A DNA stretch of 64,000 nt from Proteus faecis. GTDB lineage: Bacteria > Pseudomonadota > Gammaproteobacteria > Enterobacterales > Enterobacteriaceae. A model generated the notes under the pieces. The model saw only the letters and a list, made by a program, of their open reading frames with translations. It searched no databases and was not told where the DNA came from. This document shows positions 1 through 64,000 of the stretch, piece by piece. The translations under genes and the position numbers were made by a program. Location: contig NZ_PENZ01000034.1 in the NCBI RefSeq assembly GCF_003144395.1, positions 434,001 to 498,000 of the forward strand, read 5' to 3'. Every line of letters starts with the position of its first letter. The stretch's first letter is position 1.

Positions 1-120
1 GAAATCTCGTATCAGGTTGCTAAGCGTGCAGCAGCAAAAGGCGCTAAGTTCTACCATATTACAAATGAATGGCAAAGTGATGGTGGTACAGTCACTATTA
101 CTGCTGATCTGTTCAAGTAA
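1..120 (+). CDS. ydgH: DUF1471 (YdgH/BhsA-type) periplasmic protein, C-terminal fragment
   Basis: The window opens inside this gene; only the last 39 codons and a TAA are present. The visible end has the typical finish of the DUF1471 fold, with AKGAKFYHITNEW followed by a strand ending in TADLFK. Proteins of this family are small secreted or periplasmic stress proteins, and YdgH carries several copies of the domain. In E. coli ydgH lies directly before the ydgI antiporter gene, as here, which supports the symbol. The upstream domains cannot be seen. Confidence 0.7.
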   Translation, partial: EISYQVAKRAAAKGAKFYHITNEWQSDGGTVTITADLFK

Positions 121-138
121 TAAAAGTTTCCCATTAAA

Positions 139-167
139 AAACCTTGCTCTAGCAAGGTTTTTTTTAT
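139..167 (+). terminator. Rho-independent terminator after ydgH
   Basis: A 9-bp stem AACCTTGCT / AGCAAGGTT (140-148 with 151-159) is followed by a run of seven T. It lies 19 bases after the stop codon. Confidence 0.85.
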
Positions 168-382
168 TCAAAATTTAATCAAACAATCATTATTTTATAA
201 AAGTGAATAATTTTTATGATTTAATGCATAGACAACCAACTCAACTCTCCGTAAAATCTCGCTGTTTTTTAGTGTTTTTATCTTTATTTAAATTTGAGAT
301 ATTCATATTTATTCTATTTACTGACCAAAAAACAAGAAAATACGCTATTTATTTACAATTTTAATCATGTAGGTAATTATCC

Positions 383-1777
383 TTGAATAAGAAACTTGGC
401 TTAATATCACTCACCGCATTAGTATTAAGCTCAATGGTTGGTGCAGGTGTATTCAGTTTGCCTCAAAATATGGCTGAAGTTGCCAGCCCTGCCGCATTAA
501 TTATTGGCTGGCTGATAACCGGCATTGGAATCCTCTTTCTTGCTACATCTTTATTACTCCTCTCTCGTCTTAGACCTGATCTTGATGGTGGCATTTTTAC
601 CTATGCGAAAGAAGGATTTGGTGAATTCATTGGTTTTTGTTCAGCATGGGGTTATTGGGTCTGCGCTGTTGTTGCAAACGTTTCTTATCTTGTTATTGTT
701 TTTGCTGCCTTTAGTTTTTTTACAGACACACCAGAGAACGTTATTTTTGGTGATGGAAATACATGGCAGGCATTAATTGGAGAATCAATTTTACTTTGGG
801 TTGTCCATTTTCTTGTATTACGTGGTGTTCAAACTGCAGCTAGTATTAATTTAATGGCGACAATGGCAAAACTCCTTCCTTTAGGATTATTTATTATTGT
901 CGCGCTATTAGCTTTCAATATGGATATATTTACTCTTGATTTTAAAGGTGTAAATATGGGTGTCCCGGTGTGGGATCAGGTCAAAAATACCATGCTGATT
1001 ACACTGTGGGTATTTATTGGTATTGAAGGTGCCGTCGTAGTTTCCGCAAGAGCCAAAAATCGTCGTGATGTTGGCTTAGCAACAGTACTTGCCGTTGTTA
1101 TCGCATTAATTATCTATATCCTCGTCACTTTATTATCGCAAGGCTTGGTTAGCCAAGCAGAGTTGGCATCAATGAAAAACCCATCAATGGCGCCATTACT
1201 CGTTCAGCTTATTGGTGGCATAGGCGAGATAATTATTGCAGCCGGTCTTATTCTCTCTGTATGTGGTGCTTATTTAAGCTGGACTATTATGGCGGCAGAA
1301 GTGCCATATATTGCTGCACTGCATCATTCATTTCCTAAACAATTAGGAATACAGAATAAAAATGATGCTCCTTCATCTTCATTATGGTTTACCAATTGTG
1401 CTGTCCAATTCTCTTTAGTTTTAATTTGGTTGACCGGAAGTAACTACAATACACTGTTAACCATTGCATCAGAGATGATCCTTGTCCCTTACTTTCTTGT
1501 CGGTGCATTTTTATTTAAAGTCGCAATCGCACGTAGCAGTCGTGCTCTATTATTAATAGCAATACCTGCAAGTCTATACGGTTTATGGCTACTTTATGCA
1601 TCAGGTGTTATTAATTTATTGCTCTCTGTCGTTCTGTATGCCCCCGGTATTCTGATGTTTTTATACACACGAAAACAGTACAAAGACAAAAAGCCTCTAT
1701 TCTTGAGTGAAAAGATCCTGTTAGCTCTTGTCTTATTTGGCGCAATTCCGGCATTAGGCTACTTAATTTTTTACTAA
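383..1777 (+). CDS. arcD: Arginine/ornithine antiporter, APC superfamily (ArcD/YdgI type)
   Basis: A 464-residue inner-membrane transporter with about twelve hydrophobic segments. The N terminus has the APC-family helix-1 signature SSMVGAGVFSLPQN, and the sequence matches E. coli YdgI throughout as I recall it. The family exchanges arginine for ornithine or related basic amino acids. The start is TTG at 383 with a TAGGT element nine bases upstream; no better ATG is in frame nearby. There are no arginine deiminase pathway genes beside it. The substrate is inferred from family membership. Confidence 0.8.
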   Translation: MNKKLGLISLTALVLSSMVGAGVFSLPQNMAEVASPAALIIGWLITGIGILFLATSLLLLSRLRPDLDGGIFTYAKEGFGEFIGFCSAWGYWVCAVVANVSYLVIVFAAFSFFTDTPENVIFGDGNTWQALIGESILLWVVHFLVLRGVQTAASINLMATMAKLLPLGLFIIVALLAFNMDIFTLDFKGVNMGVPVWDQVKNTMLITLWVFIGIEGAVVVSARAKNRRDVGLATVLAVVIALIIYILVTLLSQGLVSQAELASMKNPSMAPLLVQLIGGIGEIIIAAGLILSVCGAYLSWTIMAAEVPYIAALHHSFPKQLGIQNKNDAPSSSLWFTNCAVQFSLVLIWLTGSNYNTLLTIASEMILVPYFLVGAFLFKVAIARSSRALLLIAIPASLYGLWLLYASGVINLLLSVVLYAPGILMFLYTRKQYKDKKPLFLSEKILLALVLFGAIPALGYLIFY

Positions 1778-1786
1778 AGACAATCT

Positions 1787-1825
1787 GAGAGGTACTAGAG
1801 AAACGGTACCTCTCTTCTCCTTCCT
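1787..1825 (+). terminator. Hairpin after arcD, probable terminator
   Basis: A 9-bp stem GAGAGGTAC / GTACCTCTC (1787-1795 with 1806-1814) is followed by a pyrimidine-rich stretch, TTCTCCTTCC. The T-run is poor, so termination may be partial. Confidence 0.5.
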
Positions 1826-1956
1826 TCCCCCCTCACTTCAGTTAAGCGCCTTCCTGCTAAGCTGTTATTTTTAACTTAGATGGTTAGGTATATATAAATT
1901 AAGAAACATATAGTATGTTGTAACTAATATAGAGATAGTCATTAATTAGCTGGGTA

Positions 1957-1992
1957 ATAAAAAACCCACAAGAAGTATAACTTCTCGTGGGT
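1957..1992 (-). terminator. Rho-independent terminator of hrpA
   Basis: A 13-base arm ACCCACAAGAAGT (1964-1976) pairs with ACTTCTCGTGGGT (1980-1992) with one internal mismatch. On the minus strand the hairpin is followed by TTTTTTATTA. Confidence 0.85.
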
Positions 1993-2012
1993 CTAAACAT
2001 ATCTCTATAAAA

Positions 2013-5000
2013 TTAGTTAAAACTTATTTGTTCCATCGCCTGCAATATACGTTTATCTGATATTGGATATGGTGTGCCTATCTGCTGAGCAAACAGGCTT
2101 ACTCTAAGTTCCTCTATCATCCAACGAATATTTTGCACTTCTTCTTGCTGTTTTTGTTTCTCAGTTAACTTACCTAACCACTGTTGCCATTGTTGAATAA
2201 CATTTTCAACTCGACTCATTTGAGCGCGATCACGGTTAGGATCAATGGCCAGTTTTTCCATTCGTTTTTCAATTGCGCTTAAATAACGAGGAATATCCGC
2301 TAGACGCTTCCATCCATGCGAAGTAACAAAACCAGGAAAAACTAACTGACCAAGTTGAGCTTTAATATCAGATAATGCAAAAGCAACGCTAATATCTACC
2401 CGCCCTTTTAAACGTTTATTGATAGCAAACACTTGAGTTAAAATCGCTTCAACTTGTTTTGCTATTTCAACCACTGCATCATTTAATTCAGATCTGACAT
2501 ATTCTTGCAGTTTTTGATATTCATCTTCTTGCCAAATTAAACCACCATAAGACGCCATCAATTTGTCAACACCACAAGCAATACAATCATCAATCAACTC
2601 AAGCACTTTGCCATAAGGGTTAAAGTAAAGACCAAGTTTTGCTTTATTCGGTAATTTCTCATGTAGATATTTTATCGGTGACGGAATATTTAATAACAAT
2701 AACCGTCTTACCCCTTCCCACATTGAAGCTTGCTGTTCAGATTCTGTTTCAAAAAGCTTAATCCCCACACTGTTTTTTTCATCAACCAATGCAGGATAAG
2801 CTTTCACTGAATAGCCACCACGTTTTTGCTCATAACGCTGAGGCAAATCACCAAAACTCCAAATATGTAAATCTTGTTGCTCAATACCATCATCAGCGAC
2901 TGCTGATAATGTTTCTTGCACTTTTTCCTTTAAGTTCTCTTTTAATTTATTGAGATCTTTACTTTCTGCTAGCGTTTTATTTTTATCGCCAACAACACGG
3001 AATGTCATTTTTAAGTGATCAGCAACTTGGTCAAGTTGCCAACTCTCTCTATCAACGGTCACTCCCGTCATACGACGTAATTCTTTTTCAAGTCTATCAA
3101 GTAAATTACCTTCAACTTGGGGTACACGCTCTAAAAAAGCAGAGGCATAGTTAGGTGCTGGTACAAAATTACGACGGATAGGTTTTGGTAATGACTTAAT
3201 TAAGGCCACGATCAATTCATGACGAATACCTGGAATTTGCCAATCAAAGCCTTCGTCTTTTACCTGATTTAAAATAGGTAATGGTATATGAACAGTGACA
3301 CCATCAGCCGCAGTACCTGGCTCAAATTGATAGGTTAAACGTAATTTTAGATTATCTTGATGCCAATAATTTGGATAATCTAATGCGCTAACACGTTTAG
3401 CATCATCTTTAATCAGCATACTTTTTTCAAAGTTAAGCAGATCAGGTGATGCCTTTTGAGCCTCTTTCCACCATTTATCAAAATGTCTAGACGAAACAAC
3501 ATCTTGAGGTATCCGTTGATCGTAGAAAGTAAACATTGTTTCATCATCAACAAGAATATCTCGACGACGAGATTTATGCTCTAACTCTTCAACTTCTGTC
3601 CGTAATTTTAAATTGTCACGGAAAAATGTATGACGAGTCTGCCAATCTCCTTCCACTAACGCATGTCGGATAAAGAGCTCGCGACATAAGAGCGGATCAA
3701 TTTGGCTGTAATTAATAGGTCGAGAAGCAACAATTGGTAAACCATACAAAGTCACTTTTTCATTTGCCATCACAGCGCCTTGCGCTTTTGACCAATGAGG
3801 TTCGCTATAGTGATGTTTCACCAAATGTTCAGCAATAGGTTCAATCCATTCAGGTTCAACGCGCGCTGCGATCCGTCCCCATAAACGAGAGGTTTCGACT
3901 AACTCTGCCACCATTGTCCATTTTGGTGGTTTTTTAAATAAACCCGAACCAGGATAAATAGAAAAACGCGCATTTCTTGCACCAGTAAATTCTTGTTTAT
4001 CTGCATCTTTTTGCCCAATATGCGACAATAAACCACTTAACAGAGCAACGTGGACACTTCTAAAATCTGCGGGTTCACTATTGACAGGAAAGCCTAATTC
4101 TTTAACAACTTGTCGCAATTGCGTATAAACATCTTGCCACTCTCGAACACGCATAAAGTTTAAAAACTCTTGCCGACACAACTTTCTAAACTGAGAATGG
4201 CTCAGCTCTTTTTGTTGAGTTTTTAAATAATCCCACATATTTAAAAAAGATAAGAAATCAGAATCTTTATCTTGGAAGCGTCGATGCTTTTCATCAGAAG
4301 CTTGTTGCTTATCCATTGGTCTTTCGCGCGGATCTTGAATTGAAAGTGCAGATGTAATCACCATCAACTCTTTTACTGCGCCATATTTACGCGCTTCAAG
4401 TACCATTCTCGCCAAACGAGGATCAATGGGAAGTTGTGCAAGTTGTTTCCCCATTGGGGTTAAACGATAAGCACCATTGTGATCGGTTTCGTCTTGTAAC
4501 GCACCTAGTTCTTCTAATAAACGAACACCATCCTGAATGTTGCGTTTGTCGGGTGGCTGTACAAATGGGAAAGCACTAATATCACCTAACCCTATCGACG
4601 TCATTTGCAAAATAACAGATGCAAGGTTAGTTCTTAATATTTCAGGATCTGTAAATTCAGAACGAGAAATAAAATCATCTTCTGAATAAAGGCGAATACA
4701 AATACCATCAGAAACACGACCACAACGCCCTTTTCTTTGATTTGCTGAAGCTTGAGAAATAGGCTCGATTGGAAGTCGTTGCACTTTAGTCCGATAACTA
4801 TAACGACTAATACGTGCAAAACCGGTATCAATAACGTACTTAATACCTGGTACAGTTAATGAAGTTTCGGCAACGTTAGTTGCTAAAATAATACGTCTGC
4901 CATTATGAGGGTGAAAAATTCGATTTTGTTCACTGTTAGATAAACGAGCAAATAAAGGCAATACTTCAGTATGGCGAAGTTGTAATTTATTCAGCGCATC

Positions 5001-5909
5001 AGCAGTGTCACGAATTTCTCGCTCACCGCTCATGAAAATAAGAATATCCCCCGCACTTTCTCTGCTTAATTCATCAATAGCATCAACAATGCCATCTGTC
5101 ATATCCTTATCACTATCAAGTTCATCACCACCAATAGGACGATATCTCACTTCAACAGGATAAGTCCGACCAGATACTTCAATAATCGGTGCTTGATTGA
5201 AATGTTTAGAAAAACGTTCAGGATCGATGGTTGCAGAAGTAATAATGACTTTTAAATCAGGGCGCTTAGGTAATAGCTGTTTTAAATAGCCAAGAATAAA
5301 ATCGATATTTAAACTACGTTCATGGGCTTCATCAATAATGATAGTGTCATATTGTAGTAACAGCTTATCTTGCTGTAATTCTGCTAATAAAATACCATCA
5401 GTCATCAATTTAACGAGAGTATTGTCGCCAACATGATCGCTAAAGCGAACCTTATAACCTACAGATCCACCTAGCGTACATTTTAATTCATGAGCGATAC
5501 GTTCAGCCACTGAACGTGCAGCTAAACGACGAGGCTGGGTATGACCAATAAAACCCTTTATCCCTCTTCCTAATTCAAGACAAATTTTAGGGATCTGTGT
5601 TGTTTTACCCGAGCCAGTTTCTCCTGCAATAATAACAACTTGGTTATCGCGTATTGCATTATAAATAGCATCTTTCTTTTGACTAACAGGAAGGTTTTCT
5701 GGGTAAGTAATTTCAGGACAATTGGCACGACGGCGAATTATCATCTGTTGTGCTGTTGTGATATCGCCTTTAATTGCACTTAATACCGCTTGTTTAGACT
5801 CTTCATTATTAATTTTAGCGACGCCACGTAGACGTTTTCTTAATCGCTGCTGCTCCCGTAGCGATAGTTGCTCTATTTCTTGATAGAGCGTGGCAGATGA
5901 TAATGTCAC
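2013..5909 (-). CDS. hrpA: ATP-dependent RNA helicase HrpA
   Basis: A 1298-residue DEAH-box helicase, close to the 1300 of E. coli HrpA. Walker A GETGSGKT is at about residues 96-103, the DEAH box at 193-196 and the SAT motif at 225-227. Motif VI, QRKGRCGRV, lies near residue 390. The long C-terminal part (HA2, OB-fold and the HrpA-specific extension) is intact. E. coli HrpA acts in mRNA processing, including cleavage of the daa fimbrial transcript, and in rescue of stalled ribosomes. Here it sits next to a divergently oriented fimbrial operon, but nothing shows a functional link. Confidence 0.95.
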   Translation of the reverse strand: MTLSSATLYQEIEQLSLREQQRLRKRLRGVAKINNEESKQAVLSAIKGDITTAQQMIIRRRANCPEITYPENLPVSQKKDAIYNAIRDNQVVIIAGETGSGKTTQIPKICLELGRGIKGFIGHTQPRRLAARSVAERIAHELKCTLGGSVGYKVRFSDHVGDNTLVKLMTDGILLAELQQDKLLLQYDTIIIDEAHERSLNIDFILGYLKQLLPKRPDLKVIITSATIDPERFSKHFNQAPIIEVSGRTYPVEVRYRPIGGDELDSDKDMTDGIVDAIDELSRESAGDILIFMSGEREIRDTADALNKLQLRHTEVLPLFARLSNSEQNRIFHPHNGRRIILATNVAETSLTVPGIKYVIDTGFARISRYSYRTKVQRLPIEPISQASANQRKGRCGRVSDGICIRLYSEDDFISRSEFTDPEILRTNLASVILQMTSIGLGDISAFPFVQPPDKRNIQDGVRLLEELGALQDETDHNGAYRLTPMGKQLAQLPIDPRLARMVLEARKYGAVKELMVITSALSIQDPRERPMDKQQASDEKHRRFQDKDSDFLSFLNMWDYLKTQQKELSHSQFRKLCRQEFLNFMRVREWQDVYTQLRQVVKELGFPVNSEPADFRSVHVALLSGLLSHIGQKDADKQEFTGARNARFSIYPGSGLFKKPPKWTMVAELVETSRLWGRIAARVEPEWIEPIAEHLVKHHYSEPHWSKAQGAVMANEKVTLYGLPIVASRPINYSQIDPLLCRELFIRHALVEGDWQTRHTFFRDNLKLRTEVEELEHKSRRRDILVDDETMFTFYDQRIPQDVVSSRHFDKWWKEAQKASPDLLNFEKSMLIKDDAKRVSALDYPNYWHQDNLKLRLTYQFEPGTAADGVTVHIPLPILNQVKDEGFDWQIPGIRHELIVALIKSLPKPIRRNFVPAPNYASAFLERVPQVEGNLLDRLEKELRRMTGVTVDRESWQLDQVADHLKMTFRVVGDKNKTLAESKDLNKLKENLKEKVQETLSAVADDGIEQQDLHIWSFGDLPQRYEQKRGGYSVKAYPALVDEKNSVGIKLFETESEQQASMWEGVRRLLLLNIPSPIKYLHEKLPNKAKLGLYFNPYGKVLELIDDCIACGVDKLMASYGGLIWQEDEYQKLQEYVRSELNDAVVEIAKQVEAILTQVFAINKRLKGRVDISVAFALSDIKAQLGQLVFPGFVTSHGWKRLADIPRYLSAIEKRMEKLAIDPNRDRAQMSRVENVIQQWQQWLGKLTEKQKQQEEVQNIRWMIEELRVSLFAQQIGTPYPISDKRILQAMEQISFN

Positions 5910-6561
5910 CTTTTGCTATCCTTTTTGAGGTTTATTTAACCAAATAATATTGTAGTTATGATATCACAACAGCCAATTTGCACATAAAGGGTTGATGAAT
6001 TTTCTTATTACATAAATGTATATAATCAATAAATTTGAATAGCATATTTGAACGATTAACCAACCATGGCTGCTTTTATAAAGATCAACCTTCTGATCTG
6101 ATTGTTCCTTTCCTAACACTGTTTTTTATCATTTATTGATATTAATAATCTACAATTTATTTTAATCGAAGATACTGTTATCGGTAAAGAATATGCACAA
6201 CAGCCTCATGATTAAGAATAAAATAAATTCATTTAATTATTAATAAAGAAACAATGATAAAATAAAGATATATTTATTAGTATTTTTTATCGAGGTGCTA
6301 TTTATTTATAAATACAATTATAAAAAAAACACCTCTATTTTTTTTAAAAAAAAACCTCAACAGATAAATCATTCATACCTTACCTATACGTCGAAATTTA
6401 AATCTAAGTTACCTATCATGGGAAGTATTCTTTGCTAATTATTTGATAAAACAATATTAATTATAATCACATATAACTTGCCAAATTTCACGTAAATAAA
6501 TATTATTATCTCGCTCTTAATTATGAGCAAATTTGTAACTAAAATTAAAATGGACTTTAAA
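5910..6561. other. Long AT-rich intergenic region upstream of the fimbrial operon
   Basis: About 650 bases separate the divergent hrpA and fimbrial genes. No gene is recognisable. The region holds long A and T runs and one terminator-like hairpin at 6291-6344. I saw no long terminal inverted repeats and no recombinase gene nearby of the kind expected for an mrp- or fim-type invertible promoter. The fimbrial promoter presumably lies here but no convincing -35/-10 pair stands out. Confidence 0.6.
6291..6344 (+). terminator. Terminator-like hairpin in the fimbrial leader region
   Basis: GAGGTG (6292-6297) pairs with CACCTC (6330-6335), followed by TATTTTTTTT. The 32-base loop is nearly all A/T and can fold on itself. 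It could end a short upstream transcript or attenuate read-through into the fimbrial genes. Confidence 0.35.
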
Positions 6562-7116
6562 ATGAAAAAATCATTATTTTCACTGTTAATTCTGTCTACT
6601 CTTTCTTTATCAAATCAAGCTATTGCAAAAAATAGTTATCTTATTCAGGGTAATGAAAACATATCTATCCAAGGTAATGTAATTAAAAGGGCTCCAGTTT
6701 GCACCCTAGAGAATATAGAGCCAGTTGTATTAGATAATATTTACGATGATGAAATTGAGCACTCTGAGGCAAAAGAATTTAAGATAAATTTTTCTAATTG
6801 TACTCATTCTGATGAATTTAAAGAGTTCTCTATTAAACTTCAACGACAAGAATCTAATGCATTAAAAAATACTCTTCAAGGGAAAGATGCAACCAATGTT
6901 TTAATTCAATTACTTGATGAAGATGATTATCCAATTTTATTAAATCAAGAAAATAACCTTACTTTTAAAAAGGGTGTTGTTGATGGTAATGCTGAATTTA
7001 CATTAAAAGCAAATTATAAGGCACCAGCAAGTGGGGAAATTAAAGCCGGTCAATTCGCCTCTAACTTAGTTTTTGATGCTTACATCAATAATGATATCAT
7101 TGAAGATATTGAATAA
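6562..7116 (+). CDS. Fimbrial major-subunit-like protein (pilin)
   Basis: A 184-residue secreted protein with a signal peptide (MKKSLFSLLILSTLSLS... ending at about AIA) and a pilin fold. Features are an N-terminal donor-strand-like stretch (NISIQGNVI), a cysteine near the start of the domain paired with one in FSNCTH, and a C-terminal strand after AGQFASN. I chose ATG 6562 over the in-frame ATG at 6523 because the signal peptide starts there and GGA lies seven bases upstream. After the strand where pilins normally end there is an acidic tail, NNDIIEDIE. It is the first gene of a four-gene chaperone-usher operon and is followed by a terminator, so it is probably the most abundant product. The exact fimbrial type is not identified. 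Confidence 0.75.
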   Translation: MKKSLFSLLILSTLSLSNQAIAKNSYLIQGNENISIQGNVIKRAPVCTLENIEPVVLDNIYDDEIEHSEAKEFKINFSNCTHSDEFKEFSIKLQRQESNALKNTLQGKDATNVLIQLLDEDDYPILLNQENNLTFKKGVVDGNAEFTLKANYKAPASGEIKAGQFASNLVFDAYINNDIIEDIE

Positions 7117-7174
7117 ATCATTGCTAATGACCGCATGTCATAAGCATTATTTCTCTTTGAACTTTAATTAAATA

Positions 7175-7199
7175 AAAAGCCGGAATGCCGGCTTTTTTA
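7175..7199 (+). terminator. Intra-operon terminator between pilin and chaperone genes
   Basis: AAAAGCCGG (7175-7183) pairs perfectly with CCGGCTTTT (7188-7196) around a 4-base loop, followed by further T. It lies 59 bases after the pilin stop and before the chaperone gene on the same strand. Confidence 0.85.
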
Positions 7200-7233
7200 T
7201 TCTTAAACTAATATAAAGTTGATTAAAAACCAC

Positions 7234-7929
7234 ATGTTTAAAAAATACAGCATATATATAATATCATTTTTTCTTACATTCTCATCTTATGCTTCTATTC
7301 AAATAAGTCAGGATAAGTTTTTTTACAAAGAGCAAGATAAGGAAATTCTATTTAATATAAAAAACAAAAATGAACAAAACACATATATTGTTCATAGCTG
7401 GGTATCACACTATAAAAAAGAAAGTAGTGCTGAGGCACCATTTATCATATCCCCTAGTTTAATAAAATTAGCACCAAATGAAAAATTCACATTAAAAATT
7501 ATCAAAATGGATGACATAAAAGAAATTAACCAAGAGTCTATATATAGAGTAAATGTAAAATTAGTTCCAGTTATGGATAATGAAATGGTTGATAAAAACA
7601 TTCTCCTTATCTCTTTAAATTCAATATATAATCTTTTCTATACACCTAAAAATATTGCAAATAAAGATAACAACAAAGATATTAGTTTTTCTATTAATGC
7701 TGATAATTACATTAAAATAAATAACCCTACCCCTTACTTTATTACAATAAAAGAAATAATCATAAACAATATTAATTTATTGGATAAAGCAATAACCATA
7801 CCGCCATTTAAATATTATAAAATAAAAAATATAACTAAAAATATCAAAGATAAAAAAGTATATTGGAAAAAAGTAAATGAGTATGGCGAGACCATTACTG
7901 GCACACCAAAGGAACTTACTTATGAGTAA
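7234..7929 (+). CDS. Fimbrial periplasmic chaperone, divergent
   Basis: A 231-residue PapD/FimC-family protein with a signal peptide ending near SSYA. A gapless comparison with FimC around TYIVHSWV and around LFYTP places family residues clearly. The invariant Arg8 is replaced by Lys (in QDKFFY) and the invariant Lys112 by Asn (in SIYNLFYTP). The second domain keeps the NPTPY motif. The short F1-G1 region suggests the FGS class. ATG 7234 is preferred to the TTG at 7219 because the signal peptide begins there; neither has a strong ribosome site. The gene ends inside the start of the usher gene. It should escort the two pilin-like subunits to the usher. Confidence 0.8.
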   Translation: MFKKYSIYIISFFLTFSSYASIQISQDKFFYKEQDKEILFNIKNKNEQNTYIVHSWVSHYKKESSAEAPFIISPSLIKLAPNEKFTLKIIKMDDIKEINQESIYRVNVKLVPVMDNEMVDKNILLISLNSIYNLFYTPKNIANKDNNKDISFSINADNYIKINNPTPYFITIKEIIINNINLLDKAITIPPFKYYKIKNITKNIKDKKVYWKKVNEYGETITGTPKELTYE

Positions 7930-10333
7930 GATAATTTTTATACTAAAAACATCTTTACTATTGATATTAAATGTATACCCTTTTTTTTCTATTGCGCACA
8001 GTAATATTCATCCTTTATACAAAAAAGTATTATCAAACATTGATAATAAAATTATCGATAGCTTATTAATTAATGAGCATCCGGACGGCTATTACTCAAC
8101 AAATTTACATATCAACAACCAGAAAAAAGAAACTATTATTTTATATTATGAAAATAAAGATGGAATATTAACGCCAAGGATTAATGTTGATAACTTAATT
8201 CGTTTAAATATCTCACCATCTTTTTATAATATCCCTTTGGATTTAAATTCTGATTTCTTATTAAGTGATTACAATATTGATTTTAAATATAATTTTTCAA
8301 CACAATCATTATATTTAACCATTCCACAGAAAGCATTAGAAAATAAAAAAAACAAACTATCAGATCAAGTTTTATGGGATGATGGTGTCCCTGCTTTATT
8401 TAGCTCATATTCCTATTTTGGCAAATATAACAACAAAAATAAAATAGATCATAAAATCAATTTTAATTCAGGTGCTAATTTAGGTGCTTGGCGAGTACGT
8501 AGTCAAAGTTATTATCATTACACTGATAAGCAACAGCAGTTCAAATTATACTCACTATATGCTTATCACCAATTAAATACGCTGTTGGCAACTCTGAATA
8601 TGGGTGAGTTTCGGCCAATAAGTAGAATGTTATCGACGGATAAATTGATTGGATTCCAACTCATATCAAGCAATTTGCTCTCTGGTAATGACCTCTATAT
8701 GAACAGCCCTATCATAGAAGAAATAGCAGAATCCAATGCTGAAATTAAAGTGAAACAGCAAGGAAAAACAATTTATGAAACTATTGTTCCTCCAGGTCCT
8801 TTTGTTTTAAATGATTTACCTGTTATAGGGAGCAATGAATTAGTATTAGAAATAAAAGAGGCTGATGGGCGTATAAGAAAAAGTACGCATTACTTTACTT
8901 CAATGCCAAATCAATTAAAAAAAGGTCGTTATCAATATAATTTTATTTCTGGATATTCTTATGATAGATACAATCAGCATAACAACTCAAATGAGAAGCC
9001 TATTTTTTTACTGAGTGAATTCTCTTATGGCATTAATCAAAAAATAACGGCCTATGGTGCAATCAGAAAAATGCTTAATCACAATACCTTCTTTTCAGGA
9101 TTATCATTGGATTTAGGTCATTGGGGGGGGTTAGCGAGCGATATTAGTTATTTTAACTATAATAACCTATTAAAATATCAATTGCGCTACCATAAACGCT
9201 GGAGCAATACTGGTACTTCTTTAAATATATCCTCTAGCCATTACCAATCAATAAAAGATGATGATAATAGCAATAAAAAAAGTCAAAAAGATAGAATAAA
9301 AAATAGATATTCAATTTCTCTTTTTCAACCCATTAAATATTTTGGTACATTCTCTCTTGGTTACCATCAAAATTCCTTTACCAAAATAAAAAATAATTTT
9401 ATGATAAATACCTCTCTCTCATCTTCTATAAAAAAAATACATTATAGTGTAAAATATCAATATGAAAATAAAGGACATTATAATGATAATCATTTTTCTT
9501 TAAATTTTAGGATCCCATTAATAAGTAAATCTCATTCTTATCATTGGATAAACAATCAATTTAATTATCATTCAAATAATAAAAGTTATATAAATAGTAC
9601 AACTATAGGTGGGAGTTTACTAGAACATCATCGCTTAGGATATTCTATTAATTACCAACGGAATTTTAGCAACCCGAATGTTAACCAGAATACCTCACTA
9701 AATGCACAATATAGAGGGGAATACCAATCTTATTCTATTAATACTACTAACTCGCCTAATAACACCTTTTTCAGGTTAGGAGTTAATGGTGCGATAGTTA
9801 TACATCAAAGTGGAATTACCTTAGCATCTAATTTAAGTAATACTTTTGCTATTGTAAATACTAATGGCATAGCCGGAATTAAAACTAATAACTCGTCAAA
9901 AACCACTACAGACAATAATGGTAATTTAATATTATCGAACATCACTCCATATCGTAAAAATATTATTGGACTAAATATACGTTCGTTACCCAAGTTTAGT
10001 AGTACAAACACTCAAAGTAAAATTATCGTTCCTACATTAGGTGCAGTATCAAAAATCAATTTCCCTGTAAATATGGGCTATAATGTTTTGTTTACCTCAA
10101 ATACACCTATTCCGTTTTCTGCAAATGTAATGGTATTTGATAATAATAATAATCTTAGTTCTACTGACTTTGTCTATGATCATAATAGAATTTTTCTCTC
10201 GGGAATAAAAGAAACAGGATGGGTACAAGTAAAATGGGGAGATGCAGAAGAAAAACAATGCATCTTCCATTATGACATAAAAAATGAAATAAAAAATAAC
10301 TCACTTATTAAAAAAGAAATTAGCTGTCAATAA
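7922..10333 (+). CDS. Fimbrial outer-membrane usher
   Basis: An 803-residue usher. It has a signal peptide (to about SIAHS), an N-terminal chaperone-binding domain, a beta-barrel with a plug region (PPGPFVLNDLPV is the classical usher motif) and C-terminal domains with a paired cysteine near the end (EKQCIFH and ISCQ). The start is ATG 7922, which overlaps the chaperone stop by eight bases and has AAGGA seven bases upstream; the in-frame GTG/ATG codons before it lie inside the chaperone gene. The gene is strikingly AT-rich apart from an eight-G run at 9123-9130. It would form the secretion pore and assembly platform for the fimbria. Confidence 0.88.
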   Translation: MSKIIFILKTSLLLILNVYPFFSIAHSNIHPLYKKVLSNIDNKIIDSLLINEHPDGYYSTNLHINNQKKETIILYYENKDGILTPRINVDNLIRLNISPSFYNIPLDLNSDFLLSDYNIDFKYNFSTQSLYLTIPQKALENKKNKLSDQVLWDDGVPALFSSYSYFGKYNNKNKIDHKINFNSGANLGAWRVRSQSYYHYTDKQQQFKLYSLYAYHQLNTLLATLNMGEFRPISRMLSTDKLIGFQLISSNLLSGNDLYMNSPIIEEIAESNAEIKVKQQGKTIYETIVPPGPFVLNDLPVIGSNELVLEIKEADGRIRKSTHYFTSMPNQLKKGRYQYNFISGYSYDRYNQHNNSNEKPIFLLSEFSYGINQKITAYGAIRKMLNHNTFFSGLSLDLGHWGGLASDISYFNYNNLLKYQLRYHKRWSNTGTSLNISSSHYQSIKDDDNSNKKSQKDRIKNRYSISLFQPIKYFGTFSLGYHQNSFTKIKNNFMINTSLSSSIKKIHYSVKYQYENKGHYNDNHFSLNFRIPLISKSHSYHWINNQFNYHSNNKSYINSTTIGGSLLEHHRLGYSINYQRNFSNPNVNQNTSLNAQYRGEYQSYSINTTNSPNNTFFRLGVNGAIVIHQSGITLASNLSNTFAIVNTNGIAGIKTNNSSKTTTDNNGNLILSNITPYRKNIIGLNIRSLPKFSSTNTQSKIIVPTLGAVSKINFPVNMGYNVLFTSNTPIPFSANVMVFDNNNNLSSTDFVYDHNRIFLSGIKETGWVQVKWGDAEEKQCIFHYDIKNEIKNNSLIKKEISCQ

Positions 10334-10373
10334 TTAATAATTATATTCTTACATATTTATTGAAGAGTTTTAT

Positions 10374-10955
10374 ATGAAATCAATAAACATAATGGTTTTA
10401 ATCCCTATATTATTACTATACTTTCCTTTTATTGCTTTATCTGAAAATAGAAGAGGAAGTTTACCACCTCCAGTAAACTGTGATATTTACATACCTTATA
10501 CCACTGTATTTAGCAATATAACTTCTGATGATTTTACTGCATCTCATGCAGGAGCATTAGCTAATGAAGACTATAGTGAAGTTATTCTGCTATCATTTGA
10601 AAATTGTTCACAAACTAATACTGAAATAACAGTAAGTATTGATAATAAAAGTATTGATTTTAATAATGGCTACTTTATAAATCATGCAACTGGCCCCACG
10701 GCGAGTAACAATATTACATTTCAATTGATTAATGATGAAAATAATCCTATTAATTTAAACCAGAAAAATAAATTCACTAAAATCATTGATGAACATAATG
10801 AAGCACATTTTCACTTTTTATTAAATTATGTCAAGAAAGATGATCTCCCTCCAATGCCAGGAAGTATAACTACTCATATCATGTTTAATATGGAAGCGAA
10901 CGATCAGATTATTGAGTCAGATAAATTAATAGACATAGGTTATCAAGAAGACTAA
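10374..10955 (+). CDS. Second fimbrial subunit-like protein
   Basis: A 193-residue secreted protein with a signal peptide (to about FIALS) and pilin hallmarks: an early cysteine (PVNCDIYIP), a second in FENCSQTN and the ANNIT-like region ASNNITFQLINDENN. It is too short to hold the lectin-plus-pilin architecture of FimH-type adhesins, so it may be a minor or tip subunit. It ends in a long acidic tail (EANDQIIESD and beyond) after the expected last strand, resembling the tail of the first pilin. It starts 40 bases after the usher, with GAAGAG before the ATG. Confidence 0.68.
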   Translation: MKSINIMVLIPILLLYFPFIALSENRRGSLPPPVNCDIYIPYTTVFSNITSDDFTASHAGALANEDYSEVILLSFENCSQTNTEITVSIDNKSIDFNNGYFINHATGPTASNNITFQLINDENNPINLNQKNKFTKIIDEHNEAHFHFLLNYVKKDDLPPMPGSITTHIMFNMEANDQIIESDKLIDIGYQED

Positions 10956-11036
10956 AAAATAAAGTGATAATAAATATTATAAGTATATTAATTATCAGAT
11001 AATAATTTAGTCTATTTTTTTATTACTACATTACTT

Positions 11037-11069
11037 GGGCAGTGGATATTATTTCTTAATCCACTGCCC
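11037..11069 (-). other. Perfect 11-bp hairpin with the ydbL stop codon in its loop
   Basis: GGGCAGTGGAT (11037-11047) pairs perfectly with ATCCACTGCCC (11059-11069). On the minus strand the 5' arm codes for the last residues of YdbL and the TAA lies in the 11-base loop. No T-run follows on either strand, so it is not a standard terminator. Confidence 0.6.
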
Positions 11070-11384
11070 ATTAATGCCTTTTACAAACTCACCTTCATTG
11101 GCTCTTGCCACTAATTTCTCACCTGCAAGCCGAGCAACAGATTCTGGTGTTACTTGATTCGTTTTAGCGATTTCAGCATATTTTGTTTTTCTAGCTTGAT
11201 TTATTTCATCAACAAGCTGCTGGGCTTGCTTGTTATTTGTCTGTACCAGTTCAATATAACCGCTAAAGGTTTCCCCAACTAATCCTTGTGATCTCGCTTC
11301 ATCAAGTGTTAAAGCCATAACATTCGTGCTCGTTAGAGCAATGATTATCCCAAAACTTAACAGATATTTTTTATAATTCATCAT
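11049..11384 (-). CDS. ydbL: YdbL family periplasmic protein (DUF1318)
   Basis: A 111-residue protein with a signal peptide cleaved near NVMA. The mature part closely follows E. coli YdbL: LTLDEARSQGLVGETFSGY, then EINQARKTKYAEIA and a C terminus INGQWIKK. It is the last gene of the ydbH-ynbE-ydbL operon, starting eight bases after the ynbE stop. YdbH and YnbE have been described as an intermembrane bridge for lipid homeostasis, with YdbL a periplasmic accessory factor. That role comes from E. coli work. Confidence 0.88.
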   Translation of the reverse strand: MMNYKKYLLSFGIIIALTSTNVMALTLDEARSQGLVGETFSGYIELVQTNNKQAQQLVDEINQARKTKYAEIAKTNQVTPESVARLAGEKLVARANEGEFVKGINGQWIKK

Positions 11385-11391
11385 TTATCCT

Positions 11392-11598
11392 TTAAAAAAT
11401 GGCGCTGTTATTTTTTAAGAGATCTTCCACTTGTCTATCTATTTTTACATTAATCTCATGTTCGATTTTTACATTCATATTAATATTTATCGGTTTATCC
11501 GGTGTTGCGACCTCTAATCGAATACATCCGGTTAAAATTGATATTCCCATTGCCATGATCGTGAATAAAAATAGATTTTTTAAGAATAATGGTTTCAC
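11392..11598 (-). CDS. ynbE: YnbE outer-membrane lipoprotein
   Basis: A 68-residue lipoprotein with signal peptide and lipobox LTGC at about residues 22-25. It is followed by a short chain rich in Asn and Ile (PININMNVKIEHEINVKID) like E. coli YnbE. The start is GTG, overlapping the ydbH stop as GTGA (11595-11598), so translation is probably coupled. YnbE is thought to multimerise and pair with the C-terminal end of YdbH at the outer membrane. Confidence 0.88.
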   Translation of the reverse strand: MKPLFLKNLFLFTIMAMGISILTGCIRLEVATPDKPININMNVKIEHEINVKIDRQVEDLLKNNSAIF

Positions 11599-14231
11599 TC
11601 TGACTCACTCCCTAAATCTGATAAGCTTTTTTCTAACCACTCTTCCAATTGTGAACCAAATCGTAAACTTCGCCATAATTGAAAGACATTTTCTTCGTGA
11701 CGATAATTGAAATTAACCTGGCGACGTTTATCTTCAAGGGGATTTGTTCCTCGAATCTCAGCTTCTAGCACTAACTCACCTAAATTACTTAAATTCACAC
11801 GAGTCCAAGAACGACTGATTTCTAGATAACGCAACCATGCCATAGCAACACCGGCTGACATGTTATTATTATCAATCGAATCAACAAAATCTTTATCAAG
11901 CCTTAACGTTAAATAAGATGAATTAGCCAGCCAACCATCTTTAATAATCCATTGATTATTGCTAATAAAAAATGGGAACTCACCACTTACTTTACCTGAT
12001 GCTGCGAATTGCGTCACTTTTAATAAAGTAAACAGATGACTTAATTGAATATTATCAACAGAAATAATCGCTGCGTCATGTTGTGGTATTGCTAATTTTG
12101 CTAAAGATAGTGTTCCATCCAACATTGCTACATTAACGTTAGATAAGACTAATGGCTTACTTTCAGTTGCTGGATAAAAACCTTTAAGATCGGCTGTAAT
12201 ATCGGTCATTTCAAAAAGATTATTAACACGCTTTATTCGTAACTGAACAGGCTGTTTTACACCAAGTTGCCATTCATCACCGTTTAAACGCCAAGGTAAG
12301 ATAAAATCTAAACCTTCTAGGATGCCATCTTTAAGCCACATTCCCCCTTGTTTAACAACAAGGTGACCACCAGCAATTAATCCTTGTCCTGGTGCAATAG
12401 AAAAATCTGCTTGCGTATATAACTCACCTTTATCAAGCGTAATTCCTAAATCTGCGGGGATAAGTGATTGAAAAACATCAATTGGCTGTAACGGCCAACG
12501 CATTTGACCTCTTAATCTTGCTCCATCCCAACGTGTATTAATTGCAATTGGCCCTATATTGGGTTTGGCACTCAATTCACCTTTTACATTAAAATTAAAG
12601 GGGGATTTACCACTCACCGTAGCAATAAAATCTGTCTTATCTAAAAAACCACCAGCAGGAAAATCAATGCGCTGACTCGTTAATTTTAGCTTTCCATTAA
12701 ATGTCGACGTTTTATCATCTCTATTCCAACGAAATGGGCTTAGCAAAGATAATCGTGGTGCTGTCATTACGGTATGTTGATATTTTAAAACATCAAAACC
12801 TGTGTTGAGTTTTTCAAAACTCACTAATTTATCAACCCAAGAACCTGTCCCTGCAATATCCCAACGCGCTTTTAATGGTAGTAAATTCCCATCGCCCCAA
12901 TAGCGCCATTGCCAAGTTCCATTATCAGGTAAAAAATTAATAGCTTTACCTTGGAAATGAATGCGGTAATCTCCCCAAATACTATCTTGGGCAACAACTA
13001 TCGCATTTAAACGCCCATTAAAACCTTTTGATGAAAGTGTGGTTCCGGCTAAAGGTAAACGAGCATCTGTGACGGTAAGCGTTTCAGTGACTGGTCCTTT
13101 AAAACGAAATAAAGAACCAGATTGAAATTCAATAGTAGGATTGGTCAACATGCCAGTAACTTTAACTGGTAATTGCGCAGTGGCTTGCATTAATTCTTTA
13201 TTAATAACACCTGTGATTTGAATAGGGATTTGAGCATCTAACCAATTAACTGCTGTTTCAGGGATCGATATCACTAAATTTCCTTTCCCCGCTTTGCCTT
13301 CTGTCATCACGTTTAATCGCGCAGTTAATCTTAAATCCGCCAATCCTTTTTGCCATTGGGCAATATTAATATTTACACCACCTCGCAAAGGTTGATCTAA
13401 TCCAAACCATTCCCAACGGCCTTGCTCAATAACAATATTTTCAGATGTGACTGTCCATGGTAATAAAGCCAATGCGTGACCACCACCCTGTTCAGCAACT
13501 GAAATAGTGCCAGATTGTCCTATCCATTCAAGAATAAAAACTAAAGGATGAGCATAATCAGAAGCTAATAAAGTGGCATTGATGGTGCCTTTTTCTGGTA
13601 ATGACGCAATATCTAGAGGAAGCGCTATTTCTGCAGCAAGTTCAATATTATTGTCATCAGGTAAATTCACTTTAAGCTGTTTAATATCAAGCCACTGGTT
13701 ATCTCTAATAAAAATAGCAAGTTGAGCATTTTTTCCTTGGTAAGAAATTAAACGCCCATTATTTTGTGTTTTTAGCTGTAACGCACCTTGATAACGGCTA
13801 TTTTCTTTTAAAAACACATTGTCGATATTGACAGATAAATGAGGTATTGAGGTGAGTAGTGAATTTATCTCAAGAGGAACGGTTGCCGTTTCTTCTTGCT
13901 TACTTGCAGGCATCATTGAAAAACATTTTTCATCAATGGCAAGTTGCTGGCTATTAAATTGAAGTTTATCAATCTGCTCTTTTTGATAAGAGAAAACAAA
14001 GTTATCAAGATTAGCTAAAGTGCAGCTCTCTGTCTTTAATGCGATATTTTCAACTGAAACGCCCATAGGCTGTAACTTGGGCTGTGATAACGAAAGTGTT
14101 ACACCTTCAGGTAAGTAATAATCGGCAACAACTGGCAACCAACGAGGAATTGATACCCATAAAGCAGTGCCTATTAGACTGGTGCCTAGTAGTATCATCC
14201 CTGTCCATTTGATTGTTTTTCTTAACAACAC
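11595..14231 (-). CDS. ydbH: AsmA-like intermembrane phospholipid transport protein YdbH
   Basis: An 878-residue protein (E. coli 879) with one N-terminal membrane anchor at about residues 8-28. It continues as a long beta-rich periplasmic chain typical of AsmA-like or repeating beta-groove bridge proteins. YdbH acts redundantly with TamB and YhdP in moving phospholipids between inner and outer membrane. It heads the ydbH-ynbE-ydbL operon, with overlapping stop and start at ynbE, and is divergent from ldhA, as in E. coli. Confidence 0.92.
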   Translation of the reverse strand: MLLRKTIKWTGMILLGTSLIGTALWVSIPRWLPVVADYYLPEGVTLSLSQPKLQPMGVSVENIALKTESCTLANLDNFVFSYQKEQIDKLQFNSQQLAIDEKCFSMMPASKQEETATVPLEINSLLTSIPHLSVNIDNVFLKENSRYQGALQLKTQNNGRLISYQGKNAQLAIFIRDNQWLDIKQLKVNLPDDNNIELAAEIALPLDIASLPEKGTINATLLASDYAHPLVFILEWIGQSGTISVAEQGGGHALALLPWTVTSENIVIEQGRWEWFGLDQPLRGGVNINIAQWQKGLADLRLTARLNVMTEGKAGKGNLVISIPETAVNWLDAQIPIQITGVINKELMQATAQLPVKVTGMLTNPTIEFQSGSLFRFKGPVTETLTVTDARLPLAGTTLSSKGFNGRLNAIVVAQDSIWGDYRIHFQGKAINFLPDNGTWQWRYWGDGNLLPLKARWDIAGTGSWVDKLVSFEKLNTGFDVLKYQHTVMTAPRLSLLSPFRWNRDDKTSTFNGKLKLTSQRIDFPAGGFLDKTDFIATVSGKSPFNFNVKGELSAKPNIGPIAINTRWDGARLRGQMRWPLQPIDVFQSLIPADLGITLDKGELYTQADFSIAPGQGLIAGGHLVVKQGGMWLKDGILEGLDFILPWRLNGDEWQLGVKQPVQLRIKRVNNLFEMTDITADLKGFYPATESKPLVLSNVNVAMLDGTLSLAKLAIPQHDAAIISVDNIQLSHLFTLLKVTQFAASGKVSGEFPFFISNNQWIIKDGWLANSSYLTLRLDKDFVDSIDNNNMSAGVAMAWLRYLEISRSWTRVNLSNLGELVLEAEIRGTNPLEDKRRQVNFNYRHEENVFQLWRSLRFGSQLEEWLEKSLSDLGSESE

Positions 14232-14380
14232 ATCATATTCCTTTTAAACAAACCTGAATCATCCACTTACCTCGTTAAATTGTTTATAATGATAGTATTA
14301 ATTTCTTTCATATTGGGGCTGGATAATTCTTGTTTTTCCAGTCTCTGAATAAAAATTTAATCGAGAGTAGAGAAGACTGG

Positions 14381-15379
14381 ATGAAAATCGTTTCCTATAG
14401 TACTAAACATTATGATCGTAAGCACATGGAATGGGTCAATCAACATAATGGATATCATTATGATATTGAATATTTCGATTTTAATTTAACAGAACAAACT
14501 GCAAAAAATGCCGTTGGCGCTGATGCTGTCTGTATTTTCGTCAATGACGATGCAAATCGTGCGGTTTTACAAGAGCTTGCTAGCCTTAATATACGTATCC
14601 TCGCATTACGCTGTGCTGGATTCAATAACGTTGACTTAGAAGCTGCCACTGAATTAGGCATAACAGTTGTCCGTGTTCCGGCTTACTCGCCAGAAGCGAT
14701 TGCAGAACATGCTGTTGGCATGATGCTATCACTTAATCGTCGTATACACAGAGCTTATCAACGTACTCGTGATGCTAACTTCTCATTAGAAGGCTTAACT
14801 GGCTTTAATATGCATAATCGCACTGCCGGTATAATTGGTACAGGTAAAATAGGATTAGCGACATTACGCATATTAAAAGGCTTCGGCATGAAATTACTGG
14901 CTTATGATCCTTATCCAAATCAAGCAGTACTGGATTTAGGTGCCGAATATGTCGATTTAGCAACAATTTACAGAAATTCTCATGTGATTTCATTACATTG
15001 CCCATTAACCGCAGATAATCATCACCTATTAAATGAAACTGCTTTTGCACAAATGAAAGATGGTGTGATGATTATTAACACTAGTCGTGGTGCATTAATT
15101 GACTCTGTAGCTGCAATTAATGCATTGAAACAAAGCAAAATTGGTGCATTGGGAATGGACGTTTATGAAAATGAACGCGATCTTTTCTTTGAAGATAAAT
15201 CAAATGACGTGATCCAAGATGATATTTTTCGCCGTCTTTCTTCTTGTCATAACGTGCTGTTCACAGGACATCAGGCTTTCTTAACAGAAGAAGCCTTAAT
15301 TAGTATTAGTGAAACAACACTGCACAATATTAAAGAAGTTGCTTCAGGCATTGAGTGCGTTAATCAGATCAAAGCTTAG
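14381..15379 (+). CDS. ldhA: Fermentative D-lactate dehydrogenase
   Basis: A 332-residue cytosolic NAD-dependent enzyme reducing pyruvate to D-lactate. It closely follows E. coli LdhA. The nucleotide-binding motif is GTGKIGLATLR, and the catalytic Arg, Glu and His lie in NTSRGALID, YENERDLFFED and TGHQAFLT. The E. coli protein begins MKLAVYSTK, which corresponds to MKIVSYSTK at ATG 14381. The longer in-frame TTG start at 14330 adds an unrelated 17 residues and is rejected. It is divergent from ydbH and followed by a strong hairpin. Confidence 0.96.
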   Translation: MKIVSYSTKHYDRKHMEWVNQHNGYHYDIEYFDFNLTEQTAKNAVGADAVCIFVNDDANRAVLQELASLNIRILALRCAGFNNVDLEAATELGITVVRVPAYSPEAIAEHAVGMMLSLNRRIHRAYQRTRDANFSLEGLTGFNMHNRTAGIIGTGKIGLATLRILKGFGMKLLAYDPYPNQAVLDLGAEYVDLATIYRNSHVISLHCPLTADNHHLLNETAFAQMKDGVMIINTSRGALIDSVAAINALKQSKIGALGMDVYENERDLFFEDKSNDVIQDDIFRRLSSCHNVLFTGHQAFLTEEALISISETTLHNIKEVASGIECVNQIKA

Positions 15380-15407
15380 TTCTAAGCATTAAGAATAAAC
15401 CTAATAA

Positions 15408-15447
15408 AAGCCCCCTTGCCGTAGATACGCTAAGGGGGCTTGTTATT
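15408..15447. terminator. Terminator between convergent ldhA and chemoreceptor genes
   Basis: AAGCCCCCTT (15408-15417) pairs perfectly with AAGGGGGCTT (15432-15441). T-rich sequence flanks it on both strands (TGTTATTT on plus, TTATTAGG on minus), so it can serve both genes. Confidence 0.8.
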
Positions 15448-15464
15448 TATTATCGATGTGAGGC

Positions 15465-17063
15465 TTATTTTTCTTGAGTATCGATAACTTCCGTTGATTG
15501 CGTTGGAACAAAAGGTGAAAGCGTTTCTTTCTCTTCATCCACTTTAAATTGTGAAACCAATTTAGCTAATTGATGAGCTTCATCATCCATATTCGCTGTG
15601 ATAGTGGCTGATTCTTCAACTAATGCTGCATTTTGTTGAGTAACGGTGTCCATTTCACTGACAGCTAACGCAATTTGGTTTATACCCATACTCTGTTCAT
15701 TAGAAGCAAGAGCAATCTGTTGCATAAAGTCATTCACCTGATTAATTGTTGTAACAATCTCTGACATTGAACGTCCAGCTTGCGCAACTTGCTGCGAACC
15801 AACATTGACTTTATTAACAGAGTGCGTAATCAACTCATTGATCTCTTTTGCAGCTTCCGCACTACGACTAGCTAAATTACGCACTTCAGATGCAACAACG
15901 GTAAATCCTCTGCCTTGTTCACCCGCTCTTGCCGCTTCAACTGCTGCATTCAATGACAAAATATTCGTTTGATTAGCAATACTGTTAATAATGTCATTGA
16001 TATCTGCAATTTTCTTCGCACTTTCAGAGATTGAATGCATAGTTTCGACCACGCTATCCATCACATTTTCGCCGTTTTGGGCAGATGCAGTTGCTGTTAG
16101 TGCTAATTTGCTTGCTTCACGTGAATTATCTGCGTTTTTTTCAACGGTTGTTTTAATTTGCTCCATGCTCGCAACCGTTTCTTGTAATGCACTCGCCTGC
16201 TCTTCAGTACGGGAAGATAAATCGGTATTTCCTGTCGCGATTTCGCTTGCACTAACACTAATAGTATTAACGGCATTCTTTACGGAAGAGATCATATGGC
16301 TTAATGAATTCTTCATCTTATTCATTTCATTGAATAACAAACCAAATTCATTAGTACCGTGATTCTCTACACGCATGCTTAAATCGCCTTGACTCATTTT
16401 ACTAAAGATATTGATTAACACTCGAATATTGCTAATAAAAGTATGGGAAAACCAACGCAATATAAAGATAAATAAGAGAATAACGATAGTACCAGTAGAA
16501 ATTGACACCATCATCAAGCGTTCTTGAGATGTTTTTGCAATATCGATATAACTATTTTCAATACCATTAGCAACCGCATAATATTTCATAGTAATATCAT
16601 TTAACTCGTCCATTTTAGCACTGGCCGAGTGTGTTGTTAGCTCACCTTTACGCAGTCTATCCAGTGCACCGGTGAAAATATCAAGCAGTTCATCAAAACG
16701 CTTCGTCATATCATCAGCTAATTCTCTCCCCTCTAAGGTGAGTTTTTCTGTATCTGACCAACGGTGGATCTCTTCACGGGTTATTTCAATATATTCTGCT
16801 GTTTGGTGAAAATATTTTGCTGAAGGTTTTTCATTAACACGCAATTGCCCATCTAACCCATTAATATTTGCCCTGATCACGGCCATTTGATATCGCGCTT
16901 TGCCCATAAGTAACATTTGCTGACTTAGGCTATTTGATGAAACGAAATTATTATAGGATCGAGTGGAAGCATCATAACTAAAATAAATAATGCTCATAAT
17001 CAACGCAAATAAAATGGCCAGCATGACCTTAACGGTCTTTTCTATACTGATATTTTTAAACAT
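15465..17063 (-). CDS. Methyl-accepting chemotaxis protein
   Basis: A 532-residue receptor. TM1 is at about residues 10-30, then a periplasmic helical-bundle sensor to about 185, TM2 at about 187-207 and a HAMP domain to about 260. The long cytoplasmic hairpin has the conserved tip [23 protein letters not shown]. The C terminus ends in DTQEK, without the NWETF-type pentapeptide that tethers CheR and CheB in Tar and Tsr. I prefer the second ATG (17063) because GGA lies eight bases before it; the ATG at 17069 is too close to that element. A sigma-28-like promoter lies about 170 bases upstream. The ligand is unknown. Confidence 0.92.
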
Positions 17064-17231
17064 GGTCATATTCCATCAAAATATACAGAATTTTTTATCT
17101 GTACATTTGTAAGATATCAGAATGCACTCTTTCTCTCTGACAAAGAGCATATTCCCTGGTGTAAATAAAATAAGGCTAAAAAAATTTATTCATTAGAATA
17201 TAAAGGCTCGTAGGATCTGCCTTCATTTATA

Positions 17232-17259
17232 ATGTCGGTAATAATGAGGGAAAACTTTA
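17232..17259 (-). promoter_or_regulatory. Flagellar sigma-28 (FliA)-like promoter
   Basis: On the minus strand, TAAAGTTT (17259-17252) is a perfect FliA -35 element. Twelve bases later ACCGACAT (17239-17232) resembles the GCCGATAA -10 element. The usual spacer is eleven. It points toward the chemoreceptor gene, a typical FliA target. Confidence 0.5.
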
Positions 17260-17430
17260 GAGTGCAGTGAAAACCATTTTTCATTTATAAAATAAACGAT
17301 TACTTTATCCACCAATACGCAAATTATCTATACAATATCCCGTAATGAAGGGGATTTCACTCATAAAAAGATAATTTATTAGTTATTTTTTAGTTTTTGT
17401 AATTTTATTTGTTTATTTTCATCTTAAGCT

Positions 17431-17454
17431 TTAATAGGTATATATACCTATTAA
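17431..17454. repeat. Perfect 24-bp palindrome
   Basis: The half TTAATAGGTATA (17431-17442) is followed immediately by its exact reverse complement. It lies about 370 bases upstream of the chemoreceptor and about 130 bases past the Nudix stop codon. It could be a dimeric repressor site or a cruciform. No regulator is recognised. Confidence 0.6.
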
Positions 17455-17519
17455 CATTAATTTATTTAATTCTAAGATTAATTTATAGTAAGTTTAAAAG
17501 TTTTTTATTTCCAATAAAA

Positions 17520-17546
17520 ATAAAGCAGTTTCTAAAAACCGCTTTA
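17520..17546 (-). terminator. Terminator of the Nudix gene
   Basis: AAAGCAGTTT and AAACCGCTTT form a 10-bp stem with one mismatch. On the minus strand it is followed by ATTTTTATT. Confidence 0.65.
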
Positions 17547-17587
17547 ATTGTTTATTTATTATGAGTCAGTTAATTTTATTAAGAAAT

Positions 17588-18064
17588 TTAAATAATTTTT
17601 TTTATTAATAGCTTTTCAGTTAGTTCAATAAGTCTTATCACATTTAATGGCGTTTCTCTTTTTTTAACCTCTTCCAAAGAAAGCCATTGGAAAGATTTAT
17701 TTGTTAATTGGCTATTTTTTAACGGTTTGCAAAGATAAATCATATCGATGTGATAATGAAATCCTTGTTTTTTATCGTGAATGGGTTCTTTTAAAATAGC
17801 GAGAGGTTTTACAAGCTCAATAACATCATCATTATTTAGGTTAAGGCTAAACTCAGGTTGATAACAAAGACACTCACACAATAAACCTGTTTCTTCTTCT
17901 ATTTCTCTTAATACTGCATCTTGTGGCTCTTCATTTTCTTCTATATGGCCACCAGGTGGTAACCAACAGCCTATTTTAGAATGTAAATGAAGAAGGAATT
18001 TGCCCTGCCCATCGAATACAATGCCCGTTGCTGTGAAATGGCTCTTAGGCACTTCTATTGTCAT
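17588..18064 (-). CDS. Nudix hydrolase
   Basis: A 158-residue protein with a perfect Nudix box: G-x5-E-x7-REI-x-EE-x-GL, from GHIEEN through EETGLL at about residues 38-60. These enzymes hydrolyse nucleoside diphosphates linked to another group; the substrate is not predictable here. It lies 66 bases from the end of the TetR gene on the same strand, so the two could share a transcript. It is not NudB, which is present separately near 49.7 kb. Confidence 0.82.
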   Translation of the reverse strand: MTIEVPKSHFTATGIVFDGQGKFLLHLHSKIGCWLPPGGHIEENEEPQDAVLREIEEETGLLCECLCYQPEFSLNLNNDDVIELVKPLAILKEPIHDKKQGFHYHIDMIYLCKPLKNSQLTNKSFQWLSLEEVKKRETPLNVIRLIELTEKLLIKKII

Positions 18065-18130
18065 AATATTCTGATCCTTTGCTCTGTTTATTTTTATCCA
18101 ATCTACATCACATCTATTATTATGTTTGTG

Positions 18131-18751
18131 CTATTTATGGTTTTTCGCATTTATCGAAGATTGTTTTATCCCCATCAAAAAATCAGAAAATATCATTTTA
18201 AAGTCCTTACAGGCATTTTCAGATAATGTAGCTTCATTCTTTAAATTAATCGTGATATGCGTGACAAATCCATAAATTAAATTCACAACAATATCAGAAG
18301 AATAAGTACAAATTTCTTGTTGATCATAGAGAACATCTACACATTTTTTAATTCGAGGAATAAGAATTTGTGAATCAATCTCATCCCATTCTTTCCAACC
18401 TAAAACTGAAATTATTTCTTGTAAGGGAATAAGCTTATCTTTATGTTGATAAATATGATCAACACAAACACTAAAAATAACCTCTAACTCCTGCCACTGA
18501 TCATCATAGGTAGGAATTTGAACGAGTTTTTCGACAACTTTATCAACCTGAAAAAGGTAGCACTCTTTTAATAACGCTTTTTTATTACTAAAGTGGTGAT
18601 AGAAAGCCCCTTTCGTTACTCTTGCGTGACGCGATATTTCATCAACGGAAACATTACAATAGTTCTGATTTATAAATAGTTCTTGCGCTGCTTCACGTAA
18701 TGCAGAACGCGTTTGCTCTGAATTCTCTTGTTGCCGAGATTTTATTTCCAT
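18131..18751 (-). CDS. TetR-family transcriptional repressor
   Basis: A 206-residue regulator. The N-terminal TetR helix-turn-helix is clear at about residues 12-58 (ALREAAQELF...VSVDEISRHARVTKGAFYHHFSNKKAL); the C-terminal ligand domain is divergent. I start at ATG 18751, with AAGGG just upstream, not at the longer in-frame start at 18775, which would run through an operator-like palindrome. It is divergent from a Rob-like activator with two palindromes in between, an arrangement recalling ramR/ramA. Autoregulation and control of the neighbour are inferred. Confidence 0.85.
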   Translation of the reverse strand: MEIKSRQQENSEQTRSALREAAQELFINQNYCNVSVDEISRHARVTKGAFYHHFSNKKALLKECYLFQVDKVVEKLVQIPTYDDQWQELEVIFSVCVDHIYQHKDKLIPLQEIISVLGWKEWDEIDSQILIPRIKKCVDVLYDQQEICTYSSDIVVNLIYGFVTHITINLKNEATLSENACKDFKMIFSDFLMGIKQSSINAKNHK

Positions 18752-18766
18752 GATAAAACCCTTAAA

Positions 18767-18783
18767 ACATACCATAAGTATGT
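18767..18783. promoter_or_regulatory. Operator-like palindrome before the TetR gene
   Basis: ACATAC and GTATGT are separated by five bases. It ends 16 bases before the TetR start codon, a common position for an autoregulatory site. Confidence 0.5.
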
Positions 18784-18799
18784 AATAATATATGGGTAT

Positions 18800-18816
18800 C
18801 AGTTTCGTGTAAACTG
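18800..18816. promoter_or_regulatory. Second operator-like palindrome, before the Rob-like gene
   Basis: CAGTTT and AAACTG are separated by five bases, the same geometry as the first palindrome. The two centres are 33 bases apart, about three helical turns. It lies 26 bases before the Rob-like start codon. Confidence 0.45.
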
Positions 18817-18841
18817 AACAAAATATTTTCAGGAAATTATC

Positions 18842-19756
18842 ATGTCATCTCAGTACAATGGGCTTATCCCCTCAAATACCTTATCCTCTTTTAATATAGA
18901 AATTATCAAAGAACTTCTTCTCTGGATTGAGGTGAATCTGGAAAAGCCGTTGCTACTTGATGATGTTGCGATCCGTTCTGGTTATACAAAATGGCACTTA
19001 CAACGCGTATTTAAGCAAGCAACAGGATTAACACTTGCTTCGTATATTCGAGGACGACGCTTAACAAAAGCGGCAACAGAATTACGTTTAACCAAATTAC
19101 CTATTCTGACTGTGGCATTGCGTTATCAGTTTGATTCTCAACAATCATTTACACGTCGATTTAAAGCCACGTTTGGTGTAACACCTACAGAATACCGTAA
19201 ACTTGATAATCTTTGTGGTAATAATTTTCAGCCACCAATCAATTTTGATGTTGTTGATTTGCCTATTCCTAAAATTATGGAATTGCCTGAAAGTTATGTT
19301 TATGGGATGCAATATCAATATTTTTGTTCAATCGAAGATATTGGCAAATTGCACGAAGATATTCGTCACCAATTTTGGAATGATTTTTTACTGTATACGG
19401 ACAAAAATTTTACAGAAAGCACTGTGCTTATTTCGTACCAACCAAACACATTACGTAAAAATAAAATCCAGATTGATTATGAAATTGGGTTAAATAGCTT
19501 AGATCATTTTACAAAAACAAGTGGCTTTAGAAAAAGAGTGATTGAGGCTGGGCGTTATGTCAGATTCCAATTCAAAGGAACTCTAGAAGAATATAAACAG
19601 TTTGCGATGAAAATTTATTTTTATACCCTGCCCTCATTAGGTTTATGTCGTCGCTTAGGTGCTGATATTGAAAGATATGTCTGTATAGAAACTGATATTG
19701 ATTTAATGGAATTACCCAAAACCTTAGAAATTGATTATTTCGTTCCTATTCATTAA
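18842..19756 (+). CDS. AraC-family activator, Rob-like with GyrI-like domain
   Basis: A 304-residue protein. The N-terminal AraC/XylS DNA-binding domain (about residues 20-120) is of the MarA/SoxS/Rob type: GYTKWHLQRVFKQATG, YIRGRRLTKAA and FDSQQSFTRRFKATFGVTPTEYRK are nearly those of Rob. The C-terminal part (about 130-304) matches the GyrI-like effector domain of Rob (FWNDFL, GRYVRFQFKGTLEEY). It may control efflux and stress genes. Paralogues elsewhere in the genome cannot be excluded, so I do not assign rob. It is divergent from a TetR gene and followed by a strong terminator. Confidence 0.85.
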   Translation: MSSQYNGLIPSNTLSSFNIEIIKELLLWIEVNLEKPLLLDDVAIRSGYTKWHLQRVFKQATGLTLASYIRGRRLTKAATELRLTKLPILTVALRYQFDSQQSFTRRFKATFGVTPTEYRKLDNLCGNNFQPPINFDVVDLPIPKIMELPESYVYGMQYQYFCSIEDIGKLHEDIRHQFWNDFLLYTDKNFTESTVLISYQPNTLRKNKIQIDYEIGLNSLDHFTKTSGFRKRVIEAGRYVRFQFKGTLEEYKQFAMKIYFYTLPSLGLCRRLGADIERYVCIETDIDLMELPKTLEIDYFVPIH

Positions 19757-19763
19757 TGATCCT

Positions 19764-19795
19764 AAAATAGCCTGAATTTTCAGGCTATTTTATTA
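19764..19795 (+). terminator. Terminator after the Rob-like gene
   Basis: AAAATAGCCTGA (19764-19775) pairs perfectly with TCAGGCTATTTT (19780-19791) around a 4-base loop. Confidence 0.85.
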
Positions 19796-19936
19796 AGAGT
19801 AGATTCGTTTTATAAAGGCTGCTGTGCAATAACTTTTTTATCGTTTTTTCTGTACAATAATTCACTAAGTTAGCTGTTTACTGATTATTAAAACAAAATT
19901 TCTTATTACATCCCTACAAAAACAAATAAGGTGATC

Positions 19937-20869
19937 ATGCGCACTTCTCTTCTATTTTTACTCTCTGCTTTTTTACTTCCTTCTTTCGCAAGTTATGCAG
20001 AAATATCAACACATCTACTCCCACGGAAAGATGGCAGTGAAATTAGCTATTACGTGGATAAAAGAGCTGAAAAAAATCAAACGTTATTAGTATTAATGCA
20101 AGGCTCTGACTGTAACAGCATTAAAAATAATGTGTTTATCCAAGAAACCTTTGGTCACTGGCTACCAAATAGTGATGTTTTAATGGTGGAAAAATACGGT
20201 ATTACCGCTCAATTACCTTATTCGCAATATGATGGTGAGCGTATTGATTGCCCTAAAAGCTATCAACGTCATGATAATCCCAAACAACGAACCGAAGATT
20301 ATGAGGCAGTGTTAGATAAATTATCTTCACAGTATCCAAATATTATTTTACTTGGTGGAAGTGAAGGCGCGACGATAGTACATTTGATGGTAACAAAACG
20401 CAATGATATTAAAGTCGCTATTGCGCTAAATGGCGGAGGACGTTTTTTTCTTGATGATGTTCTTTATAATATCCGTCATACCACACCAAAAGAACATGTT
20501 GAAGATGCTCTAAATGGCTTCCAGCAATTTGCTGACGCAATAAAAAACGCTCAAATAGATGATGAACAATTTATAAGCGAGCACAGTAAAATATGGTGGC
20601 AACAATTTTTTACTATCGATTTACTTAAAATCATTAAAAGTAATCAACACACCCCAGTGTTAATTATTCAGACACTTAATGACACTAATGTAAATGTCGA
20701 TTCATTTTATCAACTAAGCCAAGATATTAATCAGCCTAATGTGAAGTTTATTAAATATGAAAAATTAGATCATGGGTTTTATAATGAACAAGGTGAGCGT
20801 TTAACGAATAAAATAATCAATGATATACAGCATTGGTACTCTCAATATGAACAACAGCCCAAAGCGTGA
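19937..20869 (+). CDS. Secreted alpha/beta-hydrolase-like protein
   Basis: A 310-residue protein with a signal peptide (MRTSLLFLLSAFLLPSFASYA). The nucleophile-elbow motif is GGSEGA, preceded by a strand NIILL; a later HGFYN may supply the catalytic His and LIIQTLNDTNV the acid. This suggests a periplasmic serine hydrolase or esterase. ATG 19937 is chosen because AAGGTG lies just upstream; the GTG at 19931 overlaps that element. The neighbours do not hint at a substrate and I do not recognise a named family. Confidence 0.65.
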   Translation: MRTSLLFLLSAFLLPSFASYAEISTHLLPRKDGSEISYYVDKRAEKNQTLLVLMQGSDCNSIKNNVFIQETFGHWLPNSDVLMVEKYGITAQLPYSQYDGERIDCPKSYQRHDNPKQRTEDYEAVLDKLSSQYPNIILLGGSEGATIVHLMVTKRNDIKVAIALNGGGRFFLDDVLYNIRHTTPKEHVEDALNGFQQFADAIKNAQIDDEQFISEHSKIWWQQFFTIDLLKIIKSNQHTPVLIIQTLNDTNVNVDSFYQLSQDINQPNVKFIKYEKLDHGFYNEQGERLTNKIINDIQHWYSQYEQQPKA

Positions 20870-21081
20870 TTTAATAGCTTATCTATTATTTTAGGTTTAT
20901 TGTTCTTACTTGACATTTTTAATCAATCGAAAAAGTAATTCTATTTTTTTATTGGTTTGCATTTTTATTATCCTATACTTAAATAGTAATAAAATTGCTT
21001 ACTAACTGATTTAAAGCAGGATCTTTATATCGTTAATTCTATATAATGATAATTATTCTCTTTTTTAAGTTTGGGATAAAA

Positions 21082-21732
21082 ATGGAAAGCACGACCACAC
21101 TTTTACGTCTTGATAAAGTAAGTTATCGAATTGATAACAAAATTATCCTCGACAATATCAATTTTGAACTTCAACCTTCTGAATTTAAACTTATCACAGG
21201 CCCATCAGGTTGTGGTAAAAGTACCTTACTCAAGATTGTCGCTTCTCTACTATCACCCACTAATGGTTCAATTTTCTTTGAAAATAAAGACTATTTAACC
21301 TTGTCCCCCGAAGAATATCGCCAACAGGTCTCTTATTGTACTCAAACCCCTATGTTATTTGGTGAGACTGTTTACGACAACCTTAAATTTCCTTATTTCT
21401 TACGAAAACTCCCAGTGGATGATAAGAAACTGGTGCATGATTTGGATTATTTTTGTTTACCTGAATCGATTATGAAAAAAGGAATTAATGAACTTTCGGG
21501 TGGGGAAAAACAACGTATTTCACTGATAAGAAATCTACAATTTATGCCAAAAATCTTATTACTTGATGAGATAACAAGTGCATTAGATGAAAATAATAAA
21601 ACAAAAGTGAATGATATTATTCACCACTACGTTAAAGATCAAAATCTCGCCGTATTATGGGTCACACACGATCAAAATGAAATAAAACATGCTGATGATG
21701 TGATCTCATTATCTTCTCACAATGATGCCTGA
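21082..21732 (+). CDS. fetA: Iron efflux ABC transporter, ATP-binding subunit FetA
   Basis: A 216-residue ATPase very similar to E. coli FetA (YbbL). Walker A is GPSGCGKST, the signature ELSGGEKQRISLIRNLQFMP and Walker B ILLLDEITSALDE. The start is ATG 21082 with GGGA upstream; the ORF can be extended to 21046 but those residues are not family-like. It pairs with fetB 32 bases downstream. In E. coli FetAB lowers cellular iron and protects against peroxide. Confidence 0.9.
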   Translation: MESTTTLLRLDKVSYRIDNKIILDNINFELQPSEFKLITGPSGCGKSTLLKIVASLLSPTNGSIFFENKDYLTLSPEEYRQQVSYCTQTPMLFGETVYDNLKFPYFLRKLPVDDKKLVHDLDYFCLPESIMKKGINELSGGEKQRISLIRNLQFMPKILLLDEITSALDENNKTKVNDIIHHYVKDQNLAVLWVTHDQNEIKHADDVISLSSHNDA

Positions 21733-21764
21733 TTATTTCTTTCTTTATCAGTCACCTCTTTGTT

Positions 21765-22556
21765 ATGAGCGAACATAATATTATGAACGAACATACGATA
21801 AGCAATGAATCTCTGATTTTCTCGCTTTTATTAGTTCTCGTGGCTATTTTTATTAGTCGCAAAGAGAAATTAGCTTTAGAAAAAGACATTATTTGGAGTA
21901 CAGCAAGAGCCATCATTCAACTATTAATTGTTGGCTATGTCTTAACCTATATTTTCCATGTCGACCATTTTATACTCACCTTCTTAATGGTGTTATTTAT
22001 CTGCTATAACGCAGCTCATAATGCCAAAAAACGAAGCAAATACGTTAAAGATATTTTTCTGATCTCTTTTACTGCTATTACAACTGGGGCATTATTAACT
22101 TTAGCTATTTTACTGCTCACCAATTCAATTGCTTTTACGCCAATTCAAATTATCCCAATTACAGGGATGATTGCCGGAAATGCCATGATAGCAACAGGGC
22201 TCTGTTATAACAATTTGGGTCAACGTTTTCAAAATCAACAACAGCAATTGCAAGAGATGTTAAGCTTGGGTGCTACACCTAAACTAGCTTCAATGAGTAT
22301 TATTCGAGATAGTATTAAATCTTCATTAATTCCGACCGTTGATGCAGCAAAAACTGTGGGTATAGTTAGTTTACCAGGCATGATGTCAGGGCTTATTTTT
22401 GCCGGTGTTGATCCATTACAGGCCGTTAAATATCAAATTATGGTGACTTTTATGTTGATGGCAACAGCCAGTATTTCAACCATTATTGCTTGCTATTTAA
22501 CCTATAAGAAATTTTTTAATCAGCGCCACCAGCTTATTAATTTTGAGAACCGCTAA
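21765..22556 (+). CDS. fetB: Iron efflux ABC transporter, membrane subunit FetB
   Basis: A 263-residue inner-membrane protein of the UPF0014 family with about seven hydrophobic segments. Conserved stretches include TGMIAGNAMIATGLCYNNLGQR and the ATPase-contact region LSLGATPKLA, as in E. coli YbbM. The first residues read MSEHNIMNEH, an imperfect direct repeat, and ATG 21783 is an alternative start. It completes the FetAB exporter. Confidence 0.9.
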   Translation: MSEHNIMNEHTISNESLIFSLLLVLVAIFISRKEKLALEKDIIWSTARAIIQLLIVGYVLTYIFHVDHFILTFLMVLFICYNAAHNAKKRSKYVKDIFLISFTAITTGALLTLAILLLTNSIAFTPIQIIPITGMIAGNAMIATGLCYNNLGQRFQNQQQQLQEMLSLGATPKLASMSIIRDSIKSSLIPTVDAAKTVGIVSLPGMMSGLIFAGVDPLQAVKYQIMVTFMLMATASISTIIACYLTYKKFFNQRHQLINFENR

Positions 22557-22576
22557 CTATAGTTATTAACTCTATT

Positions 22577-22608
22577 GAAAAAGGTCACCCAATTGAGTGA
22601 CCTTTTTA
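22577..22608. terminator. Bidirectional terminator between fetB and ycgN
   Basis: AAAAAGGTCAC (22578-22588) pairs perfectly with GTGACCTTTTT (22597-22607). The T and A flanks allow use on both strands for these convergent genes. Confidence 0.85.
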
Positions 22609-22621
22609 ATAAAATAAGAGA

Positions 22622-23065
22622 TTAACCACGTCCTTTCGGCCGATTAAGAATATGCTCTTCCCAATCTTCAACTTCCGTTTCTGGCACCGCAATATATCTT
22701 ACTGAAATATTGTTTTGGTGCATTCTTGCTTTATTACCAGCAATTAAAGGATGCCAACTTTGTAACGCCTTACCTTCTGCTAACAGACGATATGCACAAG
22801 TCATTGGTAACCACTCAAATGTTGGTAAATTATACCGTGTAAGCTTTATACAATCTGGCTCATAACGGAAACGATCTTCGTAATTACTGCATTGGCAGGT
22901 TTTAATATTTAGCTGATTACAAGCGACATTGGTAAAGTATATCTCGTCAGTATCATCATCCATTAACTTGTGTAAACAGCACTGTCCACACCCGTCACAG
23001 AGCGATTCCCACTCATCATCACTCATTTCATCTAATGTTTTAGTCTGCCAAAAAGCTTGTGTCAT
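22622..23065 (-). CDS. ycgN: YcgN, cysteine-cluster protein (UPF0260)
   Basis: A 147-residue protein with the family cysteine motif CDGCGQCC at about residues 24-31 and further cysteines in CQCSNY, PDCIKL and MTCAYR. These fit the putative metal or Fe-S binding proposed for the UPF0260/YkgJ families. Sequence and neighbours match E. coli YcgN. The function is unknown. It ends the minus-strand run ycgL, transglycosylase, ycgM, ycgN. Confidence 0.9.
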
Positions 23066-23101
23066 CTCTACGTTATTACCTTATTGCTCATCTAATACGA
23101 A

Positions 23102-23758
23102 TTAAATAACCCGCGTTGTCAGCTGATGTTCATTAACGCTTAATACCAACATATCACCTGATTCTAGAGGGCCAACACCTTCAGGTGTTCCCGTTAAAAT
23201 CACATCACCAGGACGTAGGGTGAAAAAGCGAGACATATAGCTGATAAGGGGTAAAACTGGCGTTAGCATATCACGACTGTTACCCTGCTGACGAATCTCA
23301 TCATTAACACGTAACATTAAATCCGCATTTTGCGGATCGCCAAATGAATTGACAGGGATAAAACCAGATAAAGGTGCCGAGCCATCAAACGCTTTACTTT
23401 TTTCCCACGGTTGCCCTGCTTTTTTCAATTTACCTTGTAAATCACGTAATGTGAGATCAAGACCAATACCAAAACCCGCAATTGCACGATCAACTCTATC
23501 TTCATTAGCTTGCTTAAGTGGTTGACCAATAAGTACAGCTAATTCAATTTCGTGATGAACCGCCCCCATATCTCTTGGGATAGCAATAGGTTGGCGAATA
23601 TCACACATAGCGGTTTCTGGTTTGATAAAAATCACCGGCTCTTCTGAGCGAACCGATCCCATCTCTTTAATGTGATTTGCATAATTACTGCCAACGCAAA
23701 TTACTTTATTAACCGGAAAATCAAGTAACGCACCTTCCCAATCACGATGTTGATACAT
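23102..23758 (-). CDS. ycgM: Fumarylacetoacetate hydrolase-family protein YcgM
   Basis: A 218-residue FAH-fold enzyme. It shows the N-terminal family motif VGSNYANHIKEMG, metal-ligand acids in HHEIELAVLIG and IGLDLTLRDLQ, and the C-terminal LTGTPEGVGPL. Family members act as acylpyruvate hydrolases or oxaloacetate tautomerases or decarboxylases. The E. coli orthologue is adjacent to ycgN, as here. Confidence 0.9.
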   Translation of the reverse strand: MYQHRDWEGALLDFPVNKVICVGSNYANHIKEMGSVRSEEPVIFIKPETAMCDIRQPIAIPRDMGAVHHEIELAVLIGQPLKQANEDRVDRAIAGFGIGLDLTLRDLQGKLKKAGQPWEKSKAFDGSAPLSGFIPVNSFGDPQNADLMLRVNDEIRQQGNSRDMLTPVLPLISYMSRFFTLRPGDVILTGTPEGVGPLESGDMLVLSVNEHQLTTRVI

Positions 23759-23810
23759 ATTGTGTTCCTTTTAGGTAAATTGCTGTGTTTTATTTCACGG
23801 CAAAACGCGA

Positions 23811-24938
23811 TTAGCTCGCGTTAGACAATGAATTTATTTTATTAGCAACGCCATCAGCCATTGTGACAATGCTAAGGGCAAAAAAGTAAGAGCTGTTCCA
23901 ATGCATAATCGTACGGAAGTTCTGTGTCACTAAGTAGCTTCTGTGTAAATCATCATCAGGAATAATTAACCATACAGACATCGCATCGTTTAATTGGCTA
24001 TTTACAGGTAATTGAACACCCAATGCTTTCCATTGAGCGACCGTTTTTTTCTGCTCGGTCTTAATGCCTTCAAGCTGTTGGTTGAAATCTACCGATAAAG
24101 TAACTTGTTCTCCCCAAGGGAGTCCACTTTCCCAACCTTCAGTCGCTAAATAGTTAGCAGCCGAAGCAAAAGCGTCTTCTTGAATATTCCAGATATCGAT
24201 TTTTCCATCACCATTGCCATCGGCAGCATAAGTTAGGAAGGATGATGGCATAAACTGAGTTTGTCCCATCGCTCCTGCCCATGAGCCTTTGAGGCGCTGT
24301 CCTTGAGGGATATGTCCTTCTTCAATAATCTCTAATGCAGCCATCAATTGACGAGTAAACAGTGCTTCTCGACGGCCCTCAAATGCGAGCGTTGCAAGTG
24401 CAGAGACAACATCCTCTTTGCCTTGCACTTTACCGAAACCACTTTCAAGCCCCCATAACGCAACTATGTAGTTAGCAGGCACACCATATTTTTTACTGAT
24501 TTGCGCTAAGGTATCTTGATGCTCTTGGTAAAGCTTAGCCCCTTGGTTTAAACGACCATTGGTGACAATGCGTGGTAAATAAACATCGAGTGTAATTTTC
24601 TTTTCCGGTTGATTACGGTCTGATTTAATCACTCGTTCAATAAAATGTGCTTCTGAAAAAGCAAAATCTATTGTTTCTTGTTTATATCCCAATTGAGCTG
24701 CTTTCAATTTTAATGCTTCGATATAAGCGGGAAATTGTGCAGAAGTACGAGTTTCTTTAGGAAACGCTTGTTCTAACGATGCAACATCCACTTGTTTCCA
24801 TCGAGGTGTTTTTTGTGCTTCAACAGCCGTTGCCCCAGGTGGGACAATTTGTCTTTCAGCCAACTTTTGTTGGCTATTCGTACACGCAGATAACATTAAA
24901 CCGGAAACAATCACAGCGATGAATGAATATTTGAACAT
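23811..24938 (-). CDS. Lytic murein transglycosylase lipoprotein, MltB-like family
   Basis: A 375-residue protein with signal peptide and lipobox LSAC at about residues 16-19, so it is probably outer-membrane anchored. The transglycosylase domain carries the catalytic Glu in LWGLESGFGKVQG, then GAMGQTQFMPS and an EF-hand-like loop DGNGDGKIDIWN, as in Slt35/MltB. It cleaves peptidoglycan glycan strands to 1,6-anhydro products. It belongs to the broader MltB group rather than being mltB itself. It lies between ycgL and ycgM, a place where E. coli has no such gene as far as I recall. Confidence 0.87.
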   Translation of the reverse strand: MFKYSFIAVIVSGLMLSACTNSQQKLAERQIVPPGATAVEAQKTPRWKQVDVASLEQAFPKETRTSAQFPAYIEALKLKAAQLGYKQETIDFAFSEAHFIERVIKSDRNQPEKKITLDVYLPRIVTNGRLNQGAKLYQEHQDTLAQISKKYGVPANYIVALWGLESGFGKVQGKEDVVSALATLAFEGRREALFTRQLMAALEIIEEGHIPQGQRLKGSWAGAMGQTQFMPSSFLTYAADGNGDGKIDIWNIQEDAFASAANYLATEGWESGLPWGEQVTLSVDFNQQLEGIKTEQKKTVAQWKALGVQLPVNSQLNDAMSVWLIIPDDDLHRSYLVTQNFRTIMHWNSSYFFALSIVTMADGVANKINSLSNAS

Positions 24939-24962
24939 TTATGCTCCTTTTATCTCGATGAT

Positions 24963-25256
24963 TTATTCAGTTTTTTCTGATTTTTTTAATTCATCTAAAT
25001 AAGCATTTAACATACTTTCGACAGGTGGTGGCACTTGTAAGTAAAAACCCTGCTCAACTAATGCCTTTTTGACCTTTTCAATGTCAGCATGCGCTAAACG
25101 CTGTCTATCCGCGAGATTAAGCAACATTGAAAACTGTGGTTCGCCAAAACTTTGTAATAATTCGTCCGGAATTCGAGAGAAATCATCCTTTTTTTCGATG
25201 TATAAATAAGTTTGATCACGTTTGGTACTACGGTAAATTGCACAAATCATTTTCAT
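24963..25256 (-). CDS. ycgL: YcgL family protein (UPF0745)
   Basis: A 97-residue protein matching E. coli Ycg[23 protein letters not shown], then a C-terminal [18 protein letters not shown]. The function is unknown. It is divergent from minC, as in E. coli, where the conserved neighbourhood has invited speculation on cell division. Confidence 0.92.
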
Positions 25257-25383
25257 TAAACTCTAATTATTAAAATAAGCGACTTGCCTGAATATTTTAG
25301 TAAATATAACATGCTTATATACTTTCGTAATATCGTCTCTGGTTTTTTGTGCCAGATTATAAAAAATTTACTGAGTCAGATAG

Positions 25384-26085
25384 ATGTCAAACACGCCCAT
25401 TGAGTTAAAAGGCAGTAATTTTACCCTTTCAGTACTCCATTTAAACGATGGAACACCGAAAGTTATTCGTCAGGCTATTTCAGAAAAAATTGCACAAGCG
25501 CCTCAATTTCTGAAAAACGCACCTGTAGTTATCAATGTTTCTGCTTTAGCTGATGAAAATATTGATTTTAAAAAACTGAGGCGAATTGTAGAAGATGCTG
25601 GCTTACGAGTCGTGGGAATTAGTGGTAGTTCAGACGCTCAACAGAAAGAAGCGATAATTGCCGCACAGTTACCTATCTTAAATGAAGGTAAAATAGTTAA
25701 GCCAAGCACTCAGGCAAATAACGATAAAACGAATGAAGCACCGACAGCTGTTCGTCAAAAAACAAAAATCATCCATACTCCTGTTCGTTCAGGTCAGCGT
25801 ATTTATGCTCAAAATAGCGATTTAGTCGTTATTAGTAATGTGAGTGCAGGCGCTGAATTAATTGCTGATGGTAATGTCCATGTCTACGGTGTATTGCGTG
25901 GACGTGTCCTTGCAGGGGCATCGGGTGATAATGAGAGCCATATTTTTTGTACACATCTGTCTGCTGAACTTGTTTCTATTGCTGGTCAATATTGGCTAAG
26001 CGACCAAATTCCTACAGACTTTGTTGGTAAGTCAGTACAACTGAGTCTGAAAGAGAATGAATTAACAATCGAGAACTTAATTTAG
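25384..26085 (+). CDS. minC: Septum site-determining protein MinC
   Basis: A 233-residue division inhibitor. The N-terminal FtsZ-interacting domain (about residues 1-105) is followed by a variable linker. The C-terminal beta-helix (about 130-233) has [23 protein letters not shown] and the MinD-binding [11 protein letters not shown]. MinC with MinD blocks FtsZ polymerisation away from midcell. It is the first gene of the minCDE operon, 22 bases before minD. Confidence 0.96.
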
Positions 26086-26107
26086 AGCATCGACAAGGAA
26101 TCACTCC

Positions 26108-26920
26108 ATGGCACGCATTATTGTTGTTACGTCAGGTAAAGGTGGGGTTGGTAAAACAACTTCCAGCGCGGCCATTTCTACCGGCCTCGCTCAAAAAGGT
26201 CATAAGACGGTTGTTATCGACTTTGATATTGGGTTACGTAATTTAGACCTTATCATGGGTTGTGAACGTAGAGTTGTTTATGATTTTGTTAATGTTATTC
26301 AGGGGGATGCATCTTTAAATCAAGCTTTGATTAAAGATAAGCGTACAGAGAATCTGTTTATTCTCCCTGCTTCACAGACAAGAGATAAAGACGCGCTCAC
26401 CCGTGATGGTGTTGAAAAAGTATTAGATGAACTCGATGAGATGGGTTTTGATTTTATTATTTGTGACTCTCCTGCGGGTATTGAAAGTGGCGCATTAATG
26501 GCCCTTTACTTCGCAGATGAAGCGATTATCACAACAAACCCAGAAGTATCATCTGTACGTGACTCCGACCGTATTTTAGGCATTCTTGCCTCTAAATCAC
26601 GTCGTGCTGAACGTGGTGAAGATCCAATTAAAGAACATCTGCTATTAACTCGTTATAATCCTGGTCGTGTTAGCCGCGGTGACATGTTAAGTATGGAAGA
26701 TGTCCTTGAAATTCTATGCATTCCACTATTGGGTGTTATTCCAGAAGATCAATCTGTTTTACGTTCATCTAACCAAGGTGAACCTGTTATTTTAGATGGC
26801 GAATCTGATGCAGGTAAAGCCTATTCAGATACAGTAAATCGTTTGTTAGGGGAAGAACATCCATTCCGTTTTATTGAAGAAGAGAAAAAAGGCTTTCTGA
26901 AACGCCTTTTTGGGGGGTAA
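26108..26920 (+). CDS. minD: Septum site-determining ATPase MinD
   Basis: A 270-residue ATPase with the deviant Walker A GKGGVGKTT near the N terminus and Walker B-like DFIICDSPAGIESG. The C-terminal amphipathic membrane-targeting helix is KKGFLKRLFGG. It recruits MinC to the membrane and is released by MinE, giving pole-to-pole oscillation. It lies three bases before minE. Confidence 0.98.
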   Translation: MARIIVVTSGKGGVGKTTSSAAISTGLAQKGHKTVVIDFDIGLRNLDLIMGCERRVVYDFVNVIQGDASLNQALIKDKRTENLFILPASQTRDKDALTRDGVEKVLDELDEMGFDFIICDSPAGIESGALMALYFADEAIITTNPEVSSVRDSDRILGILASKSRRAERGEDPIKEHLLLTRYNPGRVSRGDMLSMEDVLEILCIPLLGVIPEDQSVLRSSNQGEPVILDGESDAGKAYSDTVNRLLGEEHPFRFIEEEKKGFLKRLFGG

Positions 26921-26923
26921 AAG

Positions 26924-27193
26924 ATGGCTTTACTAGATTTTTTCCTGTCGCGTAAAAAGTCGACAGCTAATATTGCCAAGGAGCGTCTACAAATAATCGT
27001 AGCAGAACGTCGCCGTGGTGATAGCGAGCCAGCTTATTTACCTGATATGAAAAGAGATTTATTAGGTGTCATCTGTAAATATGTGCAGATAGATCCAGAT
27101 ATGCTTTCTGTTCAATTTGAACAAAAAGGCGATGATATCTCTGTATTAGAGCTAAATGTGACTTTACCTGAGAGTGAAGAACCTACAAAGTAA
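26924..27193 (+). CDS. minE: Cell division topological specificity factor MinE
   Basis: An 89-residue protein. The N-terminal membrane-binding segment ([22 protein letters not shown]) and the anti-MinCD helix come first. The C-terminal dimerisation domain runs from about residue 35, with [16 protein letters not shown]. It stimulates MinD ATPase and confines MinCD to the poles. Confidence 0.97.
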
Positions 27194-27553
27194 ATCATAT
27201 TTTACGCTTTATATAAGTCATTATTCACAGAGCCAGCCATGAACGATAATTAATTTGATTGGCTCTGTGTTTAATTATATACATATTGAAAACACCTGAA
27301 TGCGCAAATAGCGCTATATCTCACTACTATTTTCATCATTGGTGATAAGTCAAAGGAGGCAGGTTATTTCGCAATAACATCTATTATATTGACTAATAAT
27401 TTATTTAACCTATCTATTGCCTCACCTTTTTTAGGTATTTTTTGTGTGCAAAAATAAGAGCCTCAAAAGAGACTCCTATTCATTATTGTTTATTAAACTA
27501 ACAACCTAACTTATTTGGGGTATTGGAGATTAGAAAACAAACAATTAATAAGG
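27194..27553. other. Intergenic region between convergent minE and rnd
   Basis: About 360 bases with the minE terminator at 27226-27273. Further on there is an imperfect inverted repeat (GAGGCAGGTT near 27356 with AACC...TGCCTC near 27407-27423) and a small hairpin ACCT-T6-AGGT followed by ATTTTTT near 27424-27445. No ORF is convincing. Confidence 0.5.
27226..27274 (+). terminator. Probable terminator of minCDE
   Basis: CACAGAGCCA (27226-27235) pairs perfectly with TGGCTCTGTG (27260-27269), followed by TTTAATT. The loop is 24 bases. Confidence 0.65.
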
Positions 27554-28672
27554 CTATGGATATTGTGCCAGAATTTCTGTCACTTTCTCTTCTAATAATG
27601 CTTTACGCCAGCGTGAAATCAATTCAGGTTGCCCTTCTTTTATTTTCCAGTGAATACTCAATAATTGGTTAATCTGTCTTCTTGATGCTAACAGCTCAGG
27701 GTTATAGCGTTTATCTTCACTAATTTCTTGAATAACCGCTTTAATCGCTTTAAATGCTTTTTTGTAGTTTGGTTGTTCGATTAAATTGCCAATAGGCTCT
27801 GGACAATCTTCATCTTTAATTTCTTTAGCTTTAACAACAAAATCTAATAAGCGACGACCATGGCAACGGATCTCTTGACCTGAAAGTGACAATGCATCGA
27901 GCTCTGCTAATGATGAAGGAAGATAACGAGCAACAGACCATAAATGCTCTTCTCTTACAACAAAGTTTAATGCCATATCACGAGATTTAGCTTGATTTAA
28001 ACGCCACTGAGCAAGCATTTGTAAGCATGCTAGCTGTTGACCTTTTAATTGCCATGCATTGCTTATATCACGATAAGCAAGCTCTGGTACCACCGTTTCT
28101 TGTCGACGTTCAGCAATCATTTCGCATTCATCGGCAATAGCATCCATATAGCCAGCTTCTTCAGCTTCTTTAATTAATTTTTCAGCTAAAGGTAGTAAAT
28201 AGAAAACATCACCACTCGCATATTGACACTGTTTTTCAGTTAAAGGGCGCGCTAACCAATCTGTACGAGATTCACTTTTATCTAGTGCAACATTTTCATA
28301 TTTCTCAACTAATGTCGCAAAACCACAAGAAATGGGATGACCTAAAAATGCAGCAACCACTTGAGTGTCAATCATCGGTGTTGGGACACAGCCAAACTGG
28401 TGAGAAAAGACTTCGAGATCTTCACTTCCAGCATGGAGAAACTTCATAATACCCTGTTTTGTTAATAGCTCAACAAACGGAGCCCAATCCTTAATTGCTA
28501 ACGGATCAATAAGAGAGATCTGTTTACCGTCATACATCTGGATCAAACCAAGATGTGGGTAATAGGTACGTATGCGGACAAACTCTGTATCTAAAGCAAT
28601 TTGTGAAGCCTTTGAAGCGGCTTTACAGGCGGTATCTAGTGCAGTGTCTGTCGTAATCAATTGATAATTCAA
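27554..28672 (-). CDS. rnd: Ribonuclease D
   Basis: A 372-residue 3'-5' exoribonuclease acting in tRNA 3'-end maturation. The DEDD exonuclease domain has ALDTEFVRIRTYYPHLGLIQ, FLHAGSEDLEVF, MIDTQVVAAFLG and YASGDVFYLLPL, giving all four acidic residues. HRDC domains follow. The start codon is TTG (28672), as in E. coli rnd, where the UUG start limits expression. It lies downstream of fadD on the same strand but is separated by a strong terminator. Confidence 0.96.
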   Translation of the reverse strand: MNYQLITTDTALDTACKAASKASQIALDTEFVRIRTYYPHLGLIQMYDGKQISLIDPLAIKDWAPFVELLTKQGIMKFLHAGSEDLEVFSHQFGCVPTPMIDTQVVAAFLGHPISCGFATLVEKYENVALDKSESRTDWLARPLTEKQCQYASGDVFYLLPLAEKLIKEAEEAGYMDAIADECEMIAERRQETVVPELAYRDISNAWQLKGQQLACLQMLAQWRLNQAKSRDMALNFVVREEHLWSVARYLPSSLAELDALSLSGQEIRCHGRRLLDFVVKAKEIKDEDCPEPIGNLIEQPNYKKAFKAIKAVIQEISEDKRYNPELLASRRQINQLLSIHWKIKEGQPELISRWRKALLEEKVTEILAQYP

Positions 28673-28721
28673 AACAGGTTTCTCTTATTTTTATGTCTAA
28701 TGATTTTTTATTTAATCACAA

Positions 28722-28745
28722 AAACGCCGGTATAAACCGGCGAAA
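28722..28745 (-). terminator. Terminator of fadD
   Basis: CGCCGG (28725-28730) pairs with CCGGCG (28737-28742). On the minus strand the hairpin is followed by TTTTTG. Confidence 0.75.
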
Positions 28746-28770
28746 TTGAAAAAGGTTATTGAGTGTTGTA

Positions 28771-30459
28771 TCAAGATTCAGTTGAGGTTTTCAACTCTTT
28801 TTCTTCATTTCTTAACTCTCTGCGTAAAATTTTACCAACATTCGATTTTGGTAATTCATCACGAAATTCAATAATTTTAGGTACTTTATAACCTGTTAGG
28901 TAACGACGACAGTGTGTTTTTATCTCATCTTCTGTTAATGATGGATCTTTTTTCACAATGAAAACTTTAACCGTTTCGCCCGAGTTTTTACTTGGTACAC
29001 CAATCGCAGCTGATTCTAAAACCTTAGGATGCGCAGAGACAACCTCTTCCACTTCATTAGGGTATACATTAAAACCTGAAACTAAGATCATATCTTTTTT
29101 ACGATCGATGATACGGATAAAGCCTTCATCATCCATTGTGGCTATATCACCGGTTGCAACCCATCCATCATGTAAGACTTCATCAGTTGCATCAGGACGG
29201 TTCCAATAACCTTTCATGACCTGAGGACCACGAACCCACATTTCACCGCCGACAGTGCGATCCACTTCGTTACCTTCATCATCAATAAACTTAACGTCCG
29301 TTGAAGGCACCGGCAACCCAATGCTACCACTGTATTTTTTCAGATTATAAGGGTTACCTGTAACTAACGGAGAACATTCAGTCAAACCATAACCTTCTAA
29401 CAAATGTTTACCGGTTAACTCTTCCCACTCTTTAGCAACACTACTTTGTACAGGCATACCACCGCCCACAGAGAGGTTTAGTTTGGAGAAATCAAGCTGA
29501 CGGAATTCTGGATTGTGTAACCAAGCATTAAATAAAGTATTTACGCCTGTAATTGCAGTGACAGGGTAACGTCCTAGTTCTTTAACTGTCCCTTTCACAT
29601 CACGCGGATTGGTAATAAGTAAATTTTTACCACCAATTTCAATAAAGAGCAGGCAGTTTACGGTTAAAGCAAAAACGTGATATAGCGGTAACGCTGTAAC
29701 TACCAGCTCTTTACCTACATTTAGTGCAGGGACATAAGCCGCTTTTGCTTGTTCAAGGTTTGCCAACATATTGCGATGCGTTAACATCGCACCTTTAGCG
29801 ATTCCCGTTGTTCCTCCTGTGTATTGTAAGAAGGCTAAATCTTTTCCTGTAATTTCAGGTTTAATATATTGCATACGATAGCCAAAATGCATTGCTCTAC
29901 GAAATGAAATTGCATCAGGCAAGTTATATTTAGGCACTAATCGTTTGATATATTTAACAACAAAGTCGACTAATGTTGCTTTAGGACGAGATAGTTGATC
30001 ACCCATTCGGGTCAAAATAACGTGTTTAATATTGGTATTAAATACGATTTTTTCGAGCGTATGCGCGAAGTTAGAGACTATTACAATGGCACTTGCACCA
30101 CTGTCATTTAACTGATGTTCAAGTTCTCTTGGTGTGTAAAGAGGGTTTACGTTTACGACAACCATGCCTGCACGAAGAATACCGAAAAGTGCGATAGGAT
30201 ATTGCAATAAATTAGGCATCATTAATGCAACACGATCACCTTTTTTTAATCCTAAGCCATTTTGCAGATATGCTGCAAATGCACGGCTACGCTCTTCAAG
30301 TTTGCGATAAGTCATGACCTCGCCCATATTAATAAAGGCGGGTTGATCTGCGTAATTTGCGACAGCGTTTTCAAGCATCTCAGCAAGGGATGCAAAACGG
30401 TCCGGGTCAATTTCAGCCGGAACATCTGCCGGATAACGTTTTAGCCAGACTTTTTCCAA
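28771..30459 (-). CDS. fadD: Long-chain fatty acyl-CoA synthetase FadD
   Basis: A 562-residue AMP-forming acyl-CoA synthetase at the inner membrane that activates imported long-chain fatty acids for beta-oxidation. It has the ATP/AMP motif [12 protein letters not shown], the central [12 protein letters not shown], and the FadD signature [27 protein letters not shown] place the start at TTG 30459, with AGGAG seven bases upstream and the same beginning as E. coli FadD ([13 protein letters not shown]), which also uses TTG. The ATG at 30483 would add eight unrelated residues. A FadR-like site lies about 65 bases upstream. Confidence 0.96.
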
Positions 30460-30521
30460 AGTAGTACTCCTGATTAATCGCACTTCTTAGGTTAATATTA
30501 TGTTTCACTTTTAACAAAGTA

Positions 30522-30540
30522 TTAACTCATCCTACCAGCA
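30522..30540 (-). promoter_or_regulatory. FadR-like operator upstream of fadD
   Basis: On the minus strand TGCTGGTAGGATGAGTTAA fits the FadR pattern (TGGTnnGAnnA core). It closely resembles the E. coli fadD site as I remember it. FadR would repress fadD until acyl-CoA accumulates. Confidence 0.6.
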
Positions 30541-30602
30541 CAAACAATTTTCTGTTGTTAAGATGCGAAGTGTGTCACTAAATATTTTCTTTTTTAGATT
30601 AA

Positions 30603-30632
30603 CAAAAAAGAAGGCGGTCAAAACCGCCCTCT
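30603..30632 (-). terminator. Terminator downstream of yeaY
   Basis: GGCGGT (30613-30618) pairs with ACCGCC (30623-30628). On the minus strand it is followed by TTCTTTTTTG. It is about 130 bases beyond the yeaY stop. Confidence 0.65.
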
Positions 30633-30761
30633 CTTTTATTTTTATTCAACTTTAATAACTCTATTAGATAGTTACCTAATATATTATAGATGTTGATTAT
30701 ACACCGTTTCACACGAATGGAGATAAAATATTATATCGTCATGTAATCTGATACCCTATTT

Positions 30762-31358
30762 TTATTCTAAAACGGGTACAACCTGACCAGCTCCATATGG
30801 ATATCCACCATAACCGCCATATCCATTGTGATAACCCCAATATGGGCCATCTCCATAATATCCCCATGTCATAACAGGTGCTGGCATAATGACTTGCTGT
30901 GTCAGTGTCCAACGTTTCATACCCGTCACATCTATACGTAAGAATGGATAAGTGGCTTCGCCCACTTTGCCAGATTCAACACCTTTTATAGTACCAACAA
31001 CTGTTACATACTGATTTTTATAATCAGTAGGATCTAAGAAATGCATAACATTAGCATAGAGACGCCCAATAGAAGGCTGTCGCAATTCGGGTGCTGCATC
31101 GTATTGAGAAAGAGGCATAACAGCAATCTCTAGCTGTGTTGATGATTGAAGGTTTTTAACATCAATCACACGCCCACCAAAACGCCCTTCTTGACCAATA
31201 TAAAGCTCAGGTGCAACAAAAACTCTATTTAAATCAGTAACAGGCGTTGCTGATGTACCTTTTATTGATTCAGGTATAGAGACGCATCCCGCCAGAAACA
31301 AAGCACTAGATAAAAATAGCACTTTGCTTACCAAACAGTAGTTTAATTGTCTGTTCAT
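30762..31358 (-). CDS. yeaY: Slp-family outer-membrane lipoprotein YeaY
   Basis: A 198-residue lipoprotein with lipobox LAGC near residues 22-25. The Slp domain follows (APELYIGQEGRFGGRVIDV, then the later RWTLTQQVIMP) and the tail is rich in Gly and Tyr. The sequence and position between fadD and tsaB match E. coli yeaY. ATG 31358 is chosen because AGGT lies five bases upstream; the ATG at 31370 has no ribosome site. The function is unknown beyond the envelope-stress link of the Slp family. Confidence 0.88.
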   Translation of the reverse strand: MNRQLNYCLVSKVLFLSSALFLAGCVSIPESIKGTSATPVTDLNRVFVAPELYIGQEGRFGGRVIDVKNLQSSTQLEIAVMPLSQYDAAPELRQPSIGRLYANVMHFLDPTDYKNQYVTVVGTIKGVESGKVGEATYPFLRIDVTGMKRWTLTQQVIMPAPVMTWGYYGDGPYWGYHNGYGGYGGYPYGAGQVVPVLE

Positions 31359-31448
31359 AAACCACCTCATTGCAAGTCAATATTAACGTTACTCTATAAT
31401 AATATTATAGCTTAGCTTCACTTTTAGGCGTCTAATTGATACATAAAT

Positions 31449-32150
31449 TTATTCACGACCAGGCAGTTTTTTCCACGTCACTTCATTACGTAAATAAACA
31501 GGTTCAGCATCTTCAACTTTCGTTGCTTTACCTTTATGCCAAGCGTTTACAGCAAGGGGTAACATATCTTGTGCAGCAGGAAGCGTAATCTCAGTTTCAA
31601 CAACAGTAAAAGGCAGTGCCTCTTTTAAATCAGGGTAAGCTTGCCAGCCTGTACCTGCCATTGCCCAAGTTCCCATTGTGGATTGTAATGTTTCAATAAA
31701 TTGTTCAGGTTTCATCACCGCTTCAGTGTCTTCCCCCACCCAAGCACCTTCATCATTACGCTGATATTGAGCGCAATATATTTCGCCCATACGTGCATCG
31801 ATTGCTACCAGAACATGTTTAATACCCGTTGTTCTAAAGACACCTTCAGCCATTGTGGCAAGTGATGAAATACCAATCATTGGCAATTCAGCACCTAACG
31901 CAATACCTTGTGCAACCCCCACACCAATACGAACGCCTGTAAAACTTCCTGGGCCTCGACCAAAAGCAAGTGCATCTAATGACTGCAATGTGATGTTTGC
32001 TTCTTCTAAGGCGCTTTTCACCATAGGTAAAATCTTTTGTGTATGTTCACGAGGTGAGATCTCAAAACGTGAAGCAACAACGCCTTCATTCCAAACTGCA
32101 ACAGAACAAGATTCTGTTGCAGTATCAATTGCTAAAATTCGCAGTGACAC
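31449..32150 (-). CDS. tsaB: tRNA t6A37 threonylcarbamoyltransferase subunit TsaB
   Basis: A 233-residue member of the ASKHA fold with [16 protein letters not shown] at the N terminus and [20 protein letters not shown] as the family signature. It binds TsaD and TsaE to complete threonylcarbamoylation of A37 in ANN-decoding tRNAs. The start is GTG (32150) with GGAG six bases upstream. The same order, yeaY-tsaB-yoaA, occurs in E. coli. Confidence 0.95.
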
Positions 32151-32242
32151 GCCATAACTCCGGCAAATTCGATAATTAAAAGAGGAAGAATAATATCATA
32201 ATAGTGTTCAACAGAATAAACACACATTCTGTGCGATCGCTA

Positions 32243-34186
32243 TTATGAATCCGATATTTCTTGTATTTCATTCTGCTGTGCGCGTTGGCTCAAAAATTTC
32301 ATTGTTTTTTCGAGTGATCGCGTGCGTGGTGATGGTGGCAAACTACTTAAAAAAACCTCACCATATGCACGAGAAACCAACCTATCATCACAAACTATAA
32401 TTGCGCCATAATCATACACATCACGAATTAATCGCCCGACACCTTGTTTTAAACTAATGACAGCATCAGGAATTTGGACATCTCTAAAGGCATCTCCGCC
32501 CCGCAACTCACAATCTTCAATACGAGCCCTTAATAAAGGATCATCGGGTGCAGTAAATGGTAATTTATCAATAATCACACAAGACAGTGTATCGCCACGC
32601 ACATCAACACCTTCCCAAAAACTTTGAGTCGCAACTAAAAGCGCATTTCCTGATGAGACAAATTTTTGCAGTAATTGTGTTTTACTCATCTCACCTTGCA
32701 TCAATACGGGTAATGGCAAATTGGCTTTAAACTCTTCAGCAAGTCCACGCATCATGGCATGTGAAGTACAAAGGAAAAAACAGCGACCTTGGTTTTTTAA
32801 AATAACAGGCGTTAGCATAGTCGCTAAACGTTTCGCCGTATAAGGTTGATTTAATGGGGGCAAATAACGTGGTACACAGAGTAACGTCTGATGTTGATAA
32901 TCAAATGGGCTGTTTAAAATCAGTGTTGTCGCATTTTCTAAGCCCAACCTATCCGTGTAATAAGACATTTTCTCATTTACAGAAAGTGTTGCGGAAGTAA
33001 ATACCCAACTACTTTTATGTGATTTGATTAATTCGCGAAATTTATCTGCGACAGAGAGAGGCGTAATAGCTAATAAAAAATGGCGACCATAACTTTCAAA
33101 CCAGTAGCTATAACCTGGAATTGTGGTATCAATCAAGCGTTTCAATCGATTGCGATAAACGGTGGCTCGTTCAAAAGCACTATCAAGTAATTGGCTTCGA
33201 CCTAAAGAGAGTTTCATAACGTCATAACTCAATTCTAAGGCATCATCCAGTAATGTAAGAAAACGTTTTGTTTCACTACCTTGCAATAGCTCACGTAAAT
33301 TTCCCCTATACCCCGCCTCACCTAGCACTAAACGAAAATCCATCACCATTTGGGTTAATCTATCAGCACTTTTTTGCAACTGAACTTGATCACGAACTTC
33401 TGTACGGTAAGCCACTGTCATATCTCTGGCTAGATCAAAAAGCTGCCTACTGGTAAGTTGTTGACCAAAATAGTGGCTAGCAATATCTGGAATTTGATGG
33501 GCTTCATCAAAGATCATAATTTCAGCTTCCGGAATTAACTCACCAAAACCAGTATCTTTAACGACAGTATCAGCCATAAATAGATGGTGATTAACCACCA
33601 CAATATCCGCATCCATTGCTTTTTTACGTGCACTTAGAACATAACACTCTTTATAACGAGGGCAATCACTTCCTAAACAGTTATCGTTAGTGCTAGTGAC
33701 TAAAGGCCAAACGCGACTATCTTCTGCAACACTATGACAGCGACTAACATCACCATCTTCGGTCTGTGTTGACCATTGGCGTACATACATTACATCAGAC
33801 AAAATTTCGGCTTCAAGATCACCACCACTGAGCATTTGCTGATCAAGCCGTTCTAAACAGAGATAGTTAGAGCGCCCTTTTAATAACGCGGTGTTACCAT
33901 CATAATTAATCGCTTCAATGATCGTGGGTAAATCTCGACTATATAATTGATCTTGTAAGGCTTTAGACCCTGTTGAGATAATCGTTTTTTTACCCGAACG
34001 CAACGCGGGCACAAGATAAGCATACGTTTTTCCTGTACCTGTACCCGCCTCAGCGATAAGTACACCTTGCTTATCAATAATTTCAGTTATTGATTTCGCC
34101 ATTTGTCGTTGAGCTTCACGGGGATGAAATCCTGGAATAGTTCGGGTTAAAATCCCGTTTTCTGCAAAATCGTCTGACACAGGCAT
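32243..34186 (-). CDS. yoaA: XPD/DinG-family DNA helicase YoaA
   Basis: A 647-residue 5'-3' helicase of the XPD/Rad3 group. Walker A is AEAGTGTGKT near residue 45. The four Fe-S cysteines lie around NYLCLERL and NDNCLGSDCPRYKECY, and the DEAH box is in IFDEAHQIPD. Motif V-VI near the C terminus includes FWEGVDVRGD and QGVGRLIRD. In E. coli YoaA works with the HolC clamp-loader subunit at stalled forks. It is divergent from yoaB. Confidence 0.95.
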   Translation of the reverse strand: MPVSDDFAENGILTRTIPGFHPREAQRQMAKSITEIIDKQGVLIAEAGTGTGKTYAYLVPALRSGKKTIISTGSKALQDQLYSRDLPTIIEAINYDGNTALLKGRSNYLCLERLDQQMLSGGDLEAEILSDVMYVRQWSTQTEDGDVSRCHSVAEDSRVWPLVTSTNDNCLGSDCPRYKECYVLSARKKAMDADIVVVNHHLFMADTVVKDTGFGELIPEAEIMIFDEAHQIPDIASHYFGQQLTSRQLFDLARDMTVAYRTEVRDQVQLQKSADRLTQMVMDFRLVLGEAGYRGNLRELLQGSETKRFLTLLDDALELSYDVMKLSLGRSQLLDSAFERATVYRNRLKRLIDTTIPGYSYWFESYGRHFLLAITPLSVADKFRELIKSHKSSWVFTSATLSVNEKMSYYTDRLGLENATTLILNSPFDYQHQTLLCVPRYLPPLNQPYTAKRLATMLTPVILKNQGRCFFLCTSHAMMRGLAEEFKANLPLPVLMQGEMSKTQLLQKFVSSGNALLVATQSFWEGVDVRGDTLSCVIIDKLPFTAPDDPLLRARIEDCELRGGDAFRDVQIPDAVISLKQGVGRLIRDVYDYGAIIVCDDRLVSRAYGEVFLSSLPPSPRTRSLEKTMKFLSQRAQQNEIQEISDS

Positions 34187-34271
34187 ACTCTTTTTATAAA
34201 ATAAGACGTAAATTATGCCAGTGGATAACCCAAAGTACCACCTATGCCGTTAATACAAAGGAGAACTCATA

Positions 34272-34616
34272 ATGACAATTAAGCGTATCGACCCTGAAGA
34301 TCGCTGGTCTGAAGCCGTAATTCATAACGACACAATTTATTACACTGCAGTGCCAGAAAATTTATCAGACGATATTATTGAACAAACAGCAGACACATTA
34401 GCGGCAATTGACGTTTTGTTACAACGTGTAGGTTCTGATAAAACTAAAATTCTTGATGCGACAATCTTTTTAGCTGATAAAGCCGATTTTGAAGGTATGA
34501 ATAAAGCATGGGATGCATGGGTTGCCAAAGGTAGCGCCCCCGTACGTTGTACTGTCCAAGCACAATTAATGCACCCTGAATATAAAGTTGAAATTAAAAT
34601 TATTGCAGCCTTATAA
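34272..34616 (+). CDS. yoaB: RidA-family protein YoaB
   Basis: A 114-residue member of the Rid/YER057c/UK114 family. The conserved arginine that binds the substrate carboxylate lies in APVRCTVQAQL, followed by PEYKVEIKIIAAL. Some Rid proteins deaminate reactive enamine or imine intermediates; YoaB's own substrate is not established. It starts with AAAGGAGA upstream and is divergent from yoaA. Confidence 0.93.
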   Translation: MTIKRIDPEDRWSEAVIHNDTIYYTAVPENLSDDIIEQTADTLAAIDVLLQRVGSDKTKILDATIFLADKADFEGMNKAWDAWVAKGSAPVRCTVQAQLMHPEYKVEIKIIAAL

Positions 34617-34965
34617 CTGCACTATACTGAGCACCCAAATTTATGGGTGCTTATTTTTGAATTAAATTTATTAACTAAATCAAGATAGCTGTCTAATAAA
34701 CACTCATCACCATACTTATCTTTTTTCATTTTATCAGCAAAAAATAACATCGCTGATAAAATAATAGTAACAGGGTCTTTCTATGAGAAAAACTCTACAT
34801 ATTCATCATTATTAAAGACAGAAAAGCTATTTTATTTTTAAATCTCAGTATTTATTTCTAATTAAGAAGTAAATAAATATTTTGACTCTCTGTTTTAATT
34901 ATTTAAAAAAGCAAGCGATGACGATATTATCGAATAGTTATAAAATAAATAATATGAGTATCGAT
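34617..34965. other. Intergenic region upstream of the LysE-type exporter
   Basis: About 350 bases holding the yoaB terminator (34630-34657), a 10-codon ORF at 34793-34825 and an A/T-only hairpin (TATTTATTT 34849-34857 with AAATAAATA 34871-34879). The true start of the exporter may also lie here. Confidence 0.45.
34630..34657 (+). terminator. Terminator of yoaB
   Basis: GCACCCA (34631-34637) pairs with TGGGTGC (34644-34650), followed by TTATTTTTG. Confidence 0.8.
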
Positions 34966-35595
34966 ATGGACATAACAACATTACTTCTTTTTTTACCCGC
35001 CTGTTTTGCATTAAATTTAGCTCCAGGCCCAAATAACTTATTATCCATTAATAATGCAACACATTATGGTTTTAAAATTTCTTGCATAGGTGGATTAGGT
35101 CGGCTCGTGGCTTTTATTTTTATGCTCTGCCTAGCTTCTCTAGGGTTAGCTGTAGTTTTACACACTTCTGAACTTATCTTTTACGCAATTAAGTTTTTAG
35201 GTGTTGCTTACTTATTATATTTAGCTGTTCAACTTTGGCGAGCACCTGTAGAAGGATTTGCATTATTAAAAGCGACACAAAATAAAAGCTCTTTGACACT
35301 AATGAAGCAAGAGTTTTTTGTTGCTTCTGGTAATCCTAAAGCTATTTTAATTTTTACCGCTTTTTTACCTCAATTTATAGATCCTGAAATGTCAACAGGC
35401 TATCAATTTGCAATTTTAGGTACACTTTTTCTTCTGCTAGAATTTATTGCCATTATGCTTTATGCCGCTATCGGTCTGTATATGAAACAACTTTTAGTAA
35501 AACCTAAATCTAAACGTATTTTTAATCGCGTTTGCTCCTCGCTTTTGATATTCGCAAGTATGGGCTTACTTTTAGGGCAACGAAGCAAAAGTTAA
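34966..35595 (+). CDS. LysE/RhtB-family amino-acid exporter
   Basis: A protein of about 209 residues with roughly six hydrophobic helices and the family signature LNLAPGPNNLLSINNATHYG at the N terminus. SGNPKAILIFTAFLPQF is also conserved. The family exports amino acids such as lysine, homoserine or threonine; the substrate is not predictable. The start is uncertain: ATG 34966 (MDITTLLLF) and 34954 (MSIDMD) fit the family length, while the ORF runs open to 34882. None has a strong ribosome site. It is followed by a strong terminator. Confidence 0.82.
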   Translation: MDITTLLLFLPACFALNLAPGPNNLLSINNATHYGFKISCIGGLGRLVAFIFMLCLASLGLAVVLHTSELIFYAIKFLGVAYLLYLAVQLWRAPVEGFALLKATQNKSSLTLMKQEFFVASGNPKAILIFTAFLPQFIDPEMSTGYQFAILGTLFLLLEFIAIMLYAAIGLYMKQLLVKPKSKRIFNRVCSSLLIFASMGLLLGQRSKS

Positions 35596-35631
35596 ATTTT
35601 ATCATTATCGTTTTAAATAGATTTAATTGTG

Positions 35632-35667
35632 AAAAAAAGCTGAATTCTTATGAATTCAGCTTTTTTA
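35632..35667 (+). terminator. Terminator of the LysE-type gene
   Basis: AAAGCTGAATTC (35636-35647) pairs perfectly with GAATTCAGCTTT (35652-35663) around TTAT, followed by TTT. Confidence 0.88.
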
Positions 35668-35737
35668 ATGTCATTTATTTTGCTGCGATAATTCTATTTT
35701 TGTTTTATCAATATCTCGCTCATTGAGTTAATAAGAT

Positions 35738-36070
35738 TTAGGCAAATTTAATCATTACCATACCAACCAGTAATAATATAATCCCCCCCCATCCTTTATA
35801 ATTGAGTCTCTGATTAAATAAAATCCAACCAGCGGCGATAGTTGCAATAATTCCGAATGCTCCCCAAAGGGCATAAGCAACAGAAAGCTCTATCCCTTTA
35901 ACGGCCATAGCAAGTGCACTAAAGGCGCCTAATACACAAATCAATGATAATATTCCTAATCCCATACGGCTAAAGCCATTAGACATTTTTAAGAATATAT
36001 TTGCGACAATCTCAAGCACTACGGCTAGTATTAAGAACGCACCATGCCACCATTCAAATTGAGCTAACAT
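35738..36070 (-). CDS. mdtI: Spermidine exporter subunit MdtI (SMR family)
   Basis: A 110-residue protein with four transmembrane helices, nearly identical in layout to E. coli MdtI ([48 protein letters not shown]). It forms a heteromeric spermidine exporter with MdtJ, encoded two bases upstream. The codons for WGG near residue 95 form an eight-G run (minus strand; 35783-35790), where E. coli has Trp-Ile-Gly. Confidence 0.93.
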
Positions 36071-36072
36071 AA

Positions 36073-36513
36073 TTAAGCCTCCTTAATATTAGCAGGAATT
36101 GGCTTATTCGCTCCTTTTACAGCACTGGCAACGTGCTTAGCTTTACCGGCGATACTTTTTACCGAGGCAGTTGTTTTCTTAGCAACAGCCGATTTTTTAG
36201 TACCTGATTTGATAAGCGTGATCCCTGCAATCAACATTGCTAGGCCACCTAATTTTAGTGGTGAGAGTGATTCACCAAACCACAGAACGCTGAATGTCGT
36301 AATAATGACAATTCCAATACCTTCCCACAGTGCATATGCTACACCTAATGCCACTTTTTTAACGGCTATGGCTAAAAAGATATAGGAAGTGGCAATCATT
36401 AACCACATGACTATCATACCCGTGTAACCACCGCTTACACTGGCGTACTTCATTGATAAAGTACCGATAACCTCACAAACAATAGCTAATGCTAAAAATA
36501 TCCAATAAATCAT
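36073..36513 (-). CDS. mdtJ: Spermidine exporter subunit MdtJ (SMR family)
   Basis: A 146-residue, four-helix SMR protein with the family features [14 protein letters not shown] and [14 protein letters not shown]. It has a lysine- and alanine-rich C-terminal tail of about 40 residues, longer than and different from E. coli MdtJ. ATG 36513 (MIYWIFL) matches the E. coli start and has GAGATG six bases upstream; the ATG at 36534 is a less likely alternative. The upstream 570 bases have no other long gene but hold a short leader ORF and hairpins. Confidence 0.9.
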
Positions 36514-36595
36514 TTTTTCATCTCTCATACACATTCGAAATACGCCAAAACGTTTCTTGCGCAGAAGATAGAGAATATGTAGATAGTCTTTCTGG

Positions 36596-36647
36596 CGGCA
36601 ATAATAGCCGAACGTTAAGGCAACGTCGTTTCCTGATAACTCAGGAA
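36596..36647 (-). promoter_or_regulatory. Two hairpins between leader ORF and mdtJ
   Basis: TTCCTGA (36630-36636) pairs perfectly with TCAGGAA (36641-36647). CGGC (36596-36599) pairs with GCCG (36607-36610). Both lie on the mdtJ transcript after the leader ORF stop and may take part in leader-peptide control. Confidence 0.4.
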
Positions 36648-36663
36648 TTAAGATGAGAGGTTT

Positions 36664-36762
36664 CTATAATGCGCCACACCAGTAGTGTTCGCTGGATAAA
36701 ATAGCAGAAAGGAATAACTTATAGGTAGAACGTTTAACTTTGACGCTTTTGGCGCTAGTCAT
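36664..36762 (-). CDS. Putative leader peptide upstream of mdtJI
   Basis: A 32-codon ORF, ATG 36762 to TAG 36664, beginning MTSAKSVKVKRSTYK and ending SSEHYWCGAL. It ends 150 bases before mdtJ on the same strand. It is basic at the N terminus and aromatic near the C terminus, like regulatory nascent peptides. I recall a leader ORF called mdtU reported upstream of E. coli mdtJI and linked to polyamine control, but cannot compare the sequences here. Its ribosome site is weak (GAAAGAA at a long spacing). Confidence 0.45.
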   Translation of the reverse strand: MTSAKSVKVKRSTYKLFLSAILSSEHYWCGAL

Positions 36763-36844
36763 GATTATTTATTCTTTCATCGCACAGACCATCCGCACGA
36801 TATACTCCGAACCCTCATATAAGATGGTTAAATGTTACATGATA

Positions 36845-36873
36845 TTTCTATCATGCCAAATTATTTAAAGCAA
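36845..36873 (-). promoter_or_regulatory. Candidate sigma-70 promoter for the mdtJI transcript
   Basis: On the minus strand TTGCTT (36873-36868) and TAGAAA (36850-36845) are separated by 17 bases. It lies about 80 bases before the leader ORF. The match is moderate. Confidence 0.3.
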
Positions 36874-37030
36874 TCCTTTTGAAGAAAATTTTTTAGTTAA
36901 TTAGTTGGTTTTATTTAAGTTTTAGTTTCTAGTTAAAATTAGATTGCATAGTTAATCAACAGTTTTACGATCCTTCAGTAGTTTTATTCATCTAAATTGC
37001 TGGAATTATGCTTAAAGATATTTAAGTGAG

Positions 37031-37063
37031 ACAAAAACACCCAGCATAACTGGGTGTTTTTGT
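37031..37063 (-). terminator. Terminator of zwf
   Basis: ACAAAAACACCCAG (37031-37044) pairs perfectly with CTGGGTGTTTTTGT (37050-37063), giving a T-run on either strand. Confidence 0.88.
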
Positions 37064-37087
37064 TTTAGAATGGACAATCAAAATCAA

Positions 37088-38563
37088 TTATTCAATTTCA
37101 TTCCAAGAGCGACCATCACGCGTGATCATTGCAACAGATGCAACTGGTCCCCATGTTCCCGCTTGATATGGTTTAGGGAGCTCATTATCACATTCCCATG
37201 CATTGATAATTGAATCAACCCATTTCCATGCTTCTTCTACTTCATCACGACGCACAAACAACGCTTGAATACCACGCATGGCTTCTAACAGTAAGCGCTC
37301 GTAAGCATCCGCTAAATGCGTCTGGTTGAATGTTTCCGAGAAACTCAAGTCCAGCTTAGTTGTTTGTAAACGGTGTTTATGGTCGAGTCCAGGTGCTTTA
37401 TTTAGCACTTCGATGTCGATCCCTTCATCTGGCTGTAAACGTATAGTGAGCTTATTTTGTGGTAACTCTTGGTAAGTCTCGCTGAAAATATTCAGCGCAG
37501 GCTTTTTAAAATAAACCACAACTTCTGAACATTTACTTGGTAGACGCTTACCTGTTCTTAAATAGAAAGGAACACCAGCCCAACGCCAATTATCGATATC
37601 AGCACGAATTGCCACAAATGTTTCAGTATTGCTGGTTTTATTGGCCCCTTCTTCATCAAGATAACCGGGTACTTTTTTACCCTGTACAAAGCCACCTGTA
37701 TATTGTCCACGAACCGTTTTTTCGCGAATATTTGTGTTATCAATACGGCGCAATGAACGCAAAACTTTCACTTTTTCTTGACGAATACTGTCAGCAGTTA
37801 AATCAGCTGGCGGAGACATCGCAATCATAGTCAGGATTTGTAATAGGTGATTTTGCACCATATCACGCATTTGACCTGCTTGATCAAAATATCCCCAACG
37901 CCCTTCAATACCCACTTCTTCTGCAACTGTAATTTGGACATGATCAATCGTTTTATTGTCCCAGTTGTTAACAAAAAGGGAATTGGCAAAACGAAGAGCT
38001 AAAAGGTTTAATACCGTTTCTTTCCCTAAATAGTGGTCAATACGATAAATTTGGCTCTCTTTAAAGTATTTTGCCACACTATCATTAATAGAAACTGAAG
38101 AGGCTAAATCTGTCCCTAATGGTTTTTCCATTACGACACGGTTTGGCTCTTTATTTAATTTTGCATGACCTAATCCCTGACACATTGCACTAAAGGTACT
38201 AGGTGGCATCGCAAAATAGTAGATAGCTGGTAACTTATCTTGTTTTAGGTGTTTTGATAATTCAATAAAATGGTCTGTTTCATTGACATCAAGATTACAA
38301 AAATCGAGACGATCACTTAAACGTTGCCAAATTTCAGGATTAATTTCTTCTTTTAAAAAGGTTTTTAACGCTTCATGAGCGACATTTTTATATGCCTCAA
38401 CATCCCAATCAGCACGGCCGACACCAATAATACGAGAGTCAGGGTGAATATATCCTGCTTTTTCCAATTGATATAATGATGGAATGAGCTTACGGCGTGC
38501 CAGATCCCCTTTCGTACCGAAGATAACCAGATCACAGGCCTGAGCAGTCGATATCGCTGCCAT
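37088..38563 (-). CDS. zwf: Glucose-6-phosphate 1-dehydrogenase
   Basis: A 491-residue enzyme, the E. coli length, catalysing the first NADP-linked step of the oxidative pentose phosphate pathway. The coenzyme motif is FGTKGDLARRKL near residue 15 and the active-site signature RIDHYLGKE. ATG 38563 (MAAISTAQACDLVIFG) is chosen because AGGAGA lies about seven bases upstream and it aligns with E. coli; the ATG at 38578 adds five residues. It is divergent from hexR, with two HexR-type sites between. Confidence 0.97.
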   Translation of the reverse strand: MAAISTAQACDLVIFGTKGDLARRKLIPSLYQLEKAGYIHPDSRIIGVGRADWDVEAYKNVAHEALKTFLKEEINPEIWQRLSDRLDFCNLDVNETDHFIELSKHLKQDKLPAIYYFAMPPSTFSAMCQGLGHAKLNKEPNRVVMEKPLGTDLASSVSINDSVAKYFKESQIYRIDHYLGKETVLNLLALRFANSLFVNNWDNKTIDHVQITVAEEVGIEGRWGYFDQAGQMRDMVQNHLLQILTMIAMSPPADLTADSIRQEKVKVLRSLRRIDNTNIREKTVRGQYTGGFVQGKKVPGYLDEEGANKTSNTETFVAIRADIDNWRWAGVPFYLRTGKRLPSKCSEVVVYFKKPALNIFSETYQELPQNKLTIRLQPDEGIDIEVLNKAPGLDHKHRLQTTKLDLSFSETFNQTHLADAYERLLLEAMRGIQALFVRRDEVEEAWKWVDSIINAWECDNELPKPYQAGTWGPVASVAMITRDGRSWNEIE

Positions 38564-38588
38564 AGAACGTCTCCTCATGATGAGATTT

Positions 38589-38603
38589 TGTAATTTTGTT
38601 ACA
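38589..38603. promoter_or_regulatory. HexR operator-like site 1 (zwf side)
   Basis: TGTAATTTTGTTACA matches the HexR palindrome (TGTARTnnnAYTACA type) with one central deviation. It lies 26 bases upstream of the zwf start codon. Confidence 0.75.
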
Positions 38604-38723
38604 GAACTTTGTATTAATGTACTCTTTTGAATGTATTCAGTAAATACACTTGCACATTTTACTCTTTAACTTAGCACACATATTGTGGCACTTCATTTTA
38701 TGACCCGTGTTTTTATCTTTTCT

Positions 38724-38738
38724 TGTAACTTTACTACA
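38724..38738. promoter_or_regulatory. HexR operator-like site 2
   Basis: TGTAACTTTACTACA keeps the TGTA and TACA ends of the HexR palindrome. It lies in the middle of the zwf-hexR intergenic region (38564-38915), which otherwise holds no gene. Confidence 0.6.
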
Positions 38739-38915
38739 GTTTTGTTTCTTGTTTTCAGCTTTGAAAGTTAGACACACGTCATACTTTAACGAAAAAAGCC
38801 CAGCTTACCGATGGTTTACACTGCAAGCCTTGTTCTTTGCGTAGTATATTTTCATAAAACCGTTATAGATTTCTCCTTTTATTGAAATTGGTAAAGCCAA
38901 GGATCTGTATATTTA

Positions 38916-39758
38916 ATGAATATATTGGAAAGGGTTCAGTCGAATCTGGACATCTTGAGTAAATCAGAAAAAAAAGTCGCAGAGGCTGTTTTAACTGCAC
39001 CACAAACAGTTATCCATTCAAGTATTGCCTTAATGGCTAAAACCGCTGATGTCAGTGAGCCAACTGTTAATCGATTTTGCCGACGAATGGCAACAAAAGG
39101 ATTTCCTGATTTCAAATTACAATTAGCACAAAGCATTGCCAACGGTACGCCTTATGTAAATCGTAATATTGATGATTCTGATACGGTCTCTTCTTATACC
39201 AATAAAATTTTTGAATCCGCAATGGCGGGACTTGAAAACGTTAAAAACAATATTGATATCGCCGCTATCAATCGTGCCGTTGATATTTTGACGCAAGCTA
39301 AAAAAATTTCTTTTTTTGGTTTAGGTGCATCAGCAGCCGTTGCTCACGATGCCATGAATAAGTTTTCTCGTTTTAATATTCCTATCACTTATTTTGATGA
39401 CATTGTTATGCAACGAATGAGTTGCATAAACAGTACTGATGGAGATGTGGTCGTTATTATTTCACATACCGGTCGTACTAAAAATTTAGTTGAAATTGCC
39501 AAAATCGCACGGGAAAACGATGCGGCTGTTATTGCCATTACAACTCCGGGCTCTCTTTTAGCCTCTGAAGCGACCCTTCCCATCTTGCTTGATGTACCAG
39601 AAGATACTGATATCTACATGCCAATGATCTCCCGCCTTGCCCAACTGACTATTATTGATGTTCTCGCAACAGGATTTATTTTACGCCGAGGACCAAAATT
39701 CAGAGATAACTTGAAGCGCGTCAAAGAAGCTTTACGTGATTCACGGTTTGATAAATAA
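38916..39758 (+). CDS. hexR: HexR, RpiR-family carbon-metabolism regulator
   Basis: A 280-residue regulator. The N-terminal RpiR helix-turn-helix includes VSEPTVNRFCRRMATKGFPDFK (about residues 48-70). The C-terminal SIS sugar-phosphate-binding domain (about 125-250) has KISFFGLGASAAVAHDAMNKF and VVVIISHTGRTKNLVEIA. HexR represses zwf and other Entner-Doudoroff or glycolytic genes and is relieved by 2-keto-3-deoxy-6-phosphogluconate. Its position between zwf and pykA is as in E. coli. Confidence 0.94.
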   Translation: MNILERVQSNLDILSKSEKKVAEAVLTAPQTVIHSSIALMAKTADVSEPTVNRFCRRMATKGFPDFKLQLAQSIANGTPYVNRNIDDSDTVSSYTNKIFESAMAGLENVKNNIDIAAINRAVDILTQAKKISFFGLGASAAVAHDAMNKFSRFNIPITYFDDIVMQRMSCINSTDGDVVVIISHTGRTKNLVEIAKIARENDAAVIAITTPGSLLASEATLPILLDVPEDTDIYMPMISRLAQLTIIDVLATGFILRRGPKFRDNLKRVKEALRDSRFDK

Positions 39759-39915
39759 CCGTTTTTAATTATTCTGTTAGTATTGTCACACTTCAAATTG
39801 TGCCCCTGACTAGATAAGTTTTTGAAAAATGGTAGCATATCTGCGAGCTAACTCTCGTATATAATGAAAACAGCTGTATATGTTGCAATTAGCTTGAAGC
39901 GTTTCACTTAACATA

Positions 39916-39951
39916 TTGGGTAAAACACAGTCTTATTTCTGTTTTATCCAA
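39916..39951 (+). promoter_or_regulatory. Hairpin in the pykA 5' region
   Basis: TTGGGTAAAAC (39916-39926) pairs with GTTTTATCCAA (39941-39951), 11 bp with one G-U pair. It ends 38 bases before the pykA start codon. There is no T-run, so it is not a terminator. Confidence 0.5.
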
Positions 39952-39989
39952 TTGCCAACACCTTTCGTTCAAGGTCAACGGAGTAATAC

Positions 39990-41432
39990 ATGTCCAGACG
40001 GCTCAGAAGAACAAAAATTGTTACCACCTTAGGCCCAGCAACAGATCGTGATAATAACTTAGAAAAAATTATTATTGCTGGCGCAAATGTTGTTCGATTA
40101 AATTTCTCTCATGGTTCTGCAGAAGATCATCTTGCTCGCGCAAATCGTACACGTGAAATTGCAGCAAGATTAGGTCGCCATGTTGCTATTCTCGGTGATT
40201 TACAAGGCCCTAAAATCCGTGTATCTACCTTTAAAGATGGAAAAGTTTTCCTGAATGTCGGTGATAAATTCTTACTTGATGCAGCGCTCGAAAAAGGCGA
40301 AGGTAATCAAAATCAAGTAGGTATTGATTATAAAGGCTTACCAGCCGATGTAGTTCCAGGCGATATTTTACTTCTTGATGATGGTCGAGTTCAGTTAAAA
40401 GTCCTCAAAGTAGATGGTTTAAAAGTCTTTACTGAAGTGACTGTTGGTGGCCCTTTATCTAATAATAAAGGTATTAATAAGCTCGGTGGAGGCCTCTCTG
40501 CTGATGCATTAACAGAAAAAGATAAGCAAGATATTATCACTGCTGCAAAAATTGGTGTTGATTACCTTGCTGTTTCATTCCCAAGAACGGGCGAAGATCT
40601 TAACCTTGCTCGCCGTTTAGCTCGTGATGCTGGCTGTGAGTGCCAAATAGTGTCAAAAGTAGAACGAGCTGAAGCAGTTGCTAATGATGAAATCATTGAT
40701 GAAATCATTCTTGCTTCAGATGTAGTTATGGTTGCTCGTGGCGATTTAGGCGTTGAAATTGGTGATCCTGAGCTGGTTGGCGTACAGAAAAAACTAATTC
40801 GTCGTGCTCGTCAGCTTAATCGTGTCGTTATCACTGCCACTCAAATGATGGAGTCAATGATAACAAATCCAATGCCAACTCGTGCCGAAGTAATGGACGT
40901 TGCTAACGCCGTATTAGATGGTACTGATGCCGTTATGCTTTCAGCAGAAACCGCCGCAGGACAATATCCAGCAGAAACAGTCGCTTCAATGGCTCAAGTC
41001 TGTTTAGGTGCTGAAAAAATGCCAGCTGCCAATGTTTCTAAGCACCGTTTAGATATGGTGTTTGATTCAGTGGAAGAAGCCATTGCGATGTCTACAATGT
41101 ATGCAGCTAATCATATGAAAGGCGTTAATGCGATTATTGCAATGACTGAGTCAGGTCGTACTGCTCGCATGATGTCTCGTATCAGTACAGGTTTACCCAT
41201 TTTCTCAATGTCTCGTCATGAGAAAACATTGAATCAAACCGCACTCTATCGTGGCGTGACACCTGTTTATTGCAGTACACACACAGATGGAATTGCCGCT
41301 GCTAATGAAGCAATTGGTCGTTTACGTGATAAAGGTTTCTTAGTTTCTGGTGATTTAGTGTTAGTCACTCAGGGTGACCAAATGGGTACAATCGGTAGCA
41401 CCAATACATGCCGTATTCTGACTGTTGAATAA
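39990..41432 (+). CDS. pykA: Pyruvate kinase II
   Basis: A 480-residue glycolytic enzyme converting phosphoenolpyruvate and ADP to pyruvate and ATP. It has [30 protein letters not shown] at the N terminus, the mobile B domain at about residues 75-170, the active-site stretch [13 protein letters not shown] and the TAT-QMMESM region. The start has ACGGAG upstream. The hexR-pykA-lpxM order identifies it as pykA rather than pykF. Confidence 0.96.
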
Positions 41433-41456
41433 CACAGAACTCTAAATCGTAATAAC

Positions 41457-41488
41457 AAAACGGGCTCTTTATTAAGAGCCCGTTTTTT
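41457..41488. terminator. Terminator between pykA and lpxM
   Basis: AAAACGGGCTCTT (41457-41469) pairs perfectly with AAGAGCCCGTTTT (41474-41486) around TATT. The genes are convergent and the A/T flanks suit both strands. Confidence 0.88.
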
Positions 41489-41512
41489 ATCTGTTTATTT
41501 TTCGTACATGAA

Positions 41513-42487
41513 TTAGTCCAAGATATTCTCACGAGCGTAAGGCTCTATTTCGCCCTCTTTACGTGTCTTCAGCAATTTTAAGATCCACGTATATTGCTCT
41601 GGCGTTGGTGTCACAAGTGCTTCTAACTCTTCATTCATTCTACGAGCAATATAGGCATCATCTTTATCTTCAATATCATCCATGGGCTCACGAACAATAA
41701 TACTCAGCTGATGTGTTTTATGACAATATACGGGGAACAATGGTACGATAGCCGCTCGGCATACTTTCATTAATCGCCCAATTGCGGGTAATGTCGCTTT
41801 ATAGGTACCGAAAAAATCTACAAATTGGCTATGCTCTGCGCCATGATCTTGATCTGGCAGATAATAGCCCCAGTACCCCTGTCGCACGGAAGAAATAAAA
41901 GGCTTAATGCCTGCTTCGCGTGAATGTAATCGACCATCAAAATGATGACGTGCTTTATTCCATAAATAATCAGCAACAGGATCTTTTTGGTGGTGAAACA
42001 TCGCTGCCATTTTCTGGCCTGTTGATGCTAATAACATTGCAGGGATATCAACTGCCCAGCCATGAGGCACCATAAAAATAACATTACGGCCTTGCTCTTT
42101 AAAACGCTCAATGATTTCTAGCCCCTGCCAAGATGTACGTTTTAATATACGTTCAGGGCCTCTTAAGCAAAGCTCTGCCAACATCACAAAAGATTGGGGC
42201 GCAGTTTCAAACATGCTGTCGAGAACATTTTCACGTTGCGTTTTATTCCATGTTGGAAAACAGTATCTCAAGTTGATATCTGCACGGCGTCTTGCGCTTT
42301 TCGCTTTACGTCCAACAAAACGACCAATAGCAGCAAGAAATGGATCACGCCACTTTACTGGCATATAAGCTAATACACTTAATACACCTGCACCTAACCA
42401 TGTTCCCCAATGACGAGGATGTAAATAGGCACAGTGAAAAGTGGGTACATAACCCGCTTTGCTATCTGTATCTTTTTCTTTATTCAT
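41513..42487 (-). CDS. lpxM: Lipid A biosynthesis myristoyltransferase
   Basis: A 324-residue inner-membrane late acyltransferase (E. coli 323) adding the last acyl chain to Kdo2-lipid A. The catalytic H-x4-D motif is in PHGWAVDIPAM. LPDQDHGAEHSQFVDFFGTYKATLPAIGRL is nearly identical to E. coli. ATG 42487 (MNKEKDTDSK) is chosen because GAGAG lies eight bases upstream and the length fits; the ORF runs on to 42556 but that part covers the mepM terminator. Confidence 0.94.
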   Translation of the reverse strand: MNKEKDTDSKAGYVPTFHCAYLHPRHWGTWLGAGVLSVLAYMPVKWRDPFLAAIGRFVGRKAKSARRRADINLRYCFPTWNKTQRENVLDSMFETAPQSFVMLAELCLRGPERILKRTSWQGLEIIERFKEQGRNVIFMVPHGWAVDIPAMLLASTGQKMAAMFHHQKDPVADYLWNKARHHFDGRLHSREAGIKPFISSVRQGYWGYYLPDQDHGAEHSQFVDFFGTYKATLPAIGRLMKVCRAAIVPLFPVYCHKTHQLSIIVREPMDDIEDKDDAYIARRMNEELEALVTPTPEQYTWILKLLKTRKEGEIEPYARENILD

Positions 42488-42540
42488 CAGATAACTCTCT
42501 GAATTGATATCCCAAATAGGCGTAAAAAACATTAAAACAA

Positions 42541-42568
42541 AAACGGATGATATCAATCATCCGCTTTT
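42541..42568 (-). terminator. Terminator of mepM
   Basis: CGGATGA (42544-42550) pairs with TCATCCG (42557-42563). On the minus strand it is followed by TTTTTGTTTT. Confidence 0.8.
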
Positions 42569-42592
42569 ATGTCTTTAAAATCGTGTTTATTG

Positions 42593-43918
42593 TCAATCGG
42601 CTAGCACTAACTGAGGTTTAATCTCTTTTACTTTAGCAAGATATTCTTGTTTATCTTTACCTGTTAAACCATCAGCTCGAGGCAAAGTTGCCGTAAGTGG
42701 ATTGACTGCTTGTTGGTTGATCCACAGCTCATAGTGCAAATGAGGCCCTGTAGAACGACCGGTATTCCCTGATAAGGCAATTCTATCCCCACGTTTAACT
42801 CGTTGTCCTGGTTTTACAAGTAACTGACGTAAGTGCATATAACGTGTGGTGTATTGGCTACCATGACGAATAGCGATAAAGTTACCCGCAGCACCACTAT
42901 ATTTTGCCACAATAACTTCACCATCCCCTGTTGCTAGTACAGGTGTTCCTACTGGCATAGCAAAGTCGACACCTTTATGAGCAGCTAAACGCCCCGTAAC
43001 AGGATTAATACGACGAGGATTAAATTGAGAGGAAACTCTAAACTGCTTCACTGTTGGGAATCGCATAAATCCACGTTCTAACCCACCAGCTTGGCTATCA
43101 TAAAAACGACCATCTTCAGCAAGGAAAGCATAGTAATCTTTGCCTGCGCTGCGTAAACGCACACCAATAAGTTCACTTTGCTCTGTACGGCCATCAAGCA
43201 CTTCACGAGAAAAAAGTGCAGCAAATTGATCGCCACTTTGTAGTTTTTTAAAGTCTACTTGCCATTGCAATGCTTTAGTCACTGCACGTGCTTCTGAATT
43301 AGTTAAACCTGCATTTGTTGCGCTAACAGAAAAACTACCACGAATAACACCAGTGGTAACGCTGTTTTTCCACTCACCTTTTTGAAACTCTTTTGTCTCT
43401 TTGAAGCCCGTTTCAGTGCGAGTATAAACACGTGTTTCGCGACGAGAAATCCCCCAACTTAACTCTTTTAGCAACCCATTATCATCAAGCTCCCAGCTAA
43501 TAGATTGCCCGATTTTAAGGTTTCTAAGATCTTTATTTTGATTAGAAATAGTTGCGATATCAGAAGAATCAATACCAAACTGAGTTAATATTGAACTTAG
43601 TGAATCACCACTAGAGACAATATAAGTATGAGGAACTTGTGCAACTGCAGTGCTTGTATCTGTACCATCTTCCGCACCGACTAACCCTTCATCAGTAAGC
43701 TGATCACTACTGTCAGTGATAATGTCATCTGTATTTTCACTTTGTACTGCTGAAGGCATTTGAATGCTGACAGGAACTTCTCGGCTTTGCTCATTTTGAA
43801 GAACCACTGGTCGCCAAATTGCGACGGCCAGTGTTGCTGCAGTTAACGAACCAAGCATTATCTTATGTGGGAGTGGTAAACTTAAATATACCTGTGCAAT
43901 GGATTTCTTCTGCTGCAC
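42593..43918 (-). CDS. mepM: Murein DD-endopeptidase MepM
   Basis: A 441-residue cell-wall hydrolase that cleaves D-Ala-mDAP cross-links for envelope growth. It has one N-terminal membrane anchor (about residues 18-38), a LysM domain (YIVSSGDSLSSILTQFG) and an M23 peptidase domain with zinc ligands in HKGVDFAMP and HLHYELW. It starts 12 bases after the znuA stop, so it is probably on the Zur-controlled znuA transcript; the mepM product is itself a zinc enzyme. Confidence 0.95.
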   Translation of the reverse strand: MQQKKSIAQVYLSLPLPHKIMLGSLTAATLAVAIWRPVVLQNEQSREVPVSIQMPSAVQSENTDDIITDSSDQLTDEGLVGAEDGTDTSTAVAQVPHTYIVSSGDSLSSILTQFGIDSSDIATISNQNKDLRNLKIGQSISWELDDNGLLKELSWGISRRETRVYTRTETGFKETKEFQKGEWKNSVTTGVIRGSFSVSATNAGLTNSEARAVTKALQWQVDFKKLQSGDQFAALFSREVLDGRTEQSELIGVRLRSAGKDYYAFLAEDGRFYDSQAGGLERGFMRFPTVKQFRVSSQFNPRRINPVTGRLAAHKGVDFAMPVGTPVLATGDGEVIVAKYSGAAGNFIAIRHGSQYTTRYMHLRQLLVKPGQRVKRGDRIALSGNTGRSTGPHLHYELWINQQAVNPLTATLPRADGLTGKDKQEYLAKVKEIKPQLVLAD

Positions 43919-43930
43919 GTTCTTAATTCC

Positions 43931-44875
43931 TTATTGTGTTTCATTCAGGCAGCTCGCATATTGGTTAGCTAGTTGGGTAAGGAATTTTATATAGCTCTCT
44001 TGAGTCAGAGCAATCCCACTTCCTAGGGGGTCTAATACACCCATTTTAACCCCAGTGCCTTTCGCCACTGTTTCTATTACCGTCGGCCTAAATTGTGGCT
44101 CAGCAAAAATGCAGGTTGCTTTTTGCTCAACCAACTGTGTTCGTATTTGATGTAATTTCTGTGCACCCGGCTGTATTTCAGGGTTGATAGTAAAATGACC
44201 TAACGGCTTTAAATTATAATGTTTTTCGAAGTAGCCATAAGCATCATGAAAGACAAAATAACCCTTATTTTTCACAGGCGACAGAATATTAACAAGATTT
44301 CTATCAGTTTGCTTGAGTTGTTCGCTGAATTTACCTAGGTTTACGTCCAGAAGTTCTTTTTTATCTGGATAGAGTGTAATTAACCTTTCGTGGATCTGTT
44401 TTGCAGACGACAACGCAATTTCTGGTGATAACCAGATGTGCATATTATAATCACCGTGAGAATGATGTTCGTGATTTTCCTCATGTTTATGCACATTGTC
44501 ACCATCATCTTTCAATAAAAGCGACTTTATTTCGTTAGTTTCCGCTAAAGCCAACTTATGATTGTCAGTAAGTCTGTTTAATGGCTTATCTAAAAACACT
44601 TCCATATCTGGTCCTACCCATACCATCAGGTCTGCGGAGGTGATTTTTTTCAAATCAGAAGGTTTTAATGCATAATCGTGTGGAGAGGCTCCATCTGGCA
44701 ATAAAACTTCTGTTGGTGTTACCCCATCAGCGATAGCTGCCGCAATAAATCCTAATGGTCTAATGGAAACGACCACATCAGCCTGCGCTGAAGCACTAAA
44801 TGAGCTTATCATCGCTGTCATTAAAAATGATTTCAATAAAAAACGATGCGCAAATTTGTTGTTTTTATGTAACAT
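43931..44875 (-). CDS. znuA: High-affinity zinc-binding periplasmic protein ZnuA
   Basis: A 314-residue periplasmic zinc receptor with a signal peptide ending near ASAQA. Ligand histidines lie in [20 protein letters not shown] and [13 protein letters not shown]. The flexible acidic, histidine-rich loop is [14 protein letters not shown]. It delivers Zn to ZnuBC. It is divergent from znuC across a 74-base gap with a strong Zur box. Confidence 0.95.
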
Positions 44876-44902
44876 AGGAAGAATTCTCGTGAATCATCAT
44901 TG

Positions 44903-44925
44903 GAAATGTTATATTATAACGTTTC
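44903..44925. promoter_or_regulatory. Zur box between znuA and znuCB
   Basis: A 23-bp near-perfect palindrome, GAAATGTTATA followed by T and TATAACGTTTC. It agrees with the enterobacterial Zur consensus at all but one position. Zn-Zur would repress both divergent transcripts. Confidence 0.9.
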
Positions 44926-44949
44926 AATGATTCTGCAAGTGCTAATTTT

Positions 44950-45675
44950 ATGTCTGACTTGATTTGTTTAAAATCGGTTTGTGTTTCTTTTGGTGAAAGA
45001 GAAATTTTAAAAGATATCTCTTTTAATCTAAAAGCAGGCCGTATTCTTACTTTACTTGGCCCTAATGGTGCTGGTAAATCTACAGTTATCCGTTTAGTTC
45101 TTGGTTTATTAAATCCAACCTCAGGAAAAGTTGAGCGTCTAAATGCGCTACGAGTAGGTTATGTGCCACAAAAACTTTATCTTGAACCAACCATGCCACT
45201 CACCGTTAAACGTTTTATGACACTAAAACCGGGAGTCCATAATAAAGATATTCTCCCAGCTTTAGAACGAGTTAATGCAGCTAAATTAATCGATCAACCT
45301 ATGCAGAAACTTTCTGGTGGTGAGTCTCAACGTGTATTGTTAGCAAGAGCATTACTTAATCAGCCTCAACTTTTAGTTTTAGATGAACCCACCCAAGGTG
45401 TTGATGTTAATGGTCAATTAGCACTTTATGATTTAATTAATCAGCTTCGCCATGAATTAGGTTGTGCCATCTTGATGGTTTCTCATGATCTTCATCTTGT
45501 GATGGCAAAAACAGATGAAGTGCTCTGTTTAAATGGCCATATTTGCTGTTCGGGTACACCTGACGTTGTTTCTTCTCACCCAGAATTCATTGCCATGTTT
45601 GGAAGTCGTGGTGCTGAGCAACTGGGTATTTATCGTCATCATCACCAGCATAGTAAGGAGTGTCGTCATGATTGA
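44950..45675 (+). CDS. znuC: Zinc ABC transporter ATPase ZnuC
   Basis: A 241-residue ATPase with Walker [10 protein letters not shown], signature [17 protein letters not shown] and Walker [13 protein letters not shown]. The tail is histidine-rich ([13 protein letters not shown]), as in other ZnuC proteins. It energises ZnuB and overlaps it by eight bases. Confidence 0.95.
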
Positions 45676-46453
45676 GTTGCTGTTACCGGGTTGGATTGCC
45701 GGTATGCTCTTAGCAATGGCGGCGGGCCCTTTGGGTTCTTTTGTCGTTTGGCGCCGGATGTCTTATTTTGGTGATACCTTAGCACACGCTTCACTACTTG
45801 GTGTTGCTTTTGGTTTGCTGTTTAATATCGAGCCTTTTTATGCTGTTATTGCAGTCACGCTCCTTCTCGCTATTTTATTGGTCTGGTTAGAATTAAAACC
45901 TCAACTTTCTGTTGATACTCTTTTAGGGATCATGGCACATAGTGCGCTTTCTTTAGGGCTTGTGGTTGTTAGTTTAATGTCGAATGTGCGTGTTGATTTA
46001 ATGGCTTATCTGTTTGGTGATTTGCTATCAGTAAACTATCAAGACGTTCTCAGTATTTTTATTGGTGTTGTGATTGTTTTATTTGTGATCCTTCGCTCAT
46101 GGCGCCCTCTGCTTTCCATGACAATTAATCAAGATATGGCATTTGTTGATGGTGTAAATATTCAGAGAGAACGCTTAAAGCTAATGATGATCACCGCATT
46201 AACCATTGGTTTAGCGATGAAGTTTGTAGGTGCACTAATCATTACCTCTTTACTGATCATCCCAGCGGCAACAGCACGTCGTTTTGCTCGTTCGCCAGAG
46301 CAAATGGCTCTGATTGCAGTCGTTGTTGGTATGTTGGCAATTACAGGCGGTTTAACCTTCTCTGCTTTCTATGATACTCCCGCTGGTCCTTCTGTGGTTT
46401 TAGCGGCGAGCTGTCTATTTATCTTAAGTTTATTTGCCCCAACTAAACAGTAA
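45668..46453 (+). CDS. znuB: Zinc ABC transporter permease ZnuB
   Basis: A 261-residue inner-membrane permease of the metal ABC-3 family with about eight helices. It begins [20 protein letters not shown] and contains [18 protein letters not shown] 45668 has AAGGAG seven bases upstream and overlaps the znuC stop, so translation is probably coupled. The ORF is open to 45533 but the earlier part is the znuC gene in another frame. Confidence 0.95.
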
Positions 46454-46550
46454 TTGAAATATAAATAAGATTTCATGCAAAAAATAACCCTCACTATAAT
46501 TTCTAGTGAGGGTTATTTTTATGATTCATTATCGAGTTATTGTAAGGAAA

Positions 46551-47558
46551 CTAATCTTCCATAATTCGATTAAAATGACGATAGGCATGATTAGTGGCAA
46601 CACGGCCTCTTGGTGTACGCTGAATAAAACCTTGCTGAATTAAATAAGGCTCTAATACGTCTTCTATGGTTTCACGCTCTTCACCAATTGCGGCTGCAAG
46701 GTTATCTAACCCCACTGGGCCACCCATAAATTTATCAATAATGGCAAAAAGGAGTTTACGATCTAAATAATCAAAACCTGCCGCATCCACATTCAACATA
46801 TCAAGCGCTTTAGAAGCAATCTCTTCATCAATAGCACCATTGCCCTTTACTTGGGCAAAGTCTCTCACACGGCGCAATAATCGATTAGTAATACGTGGTG
46901 TACCTCGTGAACGCATAGCAATTTGGCGAGCACCTTCATCTGTCATCTCTAATCCCATAAAACTAGCACTACGAGAAACAATATGCTGAAGATCGTCAAC
47001 ATGATAAAACTCAAGACGTTGAACAATACCAAAACGGTCACGTAATGGTGATGTTAAAGAGCCCGCTCTTGTCGTTGCCCCTACTAAGGTAAAGGGAGGT
47101 AAGTCAATTTTAATTGAACGAGCCGCAGGTCCTTCACCAATCATAATATCAAGTTGATAATCTTCCATTGCTGGGTAAAGAATTTCTTCAACAACTGGTG
47201 AAAGACGATGGATTTCATCAATAAATAATACATCATGAGGCTCAAGGTTAGTTAACATAGCAGCGAGATCACCCGCTTTTTCAAGTACAGGGCCTGATGT
47301 CGTACGTAAATTCACCCCCATTTCATTAGCAATAATATTTGCTAATGTGGTTTTACCTAATCCAGGAGGTCCAAAGATAAGTAAATGATCGAGTGCATCA
47401 TGACGTAATTTAGCCGCCTGAATAAAAATCTCCATCTGTTCTCGAACTTGCGGTTGCCCAACATATTCGGCAAGAGATTTAGGGCGAATAGCCCTATCAA
47501 TAATTTCTTCTTCAGGTTGTTGAATTTCTGCTGAAATCAGGCGATCTGCTTCAATCAC
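46551..47558 (-). CDS. ruvB: Holliday junction branch-migration ATPase RuvB
   Basis: A 335-residue AAA+ ATPase. Walker A is [10 protein letters not shown] near residues 62-71, Walker [13 protein letters not shown], sensor 1 VGATTRAG. The C-terminal winged helix has [15 protein letters not shown]. Hexamers of RuvB drive branch migration on RuvA-bound junctions. It follows ruvA by 12 bases. Confidence 0.98.
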
Positions 47559-47570
47559 AATGTGTTACTC

Positions 47571-48191
47571 CTAAATAGCCGCGCGTAACGCTTCTCTGAT
47601 AAGCGTCTCACTATCTGTACCCAGCTTTGCCACTTTACTGATCATTTTTGCCGCTTCTTGTGGCTTATAGCCCAATGCGATTAATGCAGCAGAAGCTTCG
47701 GCTTCAATATCAGCCGCTTTTGGCGCTTTAGGTGAAGTGCTTTCAGGTAACTCGATATCACTATTTTCGAATAAATCACCATTAAGGCCTTTAAAGCGGT
47801 CTTTCATTTCAACAACTAAACGCTCAGCTGTTTTCTTGCCTACACCCGGTAATTTTACTAATGAAGTGATAGATTCATTTTCAATGGCGGTCACAAATTG
47901 GCGAGCAGACATACCAGATAGAATGGCTAAAGCGAGTTTAGGCCCTACACCATTTACTTTAATTAATTCACGAAAGAGTGCACGTTCTTGTTTTTGGTTA
48001 AAACCATAAAGTAATTGAGCATCTTCACGTACAATAAATTGCGTATAGATAATGGCTTCTTGGCCAATATCAGGCAATTCATAAAAACAGGTCATTGGCA
48101 TATTGATTTCATAACCAACACCATTACCTGCTTCAATCAGCACCACTGGTGGCTGTTTTTCAAGAATAATTCCTCTGATACGACCTATCAC
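47571..48191 (-). CDS. ruvA: Holliday junction-binding protein RuvA
   Basis: A 206-residue protein. The OB-fold N terminus ([32 protein letters not shown]) is followed by helix-hairpin-helix repeats with [14 protein letters not shown] and [17 protein letters not shown]. The C-terminal RuvB-binding domain begins at about 155. The start is GTG (48191) with GGAGG upstream. It heads the SOS-inducible ruvAB unit; a LexA-type box lies about 50 bases upstream. Confidence 0.97.
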
Positions 48192-48236
48192 TCTAACGCC
48201 TCCGCAAAAATAATTACGTCAAGTTTATAACATAAA

Positions 48237-48260
48237 AAAAGCTGGACGTATATCCAGCTT
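48237..48260 (-). promoter_or_regulatory. LexA box of ruvAB, also forming the ruvC terminator
   Basis: CTGGACGTATATCCAG (48242-48257) has the CTG-N10-CAG form of LexA sites and closely resembles the E. coli ruvA site (CTGGATATnnATCCAG type). The same inverted repeat, AAGCTGGA / TCCAGCTT, is followed on the minus strand by TTTTTTTATG. It therefore also looks like a Rho-independent terminator 35 bases past the ruvC stop. Confidence 0.8.
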
Positions 48261-48294
48261 GTGAAAAACCAAAGACATTTACCAAGATAACAAC

Positions 48295-48816
48295 TTATCT
48301 TAACCGGCCTCGCGTTAAAACAAGACGCGGATCACCTACACGTAATAAATTTTGGTTAAAGTGGCAATGCGTAATCGCAATCGCCAATGCATCAGCAGCA
48401 TCCGATTGTGGTGCAGCAGATAATTTTAATATTGAACGCACCATATGCTGTACTTGGCTTTTTTCAGCAGCTCCCGTACCCACTACAGTTTGTTTGACTT
48501 GACGAGCGGCATATTCAAAAACAGGGAGATCATTATTAACTGCGGCAAGTATCGCAACACCGCGCGCTTGCCCAAGTTTAAGTGCCGAATCGGCATTTTT
48601 AGCCATAAAGACTTGCTCAACCGCAAACACATCTGGCGAAAATTGGGTAATAATTTCGCTAACACCTGCATAAATACGTTTAAGTCGATTAGGAAGGTCG
48701 GGAACTTGTGTACGAATACAACCACTTCCCAAATAGATAAGTTGTCGCCCTTGCTGTCGAATTACACCATAGCCTGTAACACGCGAACCAGGGTCTATAC
48801 CTAAAATGATAGCCAT
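48295..48816 (-). CDS. ruvC: Holliday junction endonuclease RuvC
   Basis: A 173-residue resolvase, the E. coli length. The RNase-H-like active site acids lie in [22 protein letters not shown] and [14 protein letters not shown] 48816 has CAGGAA six bases upstream and matches the E. coli start; the ORF runs open to 48912 but that part is intergenic. It resolves junctions handed over by RuvAB. Confidence 0.97.
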
Positions 48817-48939
48817 ATCAATTCCTGTTGCCGATATGGTCGATGGCGAGAGAAAAGAGCAAAAAATCTGCTCTGCTCTTCTCTTCGCACTTTTAATAAC
48901 AGCGTTAAACACCGTTATTTTCGATAATCGTCAGAACGA

Positions 48940-49695
48940 TTACAGGATATCTTCCAGTTGTTTTGCAACTTCATCTGAGATATCACCGTTGTGATACACT
49001 TCTTGTACGTCATCACTGTCTTCTAACATATCAATAAGACGCATTAACTTTGGTGCCGTTTCAATATCTAATTCTGCTTTAGTCGATGGGATCATTGAAA
49101 CTTCTGCTGATTCAGCAACAAAACCTGCTGCATCCATCGCATCTTTTACTTCACCAAAAGATTCTGGTGTCGTGTAAACATCAATAGCGCCATCATCAAA
49201 AGTTTCAACGTCATCAGCACCTGCTTCTAACGCAGCTTCCATAACGGCATCTTCATCAACACCTGGTGCGTATGAAATTACACCTTTTTTGGTAAACAGA
49301 TAAGATACAGAACCATCTGTTCCTAAGTTACCACCTGTTTTGGTAAATGCATGGCGAACATCGGAAACAGTACGGTTACGATTATCACTTAAGCATTCAA
49401 CCATCACAGCAGTACCTGCTGGGCCGTAGCCTTCATAAATGATGGTTTCCATATTATCGTTTTCATCATTACCCACACCACGTGCAATTGCACGATTTAA
49501 GGTGTCACGAGTCATGTTATTCGATAATGCTTTATCAACTGCCGCACGTAAACGTGGGTTAGTTGCTGGATCACCACCACCTAAACGTGCTGCTGTAACT
49601 AATTCACGGATGATTTTAGTGAAAATTTTACCGCGTTTCGCATCTTGCGCTGCTTTACGGTGTTTTGTATTGGCCCATTTACTATGACCTGCCAT
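48940..49695 (-). CDS. yebC: YebC/TACO1 family protein
   Basis: A 251-residue protein beginning [25 protein letters not shown], the family signature. It includes [23 protein letters not shown] and acidic C-terminal domains. Long annotated as a transcriptional regulator, YebC-type proteins have more recently been tied to translation through stalling motifs. It lies between ruvC and nudB as in E. coli. Confidence 0.95.
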
Positions 49696-49722
49696 GAAAT
49701 ATCTCCAAACGTGGTCTAATCA

Positions 49723-50160
49723 TTAAATAACAAATTCTTCAATCGCTTGCTGATTACTGGCGGATTTTGTTAATTTTGCCGCCAGTGGCGCGTCTAACCA
49801 TTGGTATTGCGAATGCTCAGTAAGCACAATATCTCGCTCTGCGGGTAGTGCTAATGTAAACCAATGTTCCTGACAATGAGTAACATCTGGTGCATAACGA
49901 TGCCGAAAATGTGCAAAAATTTCAAAAATAATTGAGCGATGGCAATCCACCAGCTCAAGATTTTCTTTTATGATATCAATTCCAACTTCTTCTTGCACTT
50001 CGCGCAATGCCGTTTGAAAAGGCGTCTCCCCCTCCTCTAAACTGCCAGTCACAGATTGCCAGAAATCAGGATCATCTCGACGCTTTAGCATAAGCACCCG
50101 TTTGGTCTCTTTTGCATAAATAACAACTAAAACGGATATCGGGCGCTTATATTTCATCAT
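49723..50160 (-). CDS. nudB: Dihydroneopterin triphosphate diphosphatase NudB
   Basis: A 145-residue Nudix enzyme of folate synthesis that removes pyrophosphate from dihydroneopterin triphosphate. The Nudix box runs from GSLEEGETPFQTALREVQEEVG, with all consensus residues. Its start touches the aspS stop (TAAATG), so the two are translationally linked. ATG 50157 is an alternative start. Confidence 0.93.
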   Translation of the reverse strand: MMKYKRPISVLVVIYAKETKRVLMLKRRDDPDFWQSVTGSLEEGETPFQTALREVQEEVGIDIIKENLELVDCHRSIIFEIFAHFRHRYAPDVTHCQEHWFTLALPAERDIVLTEHSQYQWLDAPLAAKLTKSASNQQAIEEFVI

Positions 50161-51945
50161 TTACTCTTTATCTTCGCTAACTTCTTTTTGAGTTACTGCA
50201 ATCGCTAACTCTTTTAAAGCATCTTCATTAGCAAAGCTTGGTGCATTAGTCATTAAACACGCAGCTGCTGTTGTTTTAGGGAAAGCAATAACATCACGAA
50301 TGTTATCAGTGCCTGTTAACAACATCACTAAACGGTCTAAACCAAAAGCTAAACCTGCATGTGGTGGAGTACCAAATTTAAGAGCCTCTAATAAGAAACC
50401 AAATTTTTCTTGTTGCTCATTCGGTGCAATACCTAAAATGCTAAATACCGCTTGTTGCATTTCATTGCGGTGGATACGCACTGAACCACCACCCACTTCA
50501 TAACCATTAATAACCATATCATAAGCATTTGCCACAGCACCTACTGGGTGTGCAGTCAATTCATCTGGTGATAAGTCTTTTGGTGAAGTGAATGGGTGAT
50601 GCATCGCACTTAAGCTACCCGTTTCTTCATCTTCTTCAAACATTGGGAAGTCGATGACCCATAATGGTTTCCATGCATTTAAATCAGTCAGTTCAAGATC
50701 ACGTCCGACTTTCAGACGCAGAGCACCCATCGCATCACTGATTGTGCCTTTACGACCTGCACCAAAGAAGATTAAATCACCGTCTGTTGCACCCGTTGTT
50801 TCTAAAATTGAGTTAACAACATCGTTAGTCAGGAATTTAGCAATTGGGCTTTGTACGCCTTCAATGCCTTTCACGCGTTCGTTAACTTTCATCCACGCAA
50901 GGCCTTTAGCACCGTAGATACCAACAAACTGTGTATATTCGTCAATATTTTTACGAGTTAATGATGCCCCACCCGGTACACGCAATGCGATAACACGGCA
51001 TCTTTCATCGTTGGCAGCTTGTGCAAATACACTGAACTCAACATCTTTGACTAAATCAGCGATGTCTTTCAGTTCCATAGGGTTACGTAAATCTGGCTTG
51101 TCTGAACCATAACGACGCATTGCTTCAGCAAAAGTCATTACAGGGAATGCACCTAAATCAACATTAAGAATATCTAACCATAATGCATGGATCATACGCT
51201 CCATCACTTCGCGTACTTGATCTGCACTCATAAAAGAGGTTTCAACATCGATCTGTGTAAATTCAGGCTGACGATCAGCACGTAAGTCTTCATCGCGGAA
51301 GCATTTTACAATTTGATAGTAACGATCAAAGCCAGACATCATTAACAGCTGTTTAAAAAGCTGTGGTGATTGTGGTAACGCGTAGAATTTACCTTTATGT
51401 ACTCGACTTGGAACTAAATAGTCACGCGCACCTTCTGGTGTCGCTTTTGTCAGCATAGGGGTTTCAACATCAAGGAAACCTTCACCATCCATAAAACGGC
51501 GAACAAAGCTTGTGATTTTAGCTCGGGTTTTTAAGCGCTCTGACATTTCTGGGCGACGCAGGTCTAAATAACGATAAGTTAAACGACGCTCTTCAGTATT
51601 TGTTTGATTGCTATCTAACGGTAATGGCTCTGAACGGTTAAAAATAGACAGAGATTCTGCCGCTAACTCAATCTCACCTGTTGCCATATTTTTATTAACT
51701 TGGCTATCAGGGCGAGCGCGTACTGTTCCTGTGACTTGAATACAAAATTCATTACGCAGTTCTGAAGCCTGAGAAAATGCCTCTTTCTGCTCTGGGTCAA
51801 AGAAGACTTGAACAATACCTTCGCGATCGCGCATATCAATAAAGATAAGTCCACCTAAGTCACGGCGACGGTTAACCCAACCACAAAGAGTCACTTTTTG
51901 GCCCACATGGGCGCCATTCAACTGCCCACAATAATTAGTACGCAT
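50161..51945 (-). CDS. aspS: Aspartyl-tRNA synthetase
   Basis: A 594-residue class II synthetase. The N-terminal anticodon-binding OB domain ([23 protein letters not shown]) is followed by motif 2 ([20 protein letters not shown]), a bacterial GAD insertion (about residues 290-420) and motif 3 ([15 protein letters not shown]). The flanking [24 protein letters not shown] is typical. It charges tRNA-Asp and is first in an aspS-nudB-yebC-ruvC run. Confidence 0.98.
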
Positions 51946-52211
51946 ACAATATCCTTTTACTCAGCTTGTTGTGCTTTCTGCTGCGGAAATTTTGGCAATA
52001 GTCTTTTTCGAGTAGTGTCAAAAAAAAGGCAGACATTATAACGAAAATTCTTCCCGGAGATAAGAGTATAGACCTAGTTTATATGATACATCTTTTCAAG
52101 GATTTGCTAATCCCCAAACAATTAATTAATAATAATTATTTATAGCGACAGAAGTCGCTTTGAGGTTTATCATTAAATTCGCCGTTTTTTGGCTTTGGCA
52201 ATGGAGAAAAG

Positions 52212-52610
52212 ATGGTTAGCTCGCTTTATATCATACTGGGCGCACTGTTATTGATTAAATTGTCCCTCAATGTCGTAAAACTCAGAACGCAATATCGGGT
52301 TGCTTATGGCGATGGTGGCTTTTATGAATTACAAACAGCCATCCGTGTTCACGGCAATGCAGTAGAATATATTCCAATCTCCATGATCTTATTGCTGGTC
52401 ATGGAAATGAATGGTGCTTTTGTTTGGATGGTACACATCTGTGGCTCAATTTTAATCGCAGGTCGCTTTTTACACTCTTATGGATTAAAACATCGTGAAC
52501 TTCGCTGGCGTCGTTCAGGAATGGCTGCCACTTACTTATCAATGGTATTGATGATCATTGCTAATATTTATTTCCTTCCTTGGATACAAATCTTTTCCTT
52601 TTATTACTAA
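52212..52610 (+). CDS. yecN: MAPEG-family membrane protein YecN
   Basis: A 132-residue, four-helix membrane protein with the MAPEG motif ELQTAIRVHGNAVEYIPI and a later GRFLHSYGL. It matches E. coli YecN, which also lies just before cmoA. In E. coli yecD and yecE lie between aspS and yecN; here the 266-base gap has room for neither. The function is unknown. Confidence 0.9.
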   Translation: MVSSLYIILGALLLIKLSLNVVKLRTQYRVAYGDGGFYELQTAIRVHGNAVEYIPISMILLLVMEMNGAFVWMVHICGSILIAGRFLHSYGLKHRELRWRRSGMAATYLSMVLMIIANIYFLPWIQIFSFYY

Positions 52611-52740
52611 GTCCTCGTGGGAATAACATGATCATCCATGATCAAAACCGGCATCCTTGCTGTTGTGTCTAATAACGGCAAGGTATCAAAAAGGTTTATT
52701 TATTTTTTCCAATTTCTTTCTAAATAATGCAACTTTGTGA

Positions 52741-53549
<809 letters not shown>

Positions 53550-53550
<1 letters not shown>

Positions 53551-54524
53551 TGATTAATTTTGGCTCGTTTTATCAACTTATTGCGCAAGATGAGCGCTTA
53601 TTTCATTGGTTAGATACATTACCAGCTCAATTATCAGAATGGCGTTCAAATGCGTTACACGGTCACTTTTCCTCATGGGAAAGAATGCTCGATGGTTTAC
53701 CTGAAATTACGCCTACTGAGATTGATTTAAAAAATGGTGTAATTGCCCAACACACACCTACATTAAGCGCAGGCGAGCAGCTGGGATTAAGCAACGTTTT
53801 AAAAAATTTAATGCCGTGGCGTAAAGGCCCATTTTCACTTTATGGCGTTAATATCGATACAGAATGGCGCTCTGATTGGAAATGGGAGCGTGTTTTACCT
53901 CATCTTTCACCACTTAAAGGTCGCTTAGTATTAGATGTCGGTTGTGGTAGTGGCTATCACATGTGGCGGATGTTAGGTGAAGGTGCAGAATTTGTTGTAG
54001 GGATCGATCCTACTCAACTTTTCTTATGCCAATTTGAAGCTGTCAGAAAATTATTAGGTAATGACCAACGCGCACATTTAATTCCTGTTGGTATTGAACA
54101 AATGCCTGAATTAAATGCCTTCGATACCGTATTCTCAATGGGAGTGCTTTATCATCGCCGTTCACCACTTGATCATCTATGGCAATTAAAAAACCAGTTA
54201 GTTTCTGGTGGTGAATTAGTATTAGAAAGCCTTGTTATTGATGGTGATGAGTTTCAATGCCTGATCCCAGGTGAACGTTATGCACAAATGCGTAATGTGT
54301 ATTTTATTCCATCTGCAAAAATGCTGAAAGTTTGGCTAGAAAAATGTGGTTTTAAAGATGTACGCATTGTCGATGAAAACACAACCTCACTTGATGAACA
54401 GCGTAAAACCGATTGGATGGTCACGGATTCATTAGATGCATTCTTAGATGCTGATGATAAAACAAAAACCGTTGAAGGTTATCCCGCACCTAAACGTGCA
54501 ATATTAATTGCAACTAAGCCTTAA
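53550..54524 (+). CDS. cmoB: tRNA U34 carboxymethyltransferase CmoB
   Basis: A 324-residue enzyme that uses carboxy-SAM to turn 5-hydroxyuridine at tRNA position 34 into 5-oxyacetyluridine (cmo5U). The binding motif is [20 protein letters not shown], and [19 protein letters not shown] is characteristic. It forms a two-gene operon with cmoA, with overlapping stop and start, and is followed by a hairpin. Confidence 0.95.
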
Positions 54525-54540
54525 TCTTTTATCTAAATTT

Positions 54541-54573
54541 AAAGGGATATCAAGTTATTTAATATCCCTTTCT
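54541..54573 (+). terminator. Terminator of cmoAB
   Basis: AAAGGGATAT (54541-54550) pairs perfectly with ATATCCCTTT (54562-54571), followed by CTTTC. Confidence 0.7.
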
Positions 54574-54653
54574 TTCATAATATTCATCTTGCCGTTTTAT
54601 TAAAAGCGCCTTATCCCCCCCCTTTATTTACAGATGAACGATTAAAGAAATCT

Positions 54654-55469
54654 ATGGCAAAGACACCAAAGAGCAAAGTTGCTACTCAAAAAGAAATAAC
54701 ACAAAAAAAACAACACGCTCTTTTACAAAAGAATAAGCGTCAGCAATATAATGATCCTATCTTTTCGTCCTTTATCGAAACCACATCAGCAAAACGCCTT
54801 CCATTAACGCCATTACAACGAGGTGTTCAACTCTTTTTTTCATTATTTGACTATGCCACACAACTTTTATATATCGCGTTTATTATTACCGTTTGGTGGT
54901 TTCCTGAACATTTCTCAGTTCAAACAATTTATAATCTAACCGTTCTATTTTTATTTGAATTTATTCTCGTGCATTCTGGTGTTTTTATGGCTGCATTTGC
55001 TCGTACTAAACTGGTTTTTGCTCTTATTCCCTTTTATGGAATATTTGCACTTATTATCAATAGTATGATTATGGGTGATGAAAACCTGATTATTTGGCTT
55101 TATGCTGTGATTGTTGCTAATCGAATTATCAGTGGTTACCAAGTGAAAACTAAAGAAGAAATGGGGAAGAACTTATTCTATTCTGCACTATTAGTTTTAA
55201 ATTTTATGCTATGCCTTTTCTCTGTCATGATTTTTAAATTCCTAGTCCCTTATGGCGGATTAACGCCCCAATATTTACATGAAATTGACTATCTCCATTT
55301 AATCCCACAACACAGTGATTATTTTAATGTTCCACATATTGGTATGGCTTATGGCACTCTATTTTATGGTATTCCTTTAGCCTGCATTACCTATATTAAT
55401 ATATCATCAATATATAAACATATAATGTTCAGAATAAAAGCTAGAGCAATAAAAACCACACACAGATAA
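54654..55469 (+). CDS. Unrecognised inner-membrane protein
   Basis: A 271-residue protein I cannot assign. The first 50 residues are polar and lysine/glutamine-rich, probably cytoplasmic. About six hydrophobic segments follow, near residues 57-82, 93-113, 118-138, 140-158, 172-197 and 230-255. The C terminus is basic. It lies between cmoB and an ABC-F gene, a place where E. coli has torYZ. The ribosome site is weak, and an eight-C run lies 32 bases before the start. Continuous reading frame and plausible membrane topology support a real gene. Confidence 0.65.
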   Translation: MAKTPKSKVATQKEITQKKQHALLQKNKRQQYNDPIFSSFIETTSAKRLPLTPLQRGVQLFFSLFDYATQLLYIAFIITVWWFPEHFSVQTIYNLTVLFLFEFILVHSGVFMAAFARTKLVFALIPFYGIFALIINSMIMGDENLIIWLYAVIVANRIISGYQVKTKEEMGKNLFYSALLVLNFMLCLFSVMIFKFLVPYGGLTPQYLHEIDYLHLIPQHSDYFNVPHIGMAYGTLFYGIPLACITYINISSIYKHIMFRIKARAIKTTHR

Positions 55470-55501
55470 TCTTATTCAGCCCTTGTTGTTCATCTTTATT
55501 C

Positions 55502-55573
55502 ATGTTTAAATACGCATGCTATTTCCACCAATTATTTCTCTTTTTAAGAAGGCACTTCCCTACGATGAATTAA
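55502..55573 (+). CDS. Putative leader peptide of the ABC-F gene
   Basis: A 23-codon ORF beginning MFKYACYFHQLFLFLRR and ending HFPTMN, with TAA at 55571-55573, two bases before the 5' arm of the first leader hairpin. It is rich in aromatic and basic residues like known stalling peptides. No good Shine-Dalgarno precedes the ATG. A second possibility is the tiny in-frame ATG-AAT-TAA at 55565, which has AAGAAGG twelve bases upstream. Confidence 0.35.
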   Translation: MFKYACYFHQLFLFLRRHFPTMN

Positions 55574-55575
55574 AT

Positions 55576-55700
55576 TCTGCCAGAAAATTTTTCAAATACC
55601 TTTTTCGGTATTCACTTTTCTGTTACTGGCAGACAATAATTTACTTCGTCGCATCTAAAAAAAGATCTCGGCTGTCTGCCACCTATTTCGCTTAGGAGGT
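55576..55700 (+). promoter_or_regulatory. Candidate translational attenuator of the ABC-F gene
   Basis: Three competing pairings can be read. Hairpin 1: TCTGCCAG (55576-55583) with CTGGCAGA (55626-55633), enclosing AATACC/GGTATT. Hairpin 2: GGCAGACA (55628-55635) with TGTCTGCC (55673-55680), which shares bases with hairpin 1. Hairpin 3: CCACCT (55679-55684) with AGGAGG (55694-55699), masking the Shine-Dalgarno of the ABC-F gene except for one A-A mismatch. Hairpins 1 and 3 can coexist (off state); hairpin 2 excludes both (on state). Confidence 0.5.
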
Positions 55701-55706
55701 CTTATT

Positions 55707-57272
55707 ATGACAATAGCCTGCCACTTTTCACAATTGACTATCGAATTTAATCAGCAAAGTCTTTTTCCACCTTTAACTCGTGCATTGTCTTGTCAGCAAA
55801 ATGCATTAATAGGCCATAACGGTAAAGGAAAGTCTGTACTATTAAGATTATTAGCACAAAAAATATTACCAACCACTGGCCAAGTTAATTGGAATATCCC
55901 CTTTGTTCACGTTGAACAATTAACTCGATTACAAGGTAATACACTTGCTCAAGCATTAGACATTCATGAAATTTATCAAGTATTTCAACGTGTTGATGCC
56001 GGCATTGCCACATTAGAAGATATTGAGTTACTCGATGGCAAATGGCAATTTCCTGTTATGTGGCAAAATATATTAAATTCAGCACAACTTCCTGTCGCAT
56101 TAGATACTCCGATTGCACATCTCAGCGGTGGAGAACAAACACGTTTAGCGCTATGTCGTGCTTTTTTATGTGAAAATAGTTTTTTACTCTTAGATGAACC
56201 AGATAACCATCTTGATTATCAGGGACAACAATGGCTAATAAAACAATTAGCTCAGCACAAAGCTGGCTCTCTTATTGTTAGTCATAATCGAAACTTGCTC
56301 TCGTATGCTGATACTATTTTTGAATTAAGTGAGAAAGGTTTATTTGAATATGGTGGAAATTATACTTTATATGAGACACAAAAACGTGCAGAAATAGCAT
56401 CGTTGGAAGCAGCAAGTGATCGACTAAACAGCCAAATTAAAAATGAAAAACGCCAGCAACAATCGACATTACAAAAAGCAGCACAACGGAAACGACAAGG
56501 CGAATCAATCAGGAAAAGTGGATCTCAGTGCTTACTTTTATTAGATATGCAAACAAATCGGGCTGAACAACGACAATCTGCAGTTGCTAAACGGCATCAG
56601 CGTATAATTGATGATATGCAATCTCAAAAGCAAAGCATCGATGAAGAAAAAGCACATGTTCATCAGCAGAAAATGGTATTAAATTATCAAAGTGATGGTC
56701 ATCGTTTAAATGTATTTGTTAATAATCTTCAGCTTCCATATGGTTATCAGCACCCTATTTCATTTTCAGCTTATGGGAATGAGCATTGGCATATTCAAGG
56801 TAAAAATGGATGTGGAAAGTCAACATTATTAAAATGTTTGATCAAACAATTTGCACCACTTTCTGGTGAATTTCGTCTCAACAAAGACTTTTGTTATCTT
56901 GATCAACATCTGACTTTACTTGATAAAACATTGCCGGTTGCACAAGCACTACACCAATATCAACCCGCGATTTCTATCGAGCAATGGCGAACACGTCTTG
57001 GAATGTTAAGAATTAGAAGTGATAAATCGTTACTGCCACTTGAAAAACTAAGTGGTGGTGAGCAATTAAAAGCAACATTATTGGCTTTAACACATAGCCC
57101 AAAACCACCTGCGATATTATTACTTGATGAGCCAGATAATCACCTTGATATAGAATCCAAACAACTATTGGAAGATCTACTCGTTGAATATCAAGGCACA
57201 TTATTATTAGTTTCGCATGATGAAACCTTTGTTGAACGCTGTGGTATTACGCACACGCTGGTATTAGGCTAG
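55707..57272 (+). CDS. ABC-F family ATPase (two ATP-binding cassettes, no membrane domain)
   Basis: A 521-residue protein with two cassettes. Walker A motifs are GHNGKGKS (about residues 37-44) and GKNGCGKST (about 368-376). Signatures are HLSGGEQTRLALCRAFL and KLSGGEQLKATLLAL, Walker B LLLDEPDNHLD in both halves. The charged helical linker (about 225-335, including QIKNEKRQQQSTLQKAAQRKRQG) is typical of ABC-F. These proteins act on the ribosome; some give antibiotic resistance, others assist translation. It does not match Uup, YheS, EttA or YbiT by eye. AGGAGGT lies six bases before the ATG. Confidence 0.85.
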   Translation: MTIACHFSQLTIEFNQQSLFPPLTRALSCQQNALIGHNGKGKSVLLRLLAQKILPTTGQVNWNIPFVHVEQLTRLQGNTLAQALDIHEIYQVFQRVDAGIATLEDIELLDGKWQFPVMWQNILNSAQLPVALDTPIAHLSGGEQTRLALCRAFLCENSFLLLDEPDNHLDYQGQQWLIKQLAQHKAGSLIVSHNRNLLSYADTIFELSEKGLFEYGGNYTLYETQKRAEIASLEAASDRLNSQIKNEKRQQQSTLQKAAQRKRQGESIRKSGSQCLLLLDMQTNRAEQRQSAVAKRHQRIIDDMQSQKQSIDEEKAHVHQQKMVLNYQSDGHRLNVFVNNLQLPYGYQHPISFSAYGNEHWHIQGKNGCGKSTLLKCLIKQFAPLSGEFRLNKDFCYLDQHLTLLDKTLPVAQALHQYQPAISIEQWRTRLGMLRIRSDKSLLPLEKLSGGEQLKATLLALTHSPKPPAILLLDEPDNHLDIESKQLLEDLLVEYQGTLLLVSHDETFVERCGITHTLVLG

Positions 57273-57282
57273 ATTAGATAAA

Positions 57283-57311
57283 AAAACTGCGCTATAAAAA
57301 AGCGCAGTTCT
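57283..57311 (-). terminator. Terminator of cutC, also hairpin after the ABC-F gene
   Basis: AACTGCGCT (57285-57293) pairs perfectly with AGCGCAGTT (57301-57309). On the minus strand TTTTTT follows; on the plus strand the tail is not T-rich. Confidence 0.85.
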
Positions 57312-57331
57312 AGAATATTTAATCCGTCTAA

Positions 57332-58084
57332 TCAAGATGCTAATGGCGCATAAATACTCATAATATCTTTCATTGCTTCAACAGTATCTTCATCCACACA
57401 GTAATGCGTAAATTCATCAATCTCACTGTCAGAGCTCATCGTTACACCCGCTTTACGATAAATCATGGTTGAAGGTGCCACTTTTCCTGCTGAGCTGTGT
57501 ATTTCTTTTAATCCTGTATCTAGGAATTTTTGGATATTACTAAGCCTTACACCCGCACCCGCCATAATTATAGGGCCTTGTGTTTTTTCATTTAACGTTC
57601 GTAACAATGACAAGCCAAGTTCTGCATTCGGTTGCTGTCCTGACGTTAAAATACGAGAAACCCCCAACTGAGTCAGTTGTTCTAACGCTAATAATGGATT
57701 AATACACATATCAAAAGCACGATGAAAAGTAATAGCTAATGGACCTGCAAGCTCCATTAAAATTTCCATTTTAGGCAAATCAATATGTCCTTCTTCATTT
57801 AAAAGACCAACAACTGCTCCTGAAAAGCCCATATCACGGATCAAACTAATATCATTTTTCATTGCTGAAAAATCAGCTTGTGAATAACAAAAATCACCAC
57901 CACGCGGGCGAACGATAGGATGAACGGGAATACGAACCAACTCTCTGACTTGTCGTAGCATTCCATAGCTTGGCGTAATGCCGCCTTCTGCCGGACTCGT
58001 GCACAGCTCTATTCTGTCTGCGCCTGCTCGTTCTGCTACCAACGCACATTCAGCGCCAAAACAACAAATCTCCAATGTAGCCAT
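57332..58084 (-). CDS. cutC: CutC family protein
   Basis: A 250-residue TIM-barrel protein with [25 protein letters not shown] at the N terminus, [14 protein letters not shown] and VTFHRAFDM-type [14 protein letters not shown]. It has been called a copper homeostasis protein, but the E. coli phenotype was later traced to the sRNA MicL encoded at the cutC 3' end. ATG 58084 (MATLEIC) is chosen for its AGAGGG upstream and match to E. coli; the ATG at 58099 is an alternative. Confidence 0.92.
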
Positions 58085-58238
58085 ATCATCCCTCTCCATC
58101 CTTAATAAAGAAAGTAATCAGAAAATAAATATCATTTCTCAGCGATTACTAACAATAGTTGTCGAATATCGTTATTCATTCAATTCCACTATCAGAGTTT
58201 TGTGCTGACACAAGCAAACTATTTTCTGAAAATGTCGT

Positions 58239-58793
58239 TCAACACTCACTTTCTACAATTTCAAGTAACGAATAAGGATGATACTTCACAGTGACTTTTC
58301 CATTAGAAATGGCCACCGTTGGATTAGGTAAACGCTCTTTCTCACCTTTAGGTTCACTGATTTTTAAGCTCACATTTTCTGGTAATGTTTGGGGTAAAAA
58401 AGACATGACTCGACTCACTAGCTCTCTTGGTTCGACGGAGATTACTTGCTCAATATGCTCCCAACCTTGATATTCATATGTTTTATTTGTGGGAAAAGGC
58501 AATTCAACAATTGAAACAGATTGATTTAAAATAGTTAATGGCGTTTCTAATTGAAATAGATATATTGGGCGCCCGTTAATCACATTATCAGAAATACACT
58601 TTCCACACTGACTTAATCCTATTCGCCACTGCTCAGCCAAAGCCAAATCGTGACAACGTAACGATACATGATCAGTGGGATAGATAGCTAAATCTATACC
58701 CAAACTATCGGCAAATAGTGTCATATTTTCTTCAAACAAAGAAAGCTCACGAGTTAAATCATTTAATTGAGAAATTGAAGAAAATAGCACCAT
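58239..58793 (-). CDS. yecM: YecM family protein
   Basis: A 184-residue protein matching E. coli YecM: DHVSLRCHDLALAEQWRIG, NVINGRPIYLFQLETPL, SIVELPFP and KGEKERLPNPTVAISNGKVTVKYHPYS. The fold resembles vicinal-oxygen-chelate metal enzymes; the activity is unknown. It lies between cutC and argS, divergent from argS, as in E. coli. Confidence 0.92.
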   Translation of the reverse strand: MVLFSSISQLNDLTRELSLFEENMTLFADSLGIDLAIYPTDHVSLRCHDLALAEQWRIGLSQCGKCISDNVINGRPIYLFQLETPLTILNQSVSIVELPFPTNKTYEYQGWEHIEQVISVEPRELVSRVMSFLPQTLPENVSLKISEPKGEKERLPNPTVAISNGKVTVKYHPYSLLEIVESEC

Positions 58794-58965
58794 TTTGAAT
58801 AACCTTAATGAAAAAACAGAGAAAAAACCTTAAAGATAAGGCTGAGATGGTAGCATGTTCTAGCCGGAATATGTTATAAATTCAAGGTTAATCCTAATTC
58901 TTTATAAGAAACCTGTCAGGCTTTTGTCGTCAGGTTTTATTTTCTCAATTATTTAAGGTAACCCG

Positions 58966-60696
58966 GTGAATATTCAGGCTTTTCTTTCAGAAAAAATCAG
59001 TGTGGCAATGTGTGCTGCTGGCGCACCCGCTGATAGCGAACCTCTTGTCCGTCAGTCAGCCAAAGTACAGTTTGGTGACTATCAGGCAAATGGTGTCATG
59101 GGAGCTGCAAAAAAAATGGGGATCCCGCCCCGACAACTCGCAGAAAAGATCCTAGAAAAGCTTGATATTACGGATATAGCAGATAAAGTTGAAATCGCAG
59201 GTCCGGGTTTTATCAATATCTTTTTATCTCCACAATGGGTTGCAAAGCAAGCTGAATACGCATTAGCAGATGAACACCTAAACGTAACCCCAGTTGAACC
59301 TCAAACTATTGTTATCGACTATTCATCTCCGAATGTTGCAAAACAGATGCACGTTGGCCACTTACGCTCGACCATTATTGGTGATGCAAGTGCACGTACC
59401 TTATCTTTCTTAGGTCATAATGTTATTCGTGCTAATCACCTTGGTGATTGGGGTACGCAATTTGGTATGTTAATTGCGTACTTAGAGAAAAAACAGAATG
59501 AAAATGCCGCTGATATGGCGTTATCCGATCTGGAAGAGTTCTATCGTGAAGCGAAAAAACACTATGATGAAGATGAAGTGTTCGCAGAACGTGCGCGTAA
59601 TTACGTTGTGAAATTACAAAGTGGTGATGAATACTGCCGTACAATGTGGCGTAAATTAGTTGATATCACCATGCAACAAAACCAAGTGACTTATCAGCGC
59701 CTTAACGTCACATTAACCGAAGATGACATTATGGGTGAAAGCCTTTATAACCCAATGTTGGCAGGTATTGTTGCTGATTTAAAAGCAAAAGGTCTTGCAG
59801 TAGAAAGTGAAGGTGCAACCGTTGTTTTCCTTGATGAATATAAAAACAAGGAAGGCGAACCTATGGGTGTTATCGTTCAGAAAAAAGATGGTGGCTACCT
59901 ATATACAACAACAGATATTGCTTGTGCAAAATACCGTCACGAAACATTACATGCTGATCGCGTACTTTATTATATCGACTCTCGTCAGCACCAACATTTA
60001 ATGCAGGCTTGGACAATTGTCCGCAAAGCAGGCTACATTCCTGATTCAATGTCTCTTGAACACCATATGTTCGGTATGATGCTAGGTAAAGATGGTCGTC
60101 CGTTTAAAACTCGTTCTGGTGGCACTATTCGTTTAACTGACTTACTCGATGAAGCTCAAGAAAGAGCCCGTACATTAATCGCTGAAAAAAATCCAGATAT
60201 GGATAAAGACGAATTAGATAACGTTGCTCGTGTTGTGGGTATTGGGGCTGTTAAATACGCTGATTTATCTAAAAATCGTACAACAGATTACATCTTTGAT
60301 TGGGATCTGATGTTAAGTTTCGAGGGGAACACAGCACCTTATATGCAATATGCTTATACTCGTGTTGCCTCAATTTTCAAACGTGCAGACATTGATGAAG
60401 ATGCGCTAACACAACCTATCGCACTAACACAATCTCATGAAAGACAGCTTGCATTACGTTTAGTCCAATTTGATGAGACGATTATGCAAGTTTCTCGTGA
60501 AGGAACACCTCACGTTATGTGTGCTTATCTTTACGATTTGGCACAAACCTTCTCTGGCTTTTATGAAAACTGCCCTATCTTATCTGCTGAAGATGAAAGC
60601 ACTCGCCAAAGTCGTCTAAAACTGGCTCGCTTAACCGCGAAAACTTTAAAACAAGGTTTAGATACTTTGGGTATTGAAACGGTAGATAGAATGTAA
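58966..60696 (+). CDS. argS: Arginyl-tRNA synthetase
   Basis: A 576-residue class I synthetase. The HIGH-type motif lies in [15 protein letters not shown] near residues 128-136; the KMSK motif is degenerate ([11 protein letters not shown]), as in E. coli. The C-terminal DALR anticodon-binding domain has [15 protein letters not shown]. The start is GTG (58966), also GTG in E. coli, with AAGGTAA upstream. A strong terminator follows. Confidence 0.98.
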
Positions 60697-60723
60697 TTTA
60701 TCGCTGTTTTCAAATCATAGTGA

Positions 60724-60758
60724 TAAAAAAACCGATGGTTAATACCATCGGTTTTTTG
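60724..60758 (+). terminator. Terminator of argS
   Basis: AAAAAACCGATGGT (60726-60739) pairs perfectly with ACCATCGGTTTTTT (60744-60757) around a 4-base loop. Confidence 0.9.
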
Positions 60759-60838
60759 TGTATCAAATTTTAATTCAAGATAGCTAAAAATACGTCAAAC
60801 AATGATGATCCAACCAAATTTTCAATGCTATTTAATTA

Positions 60839-61111
60839 TTAATCTTCGTTAGCAGTTATAACATCCTGACACAATAGCCCTCTAATATCTTTTGCCTCAA
60901 TCCAGCCATCAACACTATCTATTGGCTTACTAGGGCTGTATAAGCGGTCATTAACGTCTTTAGCGGTGAAAGCAAGCTGTTCATTCGTTTTGTCAAATAC
61001 ACCAACACAGTTAACAGGAGTGAGTTTTGAGGTGCTAATTTTTCCATCAGCAGTGCAACCTGCAAGAAATAACGTAGCTAATGATATAGAAATGATAATT
61101 GCTTTTTTCAT
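60839..61111 (-). CDS. Small lipoprotein, function unknown
   Basis: A 90-residue protein with a signal peptide and lipobox LAGC at about residues 16-19. The mature part is about 70 residues with two cysteines (VNCVGVF and LLCQDV) that could form a disulfide. AAGGAG precedes the ATG at good spacing, supporting a real gene. I do not recognise the family, and the neighbours give no clue. Confidence 0.7.
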   Translation of the reverse strand: MKKAIIISISLATLFLAGCTADGKISTSKLTPVNCVGVFDKTNEQLAFTAKDVNDRLYSPSKPIDSVDGWIEAKDIRGLLCQDVITANED

Positions 61112-62076
61112 AGTAGCTCCTTGACACTCTTATTTTTACCAAAATCACTAAGTGATTGTTTAGTCGTCTTTAAACTAGAAATATCTAATGACCGATAACT
61201 GCTTTAAGTATAACGAATAAATGGATAAATACTTGAGTTATTGAGCTATTAAGGAGAAATATTGACAAGGACTAGAAAAGAGAGGGAAAAACAGAAAACA
61301 GCGGCGGACAAATGAAAGCGATAATTAGTGTACCATACTGAATTCACAGTAATCTAATTACCTATTAATAATAGATTTAGCATTAATTTCATTATTCACA
61401 CGACTTATTGTTTACTGCTTATCCCCAGCAATCGTATTACCTATTTGAAGCGCAGACAAAATAGATATGATCACTTTCAGTAGTACTGAACGATAACAAG
61501 CAAATAACTTTACAGTCACTGTTAATCTACCTGAATAAAGAAATAATAATATGTCTCAAATCAAAAAAATCAAATATTTTAAAATATACTGCAATTTTTT
61601 GAAATATTTGTAATATCTCATCATTAAGTAAGAAATATTTAACAGATGTGTCAATTTTTAAACCTCTACAACACAAGAGAGTTTATCTAAAAAAAGATAA
61701 TTCGTCAAACCGTAAGTACCTAGAATATAGCGTCTATTTTTTTACTTTATGTAGAATCTCACGACTAGTAAACAAATTGTCTAAAGATATTCGATATGAT
61801 TAATGTTTAGATAAATTTATCAATATCAATTAAAAAATGCATTCCAATACTGGAAAACTGTATAAATCATTTAGAAATTGGAAAAAAAATTTAATAAAAA
61901 AAATAGTAAGAAAAAAGATTTTTGCATTTTTCTCACTTTTTATTTTTTTAAGGATAGCCAAATCTACATAACTAAATGTTAGAAATGTGATCAATGTGGC
62001 ATTAAAAATAGTCTAAAAATAGAGAAAGGTTCTAAATAAGGAAAATTGCATTGATGAAAAGATTGTTAATTTTGCA
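61112..62076. other. About 1 kb without recognised genes
   Basis: An AT-rich gap between the small lipoprotein and murJ. It holds an inverted repeat CAAATATTT/AAATATTTG (61571-61579 with 61602-61610) and a hairpin GTAAGAAAAA/TTTTTCTCAC (61906-61915 with 61927-61936) followed by a T-rich tract. A 20-codon ORF at 61551-61613 has no support. No long ORF, RNA gene or mobile element is seen. Confidence 0.6.
61906..61951 (+). terminator. Terminator-like hairpin in the gap before murJ
   Basis: GTAAGAAAAA and TTTTTCTCAC form a stem with one mismatch, followed by TTTTTATTTTTTT. No plus-strand gene precedes it, so it may end an unannotated short transcript or be fortuitous in AT-rich DNA. Confidence 0.3.
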
Positions 62077-62106
62077 ACTCCTCACTTTTATACAAAAGCG
62101 AGGAGT
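62077..62106 (-). terminator. Hairpin after murJ
   Basis: ACTCCTC (62077-62083) pairs with GAGGAGT (62100-62106), with an inner CTTTT/AAAAG pairing across one A-C mismatch. On the minus strand the tail (TGCAAAATT) has few T, so efficiency is uncertain. Confidence 0.55.
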
Positions 62107-62120
62107 CTGTATTATCAGTT

Positions 62121-63656
62121 TTATAAAGCACGTAGTGAAAAATGGCGAGGTCTAAATCCTAGCGCATACAACGCAACAAAATAACTTCCTGCTCCGACTA
62201 CTACAACTAGCAGCAAGCGCAAGATACGCATTAGCATGTTGCCAACATCCCAACTTGGCATGATCCACAACATTCCAACTAATACAGCCGCCATTACGGC
62301 AAGCGCGATAATAAGTTTTAATAAGAACACAGGCCAACCAGCTAAAGGCTGATAAATATCTTTCTTACGGATCTGCCAAAACAACATAGAGGCATTAAAA
62401 CAAGCCGCAATACCGATCGAGAGCGCAAGACCTACATGTTTTAAACTACCAATAAACGCAAGATTCATTAATTGTGTGAGGATCAATGTTGCAATTGCAA
62501 TTTTTACTGGTGTTTTAATATCCTGACGTGAATAAAAACCTGGTGCTAATATTTTTATGATGATAAGCCCCATTAATCCAACACAGTAAGCGATTAACGC
62601 CTGTTGTGTCATGAGTGCATCATGCGCATTAAAGTTACCATACTGGAATAAAGACGCTGTTAAAGGTCCAGATAATACCGCTAAACCAATAGTACAAGGC
62701 AGTGCTAGTAAGAAACACAGTCTTAATCCCCAATCCATCAATTTTCTATATTCTTCAGTATTACCACTGGCAAAGCTTTTAGATAATGAAGGAAGTAAGA
62801 TTGTACCTAATGCAACGCCTAATACCCCTGTCGGTAATTCCATTAAACGGTCTGCATAATACATCCAAGAAACTGATCCAGACACTAAAAAAGAAGCAAA
62901 AATCGTATTGATAATTAACGATATTTGACTGACCGACACGCCCAAAATAGCCGGTCCCATCAATCTCATCACACGCCAAACACCACTATTTTTAAATGAA
63001 ACACGCGGTAAAACAAGCATACCGATTTTTTTCAAATGTGGTAATTGATAACCTAGTTGTAATATTCCCCCAGCAACAACTGCCCACGCCAATGCCATAA
63101 CAGGAGGATTACAATAAGGAGCGACCACTAAAGCGAAAAAGATCATACTGACATTGAGTAGCGTTGGTGCAAACGCGGGGACTGAAAAACGATTCCAAGT
63201 ATTTAAAATAGAGCCCGTCAATGAAGCTAATGATATCAGGAAAATATAAGGAAAAGTGATCCGTAATAAATCTGTCGTCAATTGAAACTTATCGGGTGAA
63301 CTACTAAAACCTGGTGCTGTAACATAAATCACCCAAGGCGCAGCAATAATACCAATGACGGTAACTACTGCTAGAATAAGCGTCAGCATACCCGAAACAT
63401 AAGCAATAAAGGTACGCGTAGCTTCCTCACCTTGCTGACTTTTATATTCTGCCAAGATCGGAACAAATGCTTGAGAAAATGCACCTTCCGCAAAAATACG
63501 ACGTAATAAGTTTGGTAATTTAAAAGCAACAAAAAAGGCATCGGTTGCCATACCTGCGCCAAAAATACGCGCAATAATTGCATCACGAATAAATCCTAGT
63601 ACCCGTGAAAATAAGGTCATAGAACTCACTGCTGCAAGTGATTTAAGTAAATTCAT
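62121..63656 (-). CDS. murJ: Lipid II flippase MurJ (MviN)
   Basis: A 511-residue inner-membrane protein, the E. coli length, with about 14 transmembrane helices. It begins [25 protein letters not shown] and keeps [27 protein letters not shown], which contains essential Arg residues of the MOP-superfamily flippase cavity. It moves lipid II across the membrane for peptidoglycan synthesis. ATG 63656 matches the E. coli start; the ORF is open to 63737 but the extra residues are unrelated. Confidence 0.96.
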
Positions 63657-63800
63657 AAAGTCATTCTGATTTTTGTTAAATAGAATAAAAAGAAAGGGAC
63701 TATACTCCGTCTCTAACATCGAAAAATCAATCTTCAATTCGCTAAGAATAGGCTAACTCAGCTTACCTTCGACTAACCAAAGAGATTAAAAAATAGCTTT

Positions 63801-64000
63801 TTATGGCTTCGTGAGTATTTTTCTCAACATCACTTCCAACATCGCGTGCTCCTCCCCCTCATTAAATTCAGGCTCGATAATATTTCTGCCCATAGAACCA
63901 TCTGCGATGACTAACAACCATGTTGCAACTTTCTCTGGTTCAAGTGTTGAGTCTATCTGCCCTTTTTTAATACCGTTTTTCAACATGGCAATCAAACGCT
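63801..64000 (-). CDS. TetR-family regulator, C-terminal fragment
   Basis: Only the last 66 or so codons are in the window; the gene continues past the right edge. The visible part, KKGQIDSTLEPEKVATWLLVIADGSMGRNI, resembles the C-terminal ligand and dimerisation domain of TetR proteins of the BetI/AcrR kind. The DNA-binding domain is not visible, so the call is tentative. Confidence 0.6.
   Translation of the reverse strand, partial: RLIAMLKNGIKKGQIDSTLEPEKVATWLLVIADGSMGRNIIEPEFNEGEEHAMLEVMLRKILTKP

What the first reader, a model, noticed from the sequence alone, without database searches (positions are those of the whole stretch)
55502..55709. Ribosome-sensing attenuator upstream of an ABC-F gene
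Seen directly: a 23-codon ORF ends two bases before hairpin 1 (55576-55583 with 55626-55633). Hairpin 2 (55628-55635 with 55673-55680) uses six of the same bases and so excludes hairpin 1. Hairpin 3 (55679-55684 with 55694-55699) masks the AGGAGG of the ABC-F gene and shares two bases with hairpin 2. The implied logic is that a ribosome held at the end of the leader covers the 5' arm of hairpin 1, hairpin 2 forms, and the Shine-Dalgarno is freed. Known background: several resistance ABC-F genes (for example vmlR and msrD) are induced through leader peptides that sense ribosome-targeting antibiotics. Inference: this chromosomal ABC-F may be an inducible ribosome-protection system of Proteus. 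The weak ribosome site of the leader ORF is the main caveat.
Basis: partly seen in the sequence, partly recalled or inferred. Interest (0 to 1): 0.82.

Follow-up and report, generated by a model that had tools for sequence, protein, structure and literature searches.

The report
Two-codon leader switch for ABC-F gene
Upstream of a ribosome-acting ATPase gene in a Proteus chromosome lies an RNA switch built around one of the smallest possible reading frames, start codon, one codon, stop; its conservation in distant relatives suggests that it turns the gene on when ribosomes are held at the first step of protein synthesis.

Summary
The reading frame it chose is not. The 23-codon ORF occurs in 1 of 20 Proteus genomes, lacks a Shine-Dalgarno (SD), and probably starts upstream of the transcript. 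The conserved sensor is its last two codons plus stop: ATG-AAT-TAA (Met-Asn, 55565-55573), with its own SD at 55546-55552.

Equivalent frames of 2-6 codons (MN, MK, MI, MNN, MRN, MNKHD and others) were assigned before 103 of 120 distinct homologous ABC-F genes. They tend to have SDs, and show natural GTG, TGA and TAG replacements. In the two groups I aligned, the frame sits in the 5' side of hairpin 1. The same competing arms recur with different letters, including fourfold coordinated changes in Photobacterium.

Best reading: a translational attenuator. A ribosome held on the tiny frame opens hairpin 1, its 3' arm captures the arm that masks the gene's SD, and the ABC-F is made. The peptide is too short for tunnel sensing, so the likely inducers are first-peptide-bond or initiation inhibitors (inferred). 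Bacillus vmlR and Clostridioides cplR work similarly but also use terminators. I found no Gram-negative counterpart in the papers searched. Copies with similar leaders occur on resistance plasmids.

The parts
55546..55552 (+). Shine-Dalgarno (AAGAAGG) of the two-codon leader ORF, 12 nt before its ATG
   Evidence: sequence; anti-SD energy -5.0 kcal/mol; mean -5.7 over 103 leader ORFs against -1.3 at random leader positions
55565..55573 (+). Two-codon leader ORF, ATG AAT TAA (fMet-Asn-stop): the sensor
   Evidence: ATG and TAA invariant in 26 of 26 leaders of A3, codon 2 AAC or AAT; equivalent 2-6 codon ORFs assigned in 103 of 120 upstream regions
55563..55585 (+). Hairpin 1, 5' arm; holds the leader ORF
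   Evidence: fold; 6 of 28 pairs of the hairpin-1 structure with changes on both sides
55623..55651 (+). Hairpin 1, 3' arm; contains the 5' arm of hairpin 2
55627..55635 (+). Hairpin 2 (release form), 5' arm
   Evidence: 97.9% of cells paired in A3, wobble changes only; covaries in the Vibrio-type group
55673..55681 (+). Hairpin 2, 3' arm
55679..55685 (+). Hairpin 3, anti-SD arm
   Evidence: 2 of 6 pairs with changes on both sides, covariation score above all 500 shuffles
55693..55699 (+). Hairpin 3, 3' arm, containing the AGGAGG SD of the ABC-F gene (55694-55699)
55707..57272 (+). ABC-F ATPase gene, 521 aa, the regulated gene
   Evidence: best NCBIfam model NF000355 'ribosomal protection-like ABC-F', 323.7 bits, below its cut-off of 380
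55502..55573 (+).
   Evidence: 1 of 20 Proteus genomes; no SD
55505..55511 (+). Probable -10 region (TTTAAAT) by alignment with TATAAT in other Proteus leaders; weak match in this strain
   Evidence: TATAAT 53-59 nt before the leader ORF in 8 of 20 Proteus leaders; the consensus scan found no promoter here

Best explanation
It is a translational attenuator whose sensor is a two-codon ORF. Default state: the leader ORF is translated quickly or not at all, hairpin 1 forms over it, and the downstream arm 55679-55685 pairs with the AGGAGG of the ABC-F gene, so little ABC-F is made. Induced state: a ribosome held with its P site on the AUG (or on codon 2 with UAA in the A site) covers about 15-18 nt downstream, which includes the start of the CUGCCAG arm (it begins at +13); hairpin 1 cannot form; its 3' arm pairs as hairpin 2 with 55673-55681, pulling away the outer part of the anti-SD arm, and the SD is exposed. 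Because only fMet or fMet-X is made, sensing cannot depend on the nascent chain in the tunnel; the natural inducers are predicted to be inhibitors of initiation or of the first peptide bond (pleuromutilins, lincosamides, streptogramin A; possibly tetracyclines or termination blockers). The ABC-F product would relieve that stall and close a feedback loop. Supported by sequence comparison: the ORF, its SD, the three helices and their competition. Inferred: ribosome arrest, inducer class, ABC-F function, feedback.
For: Leader ORF of 2-6 codons assigned in 103 of 120 distinct upstream regions, starts ATG 100 and GTG 3, stops TAA 85, TGA 17, TAG 1, SD energy at or below -4 in 89 of 103 against 13% of random positions. 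Count without that rule: ATG ORFs of 2-3 codons at -310 to -100 in 86 of 120 regions, 33.4 expected from dinucleotide shuffles. Same-locus complementarity beats the mean of swaps between loci: uORF arm with hairpin-1 3' arm in 42 of 45, 3' arm with pre-SD arm in 43 of 45, pre-SD arm with SD in 36 of 45. Covariation of hairpins 1 and 3 in Proteus and kin and of all three helices in the Vibrio-type group (hairpin 3 there rests on one pair). Fourfold coordinated change CCTGT/ACAGG/CCTGT/ACAGG to CCTGA/TCAGG/CCTGA/TCAGG in L099, L100 and L146. A simulated ribosome on the AUG lowers mean SD masking from 0.76 to 0.60; slid blocks average 0.76. ORF length follows the ABC-F tree. No intrinsic terminator found. 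Control of vmlR by a Met-Ile-Asn uORF lying in a bulge of its first hairpin is published (PMC9226507, passages).
Against: No expression, ribosome-profiling or drug data. In the folding test only 17 of 60 leaders fell by more than 0.3 and 2 rose by more than 0.3; by printed values 49 fell, 10 rose, 1 was unchanged; and in 23 of 60 at least one slid block lowered masking more than the block on the AUG did (counted from its rows). In this strain masking falls only from 0.88 to 0.60, and the core of hairpin 3 is compatible with hairpin 2. An earlier measure gave a smaller effect, SD unpaired 0.19 to 0.25 over 96 leaders. Hairpin 2 shows no two-sided changes within A3. In the swap test a median of 16, 16 and 30% of swapped partners paired at least as well. 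L110, L121 and L131 break the varying pair of hairpin 1. The SD to AUG spacing of 12 nt is long. 17 of 120 homologues have no assigned leader ORF. Leaders are related by descent, so swap and shuffle statistics are not independent trials.
Confidence: 0.78

Rival explanations
1. The 23-codon ORF is the sensor, a conventional leader peptide read to its end.
For: It exists in this window and ends two bases before the core of hairpin 1.
Against: In-frame start in this position in 1 of 20 Proteus genomes, no SD, start codon at or upstream of the aligned -10 region.
Confidence: 0.03
2. An RNA-only switch (riboswitch, thermometer or protein-binding leader): ATG-AAY-TAA is a structural motif and is not translated.
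For: The ORF lies in paired or bulged parts of a conserved hairpin; strong letter conservation within Proteus, Xenorhabdus and Providencia.
Against: Replacements follow coding rules across lineages (ATG/GTG, TAA/TGA/TAG, varied second codon), a conserved SD precedes it, and ORF length changes to 3, 5 and 6 codons. No Rfam family matches at gathering score.
Confidence: 0.08
3. A minigene that acts by coupling, ribosome loading or mRNA protection rather than by a hairpin switch, like the two-codon mg2 of axe-txe.
For: Two-codon minigenes in leaders that raise downstream expression are published (PMC8708949, passages).
Against: Here the ORF ends 133 nt upstream of the gene, not 15 nt, and the intervening arms covary as competing helices.
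Confidence: 0.06
4. Control is mainly through Rho: unstalled leaders are terminated because the gene is untranslated; the hairpins set SD access and transcription follows.
For: Published for topAI/toiL, which also responds to stalling at the start codon (PMC12121999, passages).
Against: Not testable here; it adds to the switch rather than replacing it.
Confidence: 0.05

Closest known systems
vmlR leader of Bacillus subtilis (uORF Met-Ile-Asn in a bulge of SL-1)
   Same: Ultrashort uORF with a single-stranded SD before the hairpin, ORF inside the first hairpin, initiation on the uORF required for induction; ABC-F gene (PMC9226507, passages)
   Different: Gram-positive; includes an intrinsic terminator and RNA polymerase pausing; here no terminator was found and the ORF is one codon shorter
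cplR (Met-Arg-Ile/Met), vmlR2 (MK[L/Q]) and lsaA (MAGN) leaders
   Same: Ultrashort uORFs of ABC-F genes, described as likely stalled by PLSA and nucleoside drugs with little context specificity (PMC10201436, passages and section 20)
   Different: Gram-positive; cplR carries a terminator hairpin that also masks the SD
msrD leader MsrDL
   Same: ABC-F gene regulated in response to a ribosome-bound drug (PMC10314930, start of abstract in the search listing)
   Different: Responds to macrolides; a longer leader peptide (recalled, not read here)
toiL leader of E. coli topAI
   Same: Gram-negative translational attenuator induced by stalling at the start codon, for example by tetracycline and retapamulin (PMC12121999, passages)
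   Different: Longer ORF (its first seven residues are conserved), toxin-antitoxin target, Rho involvement; not an ABC-F gene
Two-codon minigenes (axe-txe mg2, LEE1 ler)
   Same: Two-codon ORF in a leader that alters the next gene (PMC8708949, passages)
   Different: mg2 lies 15 nt from the main start codon; mRNA protection proposed; no competing hairpins mentioned in the passages seen

Membership tests
uORF-controlled attenuators of resistance ABC-F genes (vmlR/cplR kind) | Short uORF with SD in the leader of an ABC-F gene | tested here: met
   assigned in 103 of 120 upstream regions; SD energies
uORF-controlled attenuators of resistance ABC-F genes (vmlR/cplR kind) | uORF overlaps a hairpin that competes with a hairpin blocking expression | tested here: met
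   (by comparison of sequences, not by probing)
uORF-controlled attenuators of resistance ABC-F genes (vmlR/cplR kind) | Premature transcription termination at an intrinsic terminator | tested here: not met
   0 terminator-like sites in 55300-55800; hairpin 3 is not followed by a T run
uORF-controlled attenuators of resistance ABC-F genes (vmlR/cplR kind) | Induction by the cognate antibiotic through stalling on the uORF | not testable with these tools
   needs reporters, toeprints or profiling
Antibiotic-resistance ABC-F proteins | Curated ribosomal protection model reached (NF000355 cut-off 380 bits) | tested here: not met
   323.7 bits for the window protein; 318.7-338.4 for five relatives; best or only model shown in each case but below the cut-off
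Antibiotic-resistance ABC-F proteins | Nearest solved relatives are resistance rather than housekeeping ABC-Fs | tested here: inconclusive
   best two chains are YheS, followed by ExpZ and Lsa(A)
Antibiotic-resistance ABC-F proteins | Confers resistance by displacing drugs from the ribosome | not testable with these tools
Antibiotic-resistance ABC-F proteins | Accessory, patchy distribution and mobility, unlike housekeeping ABC-F | tested here: met
   35 of 198 genomes of the family at E 1e-60 or better (counted from the rows), though 20 of 20 in the genus; homologues on plasmids beside erm(42), msr(E)/mph(E), tet(A)/floR
Rfam families | Match at gathering score | tested here: not met
   none in the window or in 20 relative loci
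Two-codon minigenes of the mg2/ler kind | ORF close to and coupled with the main start codon | tested here: not met
   stop codon ends 133 nt before the gene

The most novel reading that the evidence does not exclude
A family-wide class of minimal translation sensors in Gammaproteobacteria: leader ORFs cut down to fMet plus one or two residues report any ribosome that fails to make or finish the first peptide bonds, independent of peptide sequence, and drive an unstudied ABC-F clade that rescues exactly that stall and so shuts its own switch. The same cassette, leader plus gene, has already moved onto resistance plasmids.
Probability: 0.45. Interest if true: 0.86.

Novelty: new variant of a known kind. 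Interest (0 to 1): 0.74.

Why it matters
It names a testable sensor at the lower size limit of a coding sequence and separates initiation-stage sensing from nascent-chain sensing, which longer leader peptides cannot do cleanly. It predicts that a widespread ABC-F clade of Gram-negative bacteria, some members of which sit on resistance plasmids, is inducible and acts on the ribosome at the first peptide bond. The gene tables I saw list no such ORF. In the papers I could search (PubMed Central open subset only, listings and passages) I saw no report of such leaders in Gram-negative ABC-F genes.

Tried and rejected
23-codon ORF as sensor: rejected. 59-aa ORF 55516-55695 overlapping the leader: no family match, and in 16 of the other 19 Proteus leaders its frame meets a stop before the gene, at differing places, while in 3 it meets none. 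Rfam: two chance-level matches only. Transcription terminator: none found. Promoter in this strain: not found by consensus, inferred by alignment only.

Uninformative searches: (394 and 369 genomes) used strict E-values with few candidates scored per genome and found only the own gene; (RNA model, 229 genomes) found nothing and had no positive control. The same model hit 18 of 18 chosen genomes, but 15 of those 18 leaders had been used to build it, so only three (L123, L129, L147) are independent finds. Alignments A1 and A2 took minus-strand loci on the wrong strand; they were not used for counts and were replaced by A3. The first SD-accessibility measure gave a weak effect (0.19 to 0.25 unpaired), I think because the truncated 3' end pairs locally; the measure counts only pairing with upstream bases and was chosen; both are reported. 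The rule that named leader ORFs was written after seeing the sequences, and L102, L129 and six L123-type leaders were added later, so 95, and the later 103, of 120 are descriptive; the count free of that rule is.

Rows dropped: 129 upstream regions gave 120 distinct after nine duplicates; L132 had no assignable start; L049 is the second half of a split gene; L097 dropped for a weak SD; 16 of 61 representatives dropped because the ORF is too near the gene or the SD too weak; 14 Proteus near-copies left out of the tree, in which L129 and the L123 type still bear the label 'none'.

Full report
What is there. Window 55546-57272 (+) carries, in order, an SD (AAGAAGG, 55546-55552), an ATG-AAT-TAA frame (55565-55573), a long hairpin, two further arms, an AGGAGG SD (55694-55699) and a 521-aa ABC-F gene (55707-57272). 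Hairpin 1 extends to 55563-55585 with 55623-55651.

The leader ORF. All 20 Proteus genomes searched hold the gene, split in one (G213), and all 20 leaders read ATG-AAC-TAA or ATG-AAT-TAA at 139-144 nt before it. The 23-codon frame is open from an ATG in this strain only; some other in-frame start upstream of the two-codon ATG occurs in 4 more of 20. Its ATG shows no SD pairing (+1.0 kcal/mol) whereas the two-codon ATG has -5.0. In 8 of 20 Proteus leaders a clear TATAAT lies 53-59 nt before the two-codon ATG, so the 23-codon start, 63 nt before it, is probably not in the transcript; in this strain the -10 is inferred by alignment (TTTAAAT).

How far it goes. I read the upstream regions of 120 distinct homologous genes from family, genus and species-wide searches (the last kept its best 80 loci of more). 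Leader ORFs of 2 (40), 3 (49), 5 (6) or 6 (8) codons before the stop were assigned in 103 of 120: MN 29, MNN 27, MKY 6, MK 5 plus VK 2, MNKHD 5, MI 4, MDKHTC 4 and others. The assignment rule was made after looking; without it, 86 of 120 regions contain an ATG ORF of 2-3 codons at -310 to -100, against 33.4 expected. Start, stop and second codon vary as coding sequence does (GTG 3; TGA 17, TAG 1). SD strength is -5.7 on average against -1.3 at random positions. On the protein tree of 106 rows the two-codon type falls in one group of 27 rows with SH-aLRT 99, which includes one row without the ORF (L091); the 5-6 codon type forms one group; the four labels together need 8 changes against 54 in shuffles.

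The switch. In Vibrio-type leaders the motif reads TACGCC-N-ATG-AAC-AAC-TAA-ACCTGT ... ACAGGGTTAGTAGGCGTA ... CCCTGT-N-ACAGGAGG. The 5' arm CCTGT pairs with ACAGG (hairpin 1), ACAGGG pairs with the later CCCTGT (hairpin 2), and that same CCTGT masks ACAGGAGG (hairpin 3). In Photobacterium L099, L100 and L146 all four segments have changed together to CCTGA, TCAGG, CCTGA, TCAGG; L104 has the same except TCGGG at the SD; L110, L121 and L131 break the varying pair in hairpin 1. Counts on 26 leaders: hairpin 1 97.1% paired with 4 of 20 pairs changed on both sides, hairpin 2 92.9% with 4 of 12, hairpin 3 96.2% with 1 of 5; the covariation score exceeded all 500 shuffles for each, though for hairpin 3 the number of pairs changed on both sides did not (289 of 500 as high). 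Hairpin 2 in that group is therefore kept, but its covariation is silent.

Across groups the arms have different letters but the same relations. For 45 of 61 representatives with room for three segments, own-locus duplex energies beat the mean of swapped loci in 42, 43 and 36 of 45 for the three pairings, while a median of 16, 16 and 30% of single swaps did at least as well; the loci share ancestry, so the p values printed there overstate independence. Blocking 31 nt around the leader AUG in folding lowers mean SD masking from 0.76 to 0.60 over 60 representatives; blocks slid along the leader leave the mean at 0.76, yet in 23 of 60 some single slid block did more than the AUG block. Of the 60, 49 fell, 10 rose and 1 was unchanged by the printed values. 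In this strain the change is 0.88 to 0.60, partly because the inner four pairs of hairpin 3 survive. Enterobacteriaceae leaders with 5-6 codon ORFs lie only 84-87 nt from the gene, and there the end of the ORF itself appears to pair with the SD region (by eye), a simpler layout.

Dedicated element. A covariance model of the Vibrio-type hairpin 1 found one strong copy in 17 of 18 chosen genomes, a weak one in the 18th (E 0.003), and one extra weak hit in G952 (E 0.05). Fifteen of the 18 leaders had gone into the model, so the point is the near absence of further copies, not the hits themselves; three (L123, L129, L147) are independent. The window leader as DNA query finds convincing matches only at the orthologues in Proteus, Xenorhabdus, Providencia and G090. 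No Rfam family matches at gathering score.

The gene. The best NCBIfam model for the window protein and five relatives is the ribosomal protection-like ABC-F model, 318.7-338.4 bits, always below its cut-off of 380. The nearest solved structures by sequence are two YheS chains (a housekeeping ABC-F, recalled), then ExpZ (recalled as the VmlR type) and Lsa(A), so sequence alone does not settle its class. In the window's family the gene is patchy (35 of 198 genomes at E 1e-60 or better, counted). Homologues at that E-value occur on 338 records of the plasmid collection, a few of which are whole chromosomes filed there. An Acinetobacter copy with an ATG-AAG-TAA leader lies beside msr(E)/mph(E) and tet(39) and its leader is present at 100% over its length in 16 records. 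An Escherichia copy with an ATG-CGC-ATT-TAA leader lies near tet(A) and floR; the leader region is matched over at least 80% of its length in 134 records, and two variants about 90% identical keep the ORF and the ACCTGTC/GACAGGT arms unchanged. A third type lies near erm(42). This supports, but does not show, a resistance role.

Comparison with what is known. The vmlR leader has a Met-Ile-Asn uORF in a bulge of its first hairpin with the SD ahead of it; retapamulin and lincomycin are named as inducers, the section title says that only cognate drugs induce efficiently, initiation on the uORF is called essential, and the variants MDN, MDK and MRK from other Bacillus are competent (PMC9226507, passages). 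cplR, vmlR2 and lsaA have MR[I/M], MK[L/Q] and MAGN (PMC10201436, passages and section 20). Those are Gram-positive, and vmlR and cplR use terminators. toiL shows that start-codon stalling can drive a translational switch in E. coli (PMC12121999, passages). The present element works like vmlR without the terminator and with an even shorter frame; I file it as a new variant, not as a member of the terminator-based kind.

What is inferred. That ribosomes stall on the frame, which drugs do it, what the ABC-F does and that it feeds back are inferences from architecture and from the published analogues. About 15-18 nt of cover downstream of the P site is established knowledge, consistent with the +16 to +18 edges reported in PMC12121999.

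Noticed in passing
L048/L049 (genome G213, same genus): The orthologous ABC-F gene is split in one Proteus genome (two frames, one internal TAG) while its leader is kept.
   Followed up: no
L050; L051 and L052 (G210, G200, G214): Some Proteus genomes carry a second, distant ABC-F; L051 is identical in protein to genes on E. coli, Salmonella, Klebsiella and Proteus plasmids (23 records at 99% or more), in one case near erm(42) and an IS91-family transposase.
   Followed up: partly
L192 4825-5010; L194 4790-5000: Plasmid-borne ABC-F homologues carry ultrashort leader ORFs (MK type, leader at 100% in 16 Acinetobacter records; MRI type, leader region matched in 134 records).
   Followed up: partly
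L010-L030 group, about 86 nt before the gene: Enterobacteriaceae homologues use 5-6 codon ORFs (MNKHD, MDKHTC) or MRN/MRH/MRY with a different, more compact fold in which the ORF end seems to pair with the SD region directly.
   Followed up: partly
L106, L108, L115, L116, L118, L122, L125, L130, L134, L136, L008, L009: A Xenorhabdus ABC-F clade has no recognised leader ORF although two other Xenorhabdus (L081, L084) have the Proteus-type leader.
   Followed up: no
L129 2414-2988 (Shewanella atlantica): Leader ORF MNS lies 550 nt from the gene; the leader appears to hold an inserted repeat (TATACCAGTCGGTAT and related ends).
   Followed up: no
window 54654-55469 (+): 271-aa ORF between cmoB and the ABC-F leader with no NCBIfam or Pfam match.
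   Followed up: no
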